A stretch of DNA of 64,000 nt from Methylophilus sp. DW102 (GTDB taxonomy: Bacteria > Pseudomonadota > Gammaproteobacteria > Burkholderiales > Methylophilaceae): NCBI RefSeq assembly GCF_037076555.1, contig NZ_AP029023.1, positions 2,356,001 to 2,420,000 of the forward strand. The letters are read 5' to 3'. Positions 1-64,000 of this stretch are shown here, one piece after another. The notes beneath the pieces were generated by a model that saw nothing but the letters and a program-made list of their open reading frames with translations, made no database searches and was not told where the DNA came from. Position 1 is the first letter of the stretch; each line of letters begins with the position of its first letter. A program made the translations under genes and the position numbers.

Positions 1-1724
1 CTCTTCGGATTGGTTTCCATATCATGCACAAAGCTGCGGTCCACCTTGATTTTGTTAAGCGGCAAACCTTGCACGTGACTCAGGCTGGAGTAACCGGTCC
101 CAAAATCATCCAGCGCCAGGGAAACACCAGTTTGCCGTAACAACTCGATATTGTTTCTGCTCACAATAAAATCCTGAAGCAAGGCAGTCTCAGTCAACTC
201 AAAGGTAATCCGTGCAGGATCGACACCACTGGCGGAGAGCATCGCCACCAGATCCTGCACCACCTTATCACTGATAATATCAAACGCCGACAGATTAAAA
301 GACAAGCCAATCTGGGCAGGCCAGGCCTGCACGGCCTGCAAGGCCTGAGAAAACAAAGTCAGCGTCAGACTGGAGATCATGCCTATACTTTCAGCCACCG
401 GGATAAATACACACGGGCTGACCATCCCCAGTGCCGGACTGTTCCAGCGCGCCAGACATTCAAAGGCGATGGTACGACCAGAGGGGATATCCACCATCGG
501 TTGAAAGACCAGGAAAAATTCTTGAACCAGATCCGCAGAACGTAACGCCCGCTCAATTTGCAGGCGGCTTTGCAGCCGTTCAAGATGACGGGCCGAAAAC
601 AGCTCGGTATGGCTGCGCCCCGTGTTCTTTGCATGGTAGAGCGCATAATCCGCATACTCATAGAGTTTCTCAGACGTATCATCCACCTCAGGAAACACCG
701 CAATACCGATAGAGGCGCTCAAATTGAATAACATCCCCTCTACGGCTACCGGCTCTTCAATCAGCGCAATCAAAGACTGACCAAGCTGCTTGAGCGCCGC
801 TTCATCGCCAGCAAAATGCTTGTGAAAGGCAAATTCGTCGCCGCCCAAGCGGTAGAAGTGAATAGGATGCTGACATCGCGGGTAATGCTTGAGACGCCGA
901 CCGATTTCCACCAGCACAAGGTCACCAATGCGGTGCCCATGTGCATCATTCACCTGCTTGAACTTGTCGAGATCAATAATGCCAATCGCAAATTTTTTGC
1001 CTTCTGTTTTCAGATGCTCCAGCGATTGCGCTTTAATCGTGGCAAAAAACTGGCGGCGGTTTGGCAGTTCAGTCAGCATGTCCACATTGGCCAGGCGCGC
1101 ATTTTCGGCGGCCAGATTTTGAGCGTGTAACGAACTGTAGACCAGGGAATCAAAGCTCTTGTTGCGGCGGTACATGGCAATCAACATGCCAATCTCAAAA
1201 ATCAGGATCATGAATGCAAATGAATGGCTATATTCAATGTCGGCATACAGCACGTAAGCAAGCGTGGTGACGATCAGCATCAGATTGTAAAGGTAGGCCG
1301 GCCGACCAAGGCTGACCAGCAGAAACGGGAAACAGATGCCATATAGCGTCATCTGCACGACCAAAAAGTAGCGGCTGTAGCCTGATGAGTCTTGCAGCAG
1401 ATGCAGGTCGCAAATCACAGTGGTGATGCCCGCCACAAGCAGCAAACTGGCGAAAAACTGCAAGCGTTTGCGAACCACATCCGTGTGCGGCTTTTCCTTG
1501 CGGTGAATAAACCAGTAGACAAACACTGCGGCCGAAACCAGCGTGAGCAAGGCAGGCACGACAAAGGACCAGACAAAGGGCTCATTACGGTGAAACACCG
1601 AGATTTGTGTCAGCATCGCCACCACTGCAGCCACAATCACTACAGGCACATAAGGCAGCAACGAAAAGTATCTGGCGTAAAGGATGTTTTCGTCAAAATG
1701 ACGGTAATATCGTAGGTCAATCAT
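1..1724 (-). CDS. Membrane GGDEF-EAL c-di-GMP enzyme, 3' end cut off
   Basis: Reading the minus strand from the ATG at 1724 gives an open frame of about 574 codons that runs off the window. The N-terminal ~190 residues are several hydrophobic helices with no extracellular sensor domain. A GGDEF domain follows (LTELPNRR near residue 216, intact RLGGDEF near 293), then an EAL domain whose signature reads ECL (FECLARW, near 423). The EAL domain keeps the catalytic Asn (FNLS), Glu (ELTET), the Asp pair (DDFGTGYSS) and Lys (KIKVDRSF). No RxxD inhibitory site precedes GGDEF. The protein should make and/or degrade cyclic di-GMP at the inner membrane. The missing part is the end of the EAL domain. 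Confidence 0.93.
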   Translation of the reverse strand, partial: MIDLRYYRHFDENILYARYFSLLPYVPVVIVAAVVAMLTQISVFHRNEPFVWSFVVPALLTLVSAAVFVYWFIHRKEKPHTDVVRKRLQFFASLLLVAGITTVICDLHLLQDSSGYSRYFLVVQMTLYGICFPFLLVSLGRPAYLYNLMLIVTTLAYVLYADIEYSHSFAFMILIFEIGMLIAMYRRNKSFDSLVYSSLHAQNLAAENARLANVDMLTELPNRRQFFATIKAQSLEHLKTEGKKFAIGIIDLDKFKQVNDAHGHRIGDLVLVEIGRRLKHYPRCQHPIHFYRLGGDEFAFHKHFAGDEAALKQLGQSLIALIEEPVAVEGMLFNLSASIGIAVFPEVDDTSEKLYEYADYALYHAKNTGRSHTELFSARHLERLQSRLQIERALRSADLVQEFFLVFQPMVDIPSGRTIAFECLARWNSPALGMVSPCVFIPVAESIGMISSLTLTLFSQALQAVQAWPAQIGLSFNLSAFDIISDKVVQDLVAMLSASGVDPARITFELTETALLQDFIVSRNNIELLRQTGVSLALDDFGTGYSSLSHVQGLPLNKIKVDRSFVHDMETNPK

Positions 1725-1779
1725 GGGTAACACATCAAAATCTCAAAATTCGGCCCTGCCGGAACAGCCGCAAACACGC

Positions 1780-1814
1780 CCTATTTGCAGCAGGTGAGTA
1801 TATTGGCAAATAGG
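1780..1814. repeat. Inverted repeat with 9-bp arms
   Basis: CCTATTTGC (1780-1788) and GCAAATAGG (1806-1814) are perfect inverted arms around a 17-base spacer. The element sits 56 bases upstream of the GGDEF-EAL start codon on the minus strand, so it could be an operator for that gene. It is not a convincing terminator because there is no T-run. Confidence 0.5.
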
Positions 1815-1849
1815 CCGGGGGTTTTGTTAAATAATGCAAAAATAGAGAG

Positions 1850-1867
1850 GATCAACCGCGGTTGATC
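1850..1867. promoter_or_regulatory. Perfect 18-bp palindrome, possible operator
   Basis: GATCAACCGCGGTTGATC is fully self-complementary and has no spacer. It lies about 125 bases upstream of the GGDEF-EAL gene and 355 bases upstream of the GntR gene. A spacerless palindrome of this length is typical of a dimeric regulator site, but the binding protein is unknown. Confidence 0.4.
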
Positions 1868-2222
1868 TGGATGCATCCAGCCCGGCAACTGCTTTTGCCA
1901 TGCTGGACACGACTTGCTATGTTTATTTACCGAAGATTTCGTATCACGAATGTCCGGTTTTTTTGAGAATCAGGCAACAAGCGATGCAACCCTGGCCATC
2001 GAAGCCGTTGCAATCAGCCCTGTTCCCTTGATGAATGACCCAACCCGAATTAACGCCTGTCATTATAAAAGCGATGCCCGCAATTACTCATAGCCCAATC
2101 GGACTATTCAAGCCAGGTGCACGTAAAATGCAGGCGTAGTGACCACGCATACGTAGTGTAACGGTTGCCGAAAGGCCATTATCCAAGTATCTTTAATCGC
2201 ATCCCCAGTCAGATTCAAGGTC

Positions 2223-2921
2223 ATGATCAAAAAAGAAAAACCTGCAAAAAGCTCTACTGTCGACGCTTTGTATAGCCAGCTCAAGCAAAAAATTATTTCT
2301 TTTGAGCTCTATCCGGGCACGCGCATTACCGAACTGGCGCTGGCAGAGATGTTTGGTGTCAGCCGCACGCCGATCCGGCAGGCGCTGCAACGTCTGGAAA
2401 TAGAGGGTTTTTTGAGCATACGTCCCAAGCAGGGTTGCTTTATCCGTGAGCTGGATGTGAACGAACTGATGGAGTATTACGAGGCACGCATCGCTCTGGA
2501 GTTGCTCATCGTCGAATCTGCGGTCAACGCCATGAGTGACAAGCAAGTGGAGCAGATGATGGCACTGTGGCAGCCGGAGAAGCATGATGCGGAATTACAG
2601 ATGGGTATAGACCTTGGCGAAAAAGATGAGTCTTTTCATGTCGGGCTGGCCCTGGCCAGTGACAAACCAGTGCTGGCCTCGATTTTAAAAAACATTAACC
2701 ACCGCATCCGCGTCATTCGTCGCCTGGACCTGAACGCTGACAATCGTAGCCAGCGCACCTATAAAGAGCATTATGAGATACTGCAGCTCATTAAAGAGCG
2801 CGACACGACCAAGGCCAAACAAGCCATGAAGCGACATATCCAGCGCAGTCGAGAATTCGCTAAAACCCTGACGCTGACTGCCTTGGCACGGCAAAAGTTC
2901 TTATCCACCCCCTCTGCCTGA
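2223..2921 (+). CDS. GntR-family (FCD) transcriptional regulator
   Basis: A 232-residue regulator of the FadR/VanR group. Residues 10-75 form the winged helix (SRTPIRQALQRLE is the recognition region) and 80-220 the all-helical FCD effector domain. The FCD metal ligands are present: Asp135 and His139 (DESFH), His183 (KEHYEIL) and His205 (RHIQRS). It therefore probably binds a small carboxylate through a metal. It is transcribed toward the AtzG/E/H-like genes 100 bases downstream, so it is the natural candidate for binding the TTGTATACA boxes at 2976 and 5123. The ATG at 2223 has only a weak AAGG in front of it, placed very close. Confidence 0.92.
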   Translation: MIKKEKPAKSSTVDALYSQLKQKIISFELYPGTRITELALAEMFGVSRTPIRQALQRLEIEGFLSIRPKQGCFIRELDVNELMEYYEARIALELLIVESAVNAMSDKQVEQMMALWQPEKHDAELQMGIDLGEKDESFHVGLALASDKPVLASILKNINHRIRVIRRLDLNADNRSQRTYKEHYEILQLIKERDTTKAKQAMKRHIQRSREFAKTLTLTALARQKFLSTPSA

Positions 2922-2971
2922 CCGCCTGAAAGCCACCCAGTCCGCCGCACTGGTACGGCACTTGCTTGGCT

Positions 2972-2993
2972 TTTGTTGTATACAATATTGCAT
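2972..2993. promoter_or_regulatory. Operator box 1 (TTGTATACAA) before the AtzG-like gene
   Basis: The perfect palindrome TTGTATACAA at 2976-2985 lies inside a 22-base block that recurs with 19 of 22 matches at 5119-5140. The block begins TTTGTTGTATACA and ends GCAT. It ends 29 bases before the AtzG-like start codon. It is likely the site of the adjacent GntR regulator and may overlap the -10 region (TATACA). The function is inferred from symmetry, recurrence and position. Confidence 0.65.
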
Positions 2994-3022
2994 ATCAAAA
3001 AAACCTCACCAAGGAGTTTGCT

Positions 3023-3235
3023 TTGTCACACGCCATGCTGCAAGACACCGAAATCACACCGGCATTTGTTGCCAGCCAATTGCAATTACAGGGTATCACG
3101 CTTGACGAACAGGACCTGCTGCAAACCACGCAACATTACCGCTTGCTATTCAGCCATGCCGAACGTGTCATGAGTTGGCCGCTGGACGAGCACATTGAGC
3201 CCGCACCAGAGTTTCGCCCACAGGCAGCGAGCTAA
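3023..3235 (+). CDS. AtzG/HpxX-like small subunit (DUF4089)
   Basis: A 70-residue helical protein of the DUF4089 family. In Pseudomonas sp. ADP the family member AtzG is the structural partner of the amidase AtzE, a relation derived from GatC-GatA. In Klebsiella the relative is HpxX. I chose the TTG at 3023 because AAGGAG (3011-3016) lies six bases before it. The first ATG (3035) is 18 bases from that site, and upstream codons would overlap the operator. The stop is five bases before the AtzE-like gene, so the two are co-translated. The Trp-Pro-Leu turn (SWPLDE) fits the family. Confidence 0.85.
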   Translation: MSHAMLQDTEITPAFVASQLQLQGITLDEQDLLQTTQHYRLLFSHAERVMSWPLDEHIEPAPEFRPQAAS

Positions 3236-3240
3236 GCGCC

Positions 3241-4590
3241 ATGGATGGAACTCAGAATGCAATCGAGATTGCCAACGCAATCCGCCTGGGAACCGTCTCA
3301 GCCCTGCGCGTGACCGAGGCGGCGCTGGCCGACATTGCGCGCCATGATGGCCGCTACAACAGCTTTACCACCGTAACTGCGGGGCGTGCGTTGCAAGAGG
3401 CCGCGGCCGTGGATGCGGCACGTGCCCGTGGCGAACTGCTGCCACCCCTGGCGGGCGTGCCGTATGCGGTGAAAAACCTGTTTGATATTGCAGGGTTGCC
3501 TACCCTGGCCGGGGCCAAAATCAACCAAAGTCATGCCCCCGCCAGCACCGATGCGCAGCTAGTGCAGGCCATGCAGCGAGCGGGAGCCATCTTGCTCGGC
3601 GCGCTCAATATGGATGAGTATGCCTATGGCTTCACCACAGAAAACCACCATTTTGGCCCCACCCGCAATCCGCATGACCCGACACGTAGCGCTGGCGGCT
3701 CTTCTGGCGGTTCAGCCGCCGCCGTCGCTGCCGGGCTGGTGCCGCTTACGCTAGGCTCAGACACCAATGGCTCAGTACGGGTGCCCTCGTCCATGTGCGG
3801 CCTGTTTGGCCTCAAACCGACGTATGGCGCACTCTCATTGGACGGCATGTTTCCGTTTGTGCACAGTTTTGATCATGCCGGGATTTTTGCGCGCTCCGCG
3901 CAAGACTTGTTGCTTTGCTTTGACGTGCTGCAAGGCAACCCCAGCGCGGACGCAACGCCACGATTAGTCTCAGACACGCCACGCCTCGCCCGCCTGGGCG
4001 GCTATTTTGAGCAAGGCGATGCGCAAGCACAGGCCGCCGTCGCCGCCGTGTGCCACGCCTTGCAGGTGACGCAAGTGGTCGAGTTACCCGAAGTGGCGCG
4101 CGCCCGCTCAGCCGCCTATCTGATTACCGCCAGTGAAGGCGGCAACCGCCACCTGACCCGCTTGCGCATACAGGCCGCTGACTTTGACCCGCTGACTCGC
4201 CCCAGGCTGGCGGCAGGCACCACGCTACCAGCCGCCTGGTATCTGCAGGCACAACGCCTGCGGCGCTGGTTTTTTGAGCAAGCCATGCAAGTGTTTGCGA
4301 GCACGGATGTGCTGATTGCACCGGCCACCCCTTGCTGCGCGCAACCGCTGGGGCAAGAAGACATGGTGATCAACGGCAACCGTATGCCGTTGCGACCCAA
4401 CATGGGCATGTTTACCCAGCCGATTTCGTTTATTGGCTTGCCTGTCGTCGCGGTGCCTGTGCATTTGCCCGGCCAGCTGCCGATTGCGGTACAACTGATA
4501 GGTGCGCCCGGCAAGGAGGCGCAGCTGCTGCAACTGGCACACCATTTACAGTCGTTGTCAGTCTGCCAGTCTCCCGTGGTTAGAAACTGA
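3241..4590 (+). CDS. AtzE/HpxY-like amidase (amidase signature family)
   Basis: A 449-residue cytoplasmic amidase. The Ser-cisSer-Lys triad is readable as Lys78 (AVKNLFDIAG), Ser154 (GGSSGGSAAA) and Ser178 (SDTNGSVRVPSS). Full-length AtzE with AtzG removes ammonia from 1-carboxybiuret in s-triazine breakdown. HpxY, from the same subfamily, belongs to a purine (oxalurate) operon. The order AtzG-AtzE-AtzH and the allophanate hydrolase genes 3 kb downstream favour a ureido compound feeding allophanate, but no cyanuric acid hydrolase (AtzD) is in the window. The exact substrate is therefore open. GC is higher than in the flanking accessory genes. Confidence 0.88.
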   Translation: MDGTQNAIEIANAIRLGTVSALRVTEAALADIARHDGRYNSFTTVTAGRALQEAAAVDAARARGELLPPLAGVPYAVKNLFDIAGLPTLAGAKINQSHAPASTDAQLVQAMQRAGAILLGALNMDEYAYGFTTENHHFGPTRNPHDPTRSAGGSSGGSAAAVAAGLVPLTLGSDTNGSVRVPSSMCGLFGLKPTYGALSLDGMFPFVHSFDHAGIFARSAQDLLLCFDVLQGNPSADATPRLVSDTPRLARLGGYFEQGDAQAQAAVAAVCHALQVTQVVELPEVARARSAAYLITASEGGNRHLTRLRIQAADFDPLTRPRLAAGTTLPAAWYLQAQRLRRWFFEQAMQVFASTDVLIAPATPCCAQPLGQEDMVINGNRMPLRPNMGMFTQPISFIGLPVVAVPVHLPGQLPIAVQLIGAPGKEAQLLQLAHHLQSLSVCQSPVVRN

Positions 4591-4604
4591 TACAGAGGTG
4601 ACCC

Positions 4605-4973
4605 ATGCTGATTAATCATCCCCCTGTCCTCGCCGAAGTCACAGCGGTATTTGCTGACTACGAACGTGCCCTGGTCAACAATGACGTACAAGCCCTGATC
4701 CATTTCTTTTGGCAAAGCCCTCTCGCCGTGCGCTATGGCGCTGCCGAAAACCTGTATGGCTGGGAGCAGATTGTCGCCTTCAGAAAACAACGCACGCCCC
4801 CGCCGCCACGCACCCTGTTTAATACGGTCATCACCACCTATGGCCTTGACTATGCCAACGCCAGCACCGAGTTTAGGCGCGACAATGGCACAGGCCGGCA
4901 AAGCCAGAGTTGGATACGCACTGAACAAGGCTGGAAAATCGCAGCGGCGCATGTGTCCCTGATGCCGGACTAA
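4605..4973 (+). CDS. AtzH/HpxZ-like protein (DUF3225, NTF2/SnoaL fold)
   Basis: A 122-residue protein of the DUF3225 family, whose members are annotated AtzH (cyanuric acid pathway) or HpxZ (oxalurate operon). The sequence suits a single cone-shaped SnoaL-like domain: an N-terminal helix pair, the FFWQSP and VRYG segments, and C-terminal strands ending WKIAAAHVSLMP. It begins 14 bases after the amidase stop with an AGAGGTG ribosome site, so it is the third gene of the operon. In the s-triazine pathway the family is thought to act on the carboxylated urea product of AtzE. That role is carried over here by homology only. Confidence 0.85.
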   Translation: MLINHPPVLAEVTAVFADYERALVNNDVQALIHFFWQSPLAVRYGAAENLYGWEQIVAFRKQRTPPPPRTLFNTVITTYGLDYANASTEFRRDNGTGRQSQSWIRTEQGWKIAAAHVSLMPD

Positions 4974-4976
4974 TGC

Positions 4977-4993
4977 GCTCGCTTGGTGCGAGC
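4977..4993 (+). terminator. Weak hairpin after the AtzH-like gene
   Basis: GCTCGC and GCGAGC form a six-pair stem around TTGGT, four bases after the stop codon, followed a little later by CTCTTTT. It may attenuate read-through between the two halves of the cluster, which would fit the second operator box and promoter region beyond it. Confidence 0.4.
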
Positions 4994-5118
4994 CGCACTC
5001 TTTTGGCGAGCACTGGCTGATTTTCCGCATCCAGACCAAGCAGATTAAAAAATAATTCCCTTGTTTTAAAAGCCTTTTTTTCAACCAGGCATAGACGCAA
5101 CTCAGGCATGTGATTTGC

Positions 5119-5140
5119 TTTGTTGTATACATTGATGCAT
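5119..5140. promoter_or_regulatory. Operator box 2 (TTGTATACAT) before the cysteine hydrolase
   Basis: This is a near copy of the block at 2972-2993: identical through TTTGTTGTATACA and in the closing GCAT, with three differences between. The palindromic core is TTGTATACAT at 5123-5132. It lies 18 bases before the chosen start of the cysteine hydrolase, with a TATAAA at 5143-5148. The shared box implies that both halves of the cluster answer to the same regulator, most likely the GntR protein at 2223. Confidence 0.65.
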
Positions 5141-5158
5141 TTTATAAAGTCCTTTCAG

Positions 5159-5842
5159 ATGATCGCCACCCTGCAAACAGTCACCGTCCCAGCCACGCCC
5201 GAAGCTTTTGTCTTTGATCCTGCACGCACTGCACTCATGCTCATCGATATGCAACGCGACTTCATTGAAGAAGGAGGCTTTGGGCAAAGTCTGGGCAATG
5301 ATGTGCGTTTGCTCAAAGCGGCAATTGCCCCCTGCCAGGCCGTGTTGGCGGCGGCCAGGGCGCAGGGCATGCTAGTAATCCATACCCGTGAAGGCCACCG
5401 ACCAGACATGTCTGACGCCTTTCCAGCCAAAGTGGACCGGGGCGCGCCAAAACTGCGCATCGGCGATCAGGGGCCCATGGGGCGTATCCTGATTCGTGGC
5501 GAACCGGGGCACGAGATTATCCCGGCGCTGTCACCCATCGCTGGCGAACCCATTATCGACAAGCCAGGCAAAGGCGCCTTTTATGCCACCGACCTCGAAC
5601 TGCTATTACGCAAGCGCAACATTGAAGCGCTGATTGTCTGTGGCGTGACGACCGAAGTCTGCGTGCATACCACGGTGCGCGAAGCCAATGACCGCGGTTT
5701 CCGTTGCCTGATTCCTGGCGATTGTTGCGCCTCATACCACCCCGAATTTCACGCCGTCAGCCTGCGCATGTTTGCCGCCCAAGGCGCGATTTTTGGCTGG
5801 GTCACCGATAGCCTGCCACTGGTACACGCATTGCAAAAATAA
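5159..5842 (+). CDS. Isochorismatase-like cysteine hydrolase, probable biuret hydrolase
   Basis: A 227-residue cysteine hydrolase of the isochorismatase-like fold. The triad is Asp30 (LIDMQRDF), Lys135 (IDKPGKGAF) and Cys168 (TTEVCVHTT). The cis-peptide neighbourhood (CGVTTEVC) is intact. As I recall the published biuret hydrolase BiuH triad (D36, K142, C175), the spacing here is nearly the same. Because an allophanate hydrolase lies downstream, biuret to allophanate plus ammonia is the best guess. Ureidoacrylate (RutB-type) or another N-carbamoyl amide are alternatives. The ATG at 5159 is chosen because earlier codons overlap the operator box; its ribosome site is weak. Confidence 0.82.
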
Positions 5843-5876
5843 TCAGGCATCCCGCCATTTGAGGAGAATCCCCATC

Positions 5877-7439
5877 ATGAAAACCGCTTCAGGCATCAAA
5901 CTCTGGTCACCGGGCGACTGGAACGCGCTCTTTGGTTTTGGCACCAATATTCTGGTCAATCTGCTGGTGCTCACCGGCCTGCTCAGGTTTGTGCTCAAAA
6001 TGCCGGACGAGATGGTGTTCGGCCGCATCCTGCCGGCCACCGGGCTCATGCTGTTTCTGAGCACCATGTATTACGCCTGGCTCGCCTATCAACTCGCCAG
6101 GCAGACCGGTCGCAATGATGTGTGTGCGCTGCCGTCTGGCGTCAGCGTACCGCACATGTTTGTGGTGGTGTTTGTGATCATGCTACCCATCTCGCTGGTC
6201 AGTGGCGACCCGGTCAAAGGCTGGGAGGCCGGACTGGCCTGGGTGTTTATCCAGAGCTTTGTGCTGATGCTGGGCGGCTTTATTGCGCCGGTGATCCGCA
6301 AAATCACCCCACGTGCCGCCTTATTGGGCACGCTGGCAGGCGTCTCCGTCGCGTTTATCAGTTTGCGCCCGGCGCTGGAGATGTTCATGACGCCCATGGT
6401 AGGCGTGGTCTGCTTCGCCATTATTCTGGCCAGCTGGTTTGGCGGCGTGCGCTATTTCAAAGGCATCCCGGCCGGGCTGGTGGCGATTGCCGCCGGGACG
6501 CTCATCGCCTGGGGTTCTCACCTGTTCGGGCTCGATTATGCCCACATGAGCCTGAATCACGTCAGCGCCGCCCTTGCCAACTTTGGCTTTTCCATCCCGC
6601 TACCCGCCATCAACCATGTGTTTTCAGGCTTTGAATTTTTAGGTGTGATTCTGGTCACCGCCATCCCGTTTGGCATTTATGACCTGGTTGAGGCAATGGA
6701 CAACGTTGAGAGCGCCGCCGCCGGTGGTGACAGCTTTCCGACAACAAGGGTGTTGACGGCCGACGGCGTGATCAGCCTGATTGGCTGCCTGATGGGCAAC
6801 CCATTTATCAATGCGGTCTACATTGGGCATCCCGGCTGGAAGGCCATGGGCGGCCGCATCGGCTACTCAGCGGCGACCGGGATCATCGTTTTGCTGCTTT
6901 CCTGGCTGGGCATCATCGCCCTCATGGCCTCCTTGATTCCGGTGGTCGCCATTTCGCCTATCTTGCTCTATATCGGCATGCTGATTGGCGCACAAGCATT
7001 TCAAGAAACGCCCAAGAGCCACGCGCCTGCCATTATTCTGGCCTTTTTGCCACATGTTGCGGCCTGGGGGAAATTGCAAATTGACAACGTCCTCGCCGTC
7101 GCTGGCACCAATGCCGCCACCTTGGGGCTGGATAAACTCGGCCAGGTGGGCGTGCTCTACCACGGGCTGGAGGTGCTGGGTGGTGGCGCCATTTTAGGCG
7201 GCTTGATGCTGGGTGCGATTGCCGCCCTGGTCATAGACCGCAAACTGGCAAAAGCCGCTGGCTTTGCACTGGCAGCGGCGCTGTTTACTTTTTTTGGCCT
7301 CATGCATGGCGAGGCGATCGGCATTGGCCAATCGCTACCGATTGCCGCCAGTTATCTGGTGGTGGCGATCATGCTGTGGCTAAGCAGTAAATATGCGCGC
7401 ATTGAGGCCTTGCCCACCGGCCTCAGCAGCCAGCACTAA
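5877..7439 (+). CDS. NCS2/AzgA-like permease for a purine-like or ureido compound
   Basis: A 520-residue inner-membrane protein with about 12-14 hydrophobic helices, resembling the xanthine/uracil/AzgA permease group. It has an N-terminal NILVNLLVLTGLL helix, an internal PSGVSVPHMF segment and a DLVEAMDNVESA stretch resembling the substrate-site helix of this superfamily. GAGGAG at 5861-5866 fixes the ATG at 5877. It lies 34 bases after the cysteine hydrolase and 23-44 bases before the allophanate hydrolase gene, so it most likely imports the substrate that the cluster degrades. The substrate cannot be read from the sequence. Confidence 0.83.
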   Translation: MKTASGIKLWSPGDWNALFGFGTNILVNLLVLTGLLRFVLKMPDEMVFGRILPATGLMLFLSTMYYAWLAYQLARQTGRNDVCALPSGVSVPHMFVVVFVIMLPISLVSGDPVKGWEAGLAWVFIQSFVLMLGGFIAPVIRKITPRAALLGTLAGVSVAFISLRPALEMFMTPMVGVVCFAIILASWFGGVRYFKGIPAGLVAIAAGTLIAWGSHLFGLDYAHMSLNHVSAALANFGFSIPLPAINHVFSGFEFLGVILVTAIPFGIYDLVEAMDNVESAAAGGDSFPTTRVLTADGVISLIGCLMGNPFINAVYIGHPGWKAMGGRIGYSAATGIIVLLLSWLGIIALMASLIPVVAISPILLYIGMLIGAQAFQETPKSHAPAIILAFLPHVAAWGKLQIDNVLAVAGTNAATLGLDKLGQVGVLYHGLEVLGGGAILGGLMLGAIAALVIDRKLAKAAGFALAAALFTFFGLMHGEAIGIGQSLPIAASYLVVAIMLWLSSKYARIEALPTGLSSQH

Positions 7440-7462
7440 CCCCGTGCCAGCCACCCCGACCA

Positions 7463-8812
7463 ATGCCGGAGCCCTGCCCCCACATGAATTTGAACATTTC
7501 GCATCTGAGCGCCGCTTATCGCGCTGGCAGCCTGAAACCCAGCCAGCTGGTCCGGCAGCTGGCAGAAAAAATCCATGCCGAAGATACGCACCATATCTGG
7601 ATTGACCGGATCAGCCTGGAAGAGATGCTGATCTACGCCTGCCAACTGGAGGCGATGGACCCGACCAGCCTGCCTTTGTACGGCATCCCGTTTGCCATCA
7701 AAGACAATATCGACCTGGCCGGATATCCTACCACGGCCGCTTGCCCGGACTTTGCCAACACGGCCGACCAACATGCCACGGTGGTCAGAAAACTGATTGC
7801 CGCGGGCGCGATCCCGGTCGGCAAAACCAATCTGGATCAATTTGCCACCGGCCTGGTCGGCGTACGCTCGCCGTATGGCGCCTGCAAAAACAGCATTGAT
7901 CCTGACTACATTTCCGGCGGCTCCAGTTCGGGTTCTGCCGTGGCAGTTGCGCTGGGCATGGCCAGTTTTAGCCTGGGCACAGACACGGCAGGTTCTGGAC
8001 GGATCCCGGCCGCGTTTAACAATCTGGTTGGCATCAAACCGACCTGCGGCCTGCTTAGCACGCATGGGGTGGTGCCGGCCTGCCGTTCACTCGATTGCGT
8101 CTCTATTTTTGCCGGTACCGCCGAAGAGGCACGCGCCGTGTTGCAAGTCGCGCAAGGAGAAGACCACGAGGATGCCTATTCACGGCGGGCACCCGCGCAG
8201 GCAGTGCACACTTTTCCACCCCGCTTTCGCTTTGGCGTGCCCCGGACTGAGCAACTGAATTTTTTTGGCAACCCCGAGACGCCCGCGTTGTTTGCCCACG
8301 CCGTACAAGCACTGACCGCGATAGGCGGGCAAGCCGTCGAAATAGATTTTTCGGTATTTCTCAACACGGCGCGCTTGCTTTATGAGGGCGCCATCGTCGC
8401 CGAGCGCTATGCCGCCATCCAGCCCTTTATTGAATCACACGCAGAGGCCATGCACCCGGTGACGCGTAGCATCATTCAGGGGGCCAGCAAATTCAGTGCA
8501 GCCGACGCCTATGCCACGCTATACCAGCTCAAAGCCAACCAGGCGCAGGCCCAGCAATGCTGGGATGAGGTTGACCTGCTGGTCACGCCGACGGCAGGCA
8601 CGATTTACACCATACAAGAAGTGGAACAGGACCCGATCCAGACTAATAGCAACCTGGGCTATTACACCAACTTTATGAACCTGCTGGATTTGTCTGCTAT
8701 CGCCCTCCCGGCTGGATTCCAGCACAACGGCCTGCCGTTTGGCATTACGCTCTGCTCACCGGCTTTTCATGACCTTGCGCTGGTTGAACTGGCGCAACGG
8801 CTAGGCCGCTAA
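7463..8812 (+). CDS. atzF: Allophanate hydrolase, amidase domain only (AtzF-N)
   Basis: A 449-residue (or 442 if started at ATG 7484) amidase-signature protein that matches the N-terminal two thirds of AtzF/DUR1 allophanate hydrolases. Counted from 7484 the triad is Lys73 (AIKDNIDLAG), Ser147 (GGSSSGSA) and Ser171 (GTDTAGSGRIP). Allophanate hydrolases use the GTDTAGSGR form rather than the GGS form of GatA. The domain deaminates allophanate to N-carboxycarbamate. The usual protein is about 600 residues with a fused C-terminal domain; here it stops after AQRLGR and that domain is the next gene. Neither start has a clear ribosome site, so translation may be coupled to the permease. Confidence 0.9.
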   Translation: MPEPCPHMNLNISHLSAAYRAGSLKPSQLVRQLAEKIHAEDTHHIWIDRISLEEMLIYACQLEAMDPTSLPLYGIPFAIKDNIDLAGYPTTAACPDFANTADQHATVVRKLIAAGAIPVGKTNLDQFATGLVGVRSPYGACKNSIDPDYISGGSSSGSAVAVALGMASFSLGTDTAGSGRIPAAFNNLVGIKPTCGLLSTHGVVPACRSLDCVSIFAGTAEEARAVLQVAQGEDHEDAYSRRAPAQAVHTFPPRFRFGVPRTEQLNFFGNPETPALFAHAVQALTAIGGQAVEIDFSVFLNTARLLYEGAIVAERYAAIQPFIESHAEAMHPVTRSIIQGASKFSAADAYATLYQLKANQAQAQQCWDEVDLLVTPTAGTIYTIQEVEQDPIQTNSNLGYYTNFMNLLDLSAIALPAGFQHNGLPFGITLCSPAFHDLALVELAQRLGR

Positions 8813-8840
8813 CCGCGCTAAAAAATACAAGGAAACACGC

Positions 8841-9248
8841 ATGTCCATGATAGAAGTCGCCGTCTGCGGCGCGCATATGCAAGGCCTGCCACTCAACCCG
8901 CAATTGCAGGCATTGCAGGCCACTTTTGTGCGCGCCACGCATACCTCGGCCGACTACAAACTCTACCACCTGGCCGGCTTTCACCCACCGCGCCCCGGCC
9001 TGGTCAGAGTCAATACAGGCGGCAGCGCAATCGCCCTGGAGATTTGGCAACTGCCGCTGGAGAACTACGGCAAACTGGTTGCCAGCGTCCCGGCCCCGCT
9101 CGGCTTTGGCACCCTTACGCTGCAAGATGGCCAACAAGTGGCCGGTTTTTTGTGTGAAGCCTACGCCAGCGCAACCGCCACGGATATCTCGGTCTTTGGC
9201 GGCTGGCGGGCTTATCTGCATGCACAAAGCCAGGGCAGCAATAAATAG
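8841..9248 (+). CDS. Allophanate hydrolase C-terminal domain as a separate protein (AtzF-C)
   Basis: A 135-residue protein that aligns over its whole length with the C-terminal domain of allophanate hydrolase. It has the VAVCGAHMQGLPLN opening, the PAPLGFGTLTLQDGQ core and the closing ATDISVFGGWRAYL. In fused enzymes this domain is credited with finishing the reaction (decarboxylation of N-carboxycarbamate) and with oligomer assembly. It has its own AAGGAAA site and ATG, 28 bases after the amidase stop and in another frame. That frame stays open back to a TAG at 8802, so one indel between 8805 and 8812 would rejoin the two. A true gene split is favoured by the good ribosome site but not proven. 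Confidence 0.88.
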   Translation: MSMIEVAVCGAHMQGLPLNPQLQALQATFVRATHTSADYKLYHLAGFHPPRPGLVRVNTGGSAIALEIWQLPLENYGKLVASVPAPLGFGTLTLQDGQQVAGFLCEAYASATATDISVFGGWRAYLHAQSQGSNK

Positions 9249-9351
9249 CGCCCGCCTCCAGGCCGCATGAAAAACCAATTCATTTTTCATCTGGTCGTAA
9301 CGGCGAATCAGTGCAGATCAAGCCATTGATTTAATAGGGAGATTGGCACAC

Positions 9352-9570
9352 TCAATGTTCTTTTGCCATTGACTGATGGCATTCGTCGGGCGCTGCTCGA
9401 GCAGTCCGTGCCTGTGGCTCTATCCAGGTAATGTGCGCGCCGCTGGTGTGCGCAATCTGATCCAGTTGTGCGATCTCGTGTGCGGAGCGTTGCCGGCGGT
9501 TAAGCTTGAAGCCCAATCCGGCCTTCAAGATGCGGATTAACTGTGTGGTGGGCTGATGATCAAAGCGCAT
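9352..9570 (-). CDS. Small hypothetical protein
   Basis: A 72-residue frame starting at ATG 9570 with a plausible GAAAGG site eight bases upstream. It is basic and contains an LDQIAHTSGAHITWIEP segment but no domain I recognise. It lies at the edge of a decaying strip, so it could be genuine, a remnant, or chance. No promoter is evident. Confidence 0.4.
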   Translation of the reverse strand: MRFDHQPTTQLIRILKAGLGFKLNRRQRSAHEIAQLDQIAHTSGAHITWIEPQARTARAAPDECHQSMAKEH

Positions 9571-9657
9571 GGAATGGGCCTTTCATAAGCGTGTGCATAA
9601 ACATAAGCAGTATCCGTCGTATCGCCGGTTGGCCGCATACGGAGACACCAGCGTCAG

Positions 9658-9679
9658 CAATCCCGCCTAAGCGGGATTG
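9658..9679 (-). terminator. Hairpin after the small helical protein
   Basis: CAATCCCGC and GCGGGATTG form a nine-pair stem with a CTAA loop, about 30 bases beyond the stop of the minus-strand gene at 9709. The T-run is short, so it is a probable rather than certain terminator. Confidence 0.6.
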
Positions 9680-9708
9680 TTGCGGTCAGCATTGCATAAA
9701 TGCCTGAC

Positions 9709-9912
9709 TCATTTTTCATGGCAATTGCAGGCAGACTGCGTTTTCTGCTGGGCCGAGTTGCAGGCTTCCATCGCTTTTTTTGCACTTTCTTTGGCTTCTG
9801 AAACATTATTTTTATGATAGCTCTCTGATGCATTGAGATGATGTTTGGCGGCCGCTTCATGATCCGTCGCAGCTTGTTGATGTAATCCACTGGCTTGATT
9901 GGAAATTGACAT
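9709..9912 (-). CDS. Small soluble helical protein, unknown function
   Basis: A 67-residue protein with a clear ribosome site (AAAGGA, seven bases before ATG 9912). Its composition (Ala, His, Gln, Lys, Ser) suggests one or two long amphipathic helices. The histidines fall in HQQAATDHEAAAKHH, and two cysteines close the protein (CNSAQQKTQSACNC). Its size and make-up resemble small stress- or metal-related proteins of environmental proteobacteria, but I do not recognise a named family. The hairpin at 9658 lies behind it. Confidence 0.65.
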   Translation of the reverse strand: MSISNQASGLHQQAATDHEAAAKHHLNASESYHKNNVSEAKESAKKAMEACNSAQQKTQSACNCHEK

Positions 9913-10028
9913 GGCGTAAATCCTTTATGTGGTCGATCTGTGTCTGGCCGTTGGAAATTCAACAACCATTCTTTGCAGTCTACCGGGCACGCAAGGGGCT
10001 GTTTGTTCGCTAGCCAACACGGTCTGGC

Positions 10029-10434
10029 TTATTCAGTCGTGACCCCGTCAAAGGGCAGCTTCGAGACATCTGCATACACGCGCAGATGACAGACGGTGCC
10101 CTCTTGATGACTGGGTGGCGAGTAGAGGCTGTGTAGTTTCAAGTCCAGTTTGCCCGTATTGATCAGGTGATGATGGCCCCCGGCTGGCACCATCATCGCA
10201 TATCCTTGTTCAACTTCTGCGGTGAAGCCATGGATGATGATGTGCGCCCTTTTACACGCGTAAAAACTGGTCTTGCATCTATACTTCAAAGCCGGTTTCC
10301 TCGCCCGGTTTGAGTGTGACCAGAAGCAACTGGCTATACTGTCCTGTGGATACCACCCGCCTGCAGTCTGTATTCATCCTGAAATCTGTATTCAGCAAAG
10401 TGGCTTGATGAAGATTCTGCATATATCCATGCAT
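10029..10434 (-). pseudogene. Broken cupin-domain gene
   Basis: The minus strand from ATG 10434 reads MHGYMQNLHQATLLNTDFR and later SQLLLVTLKPGEETG, the start of a small cupin family. It is interrupted by TAG where a metal-ligand His (EVH) should stand, then by TAA after DQFLRV. A frameshift then moves to the frame AHIIIHGFTAEVEQGYAM, which ends LPFDGVTTE. An 18-base imperfect tandem duplication (10357-10374 and 10375-10392, 14 of 18 identical) also inserts six residues near the N-terminus. The remaining C-terminal frame keeps PAGGHHHLINTG. At least two stops, a frameshift and a duplication make it a decayed gene. Confidence 0.85.
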
Positions 10435-10557
10435 CACGATTTCCTAAGCGCGGCGTCATGCCACAGAGGGTGAGCAAGAGCTCGCCGAACTGGCCCACTT
10501 CAGGAGGCAGATCACGAACAGGTGGCCTTTACCAGTTGAAAGACCAGGTCATGCGGT

Positions 10558-10773
10558 TCAATGGTGTTTGATCTCCTGTACCGACTGGGCAAACGCATTG
10601 ATTTGCTGATTGGCCTCTTGCTTGTTGATGCCGTAAATTTGCTGCAGTTTTTCTACGAGAATCTCCCGCTTGCCCGCAATGTCATAAATATTGTCCTGGG
10701 TCAGACGCCCCCATTTGCCGAGAATCACCGTTTCCAGCGCCTTCTAGTCCGCTTGTATCTCGCTCCATTCCAT
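10558..10773 (-). pseudogene. CsbD-family stress gene interrupted by one amber codon
   Basis: From ATG 10773 the minus strand encodes MEWSEIQAD, then TAG (10744-10746), then KALETVILGKWGRLTQDN and on to AGKREILVEKLQQIYG, ending KHH and TGA at 10558. This is the whole CsbD fold, a small general-stress protein of about 65-70 residues. The stop stands where CsbD proteins have a conserved Trp, so a single TGG to TAG change accounts for it. The rest of the frame is clean, so the mutation is recent, or the codon is suppressed, or it is a base-call error. No strong ribosome site is visible. Confidence 0.88.
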
Positions 10774-10969
10774 ACTCGCTCTAGACTTTATCCAGCATGA
10801 ATAGGCGATACACCTCGATTTGAGACTTCAGAATGGGGCGCTGAGCGATGGAGCTCGCAATAAACAAGGTTGACATACTGCGCGAGGAGATAATGCCTTT
10901 GTAGTCATCAACCACCATTCACAAAACACTCAAGGCGCGCTCGATGCACGCACTTAAGCCAGGCATGTG

Positions 10970-11671
10970 TTATTCAATATACTGATTTTTGTCGGCACTT
11001 TGGCAGACGCTATTACGCCATTCTTTTGACAAGTGGCGCCGATTGCCAGGATAGTGATCTTCAAGGCCACTGATCTCCACAATACGATCCACCAGAAAGA
11101 TTCTAAATGCCTGATGTAACTCACACCACGCGGCAATGGACCAACGCGAATCGACGAACCCTAAAATAAGCGGCCAGATCACATACGCCAAAGTGTCACC
11201 CGTTTTGTTGATATAAGCCACTTTGAGTTTTTTTTGCTCGCGCATGGCATAACGCACTACGCCTGAATCAAAATCTACGACAAATGGTCTTTCGCCGACA
11301 TAAAGCATGTCATCCTCCATGAATAGTTTCATGTCCGCAGGAATGACTGCTCCAATCTTTGCCAGTGCATTTTGAGCCCCAAGCGCGAGCGCTTGATCTG
11401 TTTGTTGACTCACCCATTGCGCACCTGCGACCAAAGCTTGCAATTCGTCTTCATTGAATGTCATCGGCGGCAGCAAAAATCCAGGCTTTAACATGTACCC
11501 TACGCCTGCTGCGCCATCAATTTTGGCACCCATGGCCTGCAACGTTGCAATATCACGGCGAATTGTTCGCAACGAGACATTGGTTTCTTGCGCCAGCATT
11601 GCGCCGGAAACACTCCCGCGATGTCGACGCAACACTTGCATCAGTTCGTTGAGGCGATGGCTACGAGACAT
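10970..11671 (-). CDS. YafY-type HTH/WYL transcriptional regulator
   Basis: A 233-residue regulator. Residues 1-60 are an HTH_11 winged helix (SLRTIRRDIATLQAMGAKI), and about 135-205 a WYL-type ligand domain (KLKVAYINKTGDTLAYVIWPLILGF in two parts, then RWSIAAWCEL). It starts two bases after the stop of the oxidoreductase gene upstream, so both are in one operon. Such pairs are common, with the regulator controlling its own oxidoreductase. The C-terminus is long and polar after VEISG and may be divergent. Confidence 0.88.
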   Translation of the reverse strand: MSRSHRLNELMQVLRRHRGSVSGAMLAQETNVSLRTIRRDIATLQAMGAKIDGAAGVGYMLKPGFLLPPMTFNEDELQALVAGAQWVSQQTDQALALGAQNALAKIGAVIPADMKLFMEDDMLYVGERPFVVDFDSGVVRYAMREQKKLKVAYINKTGDTLAYVIWPLILGFVDSRWSIAAWCELHQAFRIFLVDRIVEISGLEDHYPGNRRHLSKEWRNSVCQSADKNQYIE

Positions 11672-11673
11672 TG

Positions 11674-12606
11674 TTACTCCATGGCGATAACACCTTTGCC
11701 CCCTATTTTGAGTCCACCCTCAATTTCACTCATCAGATTTACACCATCGATGAGCGATACGATTCTGCCAATCGGTAATTGGAGCTTTCCGAGTTCCGCC
11801 GCTTTTGCGACCTTGCCCAAAGTATACTCGCTCGGACTGCCTATCAGCACCTGGTAGTTTTTCGAGAAAATCGCCCGCAGGAATTTCATTGGTTTCGGGT
11901 CAAGGTCAAGAAATACACCATTTTTCTTGAGCAGCTTCATCCCTGTGCTTGCGGAAATGGTTGTTGAGGTATCGTAGACAATATCGAACTTTTGCGTCAG
12001 GGCATGCAAATCCACTTTTCGATAGTCGTAGACATGGGCTAATCCCATTTTTTGCATTTTTTCCATATCTTCACGGCGGCAGCTGCCAGAGACGATGGCC
12101 CCCAGCATCTGCGCGATCTGAATCGTTGCTATCCCAACAGCCCCGGCACAACCGTTCACAAATACATGTTGACCAGCCCTCAGGCGGGATTTTTCCACCA
12201 ACCCTCTCCACGCCATAATGCCAGGCGTCGCCAAACAGGCTGCATCCTCAAACGAGACTGTATCCGGTTTGTGTGTCACAAAGGACTCATTGGTGACTAG
12301 CATCTCGCCGAACGCGCCGGCCTGTTTCAGTCGTGCCATGCCAAACACATGGTCGCCTGGAGCAAAGCGTGTCACCCCTCTACCAGTTGAAATCACCGTC
12401 CCCGAGAAGTCCAAACCCATTGCCCGAGGGAAGGTGTTTCCGGTCAGGATTTTCATCGTGCCATTGCGTAACTTCCAGTCGATGGGGTTGATTGCAGCAT
12501 ATTTCACCTTCACAAGTAGCTGGCCCTTGCCGGGAGCTTCCACTTCAAACTCCTCCAGGCGCATCATACTTGCCCCGCCATATTGATGGTACTGAATGCG
12601 CTTCAT
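11674..12606 (-). CDS. Zinc-free medium-chain NAD(P)-dependent oxidoreductase
   Basis: A 310-residue quinone oxidoreductase-like protein of the MDR superfamily. The N-terminal GroES-like domain opens MKRIQYHQYGGASMMRLEE and includes INPIDWKLRNG and LGLDFSGTV-like text (MGLDFSGTVISTG). The Rossmann domain has the nucleotide loop GAVGIATIQIAQ. No zinc-binding cysteine set is visible, as in QOR/crotonyl-type reductases. The ATG at 12606 is preferred over a GTG 33 bases upstream. Substrate unknown; a reduced quinone or enal is typical. It is the first gene of an operon with the WYL regulator. Confidence 0.86.
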   Translation of the reverse strand: MKRIQYHQYGGASMMRLEEFEVEAPGKGQLLVKVKYAAINPIDWKLRNGTMKILTGNTFPRAMGLDFSGTVISTGRGVTRFAPGDHVFGMARLKQAGAFGEMLVTNESFVTHKPDTVSFEDAACLATPGIMAWRGLVEKSRLRAGQHVFVNGCAGAVGIATIQIAQMLGAIVSGSCRREDMEKMQKMGLAHVYDYRKVDLHALTQKFDIVYDTSTTISASTGMKLLKKNGVFLDLDPKPMKFLRAIFSKNYQVLIGSPSEYTLGKVAKAAELGKLQLPIGRIVSLIDGVNLMSEIEGGLKIGGKGVIAME

Positions 12607-13059
12607 GCGGACACGCTTTGTTTCTGGATAGTTATACACTTGTTCATATTCATTTCGATGGCGTATTGAAATGCTTACTATAAACAGTGCACATGCCAGA
12701 TTTTGTCACCATCTTCATCCAGACACATCCAACGTTCTGTCGTTAGTTATCCGAGTCAAGATTCAGCAGCTTTTTTGAAATTAACTTGAGAGATAACTCA
12801 GGGATTGGTATTCGCAGCGTAACTGCCCCAGCCAGAATGACACAGGGGTCTGATTTTGCACGAAATCAATACATGCGTGAGATGAGAACCCCTCAATGAA
12901 AAAAGGGTTACGATCCTCGCAACCCTTTTTTAGACTCACATGCGTTTGACTCTTGAGATTTAACCCGAACCTTAATTTTGCTTGGTATATTGACCACTTT
13001 TAAGGCCCAATCTTTTAGGTTGAAGTGCAAATTCGAAATGAATCGTTACGATCATCCAC
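12607..13059. other. Gene-free stretch between oxidoreductase and TetR genes
   Basis: About 450 bases. The left part holds the promoter region of the oxidoreductase operon (minus strand). A strong hairpin at 12899-12931 ends transcription toward the TetR gene or from it. Between them I see no gene; a 19-codon minus-strand frame near 12700-12760 looks protein-like but is too short and has no start. Confidence 0.55.
12899..12931. terminator. Intrinsic terminator, likely bidirectional
   Basis: AAAAAAGGGTT and AACCCTTTTTT are perfect 11-base arms with a further CG pair inside, so each strand ends in a T-run. It lies 128 bases past the stop of the minus-strand TetR gene and is the probable terminator for it. 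Confidence 0.8.
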
Positions 13060-13674
13060 CTAACTGTGGGGCACTTTGAGACACTCTCTCAGCCCTGACA
13101 AAGACATTTCTACAGCCTTGGAGAGTTGTTTAAAGTTCGATCCATCTTTCGCTCTCAAAGCCATCCCATGAATAACCATTAAGTAATACTCAGCCAAGTC
13201 AAGTGAATTGAACTCTTCTCTAATTTGCTTTTGATCTATTGCAAGTTGGAACCGCTTGATCAACAGTTCTTTATATTCTTCTCTATAAGAGCGAACCAAA
13301 TCTACTAGCTCGGAATGTTCGGGAGTCGCATTAATTGCAGAAGTCATGATTAGGCATCCCCGAGGATTGGCTGAATTCATAAAAAAACTCAAATTGGACT
13401 CTAAAAGTTTTTTGATTGAGATATAAATATCAGGCTCTTCAGTCAGGGAACTGAGCGGTCCGTTAAGTATCATCTCAGAATAAGCTTTCACAGCTTCAAC
13501 GAAGATTGAGTCTTTATTCCCAAATGCAGCATAAACACTTGGGCCCTTGACTCCAATCGCCTCAACAAGATCAGACATTGTAGTTCCCTCGTAACCCTTA
13601 GCCCAAAAAACATACATAGCGTTTCTCAATGCTAAAGACTTGTCGAATGATCGCGGCCTTCCTGCAGGTGCCAT
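13060..13674 (-). CDS. TetR-family repressor, left flank of the cluster
   Basis: A 204-residue TetR regulator. The HTH is at residues 15-60 (TMSDLVEAIGVKGPSVYAAF), and the C-terminal half contains the ANPRGCLIMTSA motif of the AcuR/ComR-like subgroup. It is clearly related to the TetR at 19865 (shared GRP-x3-FD opening, VYAAFGNK/LYAAFGNK, PxGCxI). It is divergent from the small secreted protein at 13835, and two palindromes (13715-13744 and 13771-13792) sit between them. Self-repression and control of the secreted protein are likely. Confidence 0.92.
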   Translation of the reverse strand: MAPAGRPRSFDKSLALRNAMYVFWAKGYEGTTMSDLVEAIGVKGPSVYAAFGNKDSIFVEAVKAYSEMILNGPLSSLTEEPDIYISIKKLLESNLSFFMNSANPRGCLIMTSAINATPEHSELVDLVRSYREEYKELLIKRFQLAIDQKQIREEFNSLDLAEYYLMVIHGMALRAKDGSNFKQLSKAVEMSLSGLRECLKVPHS

Positions 13675-13714
13675 AAATATTTCCCCTTAAATCTTTAATA
13701 ATTGTAGTAAAAAA

Positions 13715-13744
13715 ATAATTATATAACTCAGATTACATAATTAT
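13715..13744. promoter_or_regulatory. TetR operator 1 (imperfect palindrome)
   Basis: A 30-base inverted repeat with arms ATAATTAT at both ends and TAA/TTA inside. The inner core TAACTCAGATTA resembles TAATCCAGGTTA of the site at 13771. Centre near 13729.5, about 52 bases from the centre of site 2, i.e. close to five helical turns. Confidence 0.6.
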
Positions 13745-13770
13745 ATTGACAAAAGCAAGCCTTCAACCAA

Positions 13771-13792
13771 TAATGTAATCCAGGTTACATTA
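13771..13792. promoter_or_regulatory. TetR operator 2 (TAATGTAA/TTACATTA)
   Basis: Arms TAATGTAA and TTACATTA are perfectly inverted around TCCAGG. It lies just upstream of the start of the small secreted protein (13835) and could cover its promoter. It shares its core with operator 1 and is the best-formed of the pair. Confidence 0.65.
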
Positions 13793-13834
13793 TTAATGTG
13801 AATCTAACTTTTTTGCAACGTGGAAGGAAACAAA

Positions 13835-14143
13835 ATGTTTTATTCAAAAGTATTGATCGCAACTATCACCGGCTTTGCAATTGCAAACGCTTCTTTAGCC
13901 CACGCAGACAGCTTGAAGTCTGAGTCTGAATTTATCAATAAAACCTTACTGGGTAACTGGAAAGCACAAACCGTATCAAAGAATGATGAGGTACGGAATG
14001 TAGATGTATCCAAGGACCGTTTTATGGATAACATTCTTGGGAAATTTAAAATCGTAACGAAGGAAAATAATACTGCTGAAAAAAGTGTTGATAACTCCTT
14101 AAAGCGATATACAGAGCAATTCGAACATGCTAAAAAGTCCTAA
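13835..14143 (+). CDS. Small secreted protein, unknown function
   Basis: A 102-residue protein with a Sec signal peptide (MFYSKVLIATITGFAIANAS, cut likely after LAHA). The mature part of about 78 residues is polar and Lys-rich and ends FEHAKKS. GGAAGGA stands nine bases before ATG 13835. I recognise no family. Its divergent position from the TetR gene, with two operators between, suggests that it is induced by the same signal. A strong terminator follows 18 bases after the stop. Confidence 0.75.
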   Translation: MFYSKVLIATITGFAIANASLAHADSLKSESEFINKTLLGNWKAQTVSKNDEVRNVDVSKDRFMDNILGKFKIVTKENNTAEKSVDNSLKRYTEQFEHAKKS

Positions 14144-14160
14144 ACATATTTAGCAATAAA

Positions 14161-14190
14161 TAAAGCCCATTGCTTAGGCAATGGGCTTTA
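14161..14190 (+). terminator. Intrinsic terminator of the small secreted protein gene
   Basis: TAAAGCCCATTGC and GCAATGGGCTTTA are perfect 13-base arms with a four-base loop. It sits 17 bases after the stop at 14143. The T-run on the plus strand is short, but the stem is strong. Confidence 0.75.
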
Positions 14191-14222
14191 AGCCTGAAAA
14201 TGTAATGTCACATTTTCAGGCT
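14191..14222 (-). terminator. Second hairpin, terminator of the minus-strand operon
   Basis: AGCCTGAAAATGT and ACATTTTCAGGCT are perfect 13-base arms with a six-base loop, abutting the previous hairpin. It lies 10 bases past the stop of the last gene of the five-gene operon (14233). Together with the previous hairpin it separates convergent transcription. Confidence 0.65.
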
Positions 14223-14232
14223 GAGGTTTCAC

Positions 14233-15108
14233 TTAATTTGCCTGCAAGTATTGGGATATGGTCTTTTTTAAATCCTCTGGATTATCCACGCTGAGGAAAT
14301 GCCCAGAACCCGTGATAGTCTCAAGCTTTGCGTTTGGTACTTTCTTCCAAGTCAAATATCTTTCGGCTTGTGTTGACCAGTCATTTTCTCCGTATATCAG
14401 CATTACAGGGCTTTTGATCTTATGATATTGATCAGTGGCCTGCGCCCAACTGCGCCAGTTTTTTAATATGTTCCTGCCAAGAAAACTGTAGCCCGGCCGA
14501 TGTCCTGTTTTATCAAACATTGTCATTAACCAGGTTGGGATTTTTTTGATTTTTGTGACGCCGCCATTCATCACCAGGCTCAAGAAAAATCGATTCTCAA
14601 GCGCAGCAAAAATCGCCCCATTGATGGGAATTGAGTAATTCCACATCATGAAGTTGGCAATAAAGTTGCCACGCCGGATGCCATCTGCGTAACGGGTTTC
14701 ATAATCGTATGTATTGACCGCAATCACCTGCTTAATCTTATCTGGGATTTGTGCAGCGACCGTGAGAGACAGTGTCGCGCCAATAGACTCACCAATTAAG
14801 GTGAGATTGGTCAAATTCAGCTGATCAATTAAATCAAGCACAGAGGCTCTCAAATAGGGCTCGTCGTAGTTGATTTTCTTATTGATGGACGATTGACCGT
14901 GGCCAGGCAAATCGATGGCATAGACGGTAAATTTGCTCGCATAAAATGGAATCATCTCGCTAAACAACTCAATTTGCGTTCTGATCGTATGCATTAAAAG
15001 CAGCGGTTCTCCACTCCCTGTTTTAATGACTCGAACCGTTTCTCCATCTTTAAGCGTGACAAAAAATTCCTCTCCGTTAAATTTAAGATCTGTTGGTGCA
15101 TCACTCAT
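14233..15108 (-). CDS. Alpha/beta hydrolase, last gene of the operon
   Basis: A 291-residue cytosolic alpha/beta hydrolase. The nucleophile elbow is GESIGATLS, the acid loop GENDWS and the catalytic His GSGHFLSV. The oxyanion region reads MHTIRTQ. AAGGGAG supports the ATG at 15108. It has no signal peptide, unlike the other hydrolase of the operon. It sits 88 bases after the ketosynthase gene. Substrate unknown; an acyl ester or thioester is plausible from context. Confidence 0.86.
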   Translation of the reverse strand: MSDAPTDLKFNGEEFFVTLKDGETVRVIKTGSGEPLLLMHTIRTQIELFSEMIPFYASKFTVYAIDLPGHGQSSINKKINYDEPYLRASVLDLIDQLNLTNLTLIGESIGATLSLTVAAQIPDKIKQVIAVNTYDYETRYADGIRRGNFIANFMMWNYSIPINGAIFAALENRFFLSLVMNGGVTKIKKIPTWLMTMFDKTGHRPGYSFLGRNILKNWRSWAQATDQYHKIKSPVMLIYGENDWSTQAERYLTWKKVPNAKLETITGSGHFLSVDNPEDLKKTISQYLQAN

Positions 15109-15196
15109 TTCATTCTCCCTTATCAAATTAATTAGTACTTATCATTTCGAGTGAAGTGATATTTAAGTGATCACCCCCAGGTTTGATCCATCATGC

Positions 15197-16471
15197 TCAA
15201 CCGTTAAAACGTTTAAAAATGACAGATGCATTAACCCCGCCAAATCCAAACCCATTCGAAAGGGCATATTCAAGATGTCGATGAATGGGAGCTTGTGTCG
15301 TAATCGCCAGCCCAGTTGCCCGCGCATCTGGCGCGTACAAATTGATTGTGGGTGGGCAACACTGCGCTTCAATTGCTTTAATGGTAAAAATGGCTTCTAG
15401 ACCGCCCGCTGCGCCCAGCAAATGTCCAGTGGAAGACTTTGTGGCACTGATCACAGGTTGGGCATGACGCTGACCAAACACAGTTCTGATGGCTGCCAGT
15501 TCACTTGCATCTCCCATGGGGGTAGACGTGGCATGCGCATTGATATGGTCAACGGCCTCGGGAGATATGTGTGCTTGATTAAGGGCAATCATCATTGCCC
15601 TGGCAGCACCGGAACCCTCCTCGGGGCTGGAGGTGATATGGTAGGCGTCAGAAGTGGTTCCATATCCCACTAATTCAGCAAGCGGTTTTGCACCTCTCGC
15701 CATGGCGTGTTCATAGGACTCAATCACCAAAATACCAGCCCCCTCTGCCATCACAAACCCATCACGATGTGTGTCAAACGGTCTTGAGGCTAACTCAGGG
15801 CTTGCCGCGTATCTTGTACTCAGTGCTTTTGCGGCTGCAAACCCGCCGAGGCTGACTTTATCAATACAAGCTTCTGTCCCCCCACAGATTGCGATATCGG
15901 CTTCATTGGCATGAATCATCCTGGCTGCATCGCCAATCGCTTGTACGCCTGCTGCACAGGCGGTAACCGGAGCACCGAGTGGTCCTTGGAATTGGTGTTT
16001 AAGTGCTATCTGCGCAGCCGCCAAATTGACCAAAAATGATGGAATCGTAAATGGCGAGAGCTTACCCACACCCACTGCTTCGCCTGTGCGGACTGCATGT
16101 GCAATGGCTGGGAAACCACCCACCCCTGAAGCGACAATGGTGGCAGTGCGTTGTTTTTGAATCTCAGTCATCGGTAGCCACTGGGCTTGCTGAATGGCCT
16201 CGTTAGCGGCAATCAGAGCAAATTGAATAAATCTGTCAGAGCGTCTTAACTCTTTTGCATCGAGATATTCAGACAAATTGAGCCCCATGCTCGGATCAAG
16301 TTCTGATTGCTTAACCCAACCGGCGATGTTGACTGGGCTGCCTTCTGCCAACGCATCAGGGAGCGCAGAGATCCCAGACTTTCCCTCCAACAAATGTTTC
16401 CATGCCAAGTCAACGCCTGTTCCAAGCGGACTGACTACGCCCATCCCAGTAATCACAATACGTTTCATCAT
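15197..16471 (-). CDS. KAS II-like beta-ketoacyl-ACP synthase (accessory FabF)
   Basis: A 424-residue condensing enzyme with the complete Cys-His-His triad: Cys in TACAAGVQAIG, His in HINAHATST and His in KSSTGHLLGAAG. Its length is that of FabF. It is not in the usual fabHDG-acpP-fabF cluster, and no acpP is nearby, so it is an accessory copy. Its operon with an SDR, two hydrolases and an exporter suggests that it makes or modifies an acyl product. The reaction is inferred. AGGGA precedes the ATG at 16471, and the spacing to the MFS stop is 16 bases. Confidence 0.92.
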   Translation of the reverse strand: MMKRIVITGMGVVSPLGTGVDLAWKHLLEGKSGISALPDALAEGSPVNIAGWVKQSELDPSMGLNLSEYLDAKELRRSDRFIQFALIAANEAIQQAQWLPMTEIQKQRTATIVASGVGGFPAIAHAVRTGEAVGVGKLSPFTIPSFLVNLAAAQIALKHQFQGPLGAPVTACAAGVQAIGDAARMIHANEADIAICGGTEACIDKVSLGGFAAAKALSTRYAASPELASRPFDTHRDGFVMAEGAGILVIESYEHAMARGAKPLAELVGYGTTSDAYHITSSPEEGSGAARAMMIALNQAHISPEAVDHINAHATSTPMGDASELAAIRTVFGQRHAQPVISATKSSTGHLLGAAGGLEAIFTIKAIEAQCCPPTINLYAPDARATGLAITTQAPIHRHLEYALSNGFGFGGVNASVIFKRFNG

Positions 16472-16487
16472 AAATTTCCCTAAAGGC

Positions 16488-17903
16488 CTATTGAGTTAAA
16501 TTGGCAAGTTGTTTTGGGTGGGTATTGATCGGGATACATAACATGGCCGTGATGAGTGCCAATGCAATATGTATGCTGTACGTTGGGATAAAGTCACCCG
16601 GCTTGAGCAGTGCTTTACCAAGGAATAACACGGTGATGGACACACCTATCACCGTGCCAATTTGGCGGGCAGCGTGATTGATGGCAGAACCAACGGCATA
16701 GTCTTTTTGCGGCAAACCAAACATGGCAGCAGCGGATAAAGAGGGCATGACCAAGCCGACAGAGATGCCGCTTAATAGTAAACCCGGTAGCCATGTAGCC
16801 AGATAATTAGGGGTGGTATCGGGGACCATTAAAAACCACAGCCCACTGAGGGCGTAGGTCATGGTGCCTGTGATAAGCAAAGGACGATGTCCCACTTTGG
16901 AGGCTATTTTCCCTGCAACCAATGCGGTAGGCACAACCATCAGTGGCCCTGGCATGACAGACGCACCGGCTAAGGACTGGTTTAAATGCCATATATTCTT
17001 CATCCAAAAAAAGAATGAAAAAAACATGATGGAAAACGCAATCCCGAAGGTGATGCCTGCCAGGTTTGCAAATAAAAAGGTTTTGTTTTTAAACAGGCTG
17101 AGGTCAAACAATGGTTCTGGGTAAAACTTCGCCCAAGGAATATAACTTGCCAGCAACACCCAACCTAATATCAGAATGGCTGTTAACTCATAGGGATTCC
17201 AACTAGGCGACTTCATCTCAACAATCGCAAACGCAATTGCTCCCACACCGACGACCAACTGCAACATGCCGACGAGATCAAGCCGCATATGCGCTCTTGG
17301 CTGAACCGACTCATGCAATACAGCTAAGCTTTGCCATATGCAGAATAATCCAATCGGGATGTTGATAAAAAATGCCCACTGCCAGCCGCCTACATCAATA
17401 ATCCAGGAACCAATCCCCGGACCTAATGCCGCGGCCAAAGCACCAACAGCGCCCCAAGCACCCATGATGACTGACCGCCTCTCGCGAGGAAACGCCTCCA
17501 ATACCAGCGCCAATGCAGAGGGGGTCAGCAGACAAGCGCCGATAGATTGAAAAACTCTGGCGACAATAAGCCATGAGACACTTGGGGCGGCACCGCATGC
17601 AAATGAGGCGCTGATAAATAACAAGGTGCCTAATGTGAATATTTTTTTACGCCCAAATTTATCTGCAATACCACCCGCCGGGATCAGCATGGCAGCATAG
17701 ACAATAGAGTAGCCGCTCATCGCCCAGGATAGATCAGCGGCAGTAGAGTCCGGAAAGCTACTGAGAATATTATTGAACCCAGCATACAGAATCGTCGTAT
17801 CCAGGGAGGACATAAAAATCGCAATACTGGCGATTGCGAATACCCGCCAAGCTGCCGGGATTGCTTTATTTGCAGACACTAACTGCTGTATGTTTGAGTT
17901 CAT
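16488..17903 (-). CDS. DHA2-type (EmrB/QacA) MFS exporter
   Basis: A 471-residue transporter with about 14 hydrophobic helices. Motif D1 (SSLDTTIL), motif A (GGIADKFGRKK) and motif C (GPGIGSWIID) place it in the DHA2 drug:proton antiporter group. It likely exports a product or a toxic compound from the operon. It is followed by the ketosynthase gene and preceded, at 75 bases, by a secreted hydrolase. No outer membrane or membrane-fusion partner is encoded here. Confidence 0.9.
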   Translation of the reverse strand: MNSNIQQLVSANKAIPAAWRVFAIASIAIFMSSLDTTILYAGFNNILSSFPDSTAADLSWAMSGYSIVYAAMLIPAGGIADKFGRKKIFTLGTLLFISASFACGAAPSVSWLIVARVFQSIGACLLTPSALALVLEAFPRERRSVIMGAWGAVGALAAALGPGIGSWIIDVGGWQWAFFINIPIGLFCIWQSLAVLHESVQPRAHMRLDLVGMLQLVVGVGAIAFAIVEMKSPSWNPYELTAILILGWVLLASYIPWAKFYPEPLFDLSLFKNKTFLFANLAGITFGIAFSIMFFSFFFWMKNIWHLNQSLAGASVMPGPLMVVPTALVAGKIASKVGHRPLLITGTMTYALSGLWFLMVPDTTPNYLATWLPGLLLSGISVGLVMPSLSAAAMFGLPQKDYAVGSAINHAARQIGTVIGVSITVLFLGKALLKPGDFIPTYSIHIALALITAMLCIPINTHPKQLANLTQ

Positions 17904-17978
17904 GACATTCTCTGATTTGACTTAGGCGTATTAGTAATACTGGCCACAACGCCTTGATTCGTTGCGGCCAGTGTTCGC

Positions 17979-18884
17979 TTAGTGACTCAGAAAGAACTCA
18001 GCTGTGTTTACAAACGAATCATGGTACTGAAAAATCGAACCGTGATTGGAGTCTGGATATAACAGCAATTGCGCATTTTTAAGCTGCTTATATAGGGTAA
18101 TCGAACCCTCGGTTGGTAACATGGTGTCATTGCTACCCGTCACCACCAAAACCGGTTGTTGAATGGCTTTTAACGTTTTGAATTCAGGATCAGGTGTGCT
18201 CGTCCATACAATTAAGGCCTTGCCATGTGCATCTGCAATCTCCTTACCACTTTCAGGGTCACGCCCTTCTTTTCTGGCATAGACGCGAGACAAAAATGCA
18301 GCGGCGGCTTGCTTCCCTGCATCACTTTGAGAGAAGAACAGATAGTCGCGAGGATCTGGCGCATTGGCTCTGGAAAAAGCCTCACCCAATACTTTCATCA
18401 GATGATTGCCACCGCCTTGATGGGTAGTCCCGGCGAGAATCACTTTTCGAACCAGTTCTGGATGTTGCGCAGCAAGTTCTTGGGCAACAAACCCACCCAT
18501 CGAAAACCCCAACACATCCACTTGCTTATAGCCCAGCGCTTGAATAAACGCATAAGCATCTGTGGTCATTTGTGCAATGTTGTCGGCAACCACTCCATTC
18601 GTAGCACCAACGCCTCTGTTATTGAATACAACCACTGGACGATGCTTGGCCAAGGCATTCACTACCGCCGGATCCCAGGCATCCATATTGCCAGTGAAGT
18701 GCTGAAGGAGCACTAATGGAGTACCTGATTGAGAGCCTAAAGTGCGGTAAGAGAATTTAATGCCATTGGCCTCTACAAATTTTGTGGCCGCTGTCTCCAG
18801 TTTATCTGCAGCCAAGGCCGTGCCTGACTCTATGATGGATAAGGTAGTGGCGATGAGTAACAATGATCTTAAAATTTTATTCAC
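17979..18884 (-). CDS. Secreted alpha/beta hydrolase
   Basis: A 301-residue hydrolase with a signal peptide (MNKILRSLLLIATTLSII, cut after ALAA). The nucleophile is in GFSMGGFV, the acid in GSNDTMLP, and the catalytic His in DSNHGSIF. The start is GTG at 18884, chosen because AGGAG lies six bases before it and because it begins the signal peptide. It would act in the periplasm or outside. A lactonase, esterase or perhydrolase-like role is possible; context cannot settle it. Confidence 0.88.
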   Translation of the reverse strand: MNKILRSLLLIATTLSIIESGTALAADKLETAATKFVEANGIKFSYRTLGSQSGTPLVLLQHFTGNMDAWDPAVVNALAKHRPVVVFNNRGVGATNGVVADNIAQMTTDAYAFIQALGYKQVDVLGFSMGGFVAQELAAQHPELVRKVILAGTTHQGGGNHLMKVLGEAFSRANAPDPRDYLFFSQSDAGKQAAAAFLSRVYARKEGRDPESGKEIADAHGKALIVWTSTPDPEFKTLKAIQQPVLVVTGSNDTMLPTEGSITLYKQLKNAQLLLYPDSNHGSIFQYHDSFVNTAEFFLSH

Positions 18885-18932
18885 GAATATCTCCTGTTCA
18901 GTCAAATGGATGATTGGGTTCTTAGGTGGTGA

Positions 18933-19730
18933 TTAGCTCAGGTAACGATTCGCTGGTTTAGCTAATGACAAATGCGGCCCCAATGCTTTTCTTGCCGCAT
19001 CAAATGCTTGCCAATCCTCAATATTTGGCAAAGATGGAATAGTGATCACCTCGCCCAAATCAAATCCTCTTAGCGCGGCATCTACCAAATCATCAGTTTT
19101 CATCACCATTTCAGGCGGCAAGTGACTTGCTGGCATATTCACTTTGTCCAGGAACGGCGTATCGGTCGCACCTGGCAACACCACCTGAATGCGCACCCCT
19201 TTGTCACCAAGTTCATGCTGCATGGATTGGCTAAACATCACCACATAAGACTTAGTTGCGTTGTAAACGCCATTGAACATTTCAGGAATATAGGCAAGCA
19301 CTGAGGCAACATTGATGATGGCCCCTTTGCCTTCAGCAAAAAATCGTTTGGCAGCTGCGCCGGAGAGTCGTGTGAGCGCGGTGATGTTCAATTGGATCAT
19401 GGTCTCCATCGCATCCATATCAGACTCAACCAACGTCGTAGACGCACCACCCCCGGCATTATTCACCAGCAGGGTAATACTGCTATCTTCCCGTAAGCGT
19501 GTTTCGACTTTTAATAAATCAGCCTTGAGGGTCAGGTCGGCCGGCATGATTTCTACCTGACTTCCAGATGCACTCTTAATACCATCTGCTACTTTTTGCA
19601 GCTTTGCTTGATCACGTGCCACCAAAATCAAGTCATAACCTCGCTTTGCTAGTCGGTCTGCATACACAGCCCCAATCCCAGTTGATGCACCTGTGATCAA
19701 TGCTGTCCCAAGTTTATTCACTGCATTCAT
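18933..19730 (-). CDS. Short-chain dehydrogenase/reductase, first gene of the operon
   Basis: A 265-residue classical SDR: GASTGIGAVYADRL nucleotide loop, NNAGGG, the serine in NVASVLAYIP, and the catalytic YNATK. It is NAD(P)-dependent, with the substrate not readable. It is transcribed away from the TetR gene at 19865, with two palindromes between, so the operon (SDR, hydrolase, MFS, ketosynthase, hydrolase) is probably repressed by that regulator. Confidence 0.9.
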   Translation of the reverse strand: MNAVNKLGTALITGASTGIGAVYADRLAKRGYDLILVARDQAKLQKVADGIKSASGSQVEIMPADLTLKADLLKVETRLREDSSITLLVNNAGGGASTTLVESDMDAMETMIQLNITALTRLSGAAAKRFFAEGKGAIINVASVLAYIPEMFNGVYNATKSYVVMFSQSMQHELGDKGVRIQVVLPGATDTPFLDKVNMPASHLPPEMVMKTDDLVDAALRGFDLGEVITIPSLPNIEDWQAFDAARKALGPHLSLAKPANRYLS

Positions 19731-19760
19731 TTTTTCACCTCTTTACGGTTTAACAGTTAT

Positions 19761-19790
19761 GTATATAAATACCAATCGGTACATAAATAC
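19761..19790. promoter_or_regulatory. TetR operator A (ATACC/GGTA palindrome)
   Basis: The core TACCAATCGGTA (19770-19781) is inverted around AATC, and the wider arms (GTATATAAATACC and GGTACATAAATAC) are nearly symmetric over 30 bases. It covers the likely promoter of the SDR operon. ACCAATCGGT-like cores are common TetR sites. Confidence 0.65.
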
Positions 19791-19825
19791 TATGCAACAA
19801 AATTTGCTCTGTCAACATTTTTTTG

Positions 19826-19837
19826 TAACAATTGGTA
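19826..19837. promoter_or_regulatory. TetR operator B (TAACAATTGGTA)
   Basis: This is a weaker copy of operator A, with one arm base changed (TAAC against GGTA). Centre 56 bases from the centre of A and 28-39 bases before the TetR start, so it would allow autorepression. Confidence 0.55.
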
Positions 19838-19864
19838 TAAATTACTTAAGTGAAGAAAATTGAG

Positions 19865-20473
19865 ATGACTGAAGAGTTAAAAAAGACACGAGGTCGCCCC
19901 AAAATGTTTGATAACGAGGTGATCCTGGACAAGGCTTTGAAAGTCTTTTGGGAAAGGGGCTATGAAGGCGCCTCAATGGCCGAGTTAACCTCCACGCTCG
20001 GTGTGAATAAGCCAAGTTTGTATGCTGCGTTTGGCAATAAGGAAGAATTGTTTAGGCAAGCGCTTTCTAAGTATGTCTCCGGTCCAGCTTCATTTGTGAG
20101 GATGGTGATGAAAGAGCCAACAGCGCGCAAAGTCGCAGAAAAGTTTTTATTAAGTAGCGCGGAGTTTCTAACTAGTGAAGCACATCCCAAGGGATGCATG
20201 ATCGTGCAAGGCGCCCTTTCATGCGGTGAAGGCGCACAGATCATCAAAGAACAGCTTATTCAGTATAGAAAACATTATGAGGGCTTGTTGACTGAGCGAT
20301 TTGAGTTGGCACAACTTGAAGGTGATTTATCGCCTGACGTAAATGCCGTTGATTTATCTAAATATTTAGCTACTCTACATCAAGGAATGTCAGTGCAAGC
20401 GGTCAATGGCGCCACTCAAGAAGAACTTAAAAGAATGGTTAATGTAGCCATGTTGAATTGGCCGAGCAAATAA
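19865..20473 (+). CDS. TetR-family repressor, right flank of the cluster
   Basis: A 202-residue TetR regulator from ATG 19865 (a GTG 15 bases upstream is possible). HTH: SMAELTSTLGVNKPSLYAAF; C-terminal domain with HPKGCMIVQGAL. It is a paralogue of the TetR at 13060. It is divergent from the SDR operon and separated from it by operators A and B. A hairpin ends it at 20678-20705. Confidence 0.92.
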   Translation: MTEELKKTRGRPKMFDNEVILDKALKVFWERGYEGASMAELTSTLGVNKPSLYAAFGNKEELFRQALSKYVSGPASFVRMVMKEPTARKVAEKFLLSSAEFLTSEAHPKGCMIVQGALSCGEGAQIIKEQLIQYRKHYEGLLTERFELAQLEGDLSPDVNAVDLSKYLATLHQGMSVQAVNGATQEELKRMVNVAMLNWPSK

Positions 20474-20677
20474 GGGTATCTATAACTGTGGTGCCGTCTG
20501 CAATTTAACAAAATATAATATATATAAATCAAATACTTATAAAATTTATTGCAAACAGACTTTCCAAATTATTTGTAACATAAGTTGAGATTTAACCCTA
20601 ACAAACTAGCCCACACATCAGTAAACACAGCCAAATTTAATACACTGCCTACTTATCAAGTCTTAAGTAAGTCCAAA

Positions 20678-20705
20678 AATAAAGGCCGCATATGCGGCCT
20701 TTATT
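20678..20705. terminator. Bidirectional terminator
   Basis: AATAAAGGCCGCA and TGCGGCCTTTATT form a long perfect stem with T-rich flanks on both strands. It separates the plus-strand TetR gene from the convergent minus-strand PEP-CTERM gene. Confidence 0.85.
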
Positions 20706-20726
20706 TTTTTATATCAGTGATAAATG

Positions 20727-21620
20727 TTAGTTAATTTTCCTCGCCCTAAAACCGAGTATGACTATCAACCCCATCATCAATAAAGCATAGTTATGAGGCT
20801 CTGGAACAGGCGTTGTCACAGCTACAGAAGAAAATTTGCTATTTCCTAATGTGAGAGAGTTATTCCAATTATTAGCCACTACAGTTCCGGTCACATTTCC
20901 GCTGCTACCGTAAATTGTCGCATCCGTTGCTAGGATGCTTGCACTGAAGTTGATGTTGTTAAGAGTCAAGGATGTGGCATCGTAAAAGTTAAACAATACA
21001 TTATAAGCACTGAATGCAGACCACCCACCGGTAAGATTAACCGAGCTTCCAGAGACATTCAGGATCAATGTTGAACCTGATGCAATGTTAGAGAAACTCC
21101 AGTTGTTGATATTGGATAAATCAGAACCCGAAAGCGTGAAATATTCGACACTGCTCCCTGTACCTGACAGATATCCATTGGTTCCATAGTTGTAACTTAC
21201 GGAACCGGTCGAAGCTGTTGCCGCAAGATTGTCAGAGAGAGCGTTTAATTGAGTCTTAGCTGATACAAAATCAATTGGAGAAGTTGCGGCAGTTGAATAG
21301 CTATTGTAGTAATCGTACTGGGGCTTAGTAACACTACCGCCGACCCACGTCGTACCAGTAACATTGCCATATGATTTGGTTAGATTTCCACCAACAACAA
21401 GGCCATAACTATTCTTTGCTGAATTAGAAATGGTAGAAGTACTGATGTTTGCATTCCCACCAACTGCCACGGCTCCAGAAATTGAGTTCCAGTTATTGCT
21501 TTCATAGTTGCCAAAAACAAATACGTTATAGTCACGTGCTACACCTAAATCAATAGTGTTAGCGAAGGACTGGTTAGCGAAAAAGGCTGCGGTAAGTATC
21601 AAACCATTAATTAATTTCAT
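20727..21620 (-). CDS. Choice-of-anchor A PEP-CTERM secreted protein
   Basis: A 297-residue exported protein. A signal peptide (ILTAAFFANQSFAN) leads into a choice-of-anchor A domain, recognisable by FGNYESNNWNSISGAVAVGGNA and repeated short glycine/serine/asparagine segments (VGGNLTKSYGNVTG). The C-terminus is a PEP-CTERM tail: VPEPHNYALLMMGL, hydrophobic stretch, then RARKIN. Such proteins are sorted by exosortase/EpsH in bacteria that make exopolysaccharide. No exosortase is encoded in this window. The gene stands alone, and its promoter is in the space before groES. Confidence 0.88.
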   Translation of the reverse strand: MKLINGLILTAAFFANQSFANTIDLGVARDYNVFVFGNYESNNWNSISGAVAVGGNANISTSTISNSAKNSYGLVVGGNLTKSYGNVTGTTWVGGSVTKPQYDYYNSYSTAATSPIDFVSAKTQLNALSDNLAATASTGSVSYNYGTNGYLSGTGSSVEYFTLSGSDLSNINNWSFSNIASGSTLILNVSGSSVNLTGGWSAFSAYNVLFNFYDATSLTLNNINFSASILATDATIYGSSGNVTGTVVANNWNNSLTLGNSKFSSVAVTTPVPEPHNYALLMMGLIVILGFRARKIN

Positions 21621-21790
21621 CTGTACTCCAAAAGCTCAATTCAATCTTAGATTGTCGTTGTTGCATTTAACATTAAAATGCAGTGATGTGCATTAGCCCA
21701 GACTGGTATTTTACCTCATCCCATCTTCAAGGGATTAATGAATCGCCACTACTCATGATAAATAGATATCGAAAACAATAGCTATAAAAT

Positions 21791-21817
21791 AAGAAAGCTT
21801 GTATTGCAGGCTTTCTT
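21791..21817. repeat. Inverted repeat AAGAAAGC/GCTTTCTT
   Basis: Eight-base perfect arms around an 11-base loop, midway in the space between the PEP-CTERM gene and groES. It could be a weak terminator, but there is no gene end close to it. Confidence 0.4.
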
Positions 21818-21958
21818 AGTGTAAATGTTGCTTGGTATTACCCTTGACTGTTGTTGTAACTCTCTGAGTTTACTGAAATGACACTCTCGACTTAAATTGC
21901 AAAAATCTCAAGTTGAATTACAAACGACAAAAACCCATAAAATTTTTATGTATTAGCC

Positions 21959-21986
21959 CTTGAAATCAAAAAATCCCGCCCCAAAT
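21959..21986 (+). promoter_or_regulatory. Sigma-32 heat-shock promoter of groESL
   Basis: CTTGAAA (21959-21965), a 13-base spacer, and CCCCAAAT (21979-21986). This matches the sigma-32 consensus CTTGAAA-N11-16-CCCCATNT in 14 of the 15 key positions or nearly so. It puts the start of transcription inside the CIRCE element just downstream. Confidence 0.85.
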
Positions 21987-22012
21987 TAGCAATCAAGGTG
22001 CGCGAGTGCTAA
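21986..22012 (+). promoter_or_regulatory. CIRCE element (HrcA operator)
   Basis: TTAGCAATC, nine bases, GAGTGCTAA: the CIRCE consensus TTAGCACTC-N9-GAGTGCTAA with one difference in the left arm. It directly follows the sigma-32 -10 box, so HrcA would block the same promoter that sigma-32 activates. Confidence 0.93.
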
Positions 22013-22087
22013 AATGCGTACCGCTTTGATTGTTTTAGTTTTAACGTTATCTCTATAACACTTTAGGAAAACTCCAAGGAGAATCTC

Positions 22088-22375
22088 ATGAACATTCGTC
22101 CGTTGCACGACCGTGTAATTGTTAAACGCGCTGCTGAAGAGCGCACTACTGCTTCTGGCATTGTGATCCCTGACAGTGCAACAGAGAAACCAGACCAAGG
22201 TGTGGTTCAGGCAGTTGGCAATGGCAAAAAAGATGACAACGGCAAGGCTATCGCTTTGGACGTGAAAGTCGGCGACAAAGTATTGTTCGGCAAATACTCC
22301 GGCCAAACAGTGAAAGTCAACGGCGAAGAGCTGTTGGTGATGCGCGAAGAAGACATTATGGCGATTGTTGAGTAA
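22088..22375 (+). CDS. groES: Co-chaperonin GroES
   Basis: A 95-residue heptameric lid of the GroEL chaperonin. It opens [14 protein letters not shown], has the mobile loop region [13 protein letters not shown], and ends [16 protein letters not shown] stands eight bases before the start. It is the first gene of the groES-groEL operon, 46 bases before groEL. Confidence 0.98.
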
Positions 22376-22421
22376 TCACTCGCAACTCAATCCCACACAT
22401 TTGTAATTTAGGAGAATTTAA

Positions 22422-24062
<1,641 letters not shown>

Positions 24063-24190
24063 TTTTTGCATTTAAGCAGTTCAGTGATACTGCGTTGCTT
24101 ATCCTTGTCGTACTTGTTGTACTGCCTACGGATAGCTGCTTTGTTACACTTTTCTGCTTAACGCAAAAACGCTCTAAGTACCATCAAAAA

Positions 24191-24220
24191 AACAAAACCC
24201 GCTTCGGCGGGTTTTTTGTT
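24191..24220 (+). terminator. groESL terminator
   Basis: AACAAAACCCGC, tetraloop TTCG, GCGGGTTTTTTGTT. A typical strong intrinsic terminator with a T-run, 128 bases after the groEL stop. Confidence 0.92.
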
Positions 24221-24263
24221 TATGATACTCAGGCCACCATCAGTTTTATAAATCTCACTCACC

Positions 24264-25115
24264 ATGCCATTTATTAAAAAACATCTATTGATTGCTTTAT
24301 TTGCCCTGACCGTTTCCTCGCATCTTTATGGTGCCAATATAACCGAATCTGAAGACTCCTTTACAGAAGTCATCAAAGCAAAAATCCAATCCAGACTTAG
24401 TGATGTGTCTGTGAACGTTAAATCACCGCTTACGCTCTCTGTTGGCGACTTTGATGTCAATTTACATCGCTTCTATACATTCTGCAAAAACAATGAAAAA
24501 GAGTGTAACGCTTACCTAGACCCATTCATCAACAAAATGATTCAGGCATATAAAGATATCAACACTCCGCCTAACAAAAGTGCAATAGGACTTATCATAC
24601 GCACGAATGAATATCTAAAAAATGCAACGCTGTCTGGAACTAAAGTACTCAACCAGCCCTTTCTACAAGGATTCGTGATACTGCCAATCTTGGACAGCCC
24701 AACAAGCTTACGCAATGTTGGTGAAAAAGATTTGAAATTGTTAAATTTGACTGAGGCTCAGTTATTTGAGTTAGCCAAAAAAAATTTGGATCAACAAATA
24801 AATGACACGGGCAAGAATGTGAAGCCTGTGAAACCAGGAGAAATAGGTACAATTCGAGGAAGCATTTTTGCTCCGTCTAGACTGATAAATCATCAAAGCT
24901 GGTCAACAGTTGCCCAAGCTCAAGCCGGCAAGCTTATTGTTTCTATACCAACAACCGATACGGCACTCTATATCGCAGAAACATCGCCGGTCGCAATTGA
25001 TGCGCTACAAACATTAACAAATCAAGTCATTAGAGAATCACCCAATCCACTAAGCGACAAGCTTTTCATATGGTCAACAGAGGGATGGGAAATACTCCCT
25101 AATAAAATAAATTAA
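24264..25115 (+). CDS. Secreted DUF1444-like protein
   Basis: A 283-residue protein with a signal peptide (MPFIKKHLLIALFALTVSSH, cut near YGAN). The mature part resembles the DUF1444/YtpQ family: LIIRTNEYLKNA, VILPILDSPTSLRNVGEKDL and LNLTEAQLFELAKKNLD. Family members lack a known activity. It stands alone after the groESL terminator. Its GC is lower than its neighbours'. Confidence 0.7.
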   Translation: MPFIKKHLLIALFALTVSSHLYGANITESEDSFTEVIKAKIQSRLSDVSVNVKSPLTLSVGDFDVNLHRFYTFCKNNEKECNAYLDPFINKMIQAYKDINTPPNKSAIGLIIRTNEYLKNATLSGTKVLNQPFLQGFVILPILDSPTSLRNVGEKDLKLLNLTEAQLFELAKKNLDQQINDTGKNVKPVKPGEIGTIRGSIFAPSRLINHQSWSTVAQAQAGKLIVSIPTTDTALYIAETSPVAIDALQTLTNQVIRESPNPLSDKLFIWSTEGWEILPNKIN

Positions 25116-25270
25116 ATAAATGATCTTTTCGACGTAACGTTGCCAAAATTTAATGTCGGCATTTTAAACACTGAGAAACTTCATGTGGCTTTGTGTTATG
25201 TCGCTGTTTAATTCATAATCTTACGTTATGGTTTATGCTGGCATCAAATACACTTAAAGAAAGAAGTTTT

Positions 25271-25882
25271 ATGACTACTCTAAACACTCTCACTCAACGC
25301 CTGAGCTATATCGTCGGCGAAAATATGGCTCACCAATTGCAAAATGACGGCCTGGAGCTGGATGCTGCGGCCGTGGCGCTGGCAGTGAGCGATGTGATGG
25401 CCGGCAATGCTTCACGCATGACCGACGACGAAAAACGCAGCACAGTGGAACAAGTACAACAAGAGAGCCAGGCCAGACAGATGGCTGCCCACGCGAAAAA
25501 CAAGGCGGCGGGCGAAGCCTATCTGGCAGACAATGCGAAAAAAGAAGGCGTAACCACGACAGCGAGTGGCTTGCAGTATAAACAACTGGTCGCAGGCAAT
25601 GGCGCGAAGCCTACCACCAGCGACCGTGTCAAAGTCCACTACCACGGCACACTGACGGACGGCACGGTGTTTGATAGCTCTTATCAGCGCGGCGAACCGA
25701 TTGTGTTCCCGGTGACTGGCGTGATTGCAGGCTGGGTAGAAGGCTTGCAGTTGATGAACGTAGGTAGCAAGTTTGAGCTGACCATTCCATCGCACCTGGC
25801 ATATGGCGCAAACGGCAGCGGCCCGGTGATTGGCCCGGATGCGACGCTGGTATTTCAGGTTGAGTTGTTGGCTATCGAATAA
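25271..25882 (+). CDS. FKBP-type peptidyl-prolyl isomerase (FklB-like)
   Basis: A 203-residue isomerase without a signal peptide, hence cytoplasmic. The N-terminal ~95 residues are the helical dimerisation arm (LTQRLSYIVGENMAHQL). The C-terminal FKBP domain has VKVHYHGTLTDGTVFDSS, VFPVTGVIAGWVEGL and HLAYGANG. The ATG at 25271 is chosen because it begins the arm as in FklB; upstream codons lack a ribosome site. Confidence 0.93.
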   Translation: MTTLNTLTQRLSYIVGENMAHQLQNDGLELDAAAVALAVSDVMAGNASRMTDDEKRSTVEQVQQESQARQMAAHAKNKAAGEAYLADNAKKEGVTTTASGLQYKQLVAGNGAKPTTSDRVKVHYHGTLTDGTVFDSSYQRGEPIVFPVTGVIAGWVEGLQLMNVGSKFELTIPSHLAYGANGSGPVIGPDATLVFQVELLAIE

Positions 25883-25895
25883 ACCGGTCTTATTG

Positions 25896-25927
25896 ATACA
25901 GATTCAAGGCAATACAGATTCAGGGCA
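25896..25927. repeat. 16-base tandem duplication
   Basis: ATACAGATTCAAGGCA (25896-25911) is followed at once by a copy differing in one base (25912-25927). The second copy runs into the terminator stem after the FKBP gene. A recent slippage duplication is likely. Confidence 0.75.
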
Positions 25928-25946
25928 CCCGTCGGGTGCCCTTTTT
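25922..25946 (+). terminator. FKBP gene terminator
   Basis: AGGGCACCC, GTC loop, GGGTGCCCT followed by T's. A strong intrinsic terminator 40 bases after the stop at 25882. Confidence 0.9.
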
Positions 25947-26030
25947 CATGGGGCCGCCGATTCCCGGCTTGCCTCCCTGCCTGCGCTATTGTTAGACTTT
26001 GTGAATCTTTCACATTGTCGAGCGCCACAG

Positions 26031-26453
26031 ATGCAAGATCCTCAATTAAACTTAACCGGTGAAATCGTGACTGTGCGCCCTGAACACAGCATAGATACCA
26101 TTCAGCACCTGCCCAATTATGTGGGCATCTCTCAAATGACCGCGGGGGCCAGGGGCATTTCGATGAATATCGTGGTGATCCCGCCAGCGGCCAAAGCGCA
26201 ACCGCATTACCATCAAGGCTTTGAAACGGCGATTTACCTGCTAAAGGGTGAAGTGCAAACGTTTTATGGTGAAAATTTGAGCAAGTCCTGTATCAATCAA
26301 GCGGGCGACTTTATTTTCATCCCGGCAGGGGTGCCGCATCAGCCAGTCAATTTGAGCCCTGATACCGAAGCGATTGCGCTCGTGGCACGTAACGATGCCA
26401 ATGAGCAGGAAAGTGTGCGGGTCTATGCGGCTCAGGCCACTGTGCTTGGCTGA
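26031..26453 (+). CDS. Single-domain cupin protein
   Basis: A 140-residue cupin from ATG 26031. Motif 1: PHYHQGFETAIYLLKGE; motif 2: GDFIFIPAGVPHQPVN. The metal ligands (two His, Glu, His) are present, so a metal-dependent enzyme or sensor is likely, substrate unknown. It is convergent with gpsA, 20 bases away. It starts about 85 bases after the FKBP terminator and has its own promoter somewhere there. Confidence 0.85.
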   Translation: MQDPQLNLTGEIVTVRPEHSIDTIQHLPNYVGISQMTAGARGISMNIVVIPPAAKAQPHYHQGFETAIYLLKGEVQTFYGENLSKSCINQAGDFIFIPAGVPHQPVNLSPDTEAIALVARNDANEQESVRVYAAQATVLG

Positions 26454-26473
26454 TCAAGCCGCTGGCAAAAAAC

Positions 26474-27466
26474 CTAGACGGACTCTTGTCTCTGACCGCG
26501 ACCCAACAAGGCGCTGACCGCTGCTTGCGCCGTTTTCTGGTTAGTGAGTAGTTGATTGACTTCAAAAGTGATGGGCATTTCGACGTCTATGGTTTCGGCA
26601 CGACGCATGACTTCACGCGCCGTATTCACGCCTTCTGCCACATGGCCCAAACCGGCGAGGATGCTTTCAAGTGATTTGCCCGAAGCCAGCTGCAAGCCGA
26701 CTTCACGGTTACGCGAGTATTGACCGGTACAGGTCAGGATCAAGTCGCCCGCCCCCGCTAAGCCCATAAAGGTCTCGGCCTTGGCGCCCAGCGCCATGCC
26801 AAAGCGGGTGATTTCGGCTAAGCCCCGCGTGATCATGGCAGCGCGCGCATTGTTACCAAAGCCCATGCCGTCAGAGATACCGGCGGCAATCGCCATCACG
26901 TTTTTAACCGCCCCACCCACCGAAGCGCCGACCACGTCGACGCTATCGTAGACGCGCAAGCAGCCGCCATGAATCAGCTGTGCCGATTGCTGCGCCAGCT
27001 CGCGGTGATTGGCGGCGAGTGTAATTGCCGTTGGCAGGCCTCGCACCAGTTCGGCGGCAAAGCTGGGGCCGCTTAACACGCCCCATGGATACTCTGCGCC
27101 CAACTCCTCTTGCGCCACTTCAAAAGGCAGTTTTGCCGTTTGCGGCTCCAGGCCTTTGTTGGCCCAGATCAAGGGTTGTTGTATGCCCAAACTTTTGAGT
27201 TGCTGCAAAATCGGCCGGAAACCCGCCGTAGGCACTACTGATAAAATCAAATCGGCACCGTCAATCGCTGCAGCCAGATCATCCTCTACCGAGAGTTTTT
27301 CAGGAAAAGCAAAGTCACCCAGATACAGCGGATTGGCACGCGCCTTGCGCATGCCAGAAACGTGCCCGCTATTACGCGCCCACAACACCACATCGTGCTG
27401 CAAGGCAATATGCATGGCAAGTGCAGTACCCCAGGCACCTGCACCAAGAACGGCAACTTTACTCAT
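26474..27466 (-). CDS. gpsA: Glycerol-3-phosphate dehydrogenase [NAD(P)+]
   Basis: A 330-residue cytoplasmic enzyme making sn-glycerol-3-phosphate for phospholipids. N-terminal Rossmann motif GAGAWGTALAMH; active-site Lys region VGGAVKNVMAIAAG; C-terminal helical domain. It is the last gene of the rhodanese-grxC-secB-gpsA operon. Spacing to secB is 61 bases. Confidence 0.97.
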   Translation of the reverse strand: MSKVAVLGAGAWGTALAMHIALQHDVVLWARNSGHVSGMRKARANPLYLGDFAFPEKLSVEDDLAAAIDGADLILSVVPTAGFRPILQQLKSLGIQQPLIWANKGLEPQTAKLPFEVAQEELGAEYPWGVLSGPSFAAELVRGLPTAITLAANHRELAQQSAQLIHGGCLRVYDSVDVVGASVGGAVKNVMAIAAGISDGMGFGNNARAAMITRGLAEITRFGMALGAKAETFMGLAGAGDLILTCTGQYSRNREVGLQLASGKSLESILAGLGHVAEGVNTAREVMRRAETIDVEMPITFEVNQLLTNQKTAQAAVSALLGRGQRQESV

Positions 27467-27527
27467 TTGGATGGATCCTGATCAGTCACCGCGAGCTGTC
27501 TGCGGTGACTGACAAAGTGAGACGAAA

Positions 27528-28004
27528 TTAGTTAGGGGCGCCAGCCGCTTGCGCAGCTTGTTGCTGCTGTTGCAGATACAAGGCTTCGAAGTTGATCGGG
27601 TTCAACAACACGGGCATGAAGCCAGCGCGGGTAACCATATCGGAGATAGCTTCGCGTGCATAAGGGAACAAGATGTTAGGGCAAGCCACCGCCAGGATAG
27701 GCTCCATGTTTTCTTGTGGCACGTTGCGGATGGCAAAAATACCGGATTGGTTCACTTCTACCAGGAATGCGGTTTTATCTTCGATTTTCGCGGTCACAGT
27801 CACTTTGATGGAGACGTTGAAAATACCGTCTTCCACCTGTTGTGCCGTATTGCCCAGCTCTACATTGATCTGTGGCGTCGTGCGCTCGGTGAAAATCGCT
27901 GGTGCGTTAGGCACTTCGATAGAAGCATCATGCACATACAATTTTTCGATGCTGAAAATCGGTGCTGCGTTTTGGTCCGCTTGGTTTTGTGGTTCCTGAG
28001 CCAT
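27528..28004 (-). CDS. secB: Protein-export chaperone SecB
   Basis: A 158-residue tetrameric chaperone that holds precursors unfolded for SecA. Family core: [19 protein letters not shown]; the C-terminal region ends in a Gln/Ala-rich tail ([11 protein letters not shown]). It sits between grxC and gpsA in the common proteobacterial order. Confidence 0.97.
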
Positions 28005-28099
28005 GAATCGTCCTTAAAATTATCAATACACAAAGGCGCTATTCTAACCGGACATCCCTGGCCTGACTATGGGTTTTTTATGACAGCGGACAGGTCACT

Positions 28100-28357
28100 T
28101 CAAGCGGCCAGCAACGGGTCCAGACCGCCCTGCACATCCAGGGCATGCAAGTCATCAAAGCCGCCAACATGGTGCTCGCCAATAAAAATCTGTGGCACCG
28201 TACGGCGGCCGGTTTTTTCCATCATTTCGGCCCGTAACTCTGGCTGCAAATCGACACGAATTTTTTCAATTTCGGTCACGCCCTTGTTTTTCAATAACCG
28301 TTCAGCATTGATGCAATAAGGGCAGACTGCCGAGGTATACATCACTACTTTTGCCAT
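28100..28357 (-). CDS. grxC: Glutaredoxin 3
   Basis: An 85-residue glutaredoxin with the CPYC active site (SAVCPYCINAERLL), the cis-Pro TVPQIFIG and the GSH-binding GGFDD. The start is taken at ATG 28357 because the AAGGA site is then six bases away; the adjacent ATG 28360 is too close. It is co-transcribed with the rhodanese gene 11 bases upstream. Confidence 0.95.
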   Translation of the reverse strand: MAKVVMYTSAVCPYCINAERLLKNKGVTEIEKIRVDLQPELRAEMMEKTGRRTVPQIFIGEHHVGGFDDLHALDVQGGLDPLLAA

Positions 28358-28368
28358 CATGATTCCTT

Positions 28369-28800
28369 TCAAGTGGATGACTTGGTGGCTGGCATCTTGG
28401 CCTCCACCCAGGCGGCCATGCCACCTTTGAGCACATTCAACGTGGTAAAGCCCTGTGCCTTGAGCAATTTGGCGGCGGCGTTGGCGCGGCTGCCGCGCTG
28501 GCAAACCAGCAACACCGGCTTTTCCTTGAATTTTTGAATTTCATTTATGCGGTCAGCCAGTTGCGCAAGCGGAATATGGCGCGCACCCTGCAAATGCCCC
28601 TGAGCAAATTCGTCCGCCTCGCGCACATCCAGTACCAAAGCAGATTTTCTATTCATCAGCATCACGGCTTCAGTGACTGAGAGCACAGTTGCCCCCGCCG
28701 CAGAACGGCTCAGCATGGGCAAGATCAGCGCCAGGCCAGAGCCCACCGCCAGTCCAATTAACAACACATTATGTTTTAAAAATTCCACAGCGTTACTCAC
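28369..28800 (-). CDS. Membrane-anchored rhodanese
   Basis: A 143-residue protein with one N-terminal membrane helix (VLLIGLAVGSGLALILPML) and a rhodanese domain with catalytic Cys in CQRGSRA. It probably transfers sulfane sulfur. First gene of the grxC-secB-gpsA operon, and divergent from gpmI. It corresponds to YibN of enterobacteria. Confidence 0.9.
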   Translation of the reverse strand: MSNAVEFLKHNVLLIGLAVGSGLALILPMLSRSAAGATVLSVTEAVMLMNRKSALVLDVREADEFAQGHLQGARHIPLAQLADRINEIQKFKEKPVLLVCQRGSRANAAAKLLKAQGFTTLNVLKGGMAAWVEAKMPATKSST

Positions 28801-28934
28801 TTTGTTGGGTTATGACGACCGGTGTGCGGTCTTCAGGAGACTGGCCGCTTGGGTAGGCGTGACCAGCGGTTGCGATTATAATAGACGAATTCATCAATCC
28901 GACATTTCGTCACCACTTTTAAAGATTGTTAGCC

Positions 28935-30485
28935 ATGTCTATCAAACCTGTCATATTGCTGATCCTCGATGGTTTTGGCCACAGCGAGACCCGCGAACAC
29001 AATGCTGTTTTACAGGCAAACACGCCCAACCTCGACCGGCTCAAAGCCACTTACCCCCACAGCCTGATCAACGCCTCCGAACACTATGTCGGCCTGCCAG
29101 ACGGCCAAATGGGCAATTCTGAAGTGGGTCACCTGAATATTGGGGCGGGACGCATTGTCTTTCAAGACTTTGAGCGTATTAATAACAGCATCAGCAGTGG
29201 TGAGTTTTTCAAGTTACCAGCCCTGGTCAATGCCATGCAGGCCCTCAAAGCCAGTGACAAAGCGCTGCATATCCTGGGCCTGCTGTCTGATGGCGGCGTG
29301 CATAGCTACCAGCCGCATATTCACGCCCTGCTCGAAATGGCCAAACAACAGGGCCTGAGCAAGGTGTATGTGCATGCCTTTCTGGATGGCCGGGATACCC
29401 CGCCCAAAAGCGCACAGCCTTACCTGCAAGCGCTCGAAGACCATCTCCAGCAGCTGGGCGTTGGCCGGGTGGCCTCTGTGGGCGGTCGCTTTTATGGCAT
29501 GGACCGCGACAAGCGCTGGGAGCGGGTCTCGGTGGCTTATGAGTTACTGGTCAATGGCACGGCCGAATATGTGGCGGCAGATAGCCTGACCGCCTTGCAG
29601 CAAGCGTATGCCCGCGATGAAAGCGACGAGTTTGTGAAGTGCACGGCGATTCGCGCGGCTGACGAAGCCCCCGTGCGTATGGAAGACGGTGACTGCCTGG
29701 TGTTCATGAACTTTAGGAGTGACCGCGCCCGCCAGCTGACCGATGCCCTGCTCAACCAGCAGTTCGCAGGCTTTGAGCGCAGCCGGGTGCCACGCTTTAG
29801 CCACTATTTCACGCTGACCCAGTACGACAAAAACCAGACGCTGGCAGAACCGATTTTCGCGCCCTACACCGTGCCCAATACCTTTGGCGAATACGTCTCC
29901 AAACTCGGGCTCAAGCAATTGCGCATTGCCGAGACCGAAAAATATCCACACGTGACATTCTTCTTCAACGGCGGTGAAGAAACCGTTTTTGCTGGTGAAG
30001 ACCGCATTCTGGTGCCTTCGCCCAAAGTTGCGACCTATGACTTGCAACCAGAAATGAGTGCGCCAGAAGTCACCGACAAACTGGTCGCCGCCATTGAATC
30101 GCAGCAATATCAGGCCGTGATCTGCAATTATGCCAATGGCGATATGGTGGGCCATACCGGCAACTTGCAAGCGGCCATTAAAGCGGTAGAAACGCTGGAC
30201 ACCTGTGTCGGCCGGATTGTGGCGGCTGCCCAAAAAACCGGCGCTGAAGTGATTATTACCGCCGACCATGGCAATGCCGAGAGCATGTTTGACCACACCA
30301 GTGCGCAGGCACACACCCAGCACACCACCAACCTGGTGCCCTTTATTTACGTTGGCCGCCAGGCGGTGATTCGTAGCGGCGGCGCACTGTCAGACATTGC
30401 ACCGACCTTGTTATCGCTGATGGGGGTCGCACAACCTGCAGAAATGACCGGCCAGTCGCTGATCCAATTGAATGCAGCGGCCTGA
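28935..30485 (+). CDS. gpmI: 2,3-bisphosphoglycerate-independent phosphoglycerate mutase
   Basis: A 516-residue Mn-dependent mutase that interconverts 3- and 2-phosphoglycerate. [10 protein letters not shown] starts it; the nucleophilic Ser is in QMGNSEVGH; the metal site is in ADHGNAE. The start is ATG 28935; a TTG nine bases upstream has no better site. It is divergent from the rhodanese operon. A TATAAT lies at 28877-28882. Confidence 0.98.
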
Positions 30486-30501
30486 GTGGCCGCTCAGGTG
30501 C

Positions 30502-31881
30502 ATGACTCCGATCATCGTTAAGCAGCTGGCAAAGCCAGCGATCAAGTGTTTTAGCCTGTTGGCAGGCCTCTGGCTCTGTGGCGCCGTGAGCCTGCCAGCG
30601 CAGGCCGCGCCTGCGGACAAAACAGAAACGACCAAAGGCGATCTCGAACAGGTCAAAGAGAAAATCCAGCAACTGGCCAATGCGCTTAAAGCCTCGCGCG
30701 TGGCCAAACAGGATGCACATGAAGCGCTCAAGGCTTCGGAAACGGCCATCAGCGCATCCCGCAAAAAATTGCGCGAGATTCAGGATGCGCAGCTGGAAAA
30801 CCGCAGCAAGTTACAAGACTTGCAAAAACAACTCAATGGCCTGCAACGTCAGGTCAACCAGCAAAAACAATCGCTCAACGAGCAGCTAAACCAGCAATAC
30901 CGGCATGGCAACCATAGCCCGCTGCAAATGCTGCTGCAACAACAGGACCCCAACAACACGGCACGCAATCTTAAATACCTGGGCTATCTAACGGCGGCGC
31001 ACCAGCAGCAGATTCAGTCGCTGCAAACCAACCAGGAAGCCATAGACCGCGTCCGCACGCAAACCACCGAACAATTACACGAAACCGAACGCTTGGCCAG
31101 CCAATACAGCGACACAACGCAAAAACTGGAAAACGAAAAATCGCTGCGTAGCGAGGCGTTAAAAGAGCTGTCCAAACAGATCGAAACACAAGAACAGCAG
31201 ATGGTCCGGCTGAAAAAAGACGAAGAAGCGCTGTCTCAGTTGTTCCAGCGTTTGCTGGCCGAGGCCAAGAAACGTGAGCAGGAAGCGCTGGCAAAAGCCA
31301 AGCGCGAGAAAGAAGCGGCGGCTAAAAAAGCCGCTGAACTGGCGACGCGCAAAAAGAAATCCGGCGGCCGCACGTTTGAGCATACGCCGCAAGCGACAGT
31401 CGATGAATCAGGCAGCGACACGCAAAGCAGCACCGTGATTGCCAAAAACGAAACGCTACCTGAATACAATGCCAACAAGGAAAACTTTGCCCAGTTACGG
31501 GGACGCTTGCGCCTGCCGGTGCGTGGCGACGTGATCAACCGTTTTGGCACGGCGCGTGCAGAGACCGGGGTAAGCTGGAAAGGCATATTCATCCGCGCCA
31601 AGGAGGGCAGCGAAGTGAAATCGGTCGCGGGCGGGCAAGTGGTGTTTGCCGACTGGATGCGTGGCTTTGGCAACCTGATTGTGATTGACCACGGCAACGG
31701 CTACATGAGCCTGTACGGTAACAACGAGGCCTTGTACAAATCGTCAGGGCAAAGTGTTAAAGCGGGCGATACGATTGCCGCGGTGGGCAATAGCGGTGGC
31801 AATGCTGAAAATGGGGTTTATTACGAACTGCGCCGCAACAGTGTGCCGTTTGATCCGCTGCAATGGAGTAGTGTACGTTAG
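30502..31881 (+). CDS. envC: EnvC-type murein hydrolase activator
   Basis: A 459-residue exported protein: signal peptide (LLAGLWLCGAVSLPAQA), two long coiled-coil regions of about residues 40-280 rich in Gln/Leu/Glu, and a C-terminal LytM (M23) domain. The zinc ligands of active M23 peptidases are missing (KGIFIRAKEG where the His/Asp set should be; YYELRRN where HxH should be). It therefore activates amidases (AmiA/B type) at the septum rather than cutting murein itself. It begins 16 bases after gpmI, as in many proteobacteria; the expected ctpA gene is not next. Confidence 0.9.
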   Translation: MTPIIVKQLAKPAIKCFSLLAGLWLCGAVSLPAQAAPADKTETTKGDLEQVKEKIQQLANALKASRVAKQDAHEALKASETAISASRKKLREIQDAQLENRSKLQDLQKQLNGLQRQVNQQKQSLNEQLNQQYRHGNHSPLQMLLQQQDPNNTARNLKYLGYLTAAHQQQIQSLQTNQEAIDRVRTQTTEQLHETERLASQYSDTTQKLENEKSLRSEALKELSKQIETQEQQMVRLKKDEEALSQLFQRLLAEAKKREQEALAKAKREKEAAAKKAAELATRKKKSGGRTFEHTPQATVDESGSDTQSSTVIAKNETLPEYNANKENFAQLRGRLRLPVRGDVINRFGTARAETGVSWKGIFIRAKEGSEVKSVAGGQVVFADWMRGFGNLIVIDHGNGYMSLYGNNEALYKSSGQSVKAGDTIAAVGNSGGNAENGVYYELRRNSVPFDPLQWSSVR

Positions 31882-31928
31882 GCGTTGGCCCGCCTTGCGC
31901 ACCCCGGTGTCCTGGTCGGCGCGCGGTC

Positions 31929-32228
31929 CTAGTACCGTTCTTCTGTTGGTGAATCCACGGCCTCGCACACATGCTGCCTGGCTTCCAGATACAACTTGTC
32001 GAGCTCAGCTTGCGACATGGTAAGCGTAGTGTTAGAGACCTGCATGAGTTGCACGGGGCGTGTGCCCCCCGCTGCTGGCATGGCATCCGCTGGCGGCGCC
32101 AGATCATTGGACGACACATCACTGGGTGGCAGGGGAAGCGCTGTAGACACTTGGCTGGGCGCATCTTCGCTACAAGCCACCACCAAAAAACTACAGGTCA
32201 GAGATAAAAACAGTTCAGAATAACGCAC
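31929..32228 (-). CDS. Small lipoprotein
   Basis: A 99-residue protein with a lipoprotein signal (LTCSFLVVACSED, lipobox VVAC). The mature part is Pro/Ala/Ser-rich, then polar. I recognise no family. It is convergent with envC, 47 bases from its stop, and 35 bases after yjbQ in the same direction. Confidence 0.65.
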   Translation of the reverse strand: MRYSELFLSLTCSFLVVACSEDAPSQVSTALPLPPSDVSSNDLAPPADAMPAAGGTRPVQLMQVSNTTLTMSQAELDKLYLEARQHVCEAVDSPTEERY

Positions 32229-32263
32229 GGCGATACGACACTTCTATCAAATACTCAAAAATC

Positions 32264-32683
32264 TTATTCACCCATCACATGCATGAGGACGCGTCTGCGG
32301 GCAGGCAGGTGCCGATGCTCAAACAAAAAAATGCCCTGCCACTGGCCCAGGGCAACCCTGCCTTGTAGCACAGGAATCGACAAGCTGGTTTGTGTCAGCG
32401 CGGTACGCACATGTGCAGGCATGTCATCCGGGCCCTCCACGGTATGAATGAACAGGTCATCGCCATCCGGTACCAGCCGGTTAAAAAAGGCTTCCAGGTC
32501 CACCAGCACATCGCGGTCATAATTTTCATTGATCAGCAGGCTGGCTGAAGTGTGCTGGATATACAGCGTCAACAAGCCGGACTGAATGCCGGATTGCTGC
32601 ACCCATTGCAATACCTGCGGCGTGATGTCATACAAACGCCGACCTTGGGCATTAATAGAGAGGGTTTCGTGCTGTTGTCGCAT
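32264..32683 (-). CDS. yjbQ: YjbQ/UPF0047 family protein
   Basis: A 139-residue protein of the YjbQ family, trimeric, with HTSASLLINEN and HTVEGPDDMPAHVRTALT motifs that bring His/Asp residues to a shared metal or phosphate site. Enterobacterial YjbQ has weak thiamine-phosphate synthase activity; the real role is uncertain. Neighbouring lipoprotein genes share its direction. Confidence 0.92.
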   Translation of the reverse strand: MRQQHETLSINAQGRRLYDITPQVLQWVQQSGIQSGLLTLYIQHTSASLLINENYDRDVLVDLEAFFNRLVPDGDDLFIHTVEGPDDMPAHVRTALTQTSLSIPVLQGRVALGQWQGIFLFEHRHLPARRRVLMHVMGE

Positions 32684-32713
32684 CCATCAATCTATCCGTA
32701 AATCAGCGTCAGT

Positions 32714-33250
32714 TTACCAGTAACGCCAGCCGCCGCCCCAATAGGGCCTGGGTCCCCAAGGGCCACCATAAAAACCGGGGCCGCCGTAAAAACCTGGCCC
32801 GTAAAACCAAGGATCCATGCTGCGCAACCGGGCATAATCCCGTTCACGCTTTAACTTGGCTTCTGCCTCGGCGCGCGCTTTTTCACGCTTGTTAATCTCA
32901 TCGGCGATGGCGTTTTGCTGCGCCAGCGCATTCGCCTGCTGCATATAATCAAGCACGCCTTTGGAAATACCTTTTTGATGCCATGACAGCACCTCTGAAG
33001 GGGTCAATGCATAACGCGATTGCGACTGCTTGATTGCATCAATAATTTCGGCATCCGTCTTGCCCTGCTTGCTCATGGTCACAATCTCATCCAAACTCAA
33101 CGTCGACTGCGGCGGTGGCACCAGCGCAGCGAGTTGCTCGGGAGAAATACGGTCAATCTGCACCGGTTGCGGTGGTTGTGTCGCGCATCCGCTCATCAAA
33201 CCGAGCAAAAAAATGATCAAGGACAAACGCCAAGCTTGTGAGTCTCGCAT
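32714..33250 (-). CDS. Lipoprotein with Gly/Tyr/Trp-rich tail
   Basis: A 178-residue lipoprotein (lipobox in GLMSGCATQ). The middle (about 45-140) is helical, with the repeat-like segments VTMSKQGKTDAEIIDAIK and SRYALTPSEVLSWHQKG. The tail is rich in Gly, Tyr, Trp and Pro (FYGPGFYGG, then RPYWGGGWRYW). The family resembles small outer-membrane lipoproteins of environmental proteobacteria. No activity known. Confidence 0.72.
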   Translation of the reverse strand: MRDSQAWRLSLIIFLLGLMSGCATQPPQPVQIDRISPEQLAALVPPPQSTLSLDEIVTMSKQGKTDAEIIDAIKQSQSRYALTPSEVLSWHQKGISKGVLDYMQQANALAQQNAIADEINKREKARAEAEAKLKRERDYARLRSMDPWFYGPGFYGGPGFYGGPWGPRPYWGGGWRYW

Positions 33251-33280
33251 AGTTGCTCCATTTTACACCCGCACAATAAA

Positions 33281-33306
33281 AAAGGGTCATACGAATATGA
33301 CCCTTT
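33281..33306 (-). terminator. clpB terminator
   Basis: AAAGGGTCATA, CGAA loop, TATGACCCTTT form a perfect 11-base stem with a T-run on the minus strand. It lies 67 bases past the clpB stop, just before the lipoprotein gene. Confidence 0.85.
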
Positions 33307-33372
33307 GCTTGCACCACAGGTTCAGCCTGCAGGCAGATGACCACGCTGCGCCCAAGATGCGCGCGCTGACAC

Positions 33373-35955
33373 TCAGGCTTTGCGGAACTGCATTTTCCCA
33401 CCCTGAAAATCCACCTGTATCGTGTCTTTGGCCGCAAACTGCCCAGCCAGGATTTCACGTGCCAGCGGATTCTCAATTTCACTTTGAATGGCGCGTTTGA
33501 GCGGACGTGCGCCATAAACGGGATCAAAGCCTGCATTGGCAATTTCGGCCAGCGCCGCATCGGTGACGTCGAGTTGCATCTCCATGGCCGCCAGCCGTTT
33601 GGCCAGCAATTGCAACTGGATATTGGCAATCGACTTCACATGCGCTTCTCCCAGTGAATGGAACACGACCACCTCATCAATCCGGTTGATGAACTCTGGC
33701 CTGAAGTGCGTCTTCACCTCACCCATCACCGCCAGTTTAACCACCTGATAATCCTGGTCACTCATGCTCTGGATCATCTGGCTACCCAGGTTAGAGGTCA
33801 TGATAATGACGGTATTCTTAAAGTCTACCGTCCGCCCCTGGCCATCGGTCAGGCGACCATCGTCCAGCACTTGCAGCAACACGTTAAACACATCCGGATG
33901 CGCTTTTTCAACCTCGTCCAGCAATACGACTGAATAAGGCTTGCGGCGCACGGCTTCGGTCAGCGTGCCACCTTCTTCATAGCCAACATAGCCGGGGGGC
34001 GCACCAATCAAACGCGAGACCGAGTGTTTTTCCATAAACTCACTCATGTCGATGCGCACCAGATGGTCTTCACTATCGAACAGAAAGTTGGCCAGCGCCT
34101 TGCACAACTCGGTTTTACCCACGCCAGTCGGCCCCAGGAACAAAAAGCTGCCATACGGACGGTTAGGGTCACTCAAGCCACTGCGTGAACGGCGGATCGC
34201 ATCCGAGACCAGCCGAACCGCTTCGTCCTGCCCCACCACCCGCGCATGCAGGCTGTTTTCCATATTGAGCAGTTTTTCGCGCTCGCCGGTCATCATTTTA
34301 CTGACCGGGATGCCGGTAGCCCGGCTGACCACTTCAGCAATTTCATCGGCACCGACTTCGGTACGCAACATTTTATGTTTGACCGTGCCACTCGCTTCAG
34401 CGCTTGACGCGTGCTTCAACTGGGCTTCGAGTTGCGGCAATTTGCCATACTGCAACTCTGAGACTTTTTGCCAGTCGCCTTTGCGTTTGGCGGCTTCCAT
34501 CTCCAGTTTAATTTTTTCAATCGCCTCTTTCACGCCTGCCGAGCCTTGTACGGCAGCCTTCTCCGCTTTCCAGATTTCCTCGAGGTCGGCATACTCTTTT
34601 TCGAGCTTGCTGATTTCTTCTTCAATCAGGCCAAAGCGTTTCTGGCTGGCTTCATCTTTCTCGCGGCGCACGGCTTCACGCTCAATCTTAAGCTGAATCA
34701 GTCGGCGATCCAGCTTATCCATCACTTCCGGCTTGGAGTCGATCTCCATCTTGATACGCGAAGCCGCCTCGTCGATCAGGTCGATGGCCTTATCCGGCAA
34801 AAAACGGTCCGTAATATAACGGTTAGACAGTTCTGCCGCCGCGACAATGGCCGGATCGGTAATTTCCACACCGTGGTGTAATTCGTACTTTTCCTGCAAA
34901 CCGCGCAAGATGGCAATGGTCGCCTCGACGCTAGGTTCATCCACCAGCACCTTCTGGAAGCGACGCTCCAAGGCCGCATCTTTTTCGATGTATTTACGGT
35001 ATTCATCCAGCGTGGTCGCGCCCACGCAATGCAGCTCACCCCGGGCCAATGCAGGCTTGAGCATATTGCCGGCATCCATCGCGCCTTCAGATTTGCCGGC
35101 ACCGACCATGGTATGAATCTCGTCAATAAAGACGATGGTCTGGCCTTCGTCTTGCGCCAGCTCCTTGAGCACCGCTTTCAAACGTTCTTCAAATTCGCCG
35201 CGGTATTTGGCCCCGGCCAACAGGGCAGCCATGTCCAGGCTCAATACTTTTTTGTTTTTAAGCGAATCAGGCACTTCGCCATTGACGATACGCTGCGCCA
35301 GGCCTTCTACAATCGCGGTTTTACCCACGCCGGGCTCACCGATCAATACCGGATTATTTTTGGTGCGGCGCTGCAAAACCTGAATGGCGCGCCGAATCTC
35401 GTCATCGCGGCCAATCACCGGATCCAGCTTGCCAGCACGGGCGCGCTCGGTCAGGTCCAGCGTGTATTTTTTCAACGCTTCGCGCTGGCCTTCCGCTTCC
35501 TGGCTGTTGACGGAATCATTGCCGCGCACGGCTTTAATCGCCTGCTCAAGTGCAGTTTTACTCAAGCCATGTTGCTTGAGCAGTTGCCCGGTGGGGCCTT
35601 TATCTTCGGCCAGCGCCAGCAAGAACATTTCGCTGGCGATATAGCTGTCGCCACTCTTTTGCGCAAGCTTGTCAGTGACATTGAGCAAATTATTGAGGTC
35701 GCGCGACACGCTGACATCGCCGCTGTTTTCGCTGACTTTGGGCAGGTTGTCTATGGCTTGCTGCAACCCGGTTTTAAGTGCGCTGACTTGCGCGCCTGCG
35801 CGAGACAACAGCGCCGCTACCCCACTGTCGTCCTGGTTGAGCATGGCCAGCAACAAGTGAGGCGCTTCTATGGTGGGATGGTCCGCCCCGACGGCCATGC
35901 TCTGCGCATCGGCCAGGGCCTGTTGAAATTTAGTCGTGAGTTTATCAAAACGCAT
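33373..35955 (-). CDS. clpB: Disaggregase ClpB
   Basis: An 860-residue hexameric AAA+ disaggregase that works with DnaK. N domain ~1-145, first AAA with Walker [10 protein letters not shown] (near 205), middle coiled-coil ([15 protein letters not shown]) and second AAA with GPTGVGKTE. The ATG at 35955 ([17 protein letters not shown]) is chosen by family length; an upstream ATG at 36009 would overlap the promoter. A sigma-32-like promoter is at 36011-36038. Confidence 0.98.
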
Positions 35956-36010
35956 GGCAAACCCTTTCTTGATTAAAGTATCGCCGCACGCTTGCGGCTG
36001 GATACCCATA

Positions 36011-36038
36011 TAATGCGGCGGGTTTTTGCGTTTTCAAT
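36011..36038 (-). promoter_or_regulatory. Sigma-32-like promoter of clpB
   Basis: On the minus strand ATTGAAA, a 13-base spacer and CCGCATTA. This matches the sigma-32 consensus (CTTGAAA, CCCCATNT) apart from a few bases, and has the same 13-base spacer as the groES promoter. It lies 56-83 bases before the clpB start. Confidence 0.7.
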
Positions 36039-36072
36039 AGCGCCAGATCAAATGACAGCGTTTTTGAGCTGG

Positions 36073-37305
36073 CTATTTTGCGAATGGCAGGACTTTCAAG
36101 CCTTGATCACTGGTATTCACGGCCAGCGACACCTGGCCTTGCAAATTGAGCCATTGCGGGTAATCCAGCTTGGTTGTGCTATGCAGCATGACACTGGGCG
36201 CGCCCCAGGTACGGCCACCATCCACAGAGACCATGGCCACAATATCAAAACCGCTGCCATCCCGCTCTTGCCAGGCCAGCCAGACTTTATCGGCCACGCT
36301 CAACAAGGCCGGATGACTGGCATTGCGTTTGAGGTCACCAATCCGTTTCGGCGGTGAGCTCACCCAGGCTTGGCCATCCATGCGCGCCAGCCGCAAGCCG
36401 GGCTTGTCCCCTGCCCCATCAAAATAGGCCAGGTGATAGCCAAAGCCTTCACCAACCGCAATCGCAGCACCATGATGCGGACAACCATCCAGTTTCCAGT
36501 GACCATAACTGGCACGCACCAGCACCGGTTTGCCGGTGCCACCAATTTCGGCCATGGCATGGTCGCGCTCACTGCCCTCAAAGACATGCCGCCACAAGAC
36601 CGCCACCGTGCCATCCGGCTTGCTGGTCATGGCAATCCGGCAACACTCGCAGCTGCTGTCCGCCAATTTTTGTTCTGGAGCAAAACTTTTGCCTTGATCG
36701 CTTGAAACCGCGTAGTAAATGGCCGCACCGTCGTACGGTTTGCCCGCAGCCTTGGCGGCCAGCAAATCGCGTTTATCCACCCAGGCCACGGTGATGATGC
36801 CATTGGCGACCACGTGCAAACTGTCAAAACGGTGGGTGATTTCATCGCGGTGCTGGTGCACGATATAAGGGGCCTCAAAGCTTTTGCCGCCATCGGTAGA
36901 GCGTGCAAACCAGATATAGCCGGCATAAGGCTTTTTCAGCGATTCGGTCCAGGTGACATACAGATGGCCATTGAGGCCAACCGCAATCTTGGGCCTGGCT
37001 TCGCCATCGGCGGCCACTTTCATCGGCAACGGATTGACCACGGTTTCCCGACCAAGGGGTTTGCCCGTGGCATCCAGCAAAGACACCCAGACCTGACCCT
37101 GCCTGGCCTGAGCCAGCCAGATGCGGCCGGCACCCTCGGGCGTGACACTGACGGCCAGGGCGTTGGGCGCCTGCTCGGCATGGCCCTCATGACCTTCGTG
37201 CGCTTGCGCACAATCCACCCAGCTTGTCATCAGGACAAACAGCCCTAAAACCACGCTTAACCCATGCCTGAGCAGATTGATTTTATGTATAAAATTGACG
37301 TTCAT
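36073..37305 (-). CDS. Exported BNR/sialidase-like beta-propeller protein
   Basis: A 410-residue exported protein from ATG 37305. Signal peptide (LSVVLGLFVLMTSWVDCAQA), then HEGHEGHAEQ, then BNR/Asp-box repeats (STDGGKSF, SSDQGKSF, SVDGGRTW) that make a sialidase-type beta-propeller. A CECC motif (SSCECCRIAM) in the middle is a possible metal site. The catalytic residues of true sialidases are not evident. Such proteins often occur by copper or methanol-related genes in methylotrophs, but nothing here proves it. It is divergent from the c-di-GMP gene at 37401. Confidence 0.75.
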   Translation of the reverse strand: MNVNFIHKINLLRHGLSVVLGLFVLMTSWVDCAQAHEGHEGHAEQAPNALAVSVTPEGAGRIWLAQARQGQVWVSLLDATGKPLGRETVVNPLPMKVAADGEARPKIAVGLNGHLYVTWTESLKKPYAGYIWFARSTDGGKSFEAPYIVHQHRDEITHRFDSLHVVANGIITVAWVDKRDLLAAKAAGKPYDGAAIYYAVSSDQGKSFAPEQKLADSSCECCRIAMTSKPDGTVAVLWRHVFEGSERDHAMAEIGGTGKPVLVRASYGHWKLDGCPHHGAAIAVGEGFGYHLAYFDGAGDKPGLRLARMDGQAWVSSPPKRIGDLKRNASHPALLSVADKVWLAWQERDGSGFDIVAMVSVDGGRTWGAPSVMLHSTTKLDYPQWLNLQGQVSLAVNTSDQGLKVLPFAK

Positions 37306-37400
37306 TAACACAAGTGAAACTCGCTAAAGTTTAGCGCCAACTGCGCCGTTAACCCACTTAATCGTCCCAGATAGACGCCTGGAATCAAGCAGACTGAATT

Positions 37401-40340
37401 ATGTTACCCACCGTTTTTGATCATCATAGCACAGCATGGTTGCAGCCATTTGCCGTCACCATGCCCGATATGGCTATGCTGGCCATCAATCGCCGTGCAG
37501 TGAGCCTGGCGGCAAACGAACAGGCATTGTCTCTGCTCGCCCCCGTGGGTGAGGAATTACCCAAAGAGTCACGTCAGGTGCTCATCGAAGCCATGCGCGA
37601 AGGCAAAACCGAGCTAAACATCACGCTTACCCTCAAAGGCCTCAAGCGCGATTTCAAATGCAGACTATTCTATCCGCAACACACCCGTCGCGCCGTCGGC
37701 CTCATGCTGGAGGAGGAAGAAAAGACCTTGACCGACCAGTTGCTGCATATGCAATCCATCGTGCATTCACTGATCGAAATGAGCCCGGACCTGATTTGCA
37801 TCAAGGATAGCGACAACCGCTGGATGATGGCCAACGAGCAAATGCTCAACACCTTTCAGATCGATAGTTTCGACTTCGAGTTTTTGAATAACCGTCAAAT
37901 TGCGCAAACCCTGCACCCGGTATTCCGCAACAGTTTTGAACATCACGAAAAATCAGACCAACAAGTCTGGCAAACGCGCCAGCCCTACCACAATGAAGAG
38001 TTGGTGCATTTGCCACAAGGCGGTCATAAAACGCTAGAGGTGCATAAAGTCGCCTACTACGACCGCGAAGACCTTCCAAGCCACCTGATCACGGTCGCCC
38101 GCGATGTGAGCGAGCAAAAGTTTATTCAAACCCAACTCAACAACCGCAGTGCCGTGCTGGATACCCTGATCTCATGCGACTGGATGCTGCACTCGACTGA
38201 ACGCTGGCAAACGGTGGCAGAAAACGTACTGCAACAATGCTGCCTGTCCTTCAGATTCAGTCGCGCCACCCTGCTGCAGCATGAGAATATCCATACGCGC
38301 AACAAGACAGAAATGCGCTCCAAGGCCCTGTTTCATTGGGCCATGAACGGCTTTCATGCCACGTATGAGCACTGGGAAAAAGTGTCTTTCCTCACGCCAG
38401 AACTACAACGCTGGCATGCCCTGCTGGCGCAGGGCCAGCCGGTCATGTGTGATGCCCTGAGCCTGCCAGAGGCCGAGCGCGCCCTGCTCAAGTCGCACGA
38501 CACGGTCAACCTGGTCATTGTGCCGCTGATGCTGGACGATGACTGGTGGGGCTCCATGGTCATTGAACGCTGTTTTGATGCAGAGCCGACCAGTTCACAA
38601 GAACTGGGCTCACTGATGGCCATCGGCCGCACCTTGAGCGTGGCCATCAACCGCGAACAAACCGGCAAACATCTCAAGCTGGCAAAAATCGCCTTTGACA
38701 GCACCACTGAAGGCATCATGATTGTGAACCCGGCCGGGGAGCTGGTGGGGATCAACCAGGGCTACACTTTGATTACCGGCTACGCAGAAGAAGAGGTGCT
38801 GGGCAGCAAACCGCAAATCTTCAAACAGCGTCCGCGCGGCTTGTTTGGTGCGCTCAAACGTCATGGCAAATGGTCAGGCGAAATTGAGAATGTCCGCAAA
38901 AACGGTGAGAGCTACACCGAGTGGATGACCATCACGGCGGTGCGTAACCACGCCAATGCCATCACCAACTATGTGGGCGTGTTTGCGGATATTTCGGAAA
39001 TGAAACGTTCGCAACGCCAGTTGAACTCTCTGGTCAATCACGATCCACTGACCGGCCTGCCTAACCGCCGTCTGATTAATCACCTGTTCGCGCATGCGAT
39101 TCAGCGCTCCGGCCGCAATGAGCAGCAAGCGGCCATTCTGTTTATCGACCTCGACCGCTTTAAAAATATCAACGACAGCCTGGGGCATTATGCAGGCGAC
39201 CAGTTATTGTTGAGCGTAACCGAACGTCTGCGTCAGGCCGTCCGTGAGTCTGACATCGTTGGCCGCCTTGGTGGTGACGAATTCATCATCATGCTGGAAA
39301 ATCTGCGCAGCAAGGCCGATGCGTCACAAAAAGCGCATGATATTCTGGAAGCCCTGCGAGTTGAATTCAATATTGATCACCACCAGATTTTTGTCAGTGG
39401 CAGCATTGGTATCTCGATGTACCCGCAGGATGGGCAGGATGTCGAGAGCCTGATCAAAGCCGCCGACCTCGCCATGTATCAGGTCAAAAACAACGGTAAA
39501 AACCATGTCGCGTTTTACGACGCTGCACTGAGCCGCGACGCCGTTGAGCACTTCCAGCTGGAAACCGAGTTGCGGCAGGCGCTCAATAAAAACCAGCTGA
39601 ATATGTTCTATCAGGCCCAGATTGACCTCAAGACAGGCATGATTATTGGCGCGGAAGCGCTCATCCGCTGGATGCATCCGACTCAGGGCATTATCTCGCC
39701 AGCCAAATTCATCCCGCTGGCAGAAGAAACCGGCCTGATTCTGAGCATAGGGGAATGGGCCCTCGCTCAGTCGGTCCGGCAAGCGCATGCCTGGCATCAA
39801 CAGCATCCGGAATTCAAGAAAATTGCGATTAATGTCTCTGCTGTGCAGATCATGAAAAGCAAGTTTGCCGACACGGTCTACGGCATCCTGATGGAAAGCG
39901 AATGTGACCCATCCATCATTGAGCTTGAAATCACCGAAAGCACCTTGATGCAGCATACGCAACATGTGGTCGACACCTTCAATCAACTCAAGCTGTTGGG
40001 AATCAGCATTGCGATTGATGATTTTGGCACCGGCTACTCTTCACTCTCACACTTGAAACGGTTGCCGCTGGACCAGATCAAGATAGACCGCAGCTTTGTC
40101 AAAGACCTGCCAAACGACAAGGACGATGCTGCGATTACCAGTGCGATTTACGCCATGGCGACCCAGCTGGGATTTACTGTAGTGGCTGAGGGCGTAGAGA
40201 CAGAAGAGCAGGAAAAATTTTTACAGCGACTGGGGTGCCAGACAGCCCAAGGCTATCTGTACGCCTATCCGGTCAATGCGGACGATTTTGTAAAACTGTT
40301 AACATTAAACAATCAAAGAAAAATAAAACGCCATGCATAA
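37401..40340 (+). CDS. PAS-GAF-PAS-GGDEF-EAL c-di-GMP enzyme
   Basis: A 979-residue cytosolic protein. PAS about 110-230 (MSPDLICIKDSDNRWM), a GAF-like region about 255-410, second PAS about 430-540 (ITGYAEEEVLG), GGDEF about 545-710 with intact RLGGDEF near 621 and an RxxD inhibitory site (RESD) five residues before it, EAL about 720-975 with GAEALIRW, NVSAV, ELEITES, DDFGTGYSS, KIDRSF and EGVETEE. All catalytic residues for both activities are present. It overlaps the HD-GYP gene by eight bases. Confidence 0.94.
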   Translation: MLPTVFDHHSTAWLQPFAVTMPDMAMLAINRRAVSLAANEQALSLLAPVGEELPKESRQVLIEAMREGKTELNITLTLKGLKRDFKCRLFYPQHTRRAVGLMLEEEEKTLTDQLLHMQSIVHSLIEMSPDLICIKDSDNRWMMANEQMLNTFQIDSFDFEFLNNRQIAQTLHPVFRNSFEHHEKSDQQVWQTRQPYHNEELVHLPQGGHKTLEVHKVAYYDREDLPSHLITVARDVSEQKFIQTQLNNRSAVLDTLISCDWMLHSTERWQTVAENVLQQCCLSFRFSRATLLQHENIHTRNKTEMRSKALFHWAMNGFHATYEHWEKVSFLTPELQRWHALLAQGQPVMCDALSLPEAERALLKSHDTVNLVIVPLMLDDDWWGSMVIERCFDAEPTSSQELGSLMAIGRTLSVAINREQTGKHLKLAKIAFDSTTEGIMIVNPAGELVGINQGYTLITGYAEEEVLGSKPQIFKQRPRGLFGALKRHGKWSGEIENVRKNGESYTEWMTITAVRNHANAITNYVGVFADISEMKRSQRQLNSLVNHDPLTGLPNRRLINHLFAHAIQRSGRNEQQAAILFIDLDRFKNINDSLGHYAGDQLLLSVTERLRQAVRESDIVGRLGGDEFIIMLENLRSKADASQKAHDILEALRVEFNIDHHQIFVSGSIGISMYPQDGQDVESLIKAADLAMYQVKNNGKNHVAFYDAALSRDAVEHFQLETELRQALNKNQLNMFYQAQIDLKTGMIIGAEALIRWMHPTQGIISPAKFIPLAEETGLILSIGEWALAQSVRQAHAWHQQHPEFKKIAINVSAVQIMKSKFADTVYGILMESECDPSIIELEITESTLMQHTQHVVDTFNQLKLLGISIAIDDFGTGYSSLSHLKRLPLDQIKIDRSFVKDLPNDKDDAAITSAIYAMATQLGFTVVAEGVETEEQEKFLQRLGCQTAQGYLYAYPVNADDFVKLLTLNNQRKIKRHA

Positions 40341-41610
40341 TCAAGCCTCCGACACTTATTACATTAGCCCAGACCAACTGCAAGTGGGGTTATATATCCA
40401 CCTTGATCTCGGTTGGATGGATCATCCATTCTCGGTCAGCAACTTCAAGATCACTGAAGATGCGCAAATTGACACGATCAAATCGCTGGGACTCAAGCAG
40501 CTTCGCTATGACCCGCGACGAAGCACCAGTCACCCGCTGAAAAAAAATGCCAATGTCGTGGAGTTTCTGGTGAAAAAAGCGTTGTTCCCGGAGCCGGAAC
40601 CCGCCAAAGAAACAACGCCGCTCAATGCTGCTCAGCAAAAACGACAGGTGCTCAAGCAAGTCATCAACGAGAGTGAGCAAAAGTTTATGCGCACCAGTGC
40701 CGAGGTCAAAAACATTCAGAAGCTCTCAACCGAGCATCCTGACCAGGCCTATGGACTGGCTCAGACCCTGGTACAAGACCTGGTCAGCAGCACACTGACT
40801 GAAGGTGATATTGCGATCCACGCCATGAGCGGACACCGTGTCGGCGATCAGCATTACCAGCATGAGCTGAATACCCTGGTGGCCAGCCTGATCCTGGCCA
40901 AGAACCTGAATATCAGCGATGAGGATGCGGTGATACTGGGCATGGCGGCCATTTTGCATGATATTGGCAAGCGGCAAATTAGTGACAAAATCCTGTTGAA
41001 AAAGGACCCCCTTAACCTGCGCGAAGTTGCGATTTATCAAACCCACGTCGCCTTAGGCCTGAATATGCTCAAAGAGGTGGCCGTACCCAAAAAAATCATG
41101 ACCCTGATTGCCCAGCATCATGAATTTGCAGATGGCAGCGGTTACCCGCAAGGCCTGCGTGCAGAACAGATTGACCCGTTGGCGCATATCCTGATCATCG
41201 CCAATGTGTATGACAACCTATGCAACCCTTCTAACCCGGCGTTGGCAAAAACGCCCTACGAAGCGCTCAGCATGATGTTTGCGCAGCAACGTCACCAGTT
41301 TGACCAGACCATTTTGCGCCGCTTTATCAAATGCCTGGGCATTTATCCGCCAGGCAGTGTGGTGCGCCTTTCAGATCAGCAACTGGCAACGGTGATCTCC
41401 ACCAACCCGCAGCAACCCTTAAGGCCTTTCGTCCAGATCCTCAACGATGATCCTGAGGAAGAAGGTGAAACTTTTGACCTCAGGGAAGCGCTGGACATCA
41501 ACATCATCCAGTGTCTGAAACCAGAGCAGCTGCCCGATATCCTGCAAAAACGTATGCGGCTCAAACAGCGCACCAGCTACTTTCTGGATAAGGTGTACGC
41601 GACCGTTTGA
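40333..41610 (+). CDS. HD-GYP domain phosphodiesterase with DUF3391
   Basis: A 425-residue protein. N-terminal DUF3391 (residues 1-130, QLQVGLYIHLDLGWMDHPF), then the HD-GYP domain with HDIGKRQISDKIL near 209 and HHEFADGSGYPQGL. The HD pair and the GSGYP variant of GYP are intact, so it should hydrolyse c-di-GMP to pGpG or GMP. Its start codon overlaps the stop of the GGDEF-EAL gene (ATGCATAA), so the two are translationally coupled. A stem after it (41624-41651) ends the operon. Confidence 0.92.
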   Translation: MHNQASDTYYISPDQLQVGLYIHLDLGWMDHPFSVSNFKITEDAQIDTIKSLGLKQLRYDPRRSTSHPLKKNANVVEFLVKKALFPEPEPAKETTPLNAAQQKRQVLKQVINESEQKFMRTSAEVKNIQKLSTEHPDQAYGLAQTLVQDLVSSTLTEGDIAIHAMSGHRVGDQHYQHELNTLVASLILAKNLNISDEDAVILGMAAILHDIGKRQISDKILLKKDPLNLREVAIYQTHVALGLNMLKEVAVPKKIMTLIAQHHEFADGSGYPQGLRAEQIDPLAHILIIANVYDNLCNPSNPALAKTPYEALSMMFAQQRHQFDQTILRRFIKCLGIYPPGSVVRLSDQQLATVISTNPQQPLRPFVQILNDDPEEEGETFDLREALDINIIQCLKPEQLPDILQKRMRLKQRTSYFLDKVYATV

Positions 41611-41623
41611 CCCGGTTGAAAGA

Positions 41624-41651
41624 TGACCCGCGGTAAAAATGGCGCGGGTCA
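41624..41651. terminator. Hairpin between convergent genes
   Basis: TGACCCGCG and CGCGGGTCA are perfect nine-base arms. The right arm overlaps the stop of the minus-strand TonB receptor. There is no clear T-run, so it may work as a shared, weak terminator. Confidence 0.5.
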
Positions 41652-44000
41652 ATAATCAAACTTGACTTGTACATACCCCGTGCGTTGCGGGTAGGGGTGG
41701 CGGACATAGGCCTGATCGTTGTTCAGATTATCGATCCCCACACTGGCGGTCCAGCGCTTGCTCATGTGATAGTTGGCCTTCACATCCACGAAAAAGAACT
41801 TGCTCGCAGCGATGTAGGTGTCATCATTGACATCGCTGTTATCCAGCAAGTTGTATTGACGGCCGCTATACCGGGCACTCACACTGTAGGTAATCTGACT
41901 GCCCTGATGATAGGTCGTCACCAGCTTGAACATTTCGCGTGGAATCCGCGGGGCCTTATTGCCCTCAATACTTCGGTCCACCCGGTTACGGAGTATTTCT
42001 GCATCGGTAAACGTGGCACTGCCCAAAATATCCAGGCCATGAATCCAGACATCCTGCCATTCTGTGGACAACTCTATCCCCCGGGTCCTGACGTGGTCCA
42101 GATTCTGGATAAAGGAACAGCCACCCGCCCCGGCTGTACACACCCCTGTGCCATAGGGAATCGCGCGGCCATTGGCAATGGTCTGTGAGATCAAGGCATC
42201 ATATTTTTCTTCGTTAAACACGCTGGCGCGAATCAGGCCGTTAGCAAACCGCCTTTCGGCGGTGATTTCAGCTGATAGCACCTCCTCCGGTTTGAGATTC
42301 GGGTTGTTCTGGACAATCTGGCTGCTCTGCGTAACCTGTTGATAGAGCTCACTCACCGTCGGAAAACGGAATGCCTGTCCAAATGAAGCACGGAATCCCC
42401 ATTCTGGCATGGGTTCAAAACTCAATGAAACCTTGGGCGAAAACCGATTAGCCTCTGCCGTCGCATAATTGGCCGTAGACAACACGCCGCCAGTCACGGC
42501 CTGGTTACGGCCATCCATAGCCTGCCAGCGCTCTGCACGTCCGCCCAACGTGAGCGACCATTGCGGGTGCAATTGCCATTTATCCTGAATAAACAATGCT
42601 TGCGTACGCGTGCTGCCACGTGAGCTGCTATTCAAGGTGCCTTTGTTTCCCACTTGCCAGTCTGCCGTATCAAAGGTGGTGCTGCCAAGATCGTACTCAT
42701 CAATATGGTAGCCCACATCCACAACATGCCGCCCCCAGCCAGCCTCTGCCGGCCTGAAGGTTGCACGCGCATCAAAGGTGGTCCAGCCCGTGCCTGACAT
42801 GTCTGTCACGCGCCCGGCACGATTGATGTAGGGATTCCCCGCAGCAAGTGTCGTTGTCGAGGTAGCAATATTTGACTGGCTATTTTTGTCCTGCTGGTAG
42901 TCATAGTCTGAAAAAGTCAGTTGCCAGTCAAAAAAGCCTTTGCTGTCCGACTTGAGGTCAATGGCCTGCATGACATGCGTCGCGTCGGCTTTTGACGGAT
43001 TAAATCCGCTCAAATCATAGCGCAGGCCATTGAGCTGTACGCGGTTGTTATACACCGTGTTTCCATTAGCGTCCTTGAGATACGACGCCACATCCGTATG
43101 ACTGTTCAAATGCCATAACCCCAGGGTATAGGTGGCTTTCACGGTATCCGTTACATCGTATGCGGCCTTGAACCGCAGATTCGTTTGCTCCGGCCGCTCC
43201 ATGCTCACTGCCCCAAACACATTACGCGGCAAATTTCTATCGTTTTTGTCGACAGAGGCACCGGTAACGGCGACCCCGCCCGATGTGCGGCTCCCAGCAC
43301 TCAAATCGCGGACGACAAAATCCATGGGCTGGCCTTCATTATTCAGATAATCAGCGCTGAGCAGCAGGCTCAGGTCATTCCATTTGTCACCAAGGGAAGC
43401 AGAAAGGTGCTGGCCTTCAAGATTGAGTTTTGAATGGTATAAATCAAAATTTTGGCGGAAATACTGCACATTGGTATGCGCCTCCAGCTTGGTCGGCATC
43501 CTGGTTTTTACACTGACCACACCGCCAAACGAGTTACCGGCGAACATGGCAGAAAAAGGTCCATACATCATGCTAATCTGCTCAATCTCATCCGGACTAA
43601 TCATGCCCCAGCGTGGCGGGAAGGCAAACGAGTTTCCCAGCAAATTGGAGAGTAATACGCCATCTGCGTACAGCATGGTTTGCGCACTTGAAAGTGTCCC
43701 CACGGTTCGCCCGGCAATAATGCCGTTTCTATCGCCAATATAGCGCTCCCGGATTTGCAAACTGGGCAAAAACTTCATCGCCTGCGCGGCCGTGGTGGCA
43801 TTCACACTCTCCTGAATCTGTTTTTTGTTAAAGCTTTCTACGGTGGCCGGATAATCGACAATCCGGCTATCCACCGTACCCGATACCTCGACATCATCCA
43901 GCTCAACCTGATTATGATCGGCATACACTGGCATGGATGCCAACCCCAACACTAGGTTGGCACCCCAGTATAGGCTGCCTGGTAAACGAAACTGCTTCAT
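41649..44000 (-). CDS. TonB-dependent outer-membrane receptor
   Basis: A 783-residue receptor from ATG 44000 (GAAGAAG before it). Signal peptide (LVLGLASMPVYA), TonB box (VELDDVEVSG), plug domain (PATVESFNKKQIQES and GNSFGGVVSVKT), 22-strand barrel ending VKFDY, with the aromatic last residue that outer-membrane insertion needs. It has a Cys pair (GVCTAGAGGCSF) in a probable loop. The start is chosen over an ATG 18 bases upstream. Ligand unknown, but the block suggests a metal or siderophore-like compound. Confidence 0.9.
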   Translation of the reverse strand: MKQFRLPGSLYWGANLVLGLASMPVYADHNQVELDDVEVSGTVDSRIVDYPATVESFNKKQIQESVNATTAAQAMKFLPSLQIRERYIGDRNGIIAGRTVGTLSSAQTMLYADGVLLSNLLGNSFAFPPRWGMISPDEIEQISMMYGPFSAMFAGNSFGGVVSVKTRMPTKLEAHTNVQYFRQNFDLYHSKLNLEGQHLSASLGDKWNDLSLLLSADYLNNEGQPMDFVVRDLSAGSRTSGGVAVTGASVDKNDRNLPRNVFGAVSMERPEQTNLRFKAAYDVTDTVKATYTLGLWHLNSHTDVASYLKDANGNTVYNNRVQLNGLRYDLSGFNPSKADATHVMQAIDLKSDSKGFFDWQLTFSDYDYQQDKNSQSNIATSTTTLAAGNPYINRAGRVTDMSGTGWTTFDARATFRPAEAGWGRHVVDVGYHIDEYDLGSTTFDTADWQVGNKGTLNSSSRGSTRTQALFIQDKWQLHPQWSLTLGGRAERWQAMDGRNQAVTGGVLSTANYATAEANRFSPKVSLSFEPMPEWGFRASFGQAFRFPTVSELYQQVTQSSQIVQNNPNLKPEEVLSAEITAERRFANGLIRASVFNEEKYDALISQTIANGRAIPYGTGVCTAGAGGCSFIQNLDHVRTRGIELSTEWQDVWIHGLDILGSATFTDAEILRNRVDRSIEGNKAPRIPREMFKLVTTYHQGSQITYSVSARYSGRQYNLLDNSDVNDDTYIAASKFFFVDVKANYHMSKRWTASVGIDNLNNDQAYVRHPYPQRTGYVQVKFDY

Positions 44001-44030
44001 GACTTCTTCCCTGTGCATTTAAGTAGATGG

Positions 44031-46292
44031 TTAATAAAATAGATTAAAAGCCACATTGACCGACCGCCCCATGCCGGGCAAGTTGATGCCCCATGGAATT
44101 GTGCCGAGGCTCATGGGGTCTCCTTGACCAAGATAGGCCCCGCCTAGTGGCGAGTAATAAAGCTTATTCAGGGCATTTTCCACGGCGAAATCCACCCTGA
44201 AATGTTTACGACTGTAACTGGTACGCAGATTGAGCAAGCCATACCCATCGGTCTGCGTTTCATTGCGGACCGCTGACACATGCGTCTTTCCACTCACAAG
44301 CTGTAGCTCTGCGGTCGACAACCAGCCGCCGACGGCATGCTCTAGCGAGAATCGTCCATTGAGGGGCATGATGTGATACAGATCATTGCCGCTGGTGGTG
44401 TTTTCACCTCGGGTATAACTGATCAGGGATTTTGCCCTGAACTCCCCCCAAGACTTCTGCTCAGGATTCAGGACACGATAGGCGGAGAAATCAAGACCAT
44501 GCAGCCTGGCGCTTTGATTGGCATACTGCAAAATAACGTAGGCATCATTGTTGGTCCGATTGGCTGGCGAACACCTGCCGCTGTTGCAGCGTTTAGCATC
44601 GACATAATCACTGATGTAGGTCAGGTAGGCATTTATTTTGGCTGCCCACACAGACTGTGCTTCATCATGCCAATCCATTGCGAGATTCAGGGTGTGCGCG
44701 ACTTCAGGTTGCAAATTGACGTCGCCAACATAACCATTGCCGTCGCCGACAAAATTGTTCATGAGCGCAGCCATCGAGAAGGTCGCCCAGGGATAGCGCT
44801 CATACAGGTTAGGCGATCTGGACTTTCGGGCCAAGCCAAGTTCGTAAGTGGCCTGCTGGGTTGGCATATAACGGGCTAGTGCGGTCCAGTCCCAATTATG
44901 GTCCCGACGATCATGACTCAGCGCATTGAAGCTTCTAACATCATTTCGGTAGGAAGCTGTATTACTGTAGCCCTGTACATCTGACGCATCCGTACTCACA
45001 ATATCCGAGCGCAAGCCCAGAGAGGTCTGCCATGCAGTTCCCCAGTGTGAGTCCATTTCAGCAAACAGGCCAATACGATCGCGGCGCCCGTTACGGATAT
45101 TTTGAAAATCATTACAGCACATAGAGCCGACTGCCGACCCAACCGGTGGCCACCAGTCATCCAGACGATAGGAAACGAACTCACTCCCGAGTTTGAAAAT
45201 ATGGTCCGTCAAAAACGGGATGCTTAACTTTAACCCACCACCAACGGTTGTCGCTTTGGATAACATGGGCATCAGTTGATCTGCACGTTCTGCACCAATA
45301 TCCATCGCATGTTTGACCCGTTGACGGTATAGCCTGGCCTGAATATCCCCCCAGTCGAACTCACCGTTGTAGCGAAAGTTGATGTTGGTGTTTTGATTAT
45401 CCGTCATGTCCATGCGTTGATTCGGAAAGCCCTCAAAACCAACGGTCTGCTGGCTGATACCCAGTTGCAGCAAATGCGAGTCCTGTTTGAAGGCGAGATC
45501 AAGCGCTCGGTTAATGGCGCCGGAAATGGCACTGGAGGCAACTACATCGAGATCAGTCGCCTTGATCCAGTCCGCAGAGGGCCAGCGGCTGAGATCCTTG
45601 AAGTCTTTAGCTGCACGATAATTGGAGGCGTCCAATCTGGACTCTGAATACTGGAGATTGAACTGCCTGCTTGCAAAGCCAGCAGCGGCATTCCAGCCAT
45701 GGGCATAGCCATTACTTCTGTAAAAACTCCCTAAATTGCCGGTGACCAGGGGTTGCTCACCCGTGGCAAACACTGGAGAGGCGGCACTGACTTGAATGGT
45801 CCCGCCCAAGCTATCGCCGCCTTCACTCACTGGCACGACCCCGCTGAACACTTTAATCTTGCCCACTCGACTAGGGTGAATATATGAGAGTATGGAATTC
45901 ATGTGATTGGGGCATGCGGAGGATAAATCCATGCCATCCACCTGTGTGCGCAAACGTTCATCGGCTAAGCCATGAATCGCAGGTAATCCAGAAATCGTAC
46001 CTGCCGAATACACACTCAATCCAGGCACATCTTCCAGCATTCTGGTTGTGTCCATTTCCATAGCATGGGATCGGAGGCTTTCAGCCTCCAGCTCTGTCGC
46101 CGACAAGGGAATTGCACGCGGTTTCTTTTCTACCACTTCAATCTCAGGCAAACCGAGTGTCTGATCTGATTTCGGCAGAGATGGCTCTGCGTCCGCGGCC
46201 ACTGCCAGCGGTGAGACGGCATAAAGCGCGATGAATACCAGCGGCCAGTACTGTCGGAATCGCAACGATAGTCTTTGTTCGAATATGTACAT
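44031..46292 (-). CDS. TonB-dependent receptor, OprC-like copper candidate
   Basis: A 753-residue receptor. Signal region (LVFIALYAVSPLAVAAD), TonB box (LGLPEIEVVE), plug with GLPAIHGLADERL and barrel ending NVAFNLFY. The plug holds SSACPNHMNSILSY: Cys127 and Met131 make a CxxxM pair, which is the type of copper-binding site reported for OprC of Pseudomonas. Other Cys lie in loops (GSMCCNDF, RCNSGRC). Copper uptake is therefore the leading hypothesis. It is the upstream gene of the pair; 30 bases separate it from the next receptor. Confidence 0.88.
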   Translation of the reverse strand: MYIFEQRLSLRFRQYWPLVFIALYAVSPLAVAADAEPSLPKSDQTLGLPEIEVVEKKPRAIPLSATELEAESLRSHAMEMDTTRMLEDVPGLSVYSAGTISGLPAIHGLADERLRTQVDGMDLSSACPNHMNSILSYIHPSRVGKIKVFSGVVPVSEGGDSLGGTIQVSAASPVFATGEQPLVTGNLGSFYRSNGYAHGWNAAAGFASRQFNLQYSESRLDASNYRAAKDFKDLSRWPSADWIKATDLDVVASSAISGAINRALDLAFKQDSHLLQLGISQQTVGFEGFPNQRMDMTDNQNTNINFRYNGEFDWGDIQARLYRQRVKHAMDIGAERADQLMPMLSKATTVGGGLKLSIPFLTDHIFKLGSEFVSYRLDDWWPPVGSAVGSMCCNDFQNIRNGRRDRIGLFAEMDSHWGTAWQTSLGLRSDIVSTDASDVQGYSNTASYRNDVRSFNALSHDRRDHNWDWTALARYMPTQQATYELGLARKSRSPNLYERYPWATFSMAALMNNFVGDGNGYVGDVNLQPEVAHTLNLAMDWHDEAQSVWAAKINAYLTYISDYVDAKRCNSGRCSPANRTNNDAYVILQYANQSARLHGLDFSAYRVLNPEQKSWGEFRAKSLISYTRGENTTSGNDLYHIMPLNGRFSLEHAVGGWLSTAELQLVSGKTHVSAVRNETQTDGYGLLNLRTSYSRKHFRVDFAVENALNKLYYSPLGGAYLGQGDPMSLGTIPWGINLPGMGRSVNVAFNLFY

Positions 46293-46337
46293 ATATGTCT
46301 TTAAGCGTGGCGAGCACGCCTGCTCGCCACATGTTGC

Positions 46338-47057
46338 TTACATCGAACGACGCTGTTGACGTTGAGCCCAAGCCAATAGGCCAAGTCCTAATAACATCAT
46401 TGCAGAGCGATCAGCCTCAGGCACAGGTAGCGTCACAGACAGCAAGCTAACGCTTTGCGAAACGGGATAACCACTCATGGTTCCAACACGCCCATAGCCA
46501 GCGACAGAAGTCCCCGTCATACAGGTTGGTCCCATCATGCCGCCCGCCGTACAATCCGCATAGGCCAGCTTGTTGATCTGCGCAGAAGTCAGCGCGGCCA
46601 ATGGATCAGTCGTGTTCACAAACACTCTGGCGTAGGCATTGTTGCTACCATTGTTTCTGGTCATTCCCACGCCAGGGGTCCATCCATCGCCGCTTGTAAA
46701 CGTGCTGGTGGTTGAGTTAAGAAAAGTGGTAACGAGAAACCCGCCCAGCGCAGCGTCATAAGTCGCATCCAGCTGATGAGTCAAATGCACCCAACTCATG
46801 TCATCAGTGCCATTGATGCCAGTGGCAGGGTTGTAGTCTATAGAGCCGGTCATGGATTCACTGAGCCAGCCCTGCAAACCAGAAACCGTCTTGCTGACAG
46901 TATCAAAAGTGAATGTCCCCACAAACCAGGTATTGGCCGGATCAGTATCTGGCTCAATAAACTTGGTGGTCACGTTATAGGTTGCAAGCGCAGCAAATGC
47001 TGGGCTGGTTACCAAGGTCATGGCCGCGATTGCCAATGTTTTTTTCAATACGTTCAT
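46338..47057 (-). CDS. PEP-CTERM exported protein 1
   Basis: A 239-residue exported protein: signal peptide (LAIAAMTLVTSPAFA), a beta-rich body with a Cys pair (YADCTAGGMMGPTCMTG), and a PEP-CTERM tail (VPEADRSAMMLLGLGLL, then AQRQQRRSM). It is directly upstream of the OprC-like receptor on the same strand. Met/Cys in the body could bind a metal, but that is speculation. Confidence 0.82.
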   Translation of the reverse strand: MNVLKKTLAIAAMTLVTSPAFAALATYNVTTKFIEPDTDPANTWFVGTFTFDTVSKTVSGLQGWLSESMTGSIDYNPATGINGTDDMSWVHLTHQLDATYDAALGGFLVTTFLNSTTSTFTSGDGWTPGVGMTRNNGSNNAYARVFVNTTDPLAALTSAQINKLAYADCTAGGMMGPTCMTGTSVAGYGRVGTMSGYPVSQSVSLLSVTLPVPEADRSAMMLLGLGLLAWAQRQQRRSM

Positions 47058-47120
47058 TATCTTCTCCTATCATGTTGGTGAGGGCGTTAAGCACACTCTC
47101 CAACGATTCATGTCATGGGG

Positions 47121-47869
47121 TTATTTGCTACGACGGCGCACCTGCCAGCCGACCAAGGCCAGACCTGTCAGCAACAGGCCCATGTTTTCCGGCTCTGGGA
47201 CTGCGCTGACATTCAGTGAGGCGGTGTAGCCAAAACTAGTCGCCAGCTGGTTTGCGGCGTTGTTACCGCCAATCATGATGGTGTAATCCCCTGCCCCCAG
47301 CAGAAACTTGCCGGTGACCACATCGGTCGCTGTGGTCGCAGAGCCCTTGTAGATAAAGCTGCTCAGTTCGCTGTCGATGCCAATCGCATCGCCGTCACCG
47401 CCCATTTTCCAGTTGCCCAATGCATTCCAGCTGCCATCGGTGTCGGTATAAGACTTGTTGGAGCCCAGGTTGGCTTGCGCCCAGCTGTAGCGCCAGACGA
47501 TAGAAGCGTTGGCACTATCGTAATCGGCACTGGTTTGCGTGCCTGGAAAAACGCCACCGGTTCTGACTGCCGCCAGTCCACCGTAAATAGAGAAAGCAGG
47601 TAACAGATCGGCAGAGGTTGCATCGACGCTGAAATCCACCCAGGCATTGTTTTGCAGGGTGAAACGGAAAGCACGACCAATATGGCTGTCGCCCAGATTG
47701 CCGTCAGCGGCGCCGGCCCAGCCATAGTTGGTATTGACGGTGGTGGTAATGCTATTGCTGGCATTCACCAGGCCAGAGAATGTGCCAAAGTCACGCCCGG
47801 TATAACTTAAATGCGCCCAGGCAGGTTGAGTGAGTCCCAGCAAGGCCAGGGCCAAGAAGGTTTTTTTCA
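47121..47869 (-). CDS. PEP-CTERM exported protein 2
   Basis: A 248-residue exported protein from ATG 47869 (MKKTFLALALLGLTQPAWAH, cut after WAH or before it). The body is rich in Gly/Ser/Asn/Asp with YTIMIGGNNAANQ and FKGSAT-like segments, i.e. a choice-of-anchor-type fold. Tail: VPEPENMGLLLTGLALVG, then QVRRRSK. It precedes PEP-CTERM protein 1 in the operon-like run. Confidence 0.84.
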
Positions 47870-47947
47870 TATACTTTTCCTCAGAAATATTTTTTGTAAA
47901 CGGCATGCCCCCTACTGGTCAGCTACCAGCAGGGTGAGCATCACACA

Positions 47948-48196
47948 TCAGGCGGCGAAGACTTGCCTGGCATCCCGATCGGGTTGCCAGCGGATAAGCG
48001 CGCTGATGTCACAAGCGAAATAAGAGCAAAGTTTGCCCAGATGCTCGGTGCATGCGTTGTAAGAAGGATTTTTGACCATGCGATGCAAGGTCATGCGGCT
48101 GATGCCGGTAGACTCAGCGATTTCTTTGAGGGTGATGTGGCGTTTCCACTCCACCTGTTTGGCAAATATCATTGCCTGAAGGTTGATGACGATCAT
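47948..48196 (-). CDS. Small HTH (Cro/C1-type) regulator
   Basis: An 82-residue DNA-binding protein with a Cro/C1 (XRE, HTH_26-like) domain: TLKEIAESTGISRMTLHRMV. It is the size of a phage-type repressor but stands alone in this operon-like run, just upstream of the PEP-CTERM genes, and could regulate them. The start ATG 48196 has a weak site. Confidence 0.78.
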   Translation of the reverse strand: MIVINLQAMIFAKQVEWKRHITLKEIAESTGISRMTLHRMVKNPSYNACTEHLGKLCSYFACDISALIRWQPDRDARQVFAA

Positions 48197-48260
48197 GTCA
48201 TGACTCCATATGTGCCTGCATCACAGGCATACCCATAAACCGTCTAGACGACAGACGGTG

Positions 48261-48695
48261 CTAGATTGAGCGTGGAGTCAGTGGGGGTGCGCGCGTGGGG
48301 TGCGCGGTGGAGTAAACACTTGCGACAACCGGGGCCTGATAGCTGCTTAAAGCAATCTCGGCCTGGGCTTGTTGAAACAGAATGTAAGCCGGATTGGGCT
48401 GGGGCAATACCACATCATCCATCGCCATATGGCAGAACGGACAATGATTGAGATGATGTCCCAGTGAAACCGGTTTTTGTGAAGGCTGATAGTCAATCAG
48501 GGTGGCGCGCAATTTTCCTTGCGTGGTGATCACCTGAATGACCAGTTTACTGCCCTGCGAGGAACACACCTCCTGAATAAAGCTTTTGCCTGTTTGCATG
48601 GGAAACGCGAGGCTCAACGTCGGCACGAGCGCAGCCAGCATGATAGCCATCAAGGCCATGCGTGCCATCCAACGTTGAAATTTGCGCGTCACCAT
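48261..48695 (-). CDS. DUF2946 protein
   Basis: A 144-residue protein of the DUF2946 family: N-terminal membrane helix (MALMAIMLAALVPTLSLAF) and the conserved HLNHCPFCHMAMDD motif (CxxC-H, Met), which is a plausible metal (copper) site. DUF2946 genes are often beside TonB copper receptors, as here. It is the upstream-most gene of the block on this strand. Confidence 0.85.
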   Translation of the reverse strand: MVTRKFQRWMARMALMAIMLAALVPTLSLAFPMQTGKSFIQEVCSSQGSKLVIQVITTQGKLRATLIDYQPSQKPVSLGHHLNHCPFCHMAMDDVVLPQPNPAYILFQQAQAEIALSSYQAPVVASVYSTAHPTRAPPLTPRSI

Positions 48696-48759
48696 GCCGC
48701 CATTTTAACGGCAATCCTTTAAAATAAACAATAGCCTCTTCATTGACACAGGACAAACC

Positions 48760-49656
48760 ATGGCCACTCCCAGCCTGCTGGCACTACTAGATGACATTAC
48801 CACCATGCTGGATGACGTTTCCGTCATGAGCCAGCTCGCGGCCAAAAAAACAGCGGGGGTGCTGGGCGATGACCTTGCGCTCAATGCCCAGCAAGTCACA
48901 GGGATTGCCGCCAAGAGAGAGCTGCCAGTGGTGTGGGCGGTGGCGCGAGGATCGCTGCTGAACAAACTGATTCTGGTGCCTACAGCGCTGTTGATCAGTG
49001 CGTTTTTACCTTGGCTGATCACCCCCTTGCTGATGCTGGGAGGGGCCTTTCTGTGCTTTGAAGGCTTTGAGAAAGTCTGGCACAAACTGCGCCATGACAA
49101 GCACTCGGACACCAGTGAACAAGCGATCCACGCCGCCATGCAGCAACCTGAGACAGACCTGGTCGCCCTGGAGCAGGAAAAAATCAAAGGCGCTGTTCGG
49201 ACGGACTTCATTCTGTCCGCCGAAATTATTGTGATTGCCCTGGGCGTTGTCGCCGATGCAGCGATCACGCAGCGTATTCTGGTGCTCTCCCTCATTGCAG
49301 TCGTCATGACACTGGGGGTGTATGGCCTGGTCGCTTTGATCGTCAAAATGGATGATATCGGCTTATGGCTGATGCAACGAAGCGGTCATCATCTTCTGGC
49401 CTCTGCCGCACGCAAAACAGGTTGGGGCATGGTGCAAACGGTCCCCTACCTGATGCGCTTGCTCAGCATCGTCGGCACCGCGGCCATGTTTCTGGTCGGC
49501 GGTGGCATTCTCGCCCATGGCATCCCCCCCTTGCATGCGCTGATTGAGCAATCTCCACAGTGGACGCTGTTGTGGAACGCCTTGATCGGCATATTGGCGG
49601 GCGCTATCTGCTTCGTCTTAATCCATATCGCGATGATATTTAGAAAGAAACACTAG
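48760..49656 (+). CDS. DUF808 (YedI-like) membrane protein
   Basis: A 298-residue inner-membrane protein of the DUF808 family with about seven hydrophobic helices and conserved [20 protein letters not shown] and [18 protein letters not shown] at the start. Function unknown in all members. It is divergent from the DUF2946 gene, with 64 bases between. Confidence 0.9.
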
Positions 49657-49700
49657 TTTTTTTCTAAGCCCTTGTTAGAATTACCTAAAAAGGGGGCTTC

Positions 49701-52001
49701 ATGATACTTTCGCGCAAAGTAATAGTGGTTGCTTTATCGGTTTCCGTTGCTTGCTTGCTCGGTTCTTTGCAAGCAACACCCGCTAAAATGTTATGGCTGG
49801 ATAATGTGCACTGGTTTGTCACCAATGCGGCCTGCCTGATTCTGGCGCTACTGGGTTATTACCGCAGCCATCTCTCACACCGCCCCTGTAAACGCTGGTT
49901 TGTGTTTGGTACCTTGGCCTATTTTACCGGCGGCGTGCTCTGGATATTTGAAGTCCTCACCAAACAAACCAATTTCCCCGCCCAGTCCGATATTTTTTAC
50001 CCTCTCATGGGCGTATGCCTCATCATCGGCTTTATCACCGCCTTACGCAGCCAGCTTTCTGCAGCCAAAACCTGGGCATTCTCGATTGACACCATTTCAT
50101 TCAGCATTGCTGTTCTCAGCTACATCCTAATTTTATATTTGCCACAATCGTCCGAAGTCAGCCCGCTACAGCTGGCCGTGCTCAGTGCCTACCCTGCCAG
50201 TTTACTCAGTGCTGCGCTGGTTTCCCTGCTATTGATCCCATACCTGCGACCGGCATGGATGATGCCCTGGCTTATGCTCAGCGCGGGGTTGACCTTGCTG
50301 GGCGCATGCTGGATGCAATGGAATCTGAACGCACTCAACCACGTGCCTCAAACTAGCCTCTGGACCAATTACGGTTTTTCAGCGGCAGACCTGTTGATCG
50401 GCAGCGGGCTGTATGGCTGGCAAGTCCGCATTGCCAAGCGCGTGTCTTATCACAGGCAATGCAGACGCGTTCGCGGCTTGATTCCAGCCATTACCTTTAT
50501 TTTTAGCATGTGTACACTGGCGCTCATCTGGTGGCAAAGCGGCCCGCACCCCTATGCCTATTACATTGCCATCGGCTCAGTCATGATGATTCTGGTGTTC
50601 TCGGCCCTGCGGCAAAGTATCTTGCTGCGTGAGAGTGAAAAACTGCTACTCGCCGAAAATCTGCTGGCCGAAAAAGAACGCCAGTTCCAGCAGTTGTCGC
50701 GCAACGACCCGCTCACGCGGCTTCCCAACCGGCTGGCCATACACACACTGCTAGAACACGCCATCATCACGGCAGCCGATGCCAGCGACACCGTCGCCCT
50801 GCTCATGATTGATTTAAAGCATTTTCAAAGCATTAACGACAGCTTCGGCCACCATACCGGCGACTTGTACTTACTGGAGATCGCCCAGCGCCTGCAATAT
50901 ATCACGCATGAATCCGGCGAGTTAGGCCGTGTGCATGGCGACAAATTTGCCCTGATTACCTCGCGGAAAACCGATGCCGAACTGGTTCATCTGGCAAACA
51001 ATTTATGCAGAATTGTGCATAAGCCCGTGCTGATTGAAGGACATGAATTGATTCTGGATGCCTATATCGGCATCAGCCTGTTTCCGCGTGATGCAGAAGA
51101 TGCAGAGCAGCTGGCACGCAATGCCAACACCGCACTTGCGCATGCCAAGCACGGCACCCAACATCCGTATTTATTCTATTGCAAAGAACATACCAGGCTG
51201 GCTCAAAACCGCTTCAAGCTCGACGTGCAACTGCGCAAAGCCATCAAAAAACAAGAATTCTTTTTGCAGTTTCAACCGATTTTCAGCCTGGGCAAACAAC
51301 AACCGGTCATCTGCAATATTGAGGCGCTCATCCGCTGGAAAACCAACAAGGGAGAGGTGGTCTCCCCGGCTGAATTTATCCCCTACGCCGAACAGTCTGG
51401 CCTGATTTTACCCATGGGCGAATGGATTATTGCAGAAGCATTCAAGCATTGGGCCAAGCTGGTTAAAGACAGTGGTCATGAGGTGGGCCTTTCAATTAAC
51501 ATCTCCCCGCGGCAATTCCGTGACCATAGCTTGCCACTGCGCATTGCCGGGCAACTACAACGCTATCACCTGCCGGCCCGCTTGCTGACCCTGGAAATCA
51601 CCGAAAGCGCCGTCTTTGAACATGAAGAACAGGCGCTGGAAACCTTAAAACAATTCAAGGCCATTGGCGTGCGCCTGTCGCTCGATGATTTTGGTGTAGG
51701 CAACTCATCGCTGTTTAAACTCAAACACCTGCCCCTGGATGAACTCAAAATTGACCGTGCCTTTATGATTGATGTACCGGAAAGCAGCGCCGACAGCGAA
51801 ATTGTCAGCACCATTATCAAAACAGCCGGCATTCTGGGCTTGTCCGTTGTGGTAGAAGGCATTGAAACCGAAGCGCAGCTTGAGTTTCTACGCAAGATCG
51901 GCTGCGATTGCATCCAGGGCTTTCTGCTGGGCCGCCCGATGGATATCCAAGGCATTCCGCCCCTGTTAGTCGCGGCCAAGACACAAACGCTGAGCGCTTA
52001 A
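49701..52001 (+). CDS. Membrane GGDEF-EAL protein with degenerate GGDEF
   Basis: A 766-residue protein. About ten hydrophobic helices (1-310) with no known sensor name, then a GGDEF domain whose motif reads VHGDKF (near 411) instead of GGDEF, so cyclase activity is probably lost. The EAL domain is intact in key residues: NIEALIRW, SINIS, EITES, DDFGVGNSS, KIDRAF and EGIETEA. The protein is therefore most likely a phosphodiesterase with a regulatory, GTP-sensing GGDEF. It is the third GGDEF-EAL protein of the window. Confidence 0.92.
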   Translation: MILSRKVIVVALSVSVACLLGSLQATPAKMLWLDNVHWFVTNAACLILALLGYYRSHLSHRPCKRWFVFGTLAYFTGGVLWIFEVLTKQTNFPAQSDIFYPLMGVCLIIGFITALRSQLSAAKTWAFSIDTISFSIAVLSYILILYLPQSSEVSPLQLAVLSAYPASLLSAALVSLLLIPYLRPAWMMPWLMLSAGLTLLGACWMQWNLNALNHVPQTSLWTNYGFSAADLLIGSGLYGWQVRIAKRVSYHRQCRRVRGLIPAITFIFSMCTLALIWWQSGPHPYAYYIAIGSVMMILVFSALRQSILLRESEKLLLAENLLAEKERQFQQLSRNDPLTRLPNRLAIHTLLEHAIITAADASDTVALLMIDLKHFQSINDSFGHHTGDLYLLEIAQRLQYITHESGELGRVHGDKFALITSRKTDAELVHLANNLCRIVHKPVLIEGHELILDAYIGISLFPRDAEDAEQLARNANTALAHAKHGTQHPYLFYCKEHTRLAQNRFKLDVQLRKAIKKQEFFLQFQPIFSLGKQQPVICNIEALIRWKTNKGEVVSPAEFIPYAEQSGLILPMGEWIIAEAFKHWAKLVKDSGHEVGLSINISPRQFRDHSLPLRIAGQLQRYHLPARLLTLEITESAVFEHEEQALETLKQFKAIGVRLSLDDFGVGNSSLFKLKHLPLDELKIDRAFMIDVPESSADSEIVSTIIKTAGILGLSVVVEGIETEAQLEFLRKIGCDCIQGFLLGRPMDIQGIPPLLVAAKTQTLSA

Positions 52002-52025
52002 TCTTTGACGCTGTCAGCCTACGGC

Positions 52026-52370
52026 TTAAAACTGCAGTTTGAGCTGTATAGTCACGGCATCACCTTCCCGCACACTCGCCTGCTTGCGAATTTCTGCCTT
52101 TAAAAACAAGGCATAGCGCTTGTGATCAAATGCCGGAAAAATCGAGGTTTGCCACGTCAAGGCTGGGGCTGGAATAGATGGGGCGCGGTTGGAAGTGATA
52201 CTCGCAGTGACCTTGACCGCCCCCCAGCCGCGGCGTTTGGTTTGATGGTATTGGCTAAGGGTATGAATTTCGTCAGAGATATCTGGCGGCAAGCTGACGT
52301 AATGCCAGGTGCTTTTGCTGCCTTGCCAAAGCCTGATCACATCATTAAACGTATACTCCAGTCCATCCAT
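52026..52370 (-). CDS. DUF1905 protein
   Basis: A 114-residue protein of the DUF1905 family (beta-barrel of about 90 residues: WHYVSLPPDISDEI, WGAVKVTASI, YALFLKAEIRKQASVREGD, VTIQLKL). Function unknown. Start taken at ATG 52370 because GAGG precedes it; ATG 52385 is possible. Neighbours differ in direction, so it is transcribed alone. Confidence 0.75.
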   Translation of the reverse strand: MDGLEYTFNDVIRLWQGSKSTWHYVSLPPDISDEIHTLSQYHQTKRRGWGAVKVTASITSNRAPSIPAPALTWQTSIFPAFDHKRYALFLKAEIRKQASVREGDAVTIQLKLQF

Positions 52371-52430
52371 CGCTGCCTCACTCATCGCAAGTCACCAGAA
52401 CCCGCGTTCACCTGACTGCAGAACACGGTT

Positions 52431-52910
52431 TCAGGAGGCCGTGGGTTGTTTAAAACTATCCAGCATCAACATACCCACACCGACGCAAATGGCACTGTCT
52501 GCCACATTAAACGCAGGCCAGGCCCATTGCTGATAATAAAACAGCAAAAAGTCCACCACATAGCCGAGCGTGAGGCGGTCATAGAGATTGCCCAAGGCGC
52601 CGCCCAACACCAGCGCCAGCCCCAAACAGAATAACTTTTTCTGCGGATGTTTGACCAGCAAATACACCATCACGGCAGAAGCCAGCGTCGAGACCGCGGT
52701 GAAAAAGCCATGCTGCCAGCCGCCGGCATTGGCCAAAAAGCTAAAGGCCGCGCCGGTGTTGTGGTAACGCACCAGATCAAAAAAACCGGTGACGGGCAAA
52801 TGCTCGCCATAGACAAACATGCGCTGGATCAGGTGCTTGGTGTAGAGATCAAGCGCGATGACAATGGCGCTTAACACCAGCCATGGCAGAGCCGAGCGAA
52901 CATTAAGCAT
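52431..52910 (-). CDS. lspA: Lipoprotein signal peptidase
   Basis: A 159-residue signal peptidase II with four membrane helices and catalytic Asp residues in [25 protein letters not shown] is the conserved box. It starts at ATG 52910, overlapping the ileS stop by eight bases, so it is coupled to ileS. It cleaves lipoprotein signal peptides. The operon is murJ-ribF-ileS-lspA. Confidence 0.97.
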
Positions 52911-55761
52911 AGTTGCGCACTTCACCTTTGCCAAACAGGTTGCTTACACAACGGCCGCACAGGGTCGGGTGTGCGAGATCAATGCCGACATCCGCACGGT
53001 AATGCCAGCAGCGGTCGCACTTCTGATGTGCGCTCGGCTTCACCAGGATTTTCTGCGCTGATGCATCAGCGACTTTGTAGGTGGTCGCACTGGAGGTGAT
53101 CATGACAAAGCGCAAGTCATCCTGCAGGCTGCTCAGGGCTTCAAATGCCTCGCTGGTAACATGAAACTCCAGCTCGGCTTGCAATGAAGACCCCACCTTG
53201 CCTTCGCCACGCAACACTTCAATCTCTTTGGCAGCTTGCGCGCGCAAGGCAATAACAGTTTGCCAGTGCTGTAATTGCGTGTCACTCAAGCCATGGGCAG
53301 GCAATGCATACCAGTCTTCTTCAAACACGGTCGCCACAGCATCCAGTCCCAAGGTCTGCCAGATTTCATCAGCAGTAAAGCTCAAGATTGGAGCCATCAA
53401 ACGCATCATGGCATGCGTGATGTGATGCAGGGCGCTCTGAGCCGCACGTCGCGCATGCGAGGTTTCACCGCTGGTGTACAAACGGTCTTTGAGGATATCG
53501 AGGTAGAAACCGCCCAAGTCTTCAGAACAGAAACTCACAAATTTCTGTACGGCCAGATGGAATTCGTATTTGTCGTAATCGGCCAGAATACCCGTTTGCA
53601 ATTGATGGGTCAGATGCAGCGCGTAACGGTCAATTTCCAGCCACTGATCAACCGGCAACAAGTCTTTGCTGGCATCAAAGTCAGCCAGGTTAGAGAGCAA
53701 GAAGCGCAAGGTATTGCGGATACGGCGATAGCCATCGGCCACGCGCTTGAGGATCTCGTCACTGATGGTCAGCTCACCTGAGTAGTCGGTTGAGGCAACC
53801 CACAAGCGCAGGATATCAGCACCATAGGTGTCCATCACCTTTTGCGGTGCAACCACGTTGCCTTTGGACTTACTCATTTTGTGACCTGCTCCATCCACCA
53901 CAAAACCATGTGTCAGCAAGGCTTTGTAAGGCGCATTGCCATCAATGGCGCACCCAGTCAGCAAGCTGGACTGAAACCAGCCACGGTGTTGGTCAGAGCC
54001 TTCCAGATACAAGTCAGCCACAGGCTGGTGTTCAGCCTCACGCTGGTTAGCTGCCGCAGATAGGCTAGCATGATGCGCTGAACGCACCACTGCATAATGC
54101 GTGGCGCCAGAGTCAAACCACACGTCCAGCGTATCGGTCACTTTTTTGTATTGCTCGGCATTTTCAGGCGCATGCTGCGCGAGGAAAGTCGCGCCATCGA
54201 GGCTGAACCAGGCTTCTATGCCCTGCTGCTCCACCTGTTTGCACACGGTTTCCAGCAACTGCATGGTCTGTGGATGTGGTTCACCAGTTTCTTTATGCAC
54301 AAAGAACGGCATAGGCACACCCCAGTTACGCTGGCGAGAGACGCACCAGTCTGGGCGGTTTTTAATCATGGCCTCCAGGCGTGCACGGCCCCAGCTCGGG
54401 AAGAACTGGGTCGCGTCTACCGCTGTGTTGGCATGTTCACGCAAAGCTTTGCCATCTTTGCCAACAGAGTTCATGCCAATAAACCACTGATGCGTTGCCA
54501 ATTGCATCAATGGCGTTTTATGGCGCCAGCAATGCGGGAAGCTGTGGTTTAAACGCGCAGAGGCAAACAGCACGCCGTTTTCCTGCAGTTTAGCCAGAAT
54601 CACTTTATTCGCATCCTGGCGGCTCAGGCCACGGATCTCAGCCAGCTCAACCAGTTCACTGCTAAAAAATTTGCCATCGCCACCAATCAAGACGCGTGGC
54701 TTCTCGTTAGGGAAATTAGCGCGCATGACCAGCCAGTCATCGTTACCGTGCGCAGCGGCCGTATGCACTAGACCTGTACCTGCATCAGTCGTCACGTGGT
54801 CACCGGTGATCACCGGCACCTGGCGGTTGTCGAATGGATGCTGTAGCAACAACCCACGCAAAGCTTCACCTTTGCAACTGGCTAACACAGAACTATTTTC
54901 CTCTGCATACCTAGCCAAGGTCTTTTCAGCCAATTCACGAACCAGGATCAACAATCCTTTGCTGGTGTGGATTAAATCGTACTCGAGTTCAGCATTGACA
55001 CTCACCGCCTGGTTGGCAGGTAAGGTCCATGGCGTCGTGGTCCAGATCACGGCATAAACATCACCATTCACTGTTGTACCAAATGCTTTGCTTAACGCAG
55101 CGTTGTCCACCACTTTGAAACCCACATCAATCGCAGGTGAGTTAACGTCCTCATACTCCACCTCGGCTTCAGCCAGCGCAGAACCGCAGTCCACGCACCA
55201 GTGCACGGGCTTGGAACCCTGGTACAAATAGCCATTCTGGTAGATTTCGCCCAAGGCACGCATGATATCGGCCTCGGTATTAAACGCCATGGTCAGGTAT
55301 GGGTGATCCCAATCGCCCAGCACCCCCAGGCGAATAAAGTCTTTTTTCTGCTTCTCGACCTGCTCGGCGGCATAGGCGCGGCACAGCTCGCGGAACTTGG
55401 CCGGGTCTATATTTTTGCCATGGTTTTTCTCGACCACCAACTCAATGGGTAGGCCGTGGCAATCCCAGCCTGGCACATAAGGCGCGTCAAAACCACTCAT
55501 GGTTTTGGCCTTGATGATGATGTCTTTCAGGATTTTATTGACGGCGTGACCAATGTGAATATCGCCGTTGGCATAGGGAGGGCCATCATGCAGGATGAAC
55601 GCTTGCGCACCTTTGCGCTTGGCGCGGATACGCTCGTAGACCTTGCGCTCCTGCCAGCTTTTTAACCAGGCGGGTTCGCGCTTGGACAAATCACCACGCA
55701 TGGGAAAGCTGGTTTCAGGTAAATTCAGTTTATATTTTGAATCTTTGTTTTGGTCAGTCAT
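52903..55761 (-). CDS. ileS: Isoleucyl-tRNA synthetase
   Basis: A 952-residue class I synthetase. HIGH region [20 protein letters not shown] signature [10 protein letters not shown], editing domain ([13 protein letters not shown]), and a C-terminal zinc finger ([13 protein letters not shown], then CGRC). It charges tRNA-Ile. It lies between ribF and lspA; 94 bases separate it from ribF and hold most of the repeat at 55785. Confidence 0.99.
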
Positions 55762-55784
55762 TTAAAATTCTCAAATCGTTTTAA

Positions 55785-55875
55785 CCACAGATAAACACAA
55801 AGGCACACAGATATTCTGCGTAGGCTCCCAGCAATTGCTTGGTTTTTATCTGCGTTTATCTGTGTGTATCTGTGG
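55785..55875. repeat. Imperfect inverted repeat overlapping the ribF stop
   Basis: The left arm starts CCACAGATAAACACA (55785) and the right arm ends CTGTGTGTATCTGTGG (55875). Internally both contain several CAGAT-type units, including CACACAGAT and its complement. This resembles the widespread ccacagat-type intergenic repeat of proteobacteria. Its right arm encodes the last residues of RibF (ATDTHR) and its stop, so the repeat probably reached into the gene. Confidence 0.65.
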
Positions 55876-56758
55876 CAAAATAGCTTTTTGCTGCTGCAGT
55901 ATCCAGCGCAATTTGCGCTTTCAGCGCATCCAGTCCGGCAAACTTTTGCTCGTCGCGCAGTTTGTGAAAAAACTGCACATGCACATGTTGACCGTAAAGA
56001 TCACCATTAAAATCAAACACATGCACTTCGAGTTTAAGCTTGGGGATGCCTTCCAGCGTCGGGCGATTGCCCAAATTGGCCACAGCCGGTAAATTGTTCA
56101 ATTTTACCGCATAAACCCCTGTCAGTGCAGGCCGTTCGTGGCGCATATGGACATTGGCAGTGGGGAACCCCAGTTGCCGGCCCAGCTTGGCGCCATGGAC
56201 GACCTTGCCACTGATGCTGTAAGGCCGTCCCAGCAAGGCCTGCGCTTTGAGCAACTCGCCAGCCGCCAGCGCATCGCGCACCAAGGTGCTCGACACACGC
56301 TCACCTTGCAGCTGCACTTCTGGTAAGGGAATCACATTAAATCCGTGCTCAATCAGGGTTTGCACACTGCCCGCCCGCCTGGATCCGAAACAGAAGTCCT
56401 CGCCCACCATCACCACATTGGCATTGAGTTGCTCACGCAACACTTGCATAAAAGCGGTTGGACTCTGCCCTGCAAACGCCTGGTTAAAGCGCTGCACATA
56501 GACATCCTGCACACCACATTCGGCAAAATACTCCAGCTTTTCACGCATGGAGGCCAAACGTGCGGGGGCGTTTTGTGGTGTAAAAAATTCACGTGGATGC
56601 GGCTCAAAGGTCATGACCGCTGGCGTAATCTTGTAGGTTTGCGTGTAGGCAATCAGCTGCCTCAGCAAGGCCTGATGCCCTAAATGCATGCCATCAAAAT
56701 TACCGATGGCAATCGCCTGCGGCGTTTGAGCCGCTGGAAAATGACGAAATATTTGCAT
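55856..56758 (-). CDS. ribF: Bifunctional riboflavin kinase/FMN adenylyltransferase
   Basis: A 300-residue enzyme that makes FMN and FAD. N-terminal adenylyltransferase: GNFDGMHLGHQALL and the TFEPHPREFF box; C-terminal kinase: GRPYSISGKVVHGAKLGRQLGFPTAN in parts (each ≤20). Its start overlaps the murJ stop by one base (TAATG). The C-terminal end ATDTHR is encoded by a repeat (55785-55875), so it is not family sequence. Confidence 0.97.
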   Translation of the reverse strand: MQIFRHFPAAQTPQAIAIGNFDGMHLGHQALLRQLIAYTQTYKITPAVMTFEPHPREFFTPQNAPARLASMREKLEYFAECGVQDVYVQRFNQAFAGQSPTAFMQVLREQLNANVVMVGEDFCFGSRRAGSVQTLIEHGFNVIPLPEVQLQGERVSSTLVRDALAAGELLKAQALLGRPYSISGKVVHGAKLGRQLGFPTANVHMRHERPALTGVYAVKLNNLPAVANLGNRPTLEGIPKLKLEVHVFDFNGDLYGQHVHVQFFHKLRDEQKFAGLDALKAQIALDTAAAKSYFATDTHR

Positions 56759-58302
56759 TATTTGGCCACCCGCTTCATAAAATGTTGAGGCCTAAAGCCT
56801 AGCAAACCTAAGGCTGAAAAATAAACCGCCATACCCAAAACTACCACACCTGCCAGATGCAGCATGCGCGTCAAGGCTGGCATGGCTAACCAATCCCCCA
56901 CCCAACGATCTGTGGCGTGCAATGCCAAGGCCATCAGGGTGACCGCAACGAGCAGCTTGAACAGAAAGCGGCCCCATCCTGGCTGCGGCTCGAACGCACC
57001 ACTTTTTCGCAACATAACCCACAGCATGGTCGCATTCAGGCAAGCGCCCAAGCCCACGGCCAGCGCCAGCCCGGCATGCTGCAATGAGGTAAACAGCAAA
57101 AAGCCCACATTGAGAATTTGGGTCATCACCAAGGTAAAAATCGCAATTTTGACCGGCGTTTTGACATTTTGGCGTGCATAAAAGCCAGGGGCCAGCACCT
57201 TGACCATAATCAGGCCCAGCAGGCTCAGGCTATACGCAATCAGGGCGCGCTCGGTTTGCGCCACATCGACCGGTGTGAATTTGCCGTAATAAAATAGACT
57301 CGCCACCAATGGTTTGGACAGCACGGCCATCGCCACAGCCGCCGGAATGGCCAGCATAAAGGTGAGGCGCAGGCCCCAGTCCAGCAATTGCGAAAACTCG
57401 GCGCTGGATTTATCCACATGCGCCTTGGATAAGCTGGGCAACAAAATCGTGCCCAATGCCACGCCCAGCACCCCGGTCGGGAACTCCATGAGACGGTCAG
57501 CGTAATACAGCCAGGACACACTGCCTGTGGGCATGAATGAGGCAAAAATGTTATTCAACACAATCGAAATTTGCGCGACAGAAACGCCAAAAATCGCGGG
57601 CCCCATGAGCTTAAGGATGCGGCGCACGCCTTCATCTTGCAAATTCAGTTCGTAGCGCGGCAACATGCCTATCTGTTGTAAGTAAGGCAGTTGATACAGC
57701 AACTGAATAATCCCGCCGACAAACACGGCCCAAGCCAGTACATACACCGAGTTGTGAAAATGCGGGGCAATAAAAATCGCAGCGGTGATAAAACTCAAAT
57801 TGAGCCAGACGGGCGTAAATGCGGGCACCTGAAACTTGCTGAAGGCATTCAACACGCCCCCCGCCATCGAAACCAGCGAGATAAACAGGATATAAGGAAA
57901 GGTAATGCGCAACAGCTCCGTGGTGAGTGCGAATTTGGCCGGGTCGCTCACAAAGCCAGGCGAGGTCAGCCGCACGATCAGCGGTGCTGCCAGCATGCCC
58001 ACAATGGTGATCCCGACCAGAAACAGGCCCAGCAAACTGGCAACATGGTTGATCAAGGCCCGGGTCGCTTCTGGCGTGCGTTGCTTGCGATATTCGGAAA
58101 GGATAGGCACGAAGGCCTGGCTAAACGCCCCTTCGCCCGAGATCCGGCGTAATAGATTAGGAATCTTGAAAGCGACAAAAAAAGCATCGGTGGCCATCCC
58201 CGCGCCAAAAATACGGGCAATCAAGGTGTCACGCACAAATCCCAGCAGGCGCGAAATAAAGGTCATGCCACCCACGGTGGCCAATGCTTTCAGCAAATTC
58301 AT
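56758..58302 (-). CDS. murJ: Lipid II flippase MurJ
   Basis: A 514-residue inner-membrane protein of the MOP superfamily with about 14 helices; RDTLIARIFGAGMATDAFFV near the start is a MurJ signature. It flips lipid II for peptidoglycan. First gene of the murJ-ribF-ileS-lspA operon and divergent from rpsT, with 209 bases between. Confidence 0.97.
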   Translation of the reverse strand: MNLLKALATVGGMTFISRLLGFVRDTLIARIFGAGMATDAFFVAFKIPNLLRRISGEGAFSQAFVPILSEYRKQRTPEATRALINHVASLLGLFLVGITIVGMLAAPLIVRLTSPGFVSDPAKFALTTELLRITFPYILFISLVSMAGGVLNAFSKFQVPAFTPVWLNLSFITAAIFIAPHFHNSVYVLAWAVFVGGIIQLLYQLPYLQQIGMLPRYELNLQDEGVRRILKLMGPAIFGVSVAQISIVLNNIFASFMPTGSVSWLYYADRLMEFPTGVLGVALGTILLPSLSKAHVDKSSAEFSQLLDWGLRLTFMLAIPAAVAMAVLSKPLVASLFYYGKFTPVDVAQTERALIAYSLSLLGLIMVKVLAPGFYARQNVKTPVKIAIFTLVMTQILNVGFLLFTSLQHAGLALAVGLGACLNATMLWVMLRKSGAFEPQPGWGRFLFKLLVAVTLMALALHATDRWVGDWLAMPALTRMLHLAGVVVLGMAVYFSALGLLGFRPQHFMKRVAK

Positions 58303-58511
58303 AAATGGTGGAAAATATAGGCCCTGGTTTATTTTTTTGATCGTGAGCCGCTCCCAACGAACGGCTGACTGATTAAAAATTTGGCCGATTTTACCATGCA
58401 GGCATCCGCAGTCGAGGAAAATGCGTTTTTATCTTGCAAAAACAAAGCGAAAACAGTATGATGCACGGTTTCGTATCACACCCCTTTTGAAAGTTACAGG
58501 ATAAAACGAAT

Positions 58512-58883
58512 ATGGCAAATACCGCACAAGCTCGCAAACGCGCGCGCCAATCCGTCAAAGTTAACGCGCACAACGCTGCGTTACGTTCAACTTTGCGTAC
58601 TGCGATCAAAAAAGTAATCAAAGCGATTCAATCTGGTGACAAAGCTGCTGCTGTGGCTTCTTACCAAGAAAATGTCAGCGTGATCGACCGTATCGCTGAC
58701 AAAAAAATCATTCACAAAAACAAAGCTGCTCGTCACAAGAGCCGTTTGACTGCAGCAATCAAAGCATTGTCCGGTGACTCACCTGCAACTTTGGTTTCTG
58801 TGAAAAAAGCAGCAGCCCCTAAAGCCGAAGCTGCACCAGCTAAAAAAGCTGCCAAGCCTCGCGCGAAAAAAGCCGCTGAATAA
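58512..58883 (+). CDS. rpsT: Ribosomal protein S20 with a long Ala/Lys tail
   Basis: A 123-residue S20. The first ~88 residues are the normal protein ([40 protein letters not shown]). After LTAAIKAL a tail of about 37 residues is rich in Ala, Lys and Pro ([19 protein letters not shown], then RAKKAAE). E. coli S20 is 87 residues. The tail may bind RNA. A terminator follows 20 bases after the stop. Confidence 0.97.
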
Positions 58884-58903
58884 TTTCAGTAGGGGTGCAT
58901 ACT

Positions 58904-58933
58904 AAAAAAGCCGGACTGATGTCCGGCTTTTTT
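58904..58933 (+). terminator. rpsT terminator
   Basis: AAAAAAGCCGGAC and GTCCGGCTTTTTT form a perfect stem with a T-run. It is strong and correctly placed, 20 bases after the rpsT stop. Confidence 0.92.
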
Positions 58934-59034
58934 ATTGCCTTGATCTATTGATTACGATGATCTAGCGCATTATCGAAACCGCTGTTGCTGTTATGATCAC
59001 AGCTGAAAATGCAATCTTTGCCCAGGAGAGCCCT

Positions 59035-59499
59035 TTGAGTTTTATTGACAAAAACTTGCTTGAGAATGAAGTGGTGATTTACCGCGCGCAGATGCACTGG
59101 ATTATCTTCCTGAATACCTTCATCTACTTATTGTTGAGCGTATTGGCATGCGCATTTAATCTGCGCTTGGCACAATCCAACCAGCTATTATGGGCGATCA
59201 GCCTGCTCGGCTTCTTACTGGCCTTGATCAGTGGCATCAACAGCTATATCCGCTACAAGACCTCTGAATTTGCCATTACCAACAAACGCGTACTGATCAA
59301 GATTGGCTTCATCAGACGCCACTCGCTGGAAGTATTGCTCCATAAGGTGGAAGGCATAGGCGTCAATCAAAGCATCCTCGGCAGAGTATTCGGCTTTGGG
59401 ACGATTACCGTCACAGGCACAGGCGGCACCAAAGAAACGTTTGACCAAATTGCTGCACCGCTTGAATTTAGAAAGCAGGTACAGGCAAACCTCTCCTAA
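59035..59499 (+). CDS. PH-domain (bPH2/YdbS-type) membrane protein
   Basis: A 154-residue protein: two membrane helices (IIFLNTFIYLLLSVLACAF, LWAISLLGFLLALISG) followed by a bacterial PH domain (YKTSEFAITNKRVLIKIGFI, ISLEVLLHKVEGI-like text). I chose TTG 59035 because AGGAG lies six bases before it, as against ATG 58993 without any site. Function unknown. A bidirectional terminator follows. Confidence 0.82.
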   Translation: MSFIDKNLLENEVVIYRAQMHWIIFLNTFIYLLLSVLACAFNLRLAQSNQLLWAISLLGFLLALISGINSYIRYKTSEFAITNKRVLIKIGFIRRHSLEVLLHKVEGIGVNQSILGRVFGFGTITVTGTGGTKETFDQIAAPLEFRKQVQANLS

Positions 59500-59517
59500 G
59501 CTGCCTGCTTCAGAGAC

Positions 59518-59547
59518 AAAAAAGCCCGGATAACCGGGCTTTTTTTG
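59518..59547. terminator. Bidirectional terminator
   Basis: AAAAAAGCCCGG, ATAA-type loop, CCGGGCTTTTTTT: T-runs on both strands. It separates the plus-strand PH protein and the minus-strand purK. Confidence 0.9.
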
Positions 59548-59564
59548 ATGGCGCTGGCAAACAG

Positions 59565-60713
59565 TTATTCACCAATATGTAACTCGCTACGCGCCACTTT
59601 AGCGGCATTCAGCACGGCCTGCGCATCATCGCCAATCACCGTGAAATGTCCCATTTTGCGGCCTTTGCGCGGCTCATGCTTGCCATACAAATGCATTTTG
59701 AGGTTGCCGTGGGCAAAGGCTTTATCCCAAGCTGGCTCTACCTGTTTACCACTGTACAGCCAGCTATCGCCCAGGATATTCACCATCACCGCATCGCTAT
59801 GCAAGCGCGGACTGCCCAAGGCTTGGCCGGTGATCACGCGCACTTGCTGTTCAAACTGATTGGTGACACAGGCATCAAGGGTGTAATGACCAGAATTGTG
59901 AGGGCGTGGCGCAATCTCATTCACCAGCAACTGGTTGCCGACCACAAAGAACTCCACCCCCAGCACGCCGACATAGTTGAGTTTGGTCGCCAGTTTTTTG
60001 GCCAGCTCTTGCGCATTGGCTTTGATCACTTCAGAACAGCGCGCCGGGGCGATACTCACATCCAGAATACCATTCAAATGGCTGTTTTCTGCCGTGGGGA
60101 AAGCTGCAATGTGGCCGTGCGCATCGCGCGCCAGCACAACAGACACTTCCAGGTCCAAAGGCAGCATTTTCTCCAGCACGCAGACTTCTTGCTTAAAGCC
60201 CTGAAAGGCAGCGACCGCTTGCTCACGGTTGGCAACACGCGCCTGACCTTTACCATCGTAACCGAAGCGCGCCACTTTGAGCACGGCAGGATACATCTCG
60301 CCACCCGCAGGCAAGTCGCTCTCCGCCATCACCGGCACAAACGGACCCACCGGCAAGCCAGCTTCTTTAAAGAACGTTTTTTCTTTCACACGATGCTGGG
60401 CAATCGCCACCGCATCCGCGCTCGGATGCACGACGGTAGACTTAGCCAAGGTAGCCAGCGTCTCGGCCGGTACATTCTCAAATTCGGTAGAGATGGCCTG
60501 ACAGGTTTCCGCCATGGTTTTCAGCGCGGCCGCATCGTCATAGGCTGCACATAAATGCACATCGGCAATCATGCCTGCCGGACTGTTCTGGTCAGGGTCC
60601 AGCACAGTGACTTTATAGCCCATCTCGTGCGCTGCGATCACAAAAAAGCGACCCAGCTGGCCGCCGCCTAACATGCCCAACATGGCAGGAGGTTGAATCA
60701 CGGATGATGTCAT
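59565..60713 (-). CDS. purK: 5-(carboxyamino)imidazole ribonucleotide synthase
   Basis: A 382-residue ATP-grasp enzyme that carboxylates AIR to N5-CAIR in purine synthesis. Opens [20 protein letters not shown] (LGGGQLGR box); ATP-grasp core [17 protein letters not shown]; metal site [19 protein letters not shown]. Its start overlaps the purE stop by four bases. It is the second gene of the purE-purK operon. Confidence 0.98.
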
Positions 60714-61204
60714 GGTTTTTCGCTCAACTCCATTGCATGCACTTTTTCAGCTTGTTTTTTGCGGAAGGTAGTTAATTTTTCTGCTAACGCCGGATCTTGA
60801 TTGGCCAGCATCGCCACCGCAAACAAACCGGCATTGGCCGCACCGGCATCGCCAATGGCAAATGTCGCCACCGGGATGCCCTTGGGCATTTGCACGATGG
60901 ACAATAGGGAGTCTTGCCCTTGCAGATGCTTGGAAGGTACAGGCACACCCAACACTGGCAAGGTGGTTTTTGCTGCAACCATGCCAGGCAAATGTGCGGC
61001 GCCCCCAGCCCCGGCAATAATCACCTGAAAGCCATTGCCTGCGGCAGACTCGGCAAACTCAAACATCAGGTCTGGCGTACGATGGGCAGAGACCACACGC
61101 GCCTCATAAGCGACACCAAAGTCTGCCAGCATTTGTGCAGCATTTTTCATCACTGGCCAGTCACTGTCCGACCCCATAATAATGGCTACCAAAGGTTTAC
61201 TCAT
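60710..61204 (-). CDS. purE: N5-CAIR mutase
   Basis: A 164-residue class I PurE ([30 protein letters not shown]). It isomerises N5-CAIR to CAIR. It overlaps purK by four bases, and the end is polar (HAMELSEKP). Confidence 0.98.
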
Positions 61205-61272
61205 CCCGTTACCTTTTAATCAATGTGTTCACTTGTCATGCGTATCTGGCTTCTACAGCCAGCTACGTTTGC

Positions 61273-62394
61273 TTATAACAACACCAGATTGTCCCGGTGT
61301 ATCAATTCTTTCTCTTCCACATACCCCAGCACGCTTTCTATTTCGCTACTGGGCTTACGTTTAATCCGTCGCACTTCATTGGCATTGTAATTGACGATGC
61401 CGCGTGCCCATTCCTTACCCGTGGCATCGACGCAAGCCACCACATCGCCGCGCTCAAACTGGCCCAGCACATCGACCACGCCAATCGGCAGCAGGCTTTT
61501 ACCCTCTTTGGTCAGGACATTCACCGCGCCGTCATCCAACACCAATTTACCACCCACGCGCAGATGATCCGCCAGCCATTGCTTTTTAGCCAGCGTTTTC
61601 ATTCTCACGGCTTGCAGGTGCGTCCCAATCGCCTCGCCCTGACTCAAACGTACCAGCACTTCCGGCTCGCGCCCTGATGCAATCACGGTATGTGCGCCAC
61701 TGTTGGCGGCGCGCTTGGCGGCCAATATCTTGGTTAACATGCCGCCAGTACCCACTGAGCTGCCTGCGCCGCCTGCCATGCTTTCGAGCGCAGGATTGCC
61801 TGCAGTTTCAAAATTGATAAACACGGCATTCGGGTCTTTACGCGGATCGGCGGAATACAGGCCTTTTTGATCAGTCAGGATGATCAGCGCATCTGCTTCA
61901 ATCAGATTCGCCACCAGCGCACCCAGGGTGTCGTTATCGCCGAAACGGATTTCTTCAGTCACCACCGTATCGTTTTCATTGATAATCGGGATGACATTGA
62001 GGTCTAGCAGTGTGCGCAAGGTGGAGCGCGCATTGAGGTAGCGCTTGCGGTCGGCCAGATCTTCGTGGGTGAGCAGCAATTGCGCCGTGTGCAACCCGTG
62101 TTGCGCAAAGCATTGTTCATACATCTGCACCAGGCCCATTTGACCAACGGCCGCAGCGGCCTGCAGCTCATTGACCTCTACCGGGCGTTTTTTCCAGCCC
62201 AGTCGCTGCATGCCTTCGGCAACCGCACCACTGGAGACCAGCACAACTTGTTTGCCCTGCTTGACCAAGGCACTGATTTGCTGTGCCCAAGCGGCAATCG
62301 CCGTCTTATCCAGGCCCTGACCATTGTTAGTCACCAGGCTGGAACCCACCTTGACGATCAGGGTTTTACTGTCTTGTATGAGTGAAACGCTCAT
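61273..62394 (-). CDS. proB: Glutamate 5-kinase
   Basis: A 373-residue enzyme, first of proline synthesis: amino acid kinase domain ([35 protein letters not shown]) and a C-terminal PUA domain ([19 protein letters not shown]). Start at ATG 62394; obgE stop is four bases upstream, so it is coupled to obgE. Confidence 0.98.
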
Positions 62395-62398
62395 AAAA

Positions 62399-63454
<1,056 letters not shown>

Positions 63455-63620
63455 TCAATTTGCCTTTAAGCGCATTACTGCGTAACTCGGTGCTCAAAAC
63501 CTGTGTGTATTGCAAGCTTGGGCCTACCGTGCGCCTTGCACTGCATCTTAAAATTTCTCACTGCGCGCGGACAATCCAGCGCACAACCATACAAGGCTAC
63601 AATCTGATAACTATAAAGTA

Positions 63621-63650
63621 AAAAGCCCCGTCAAGCGACAGGGCTTTTTT
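63621..63650 (-). terminator. rpmA terminator
   Basis: AAAAGCCC and GGGCTTTT are perfect arms, with weak pairing inside the 12-base spacer. It lies 13 bases past the rpmA stop on the minus strand, followed by a T-rich stretch. It may give partial termination before obgE. Confidence 0.75.
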
Positions 63651-63663
63651 CATAAAAGTGCGA

Positions 63664-63921
63664 TTAGACCGCTTCGATGCTCACGGTATGACGCTTCAAT
63701 GCGCCTTTTACAGCAAATTTTACTTTGCCTTCTACCAGTGCATACAGGGTGTGGTCTTTGCCCATGCCAACGTTTTCACCAGCGTGCATTTTAGTCCCGC
63801 GCTGACGCACGATGATGCTACCAGCGTTGACAACCGTTTCACCGAAGGCTTTAACGCCCAGGCGTTTGGCTTGTGAGTCGCGACCGTTACGTGAACTACC
63901 GCCTGCTTTTTTGTGTGCCAT
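63664..63921 (-). CDS. rpmA: Ribosomal protein L27
   Basis: An 85-residue L27 starting [20 protein letters not shown], with the conserved [23 protein letters not shown] before the ATG at 63921. Follows rplU (stop at 63969) by 47 bases, as usual. Confidence 0.99.
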
Positions 63922-63968
63922 GTTTGATTCCTTATTCTAGCAATCTGCTCTACTCAAGCAGAACGTGC

Positions 63969-64000
63969 TTATTTTGCTGAAATAGTGTCGATTTGAATTT
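63969..64000 (-). CDS. rplU: Ribosomal protein L21, C-terminal end only
   Basis: The last 10 codons on the minus strand read IQIDTISAK and stop (TAA at 63969-63971), a typical end of bacterial L21. The rpmA gene next to it supports the call. The rest lies beyond the window. Confidence 0.8.
   Translation of the reverse strand, partial: IQIDTISAK

Follow-up and report, generated by a model that had tools for sequence, protein, structure and literature searches.

An allophanate hydrolase encoded by two neighbouring genes in Methylophilus and its family

In the 64,000-nucleotide stretch of DNA analysed here (‘the window’; Methylophilus sp. DW102, contig NZ_AP029023.1, forward-strand positions 2,356,001 to 2,420,000), the amidase domain of allophanate hydrolase and its C-terminal domain (AH_C) are encoded by two adjacent genes, an arrangement which comparison with relatives supports as a genuine two-gene allophanate hydrolase. 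This enzyme serves in scavenging nitrogen and is a single protein in most bacteria. Our preferred reading, to which we give a probability of about 0.72, is that one old gene fission toward Methylophilaceae gave rise to the pair and that the halves most likely form a two-subunit enzyme. Coordinates are those of the window unless a locus is named, and papers are cited by PMC number.

Two complete domains without a linker

The first gene, AtzF-N (7463-8812, + strand, ATG start, TAA at 8810-8812), specifies a 449-aa protein recognized as the amidase subunit from its open reading frame, profile matches and conserved residues. The second, AtzF-C (8841-9248, + strand, ATG start, TAG stop), specifies 135 aa, and its reading frame, PF21986 match and predicted structure mark it as a separate AH_C subunit with a gamma-glutamylcyclotransferase-like fold. 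Both ORFs are intact, they lie in different frames with no single ORF holding both domains, and the 28-nt spacer between them (8813-8840, + strand) has a ribosome-site-like AAGGAAA at 8829-8835. The sequence-only reading had described two genes in differing frames, the second with an AAGGAAA and an ATG of its own, and both features can be read directly from the DNA.

Against the 600-position profile NF006043 the amidase protein covers positions 5-444 with 675 bits (cut-off 487), and on its own it scores 616 bits with TIGR02713 (cut-off 511), which makes it an allophanate hydrolase by the curated cut-off. The AH_C protein covers positions 1-122 of the 123 in PF21986 (170 bits, E 2.7e-50) and also matches NF006043 at positions 471-598, so that both domains are complete and the linker alone is absent; about 2 residues of AtzF-N remain beyond the amidase domain.

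Could the separation be due to no more than a missing or extra base? The AH_C reading frame is open from 8805, with an in-frame TAG at 8802-8804, and a single indel near 8805-8812 would indeed join the frames, as had been pointed out together with the warning that an assembly error had to be excluded. This is what speaks for an assembly or sequencing error, or for a recent frameshift in one strain. The overlap of a few bases between the C frame and the end of the amidase frame would also suit a joining of the halves in translation, via frameshifting or stop-codon readthrough, to yield a fused product; that the C gene has its own ribosome-site-like sequence and ATG argues against such joining. 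The genome is a single contig of 3.02 Mb, and its AH_C protein is 100% identical to that of Methylophilus sp. 13.

A split shared across Methylophilaceae

Among 187 Methylophilaceae genomes searched for AH_C, 43 have it, in 13 of the 24 genera (49 matches, 45 full-length and 4 partial), and the enzyme is patchy, with no AH_C match in 16 listed genomes of the window's own genus. Forty of the 45 full-length matches are in their own short frames of 135-215 aa; the remaining five, all in that same genus, are in frames of 607-623 aa. The expectation that this enzyme is normally one protein stands outside Methylophilaceae and fails among its enzyme-bearing members, for which the separate form is the usual one.

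Of 46 family loci retrieved, five are fused; the other 41 are split, with 39 full-length matches and 2 partial ones; of the partial AH_C matches, L129 and L130 are included, and G160 and the second match of G125 were left out. In each of the 41 split loci the AH_C gene is preceded on its own strand by a separate amidase ORF, in some cases cut by a contig end. In 39 a plausible C-gene start lies between -4 (an ATGA overlap) and +66 nt from the amidase stop, and in the other two the spacing is about 0.3 and 0.7 kb. The 0.7-kb case is a draft genome (G034, locus L092) where an ORF of 234-279 codons without a Pfam match lies between the halves (8132-8971 of that locus). All three possible relations of relative frame between the amidase and AH_C genes are seen. 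The split recurs in L032, a second assembly of this species, with 18 differences over 1786 nt. SD-like sequences were counted in 26 of 50 split genes, a figure that carries no weight because the automatic choice of start codon is unreliable.

Over 13 pairs, partly non-independent, dN/dS is 0.05-0.12 for the amidase gene and, in 12 of the 13, 0.04-0.17 for the C gene, with several dS values above 1 so that those ratios are rough; by this measure both genes are under purifying selection.

The same split, which the sequence-only reading had proposed looking for in relatives, is thus present in 13 genera of the family, and among the relatives examined there is no fused gene with identical flanks, the five fused Methylophilus loci sitting in another operon. 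Comparison with relatives therefore excludes an assembly error. Its recurrence in a second assembly of the species and in so many genera, the full range of frame relations, the varied spacing, the ORF between the halves in G034 and the purifying selection all contradict error or a one-strain frameshift, for which we see virtually no chance.

Splits outside the family

Surveys of the class (match in 43 of 369 genomes) and of the phylum (76 of 398) were both used for locating further splits. Such splits occur in two genomes of Sulfurospirillaceae, in a MAG of Cellvibrionales (L039) and in G872, G778 and G561, each of the last four being a single draft genome. Sequencing error in a draft genome may be the source of the splits in L039, L160, L161 and L164, and the split AH_C of L161 has Pro at the position where His12 is conserved. 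L162 (G765) looks split, but a contig end cuts its amidase and two genomes of the same genus are fused, and the row was left out.

In G1029 (L200), from a different class of the same phylum, the amidase shares one strand with a urea-carboxylase-like gene and the sole AH_C match is on the opposite strand, convergent with the amidase, so that the C domain there can only be a separate protein; AH_C was found in none of the 73 other searched genomes of its family. These convergent genes, the lack of a common frame relation among split loci and the wider spacing of two of them (0.3 and 0.7 kb) lead us to reject frameshifting or readthrough as a general mechanism, and we regard it as exceedingly improbable.

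Probable origin by fission

An order-wide survey of 399 genomes drawn evenly found 92 matches scoring 150 bits or more in families other than Methylophilaceae. Of these, 87 are in frames of at least 450 aa; G309 and G262 lie at contig ends, and the remaining three, G280, G545 and G561, are split. A total of 173 loci with both domains, less 5 duplicates and 10 incomplete rows, left 158, of which 131 entered the single-domain trees (omitted were near copies within Paraburkholderia and its relatives, a further two of the fused gene of Methylophilus, and L081, whose fused gene is broken) and 56 chosen rows a combined tree. In both single-domain trees a single clade of 40 holds G280, G545 and all 38 split rows from Methylophilaceae (SH-aLRT 94 for the amidase, 98 for AH_C), and the combined tree places all 18 of its split rows of this clade together (support 100/97), within a group of 28 (100/97) whose other ten rows are Burkholderiales, nine fused and one split (L164). 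The split clade thereby contains one genome each from two other families; G545, whose genus otherwise has long frames, probably acquired the pair by transfer. All trees are unrooted, and the amidase and combined trees nest the split clade among fused Burkholderiales, a point on which the AH_C tree alone is unclear.

In 117 fused loci, near copies counted, the linker is 14-45 residues long with a median of 28. Of 50 split amidases, 24 terminate in a GAT linker motif, and 23 of these come from Methylophilaceae; L162 is not counted here because what matches in it is an unrelated GSS. The GAT pattern is in 43 of the 117 fused linkers, including those of the fused Burkholderiales closest to the split clade. 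Many split amidases, then, end in a linker remnant; in three of the four Methylophilus loci the amidase tail is wholly gone. Together the trees and these remnants point to a fused ancestral form that was split once in this line, and it is on them that we infer the direction of change, from fused to split. Over the whole of each tree, the changes required between the two states number five (amidase) or six (AH_C, and likewise combined).

A predicted triuret operon

The pair stands at the end of a cluster at 2223-9248, all on the + strand and presumably co-transcribed, that opens with a GntR-family (FCD) protein, the probable regulator of the cluster (2223-2921). A candidate AtzG homologue and homologues of AtzE and AtzH follow side by side: an AtzG-like small subunit (2966-3235) which at 20.6 bits falls below the Pfam cut-off of 24, an AtzE-family amidase and predicted 1-carboxybiuret hydrolase (3241-4590; NF006631, 644 bits, cut-off 461), and an AtzH/HpxZ-like protein (4605-4973), also above its profile cut-off, predicted from PMC6219798 to be a decarboxylating hydrolase of 1,3-dicarboxyurea. 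The isochorismatase-like protein of 5159-5842 is TrtA-like, its best PDB match being 6xix, the Herbaspirillum triuret hydrolase described in PMC7948467. Six TrtA-specificity positions taken from that description were checked by eye on the 6xix alignment and all have the TrtA residue (F35, N41, E160, Y187, Q202, I205), of which Q202 is common to BiuH as well and is non-discriminating by identity. Assignment as a biuret hydrolase was considered and rejected (269 bits, cut-off 370; TrtA-type residues).

According to PMC7948467 the product of TrtA is 1-carboxybiuret, which decays of itself with a half-life of about 20 min, and in Pseudomonas sp. ADP AtzEG and AtzH take 1-carboxybiuret to allophanate (PMC6219798). 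With AtzF, this gene set is predicted to take triuret all the way to ammonia with neither BiuH nor TrtB: TrtA would convert triuret to 1-carboxybiuret, AtzEG this to 1,3-dicarboxyurea and AtzH this to allophanate, which the split AtzF would take to ammonia and CO2. It is the residues of the TrtA-like protein and the neighbouring genes that suggest triuret as the substrate of the operon. AtzG-like, AtzE, AtzH, TrtA and transporter genes are beside the split pair in four Methylophilus loci.

The remaining gene (5877-7439) specifies a transporter-like protein of 520 aa, the candidate transporter of the operon, for which there was no Pfam or NCBIfam match at the usual thresholds and nothing in a PDB search at E up to 1. 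Homologues share loci with trtA-like genes and make up a candidate family of triuret transporters; identity is 83-91% for those of two Methylophilus loci and a Methylovulum locus, and about 50% for three others.

Guanidine neighbourhoods and the fused copy

Outside Methylophilus there are 37 split Methylophilaceae loci. The retrieved stretch of 32 has a urea-carboxylase-like gene, and in the other five the contig stops at or near the amidase gene. Homologues of UAAP1 and UAAP2, which we take to be CgdAB, the carboxyguanidine deiminases of guanidine use, are also present in 27 of the 37. A guanidine carboxylase-CgdAB-AtzF pathway is named in PMC9800807. Four of ten loci searched have a guanidine-II riboswitch and six are without: in three split loci (L092, L121, L125) it is beside the carboxylase gene and in L128, the fused copy of the window genome, ahead of it; an Rfam search of the window gave no match. 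Judging from the carboxylase neighbours and the riboswitches, many relatives probably use the split enzyme in breaking down guanidine.

The fused copy just mentioned, a 600-aa allophanate hydrolase, lies about 0.3 Mb from the split pair in a separate operon with a urea/guanidine carboxylase; eutB and eutC genes are nearby. The fused Methylophilus enzymes (three in the tree) branch with Paraburkholderia (SH-aLRT 100 in the amidase tree, 100/100 in the combined tree), and on this grouping, on which the AH_C tree is unresolved, we reject the fused copy as parent or product of the split one. The presence of an entire fused enzyme in the same genome could mean that the split pair is redundant to it, a leftover in decay. 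Against this, comparison of Methylophilus loci puts dN/dS close to 0.1 in both genes, the conserved residues are intact, four Methylophilus loci share the same operon and the fused copy is in a different one, and G059 carries the split pair without a fused copy; we consider decay very unlikely.

What the halves may do

Six amidase residues, K80, S154, S155, S178, Y307 and R315, are present without exception in the 40 split and 111 fused amidases compared; we take them to be the Ser-cisSer-Lys triad plus a substrate-binding Tyr and Arg, the latter pair assigned from the Granulibacter enzyme. His12, kept in 40 of 40 split AH_C proteins, aligns by numbering with His492 of the K. lactis enzyme, presumably the catalytic His of the C-domain active site. 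Gly77 (39 of 40) and Gly90 (40 of 40) correspond, by position count, to its Gly559 and Gly572, and changing those makes the K. lactis enzyme monomeric and far less active, as PMC5770610 reports. Modelled by itself, AtzF-C is predicted to be well folded (pLDDT 90.6), and a structure alignment lays the model over the C domain of the K. lactis enzyme. AtzF deprived of its C domain has activity on biuret equal to that of the whole enzyme but is dimeric rather than hexameric (PMC3944691), so that the C subunit may be dispensable for the first step.

The conserved residues and glycines, the AH_C fold and the AtzF truncation results favour a two-subunit enzyme, and from them we infer both the association of the subunits and a division of labour. 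Fission would have taken place in the line leading to Methylophilaceae, and selection keeps both halves; the amidase subunit would remove ammonia from allophanate, and the AH_C subunit would associate with it, handle the N-carboxycarbamate product and contribute to the oligomer interface, as is thought for the C domain of fused enzymes.

The main rival has no association at all: the amidase would release N-carboxycarbamate, and AH_C would decarboxylate that free intermediate on its own. The biuret activity of the lone AtzF amidase domain (PMC3944691) would fit this, as would the AH_C proteins of E. coli CFT073 and L213, whose genes have no amidase beside them and share operons with fdrA and carbamate kinase, and the variation of C-gene spacing and, in one genome, of strand. 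Other AH_C rows, mostly distant, speak differently, 10 of 15 (c4763 included) having (V/I)NGTLMRG where split AH_C has VCGAH, with two of the remaining five having His, one another sequence and two a gap there; moreover, His12 and the two glycines are kept as if bound to the fused-enzyme role, and the two genes are almost always neighbours and co-inherited. We hold independent action to be unlikely, at something over one chance in five. A different proposal, for Methylophilus, is that the freed AH_C is a shared decarboxylase also acting on the 1-carboxybiuret from TrtA and the 1,3-dicarboxyurea from AtzEG, intermediates that would be less accessible to a C domain bound within a fused chain; we think this distinctly doubtful.

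The natural split has an experimental dividend. The role of the C domain, in catalysis versus assembly, has so far been probed by truncating or mutating fused enzymes; with parts that are naturally separate and co-inherited, further splits elsewhere and a fused copy at hand, both roles are testable by mixing, swapping and deleting subunits.

Annotation and known systems

The pair is hidden by annotation, since proteins closely homologous to AtzF-C are in many cases labelled hypothetical. RefSeq already labels such C proteins ‘allophanate hydrolase-related protein’, and ‘allophanate hydrolase’, ‘amidase’ and ‘hypothetical protein’ are other names among 120 listed homologues (the name survey took in 389 proteins of 74-236 aa among 394 candidates, possibly including gene fragments at contig ends). 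Among the matches listed, no published two-gene allophanate hydrolase was found in titles or abstract openings, most subscription papers lying outside the coverage.

How does the pair compare with free-standing relatives of its smaller member? E. coli c4763 (5c5z, ‘allophanate hydrolase-related protein’) is also a free-standing AH_C fold, about 40% identical; unlike the window pair it has no adjacent amidase gene, its neighbours being fdrA, arcC and a cysteine hydrolase, and it lacks the His12 motif. Membership of AtzF-C in a c4763-like family was rejected, as it has VCGAHMQG and not NGTLMRG, and the amidase gene is adjacent. AH_C-like genes with the NGTLMRG motif also lie near TrtA-like hydrolases (L203, L211-L214, L170, L218, L223), and L213 and E. 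coli CFT073 (the latter with a cysteine hydrolase in place of the TrtA-like one) have the AH_C-like gene with fdrA, AllH/DUF2877 and carbamate kinase and no amidase; NGTLMRG-type AH_C is possibly the decarboxylase of a phosphorolytic ureide pathway.

With AtzF of Pseudomonas sp. ADP and the Granulibacter enzyme (4cp8, 4gyr) the pair shares domains, their order and catalytic residues, and the natural cut is near the AtzF trypsin site, beyond the amidase domain; those enzymes are single chains with a linker, whereas here there are two genes. The resemblance to K. lactis allophanate hydrolase/urea amidolyase (4iss, 5i8i) extends to a C fold that superposes and, by count, to the dimer-interface glycines, but the K. 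lactis enzyme is a fusion, to which urea amidolyase adds urea carboxylase as well, whereas here the parts are separate. The pathway of Herbaspirillum sp. BH-1 (TrtA, TrtB, BiuH, AtzF), as PMC7948467 and PMC12625717 present it, likewise combines TrtA and allophanate hydrolase in one operon. Unlike it, the Methylophilus operon has a predicted AtzGEH set in place of TrtB and BiuH, like the Pseudomonas sp. ADP operon for cyanuric acid (PMC6219798), and its AtzF is split, so that TrtA with AtzGEH would constitute a predicted route distinct from the described TrtA-TrtB-BiuH pathway.
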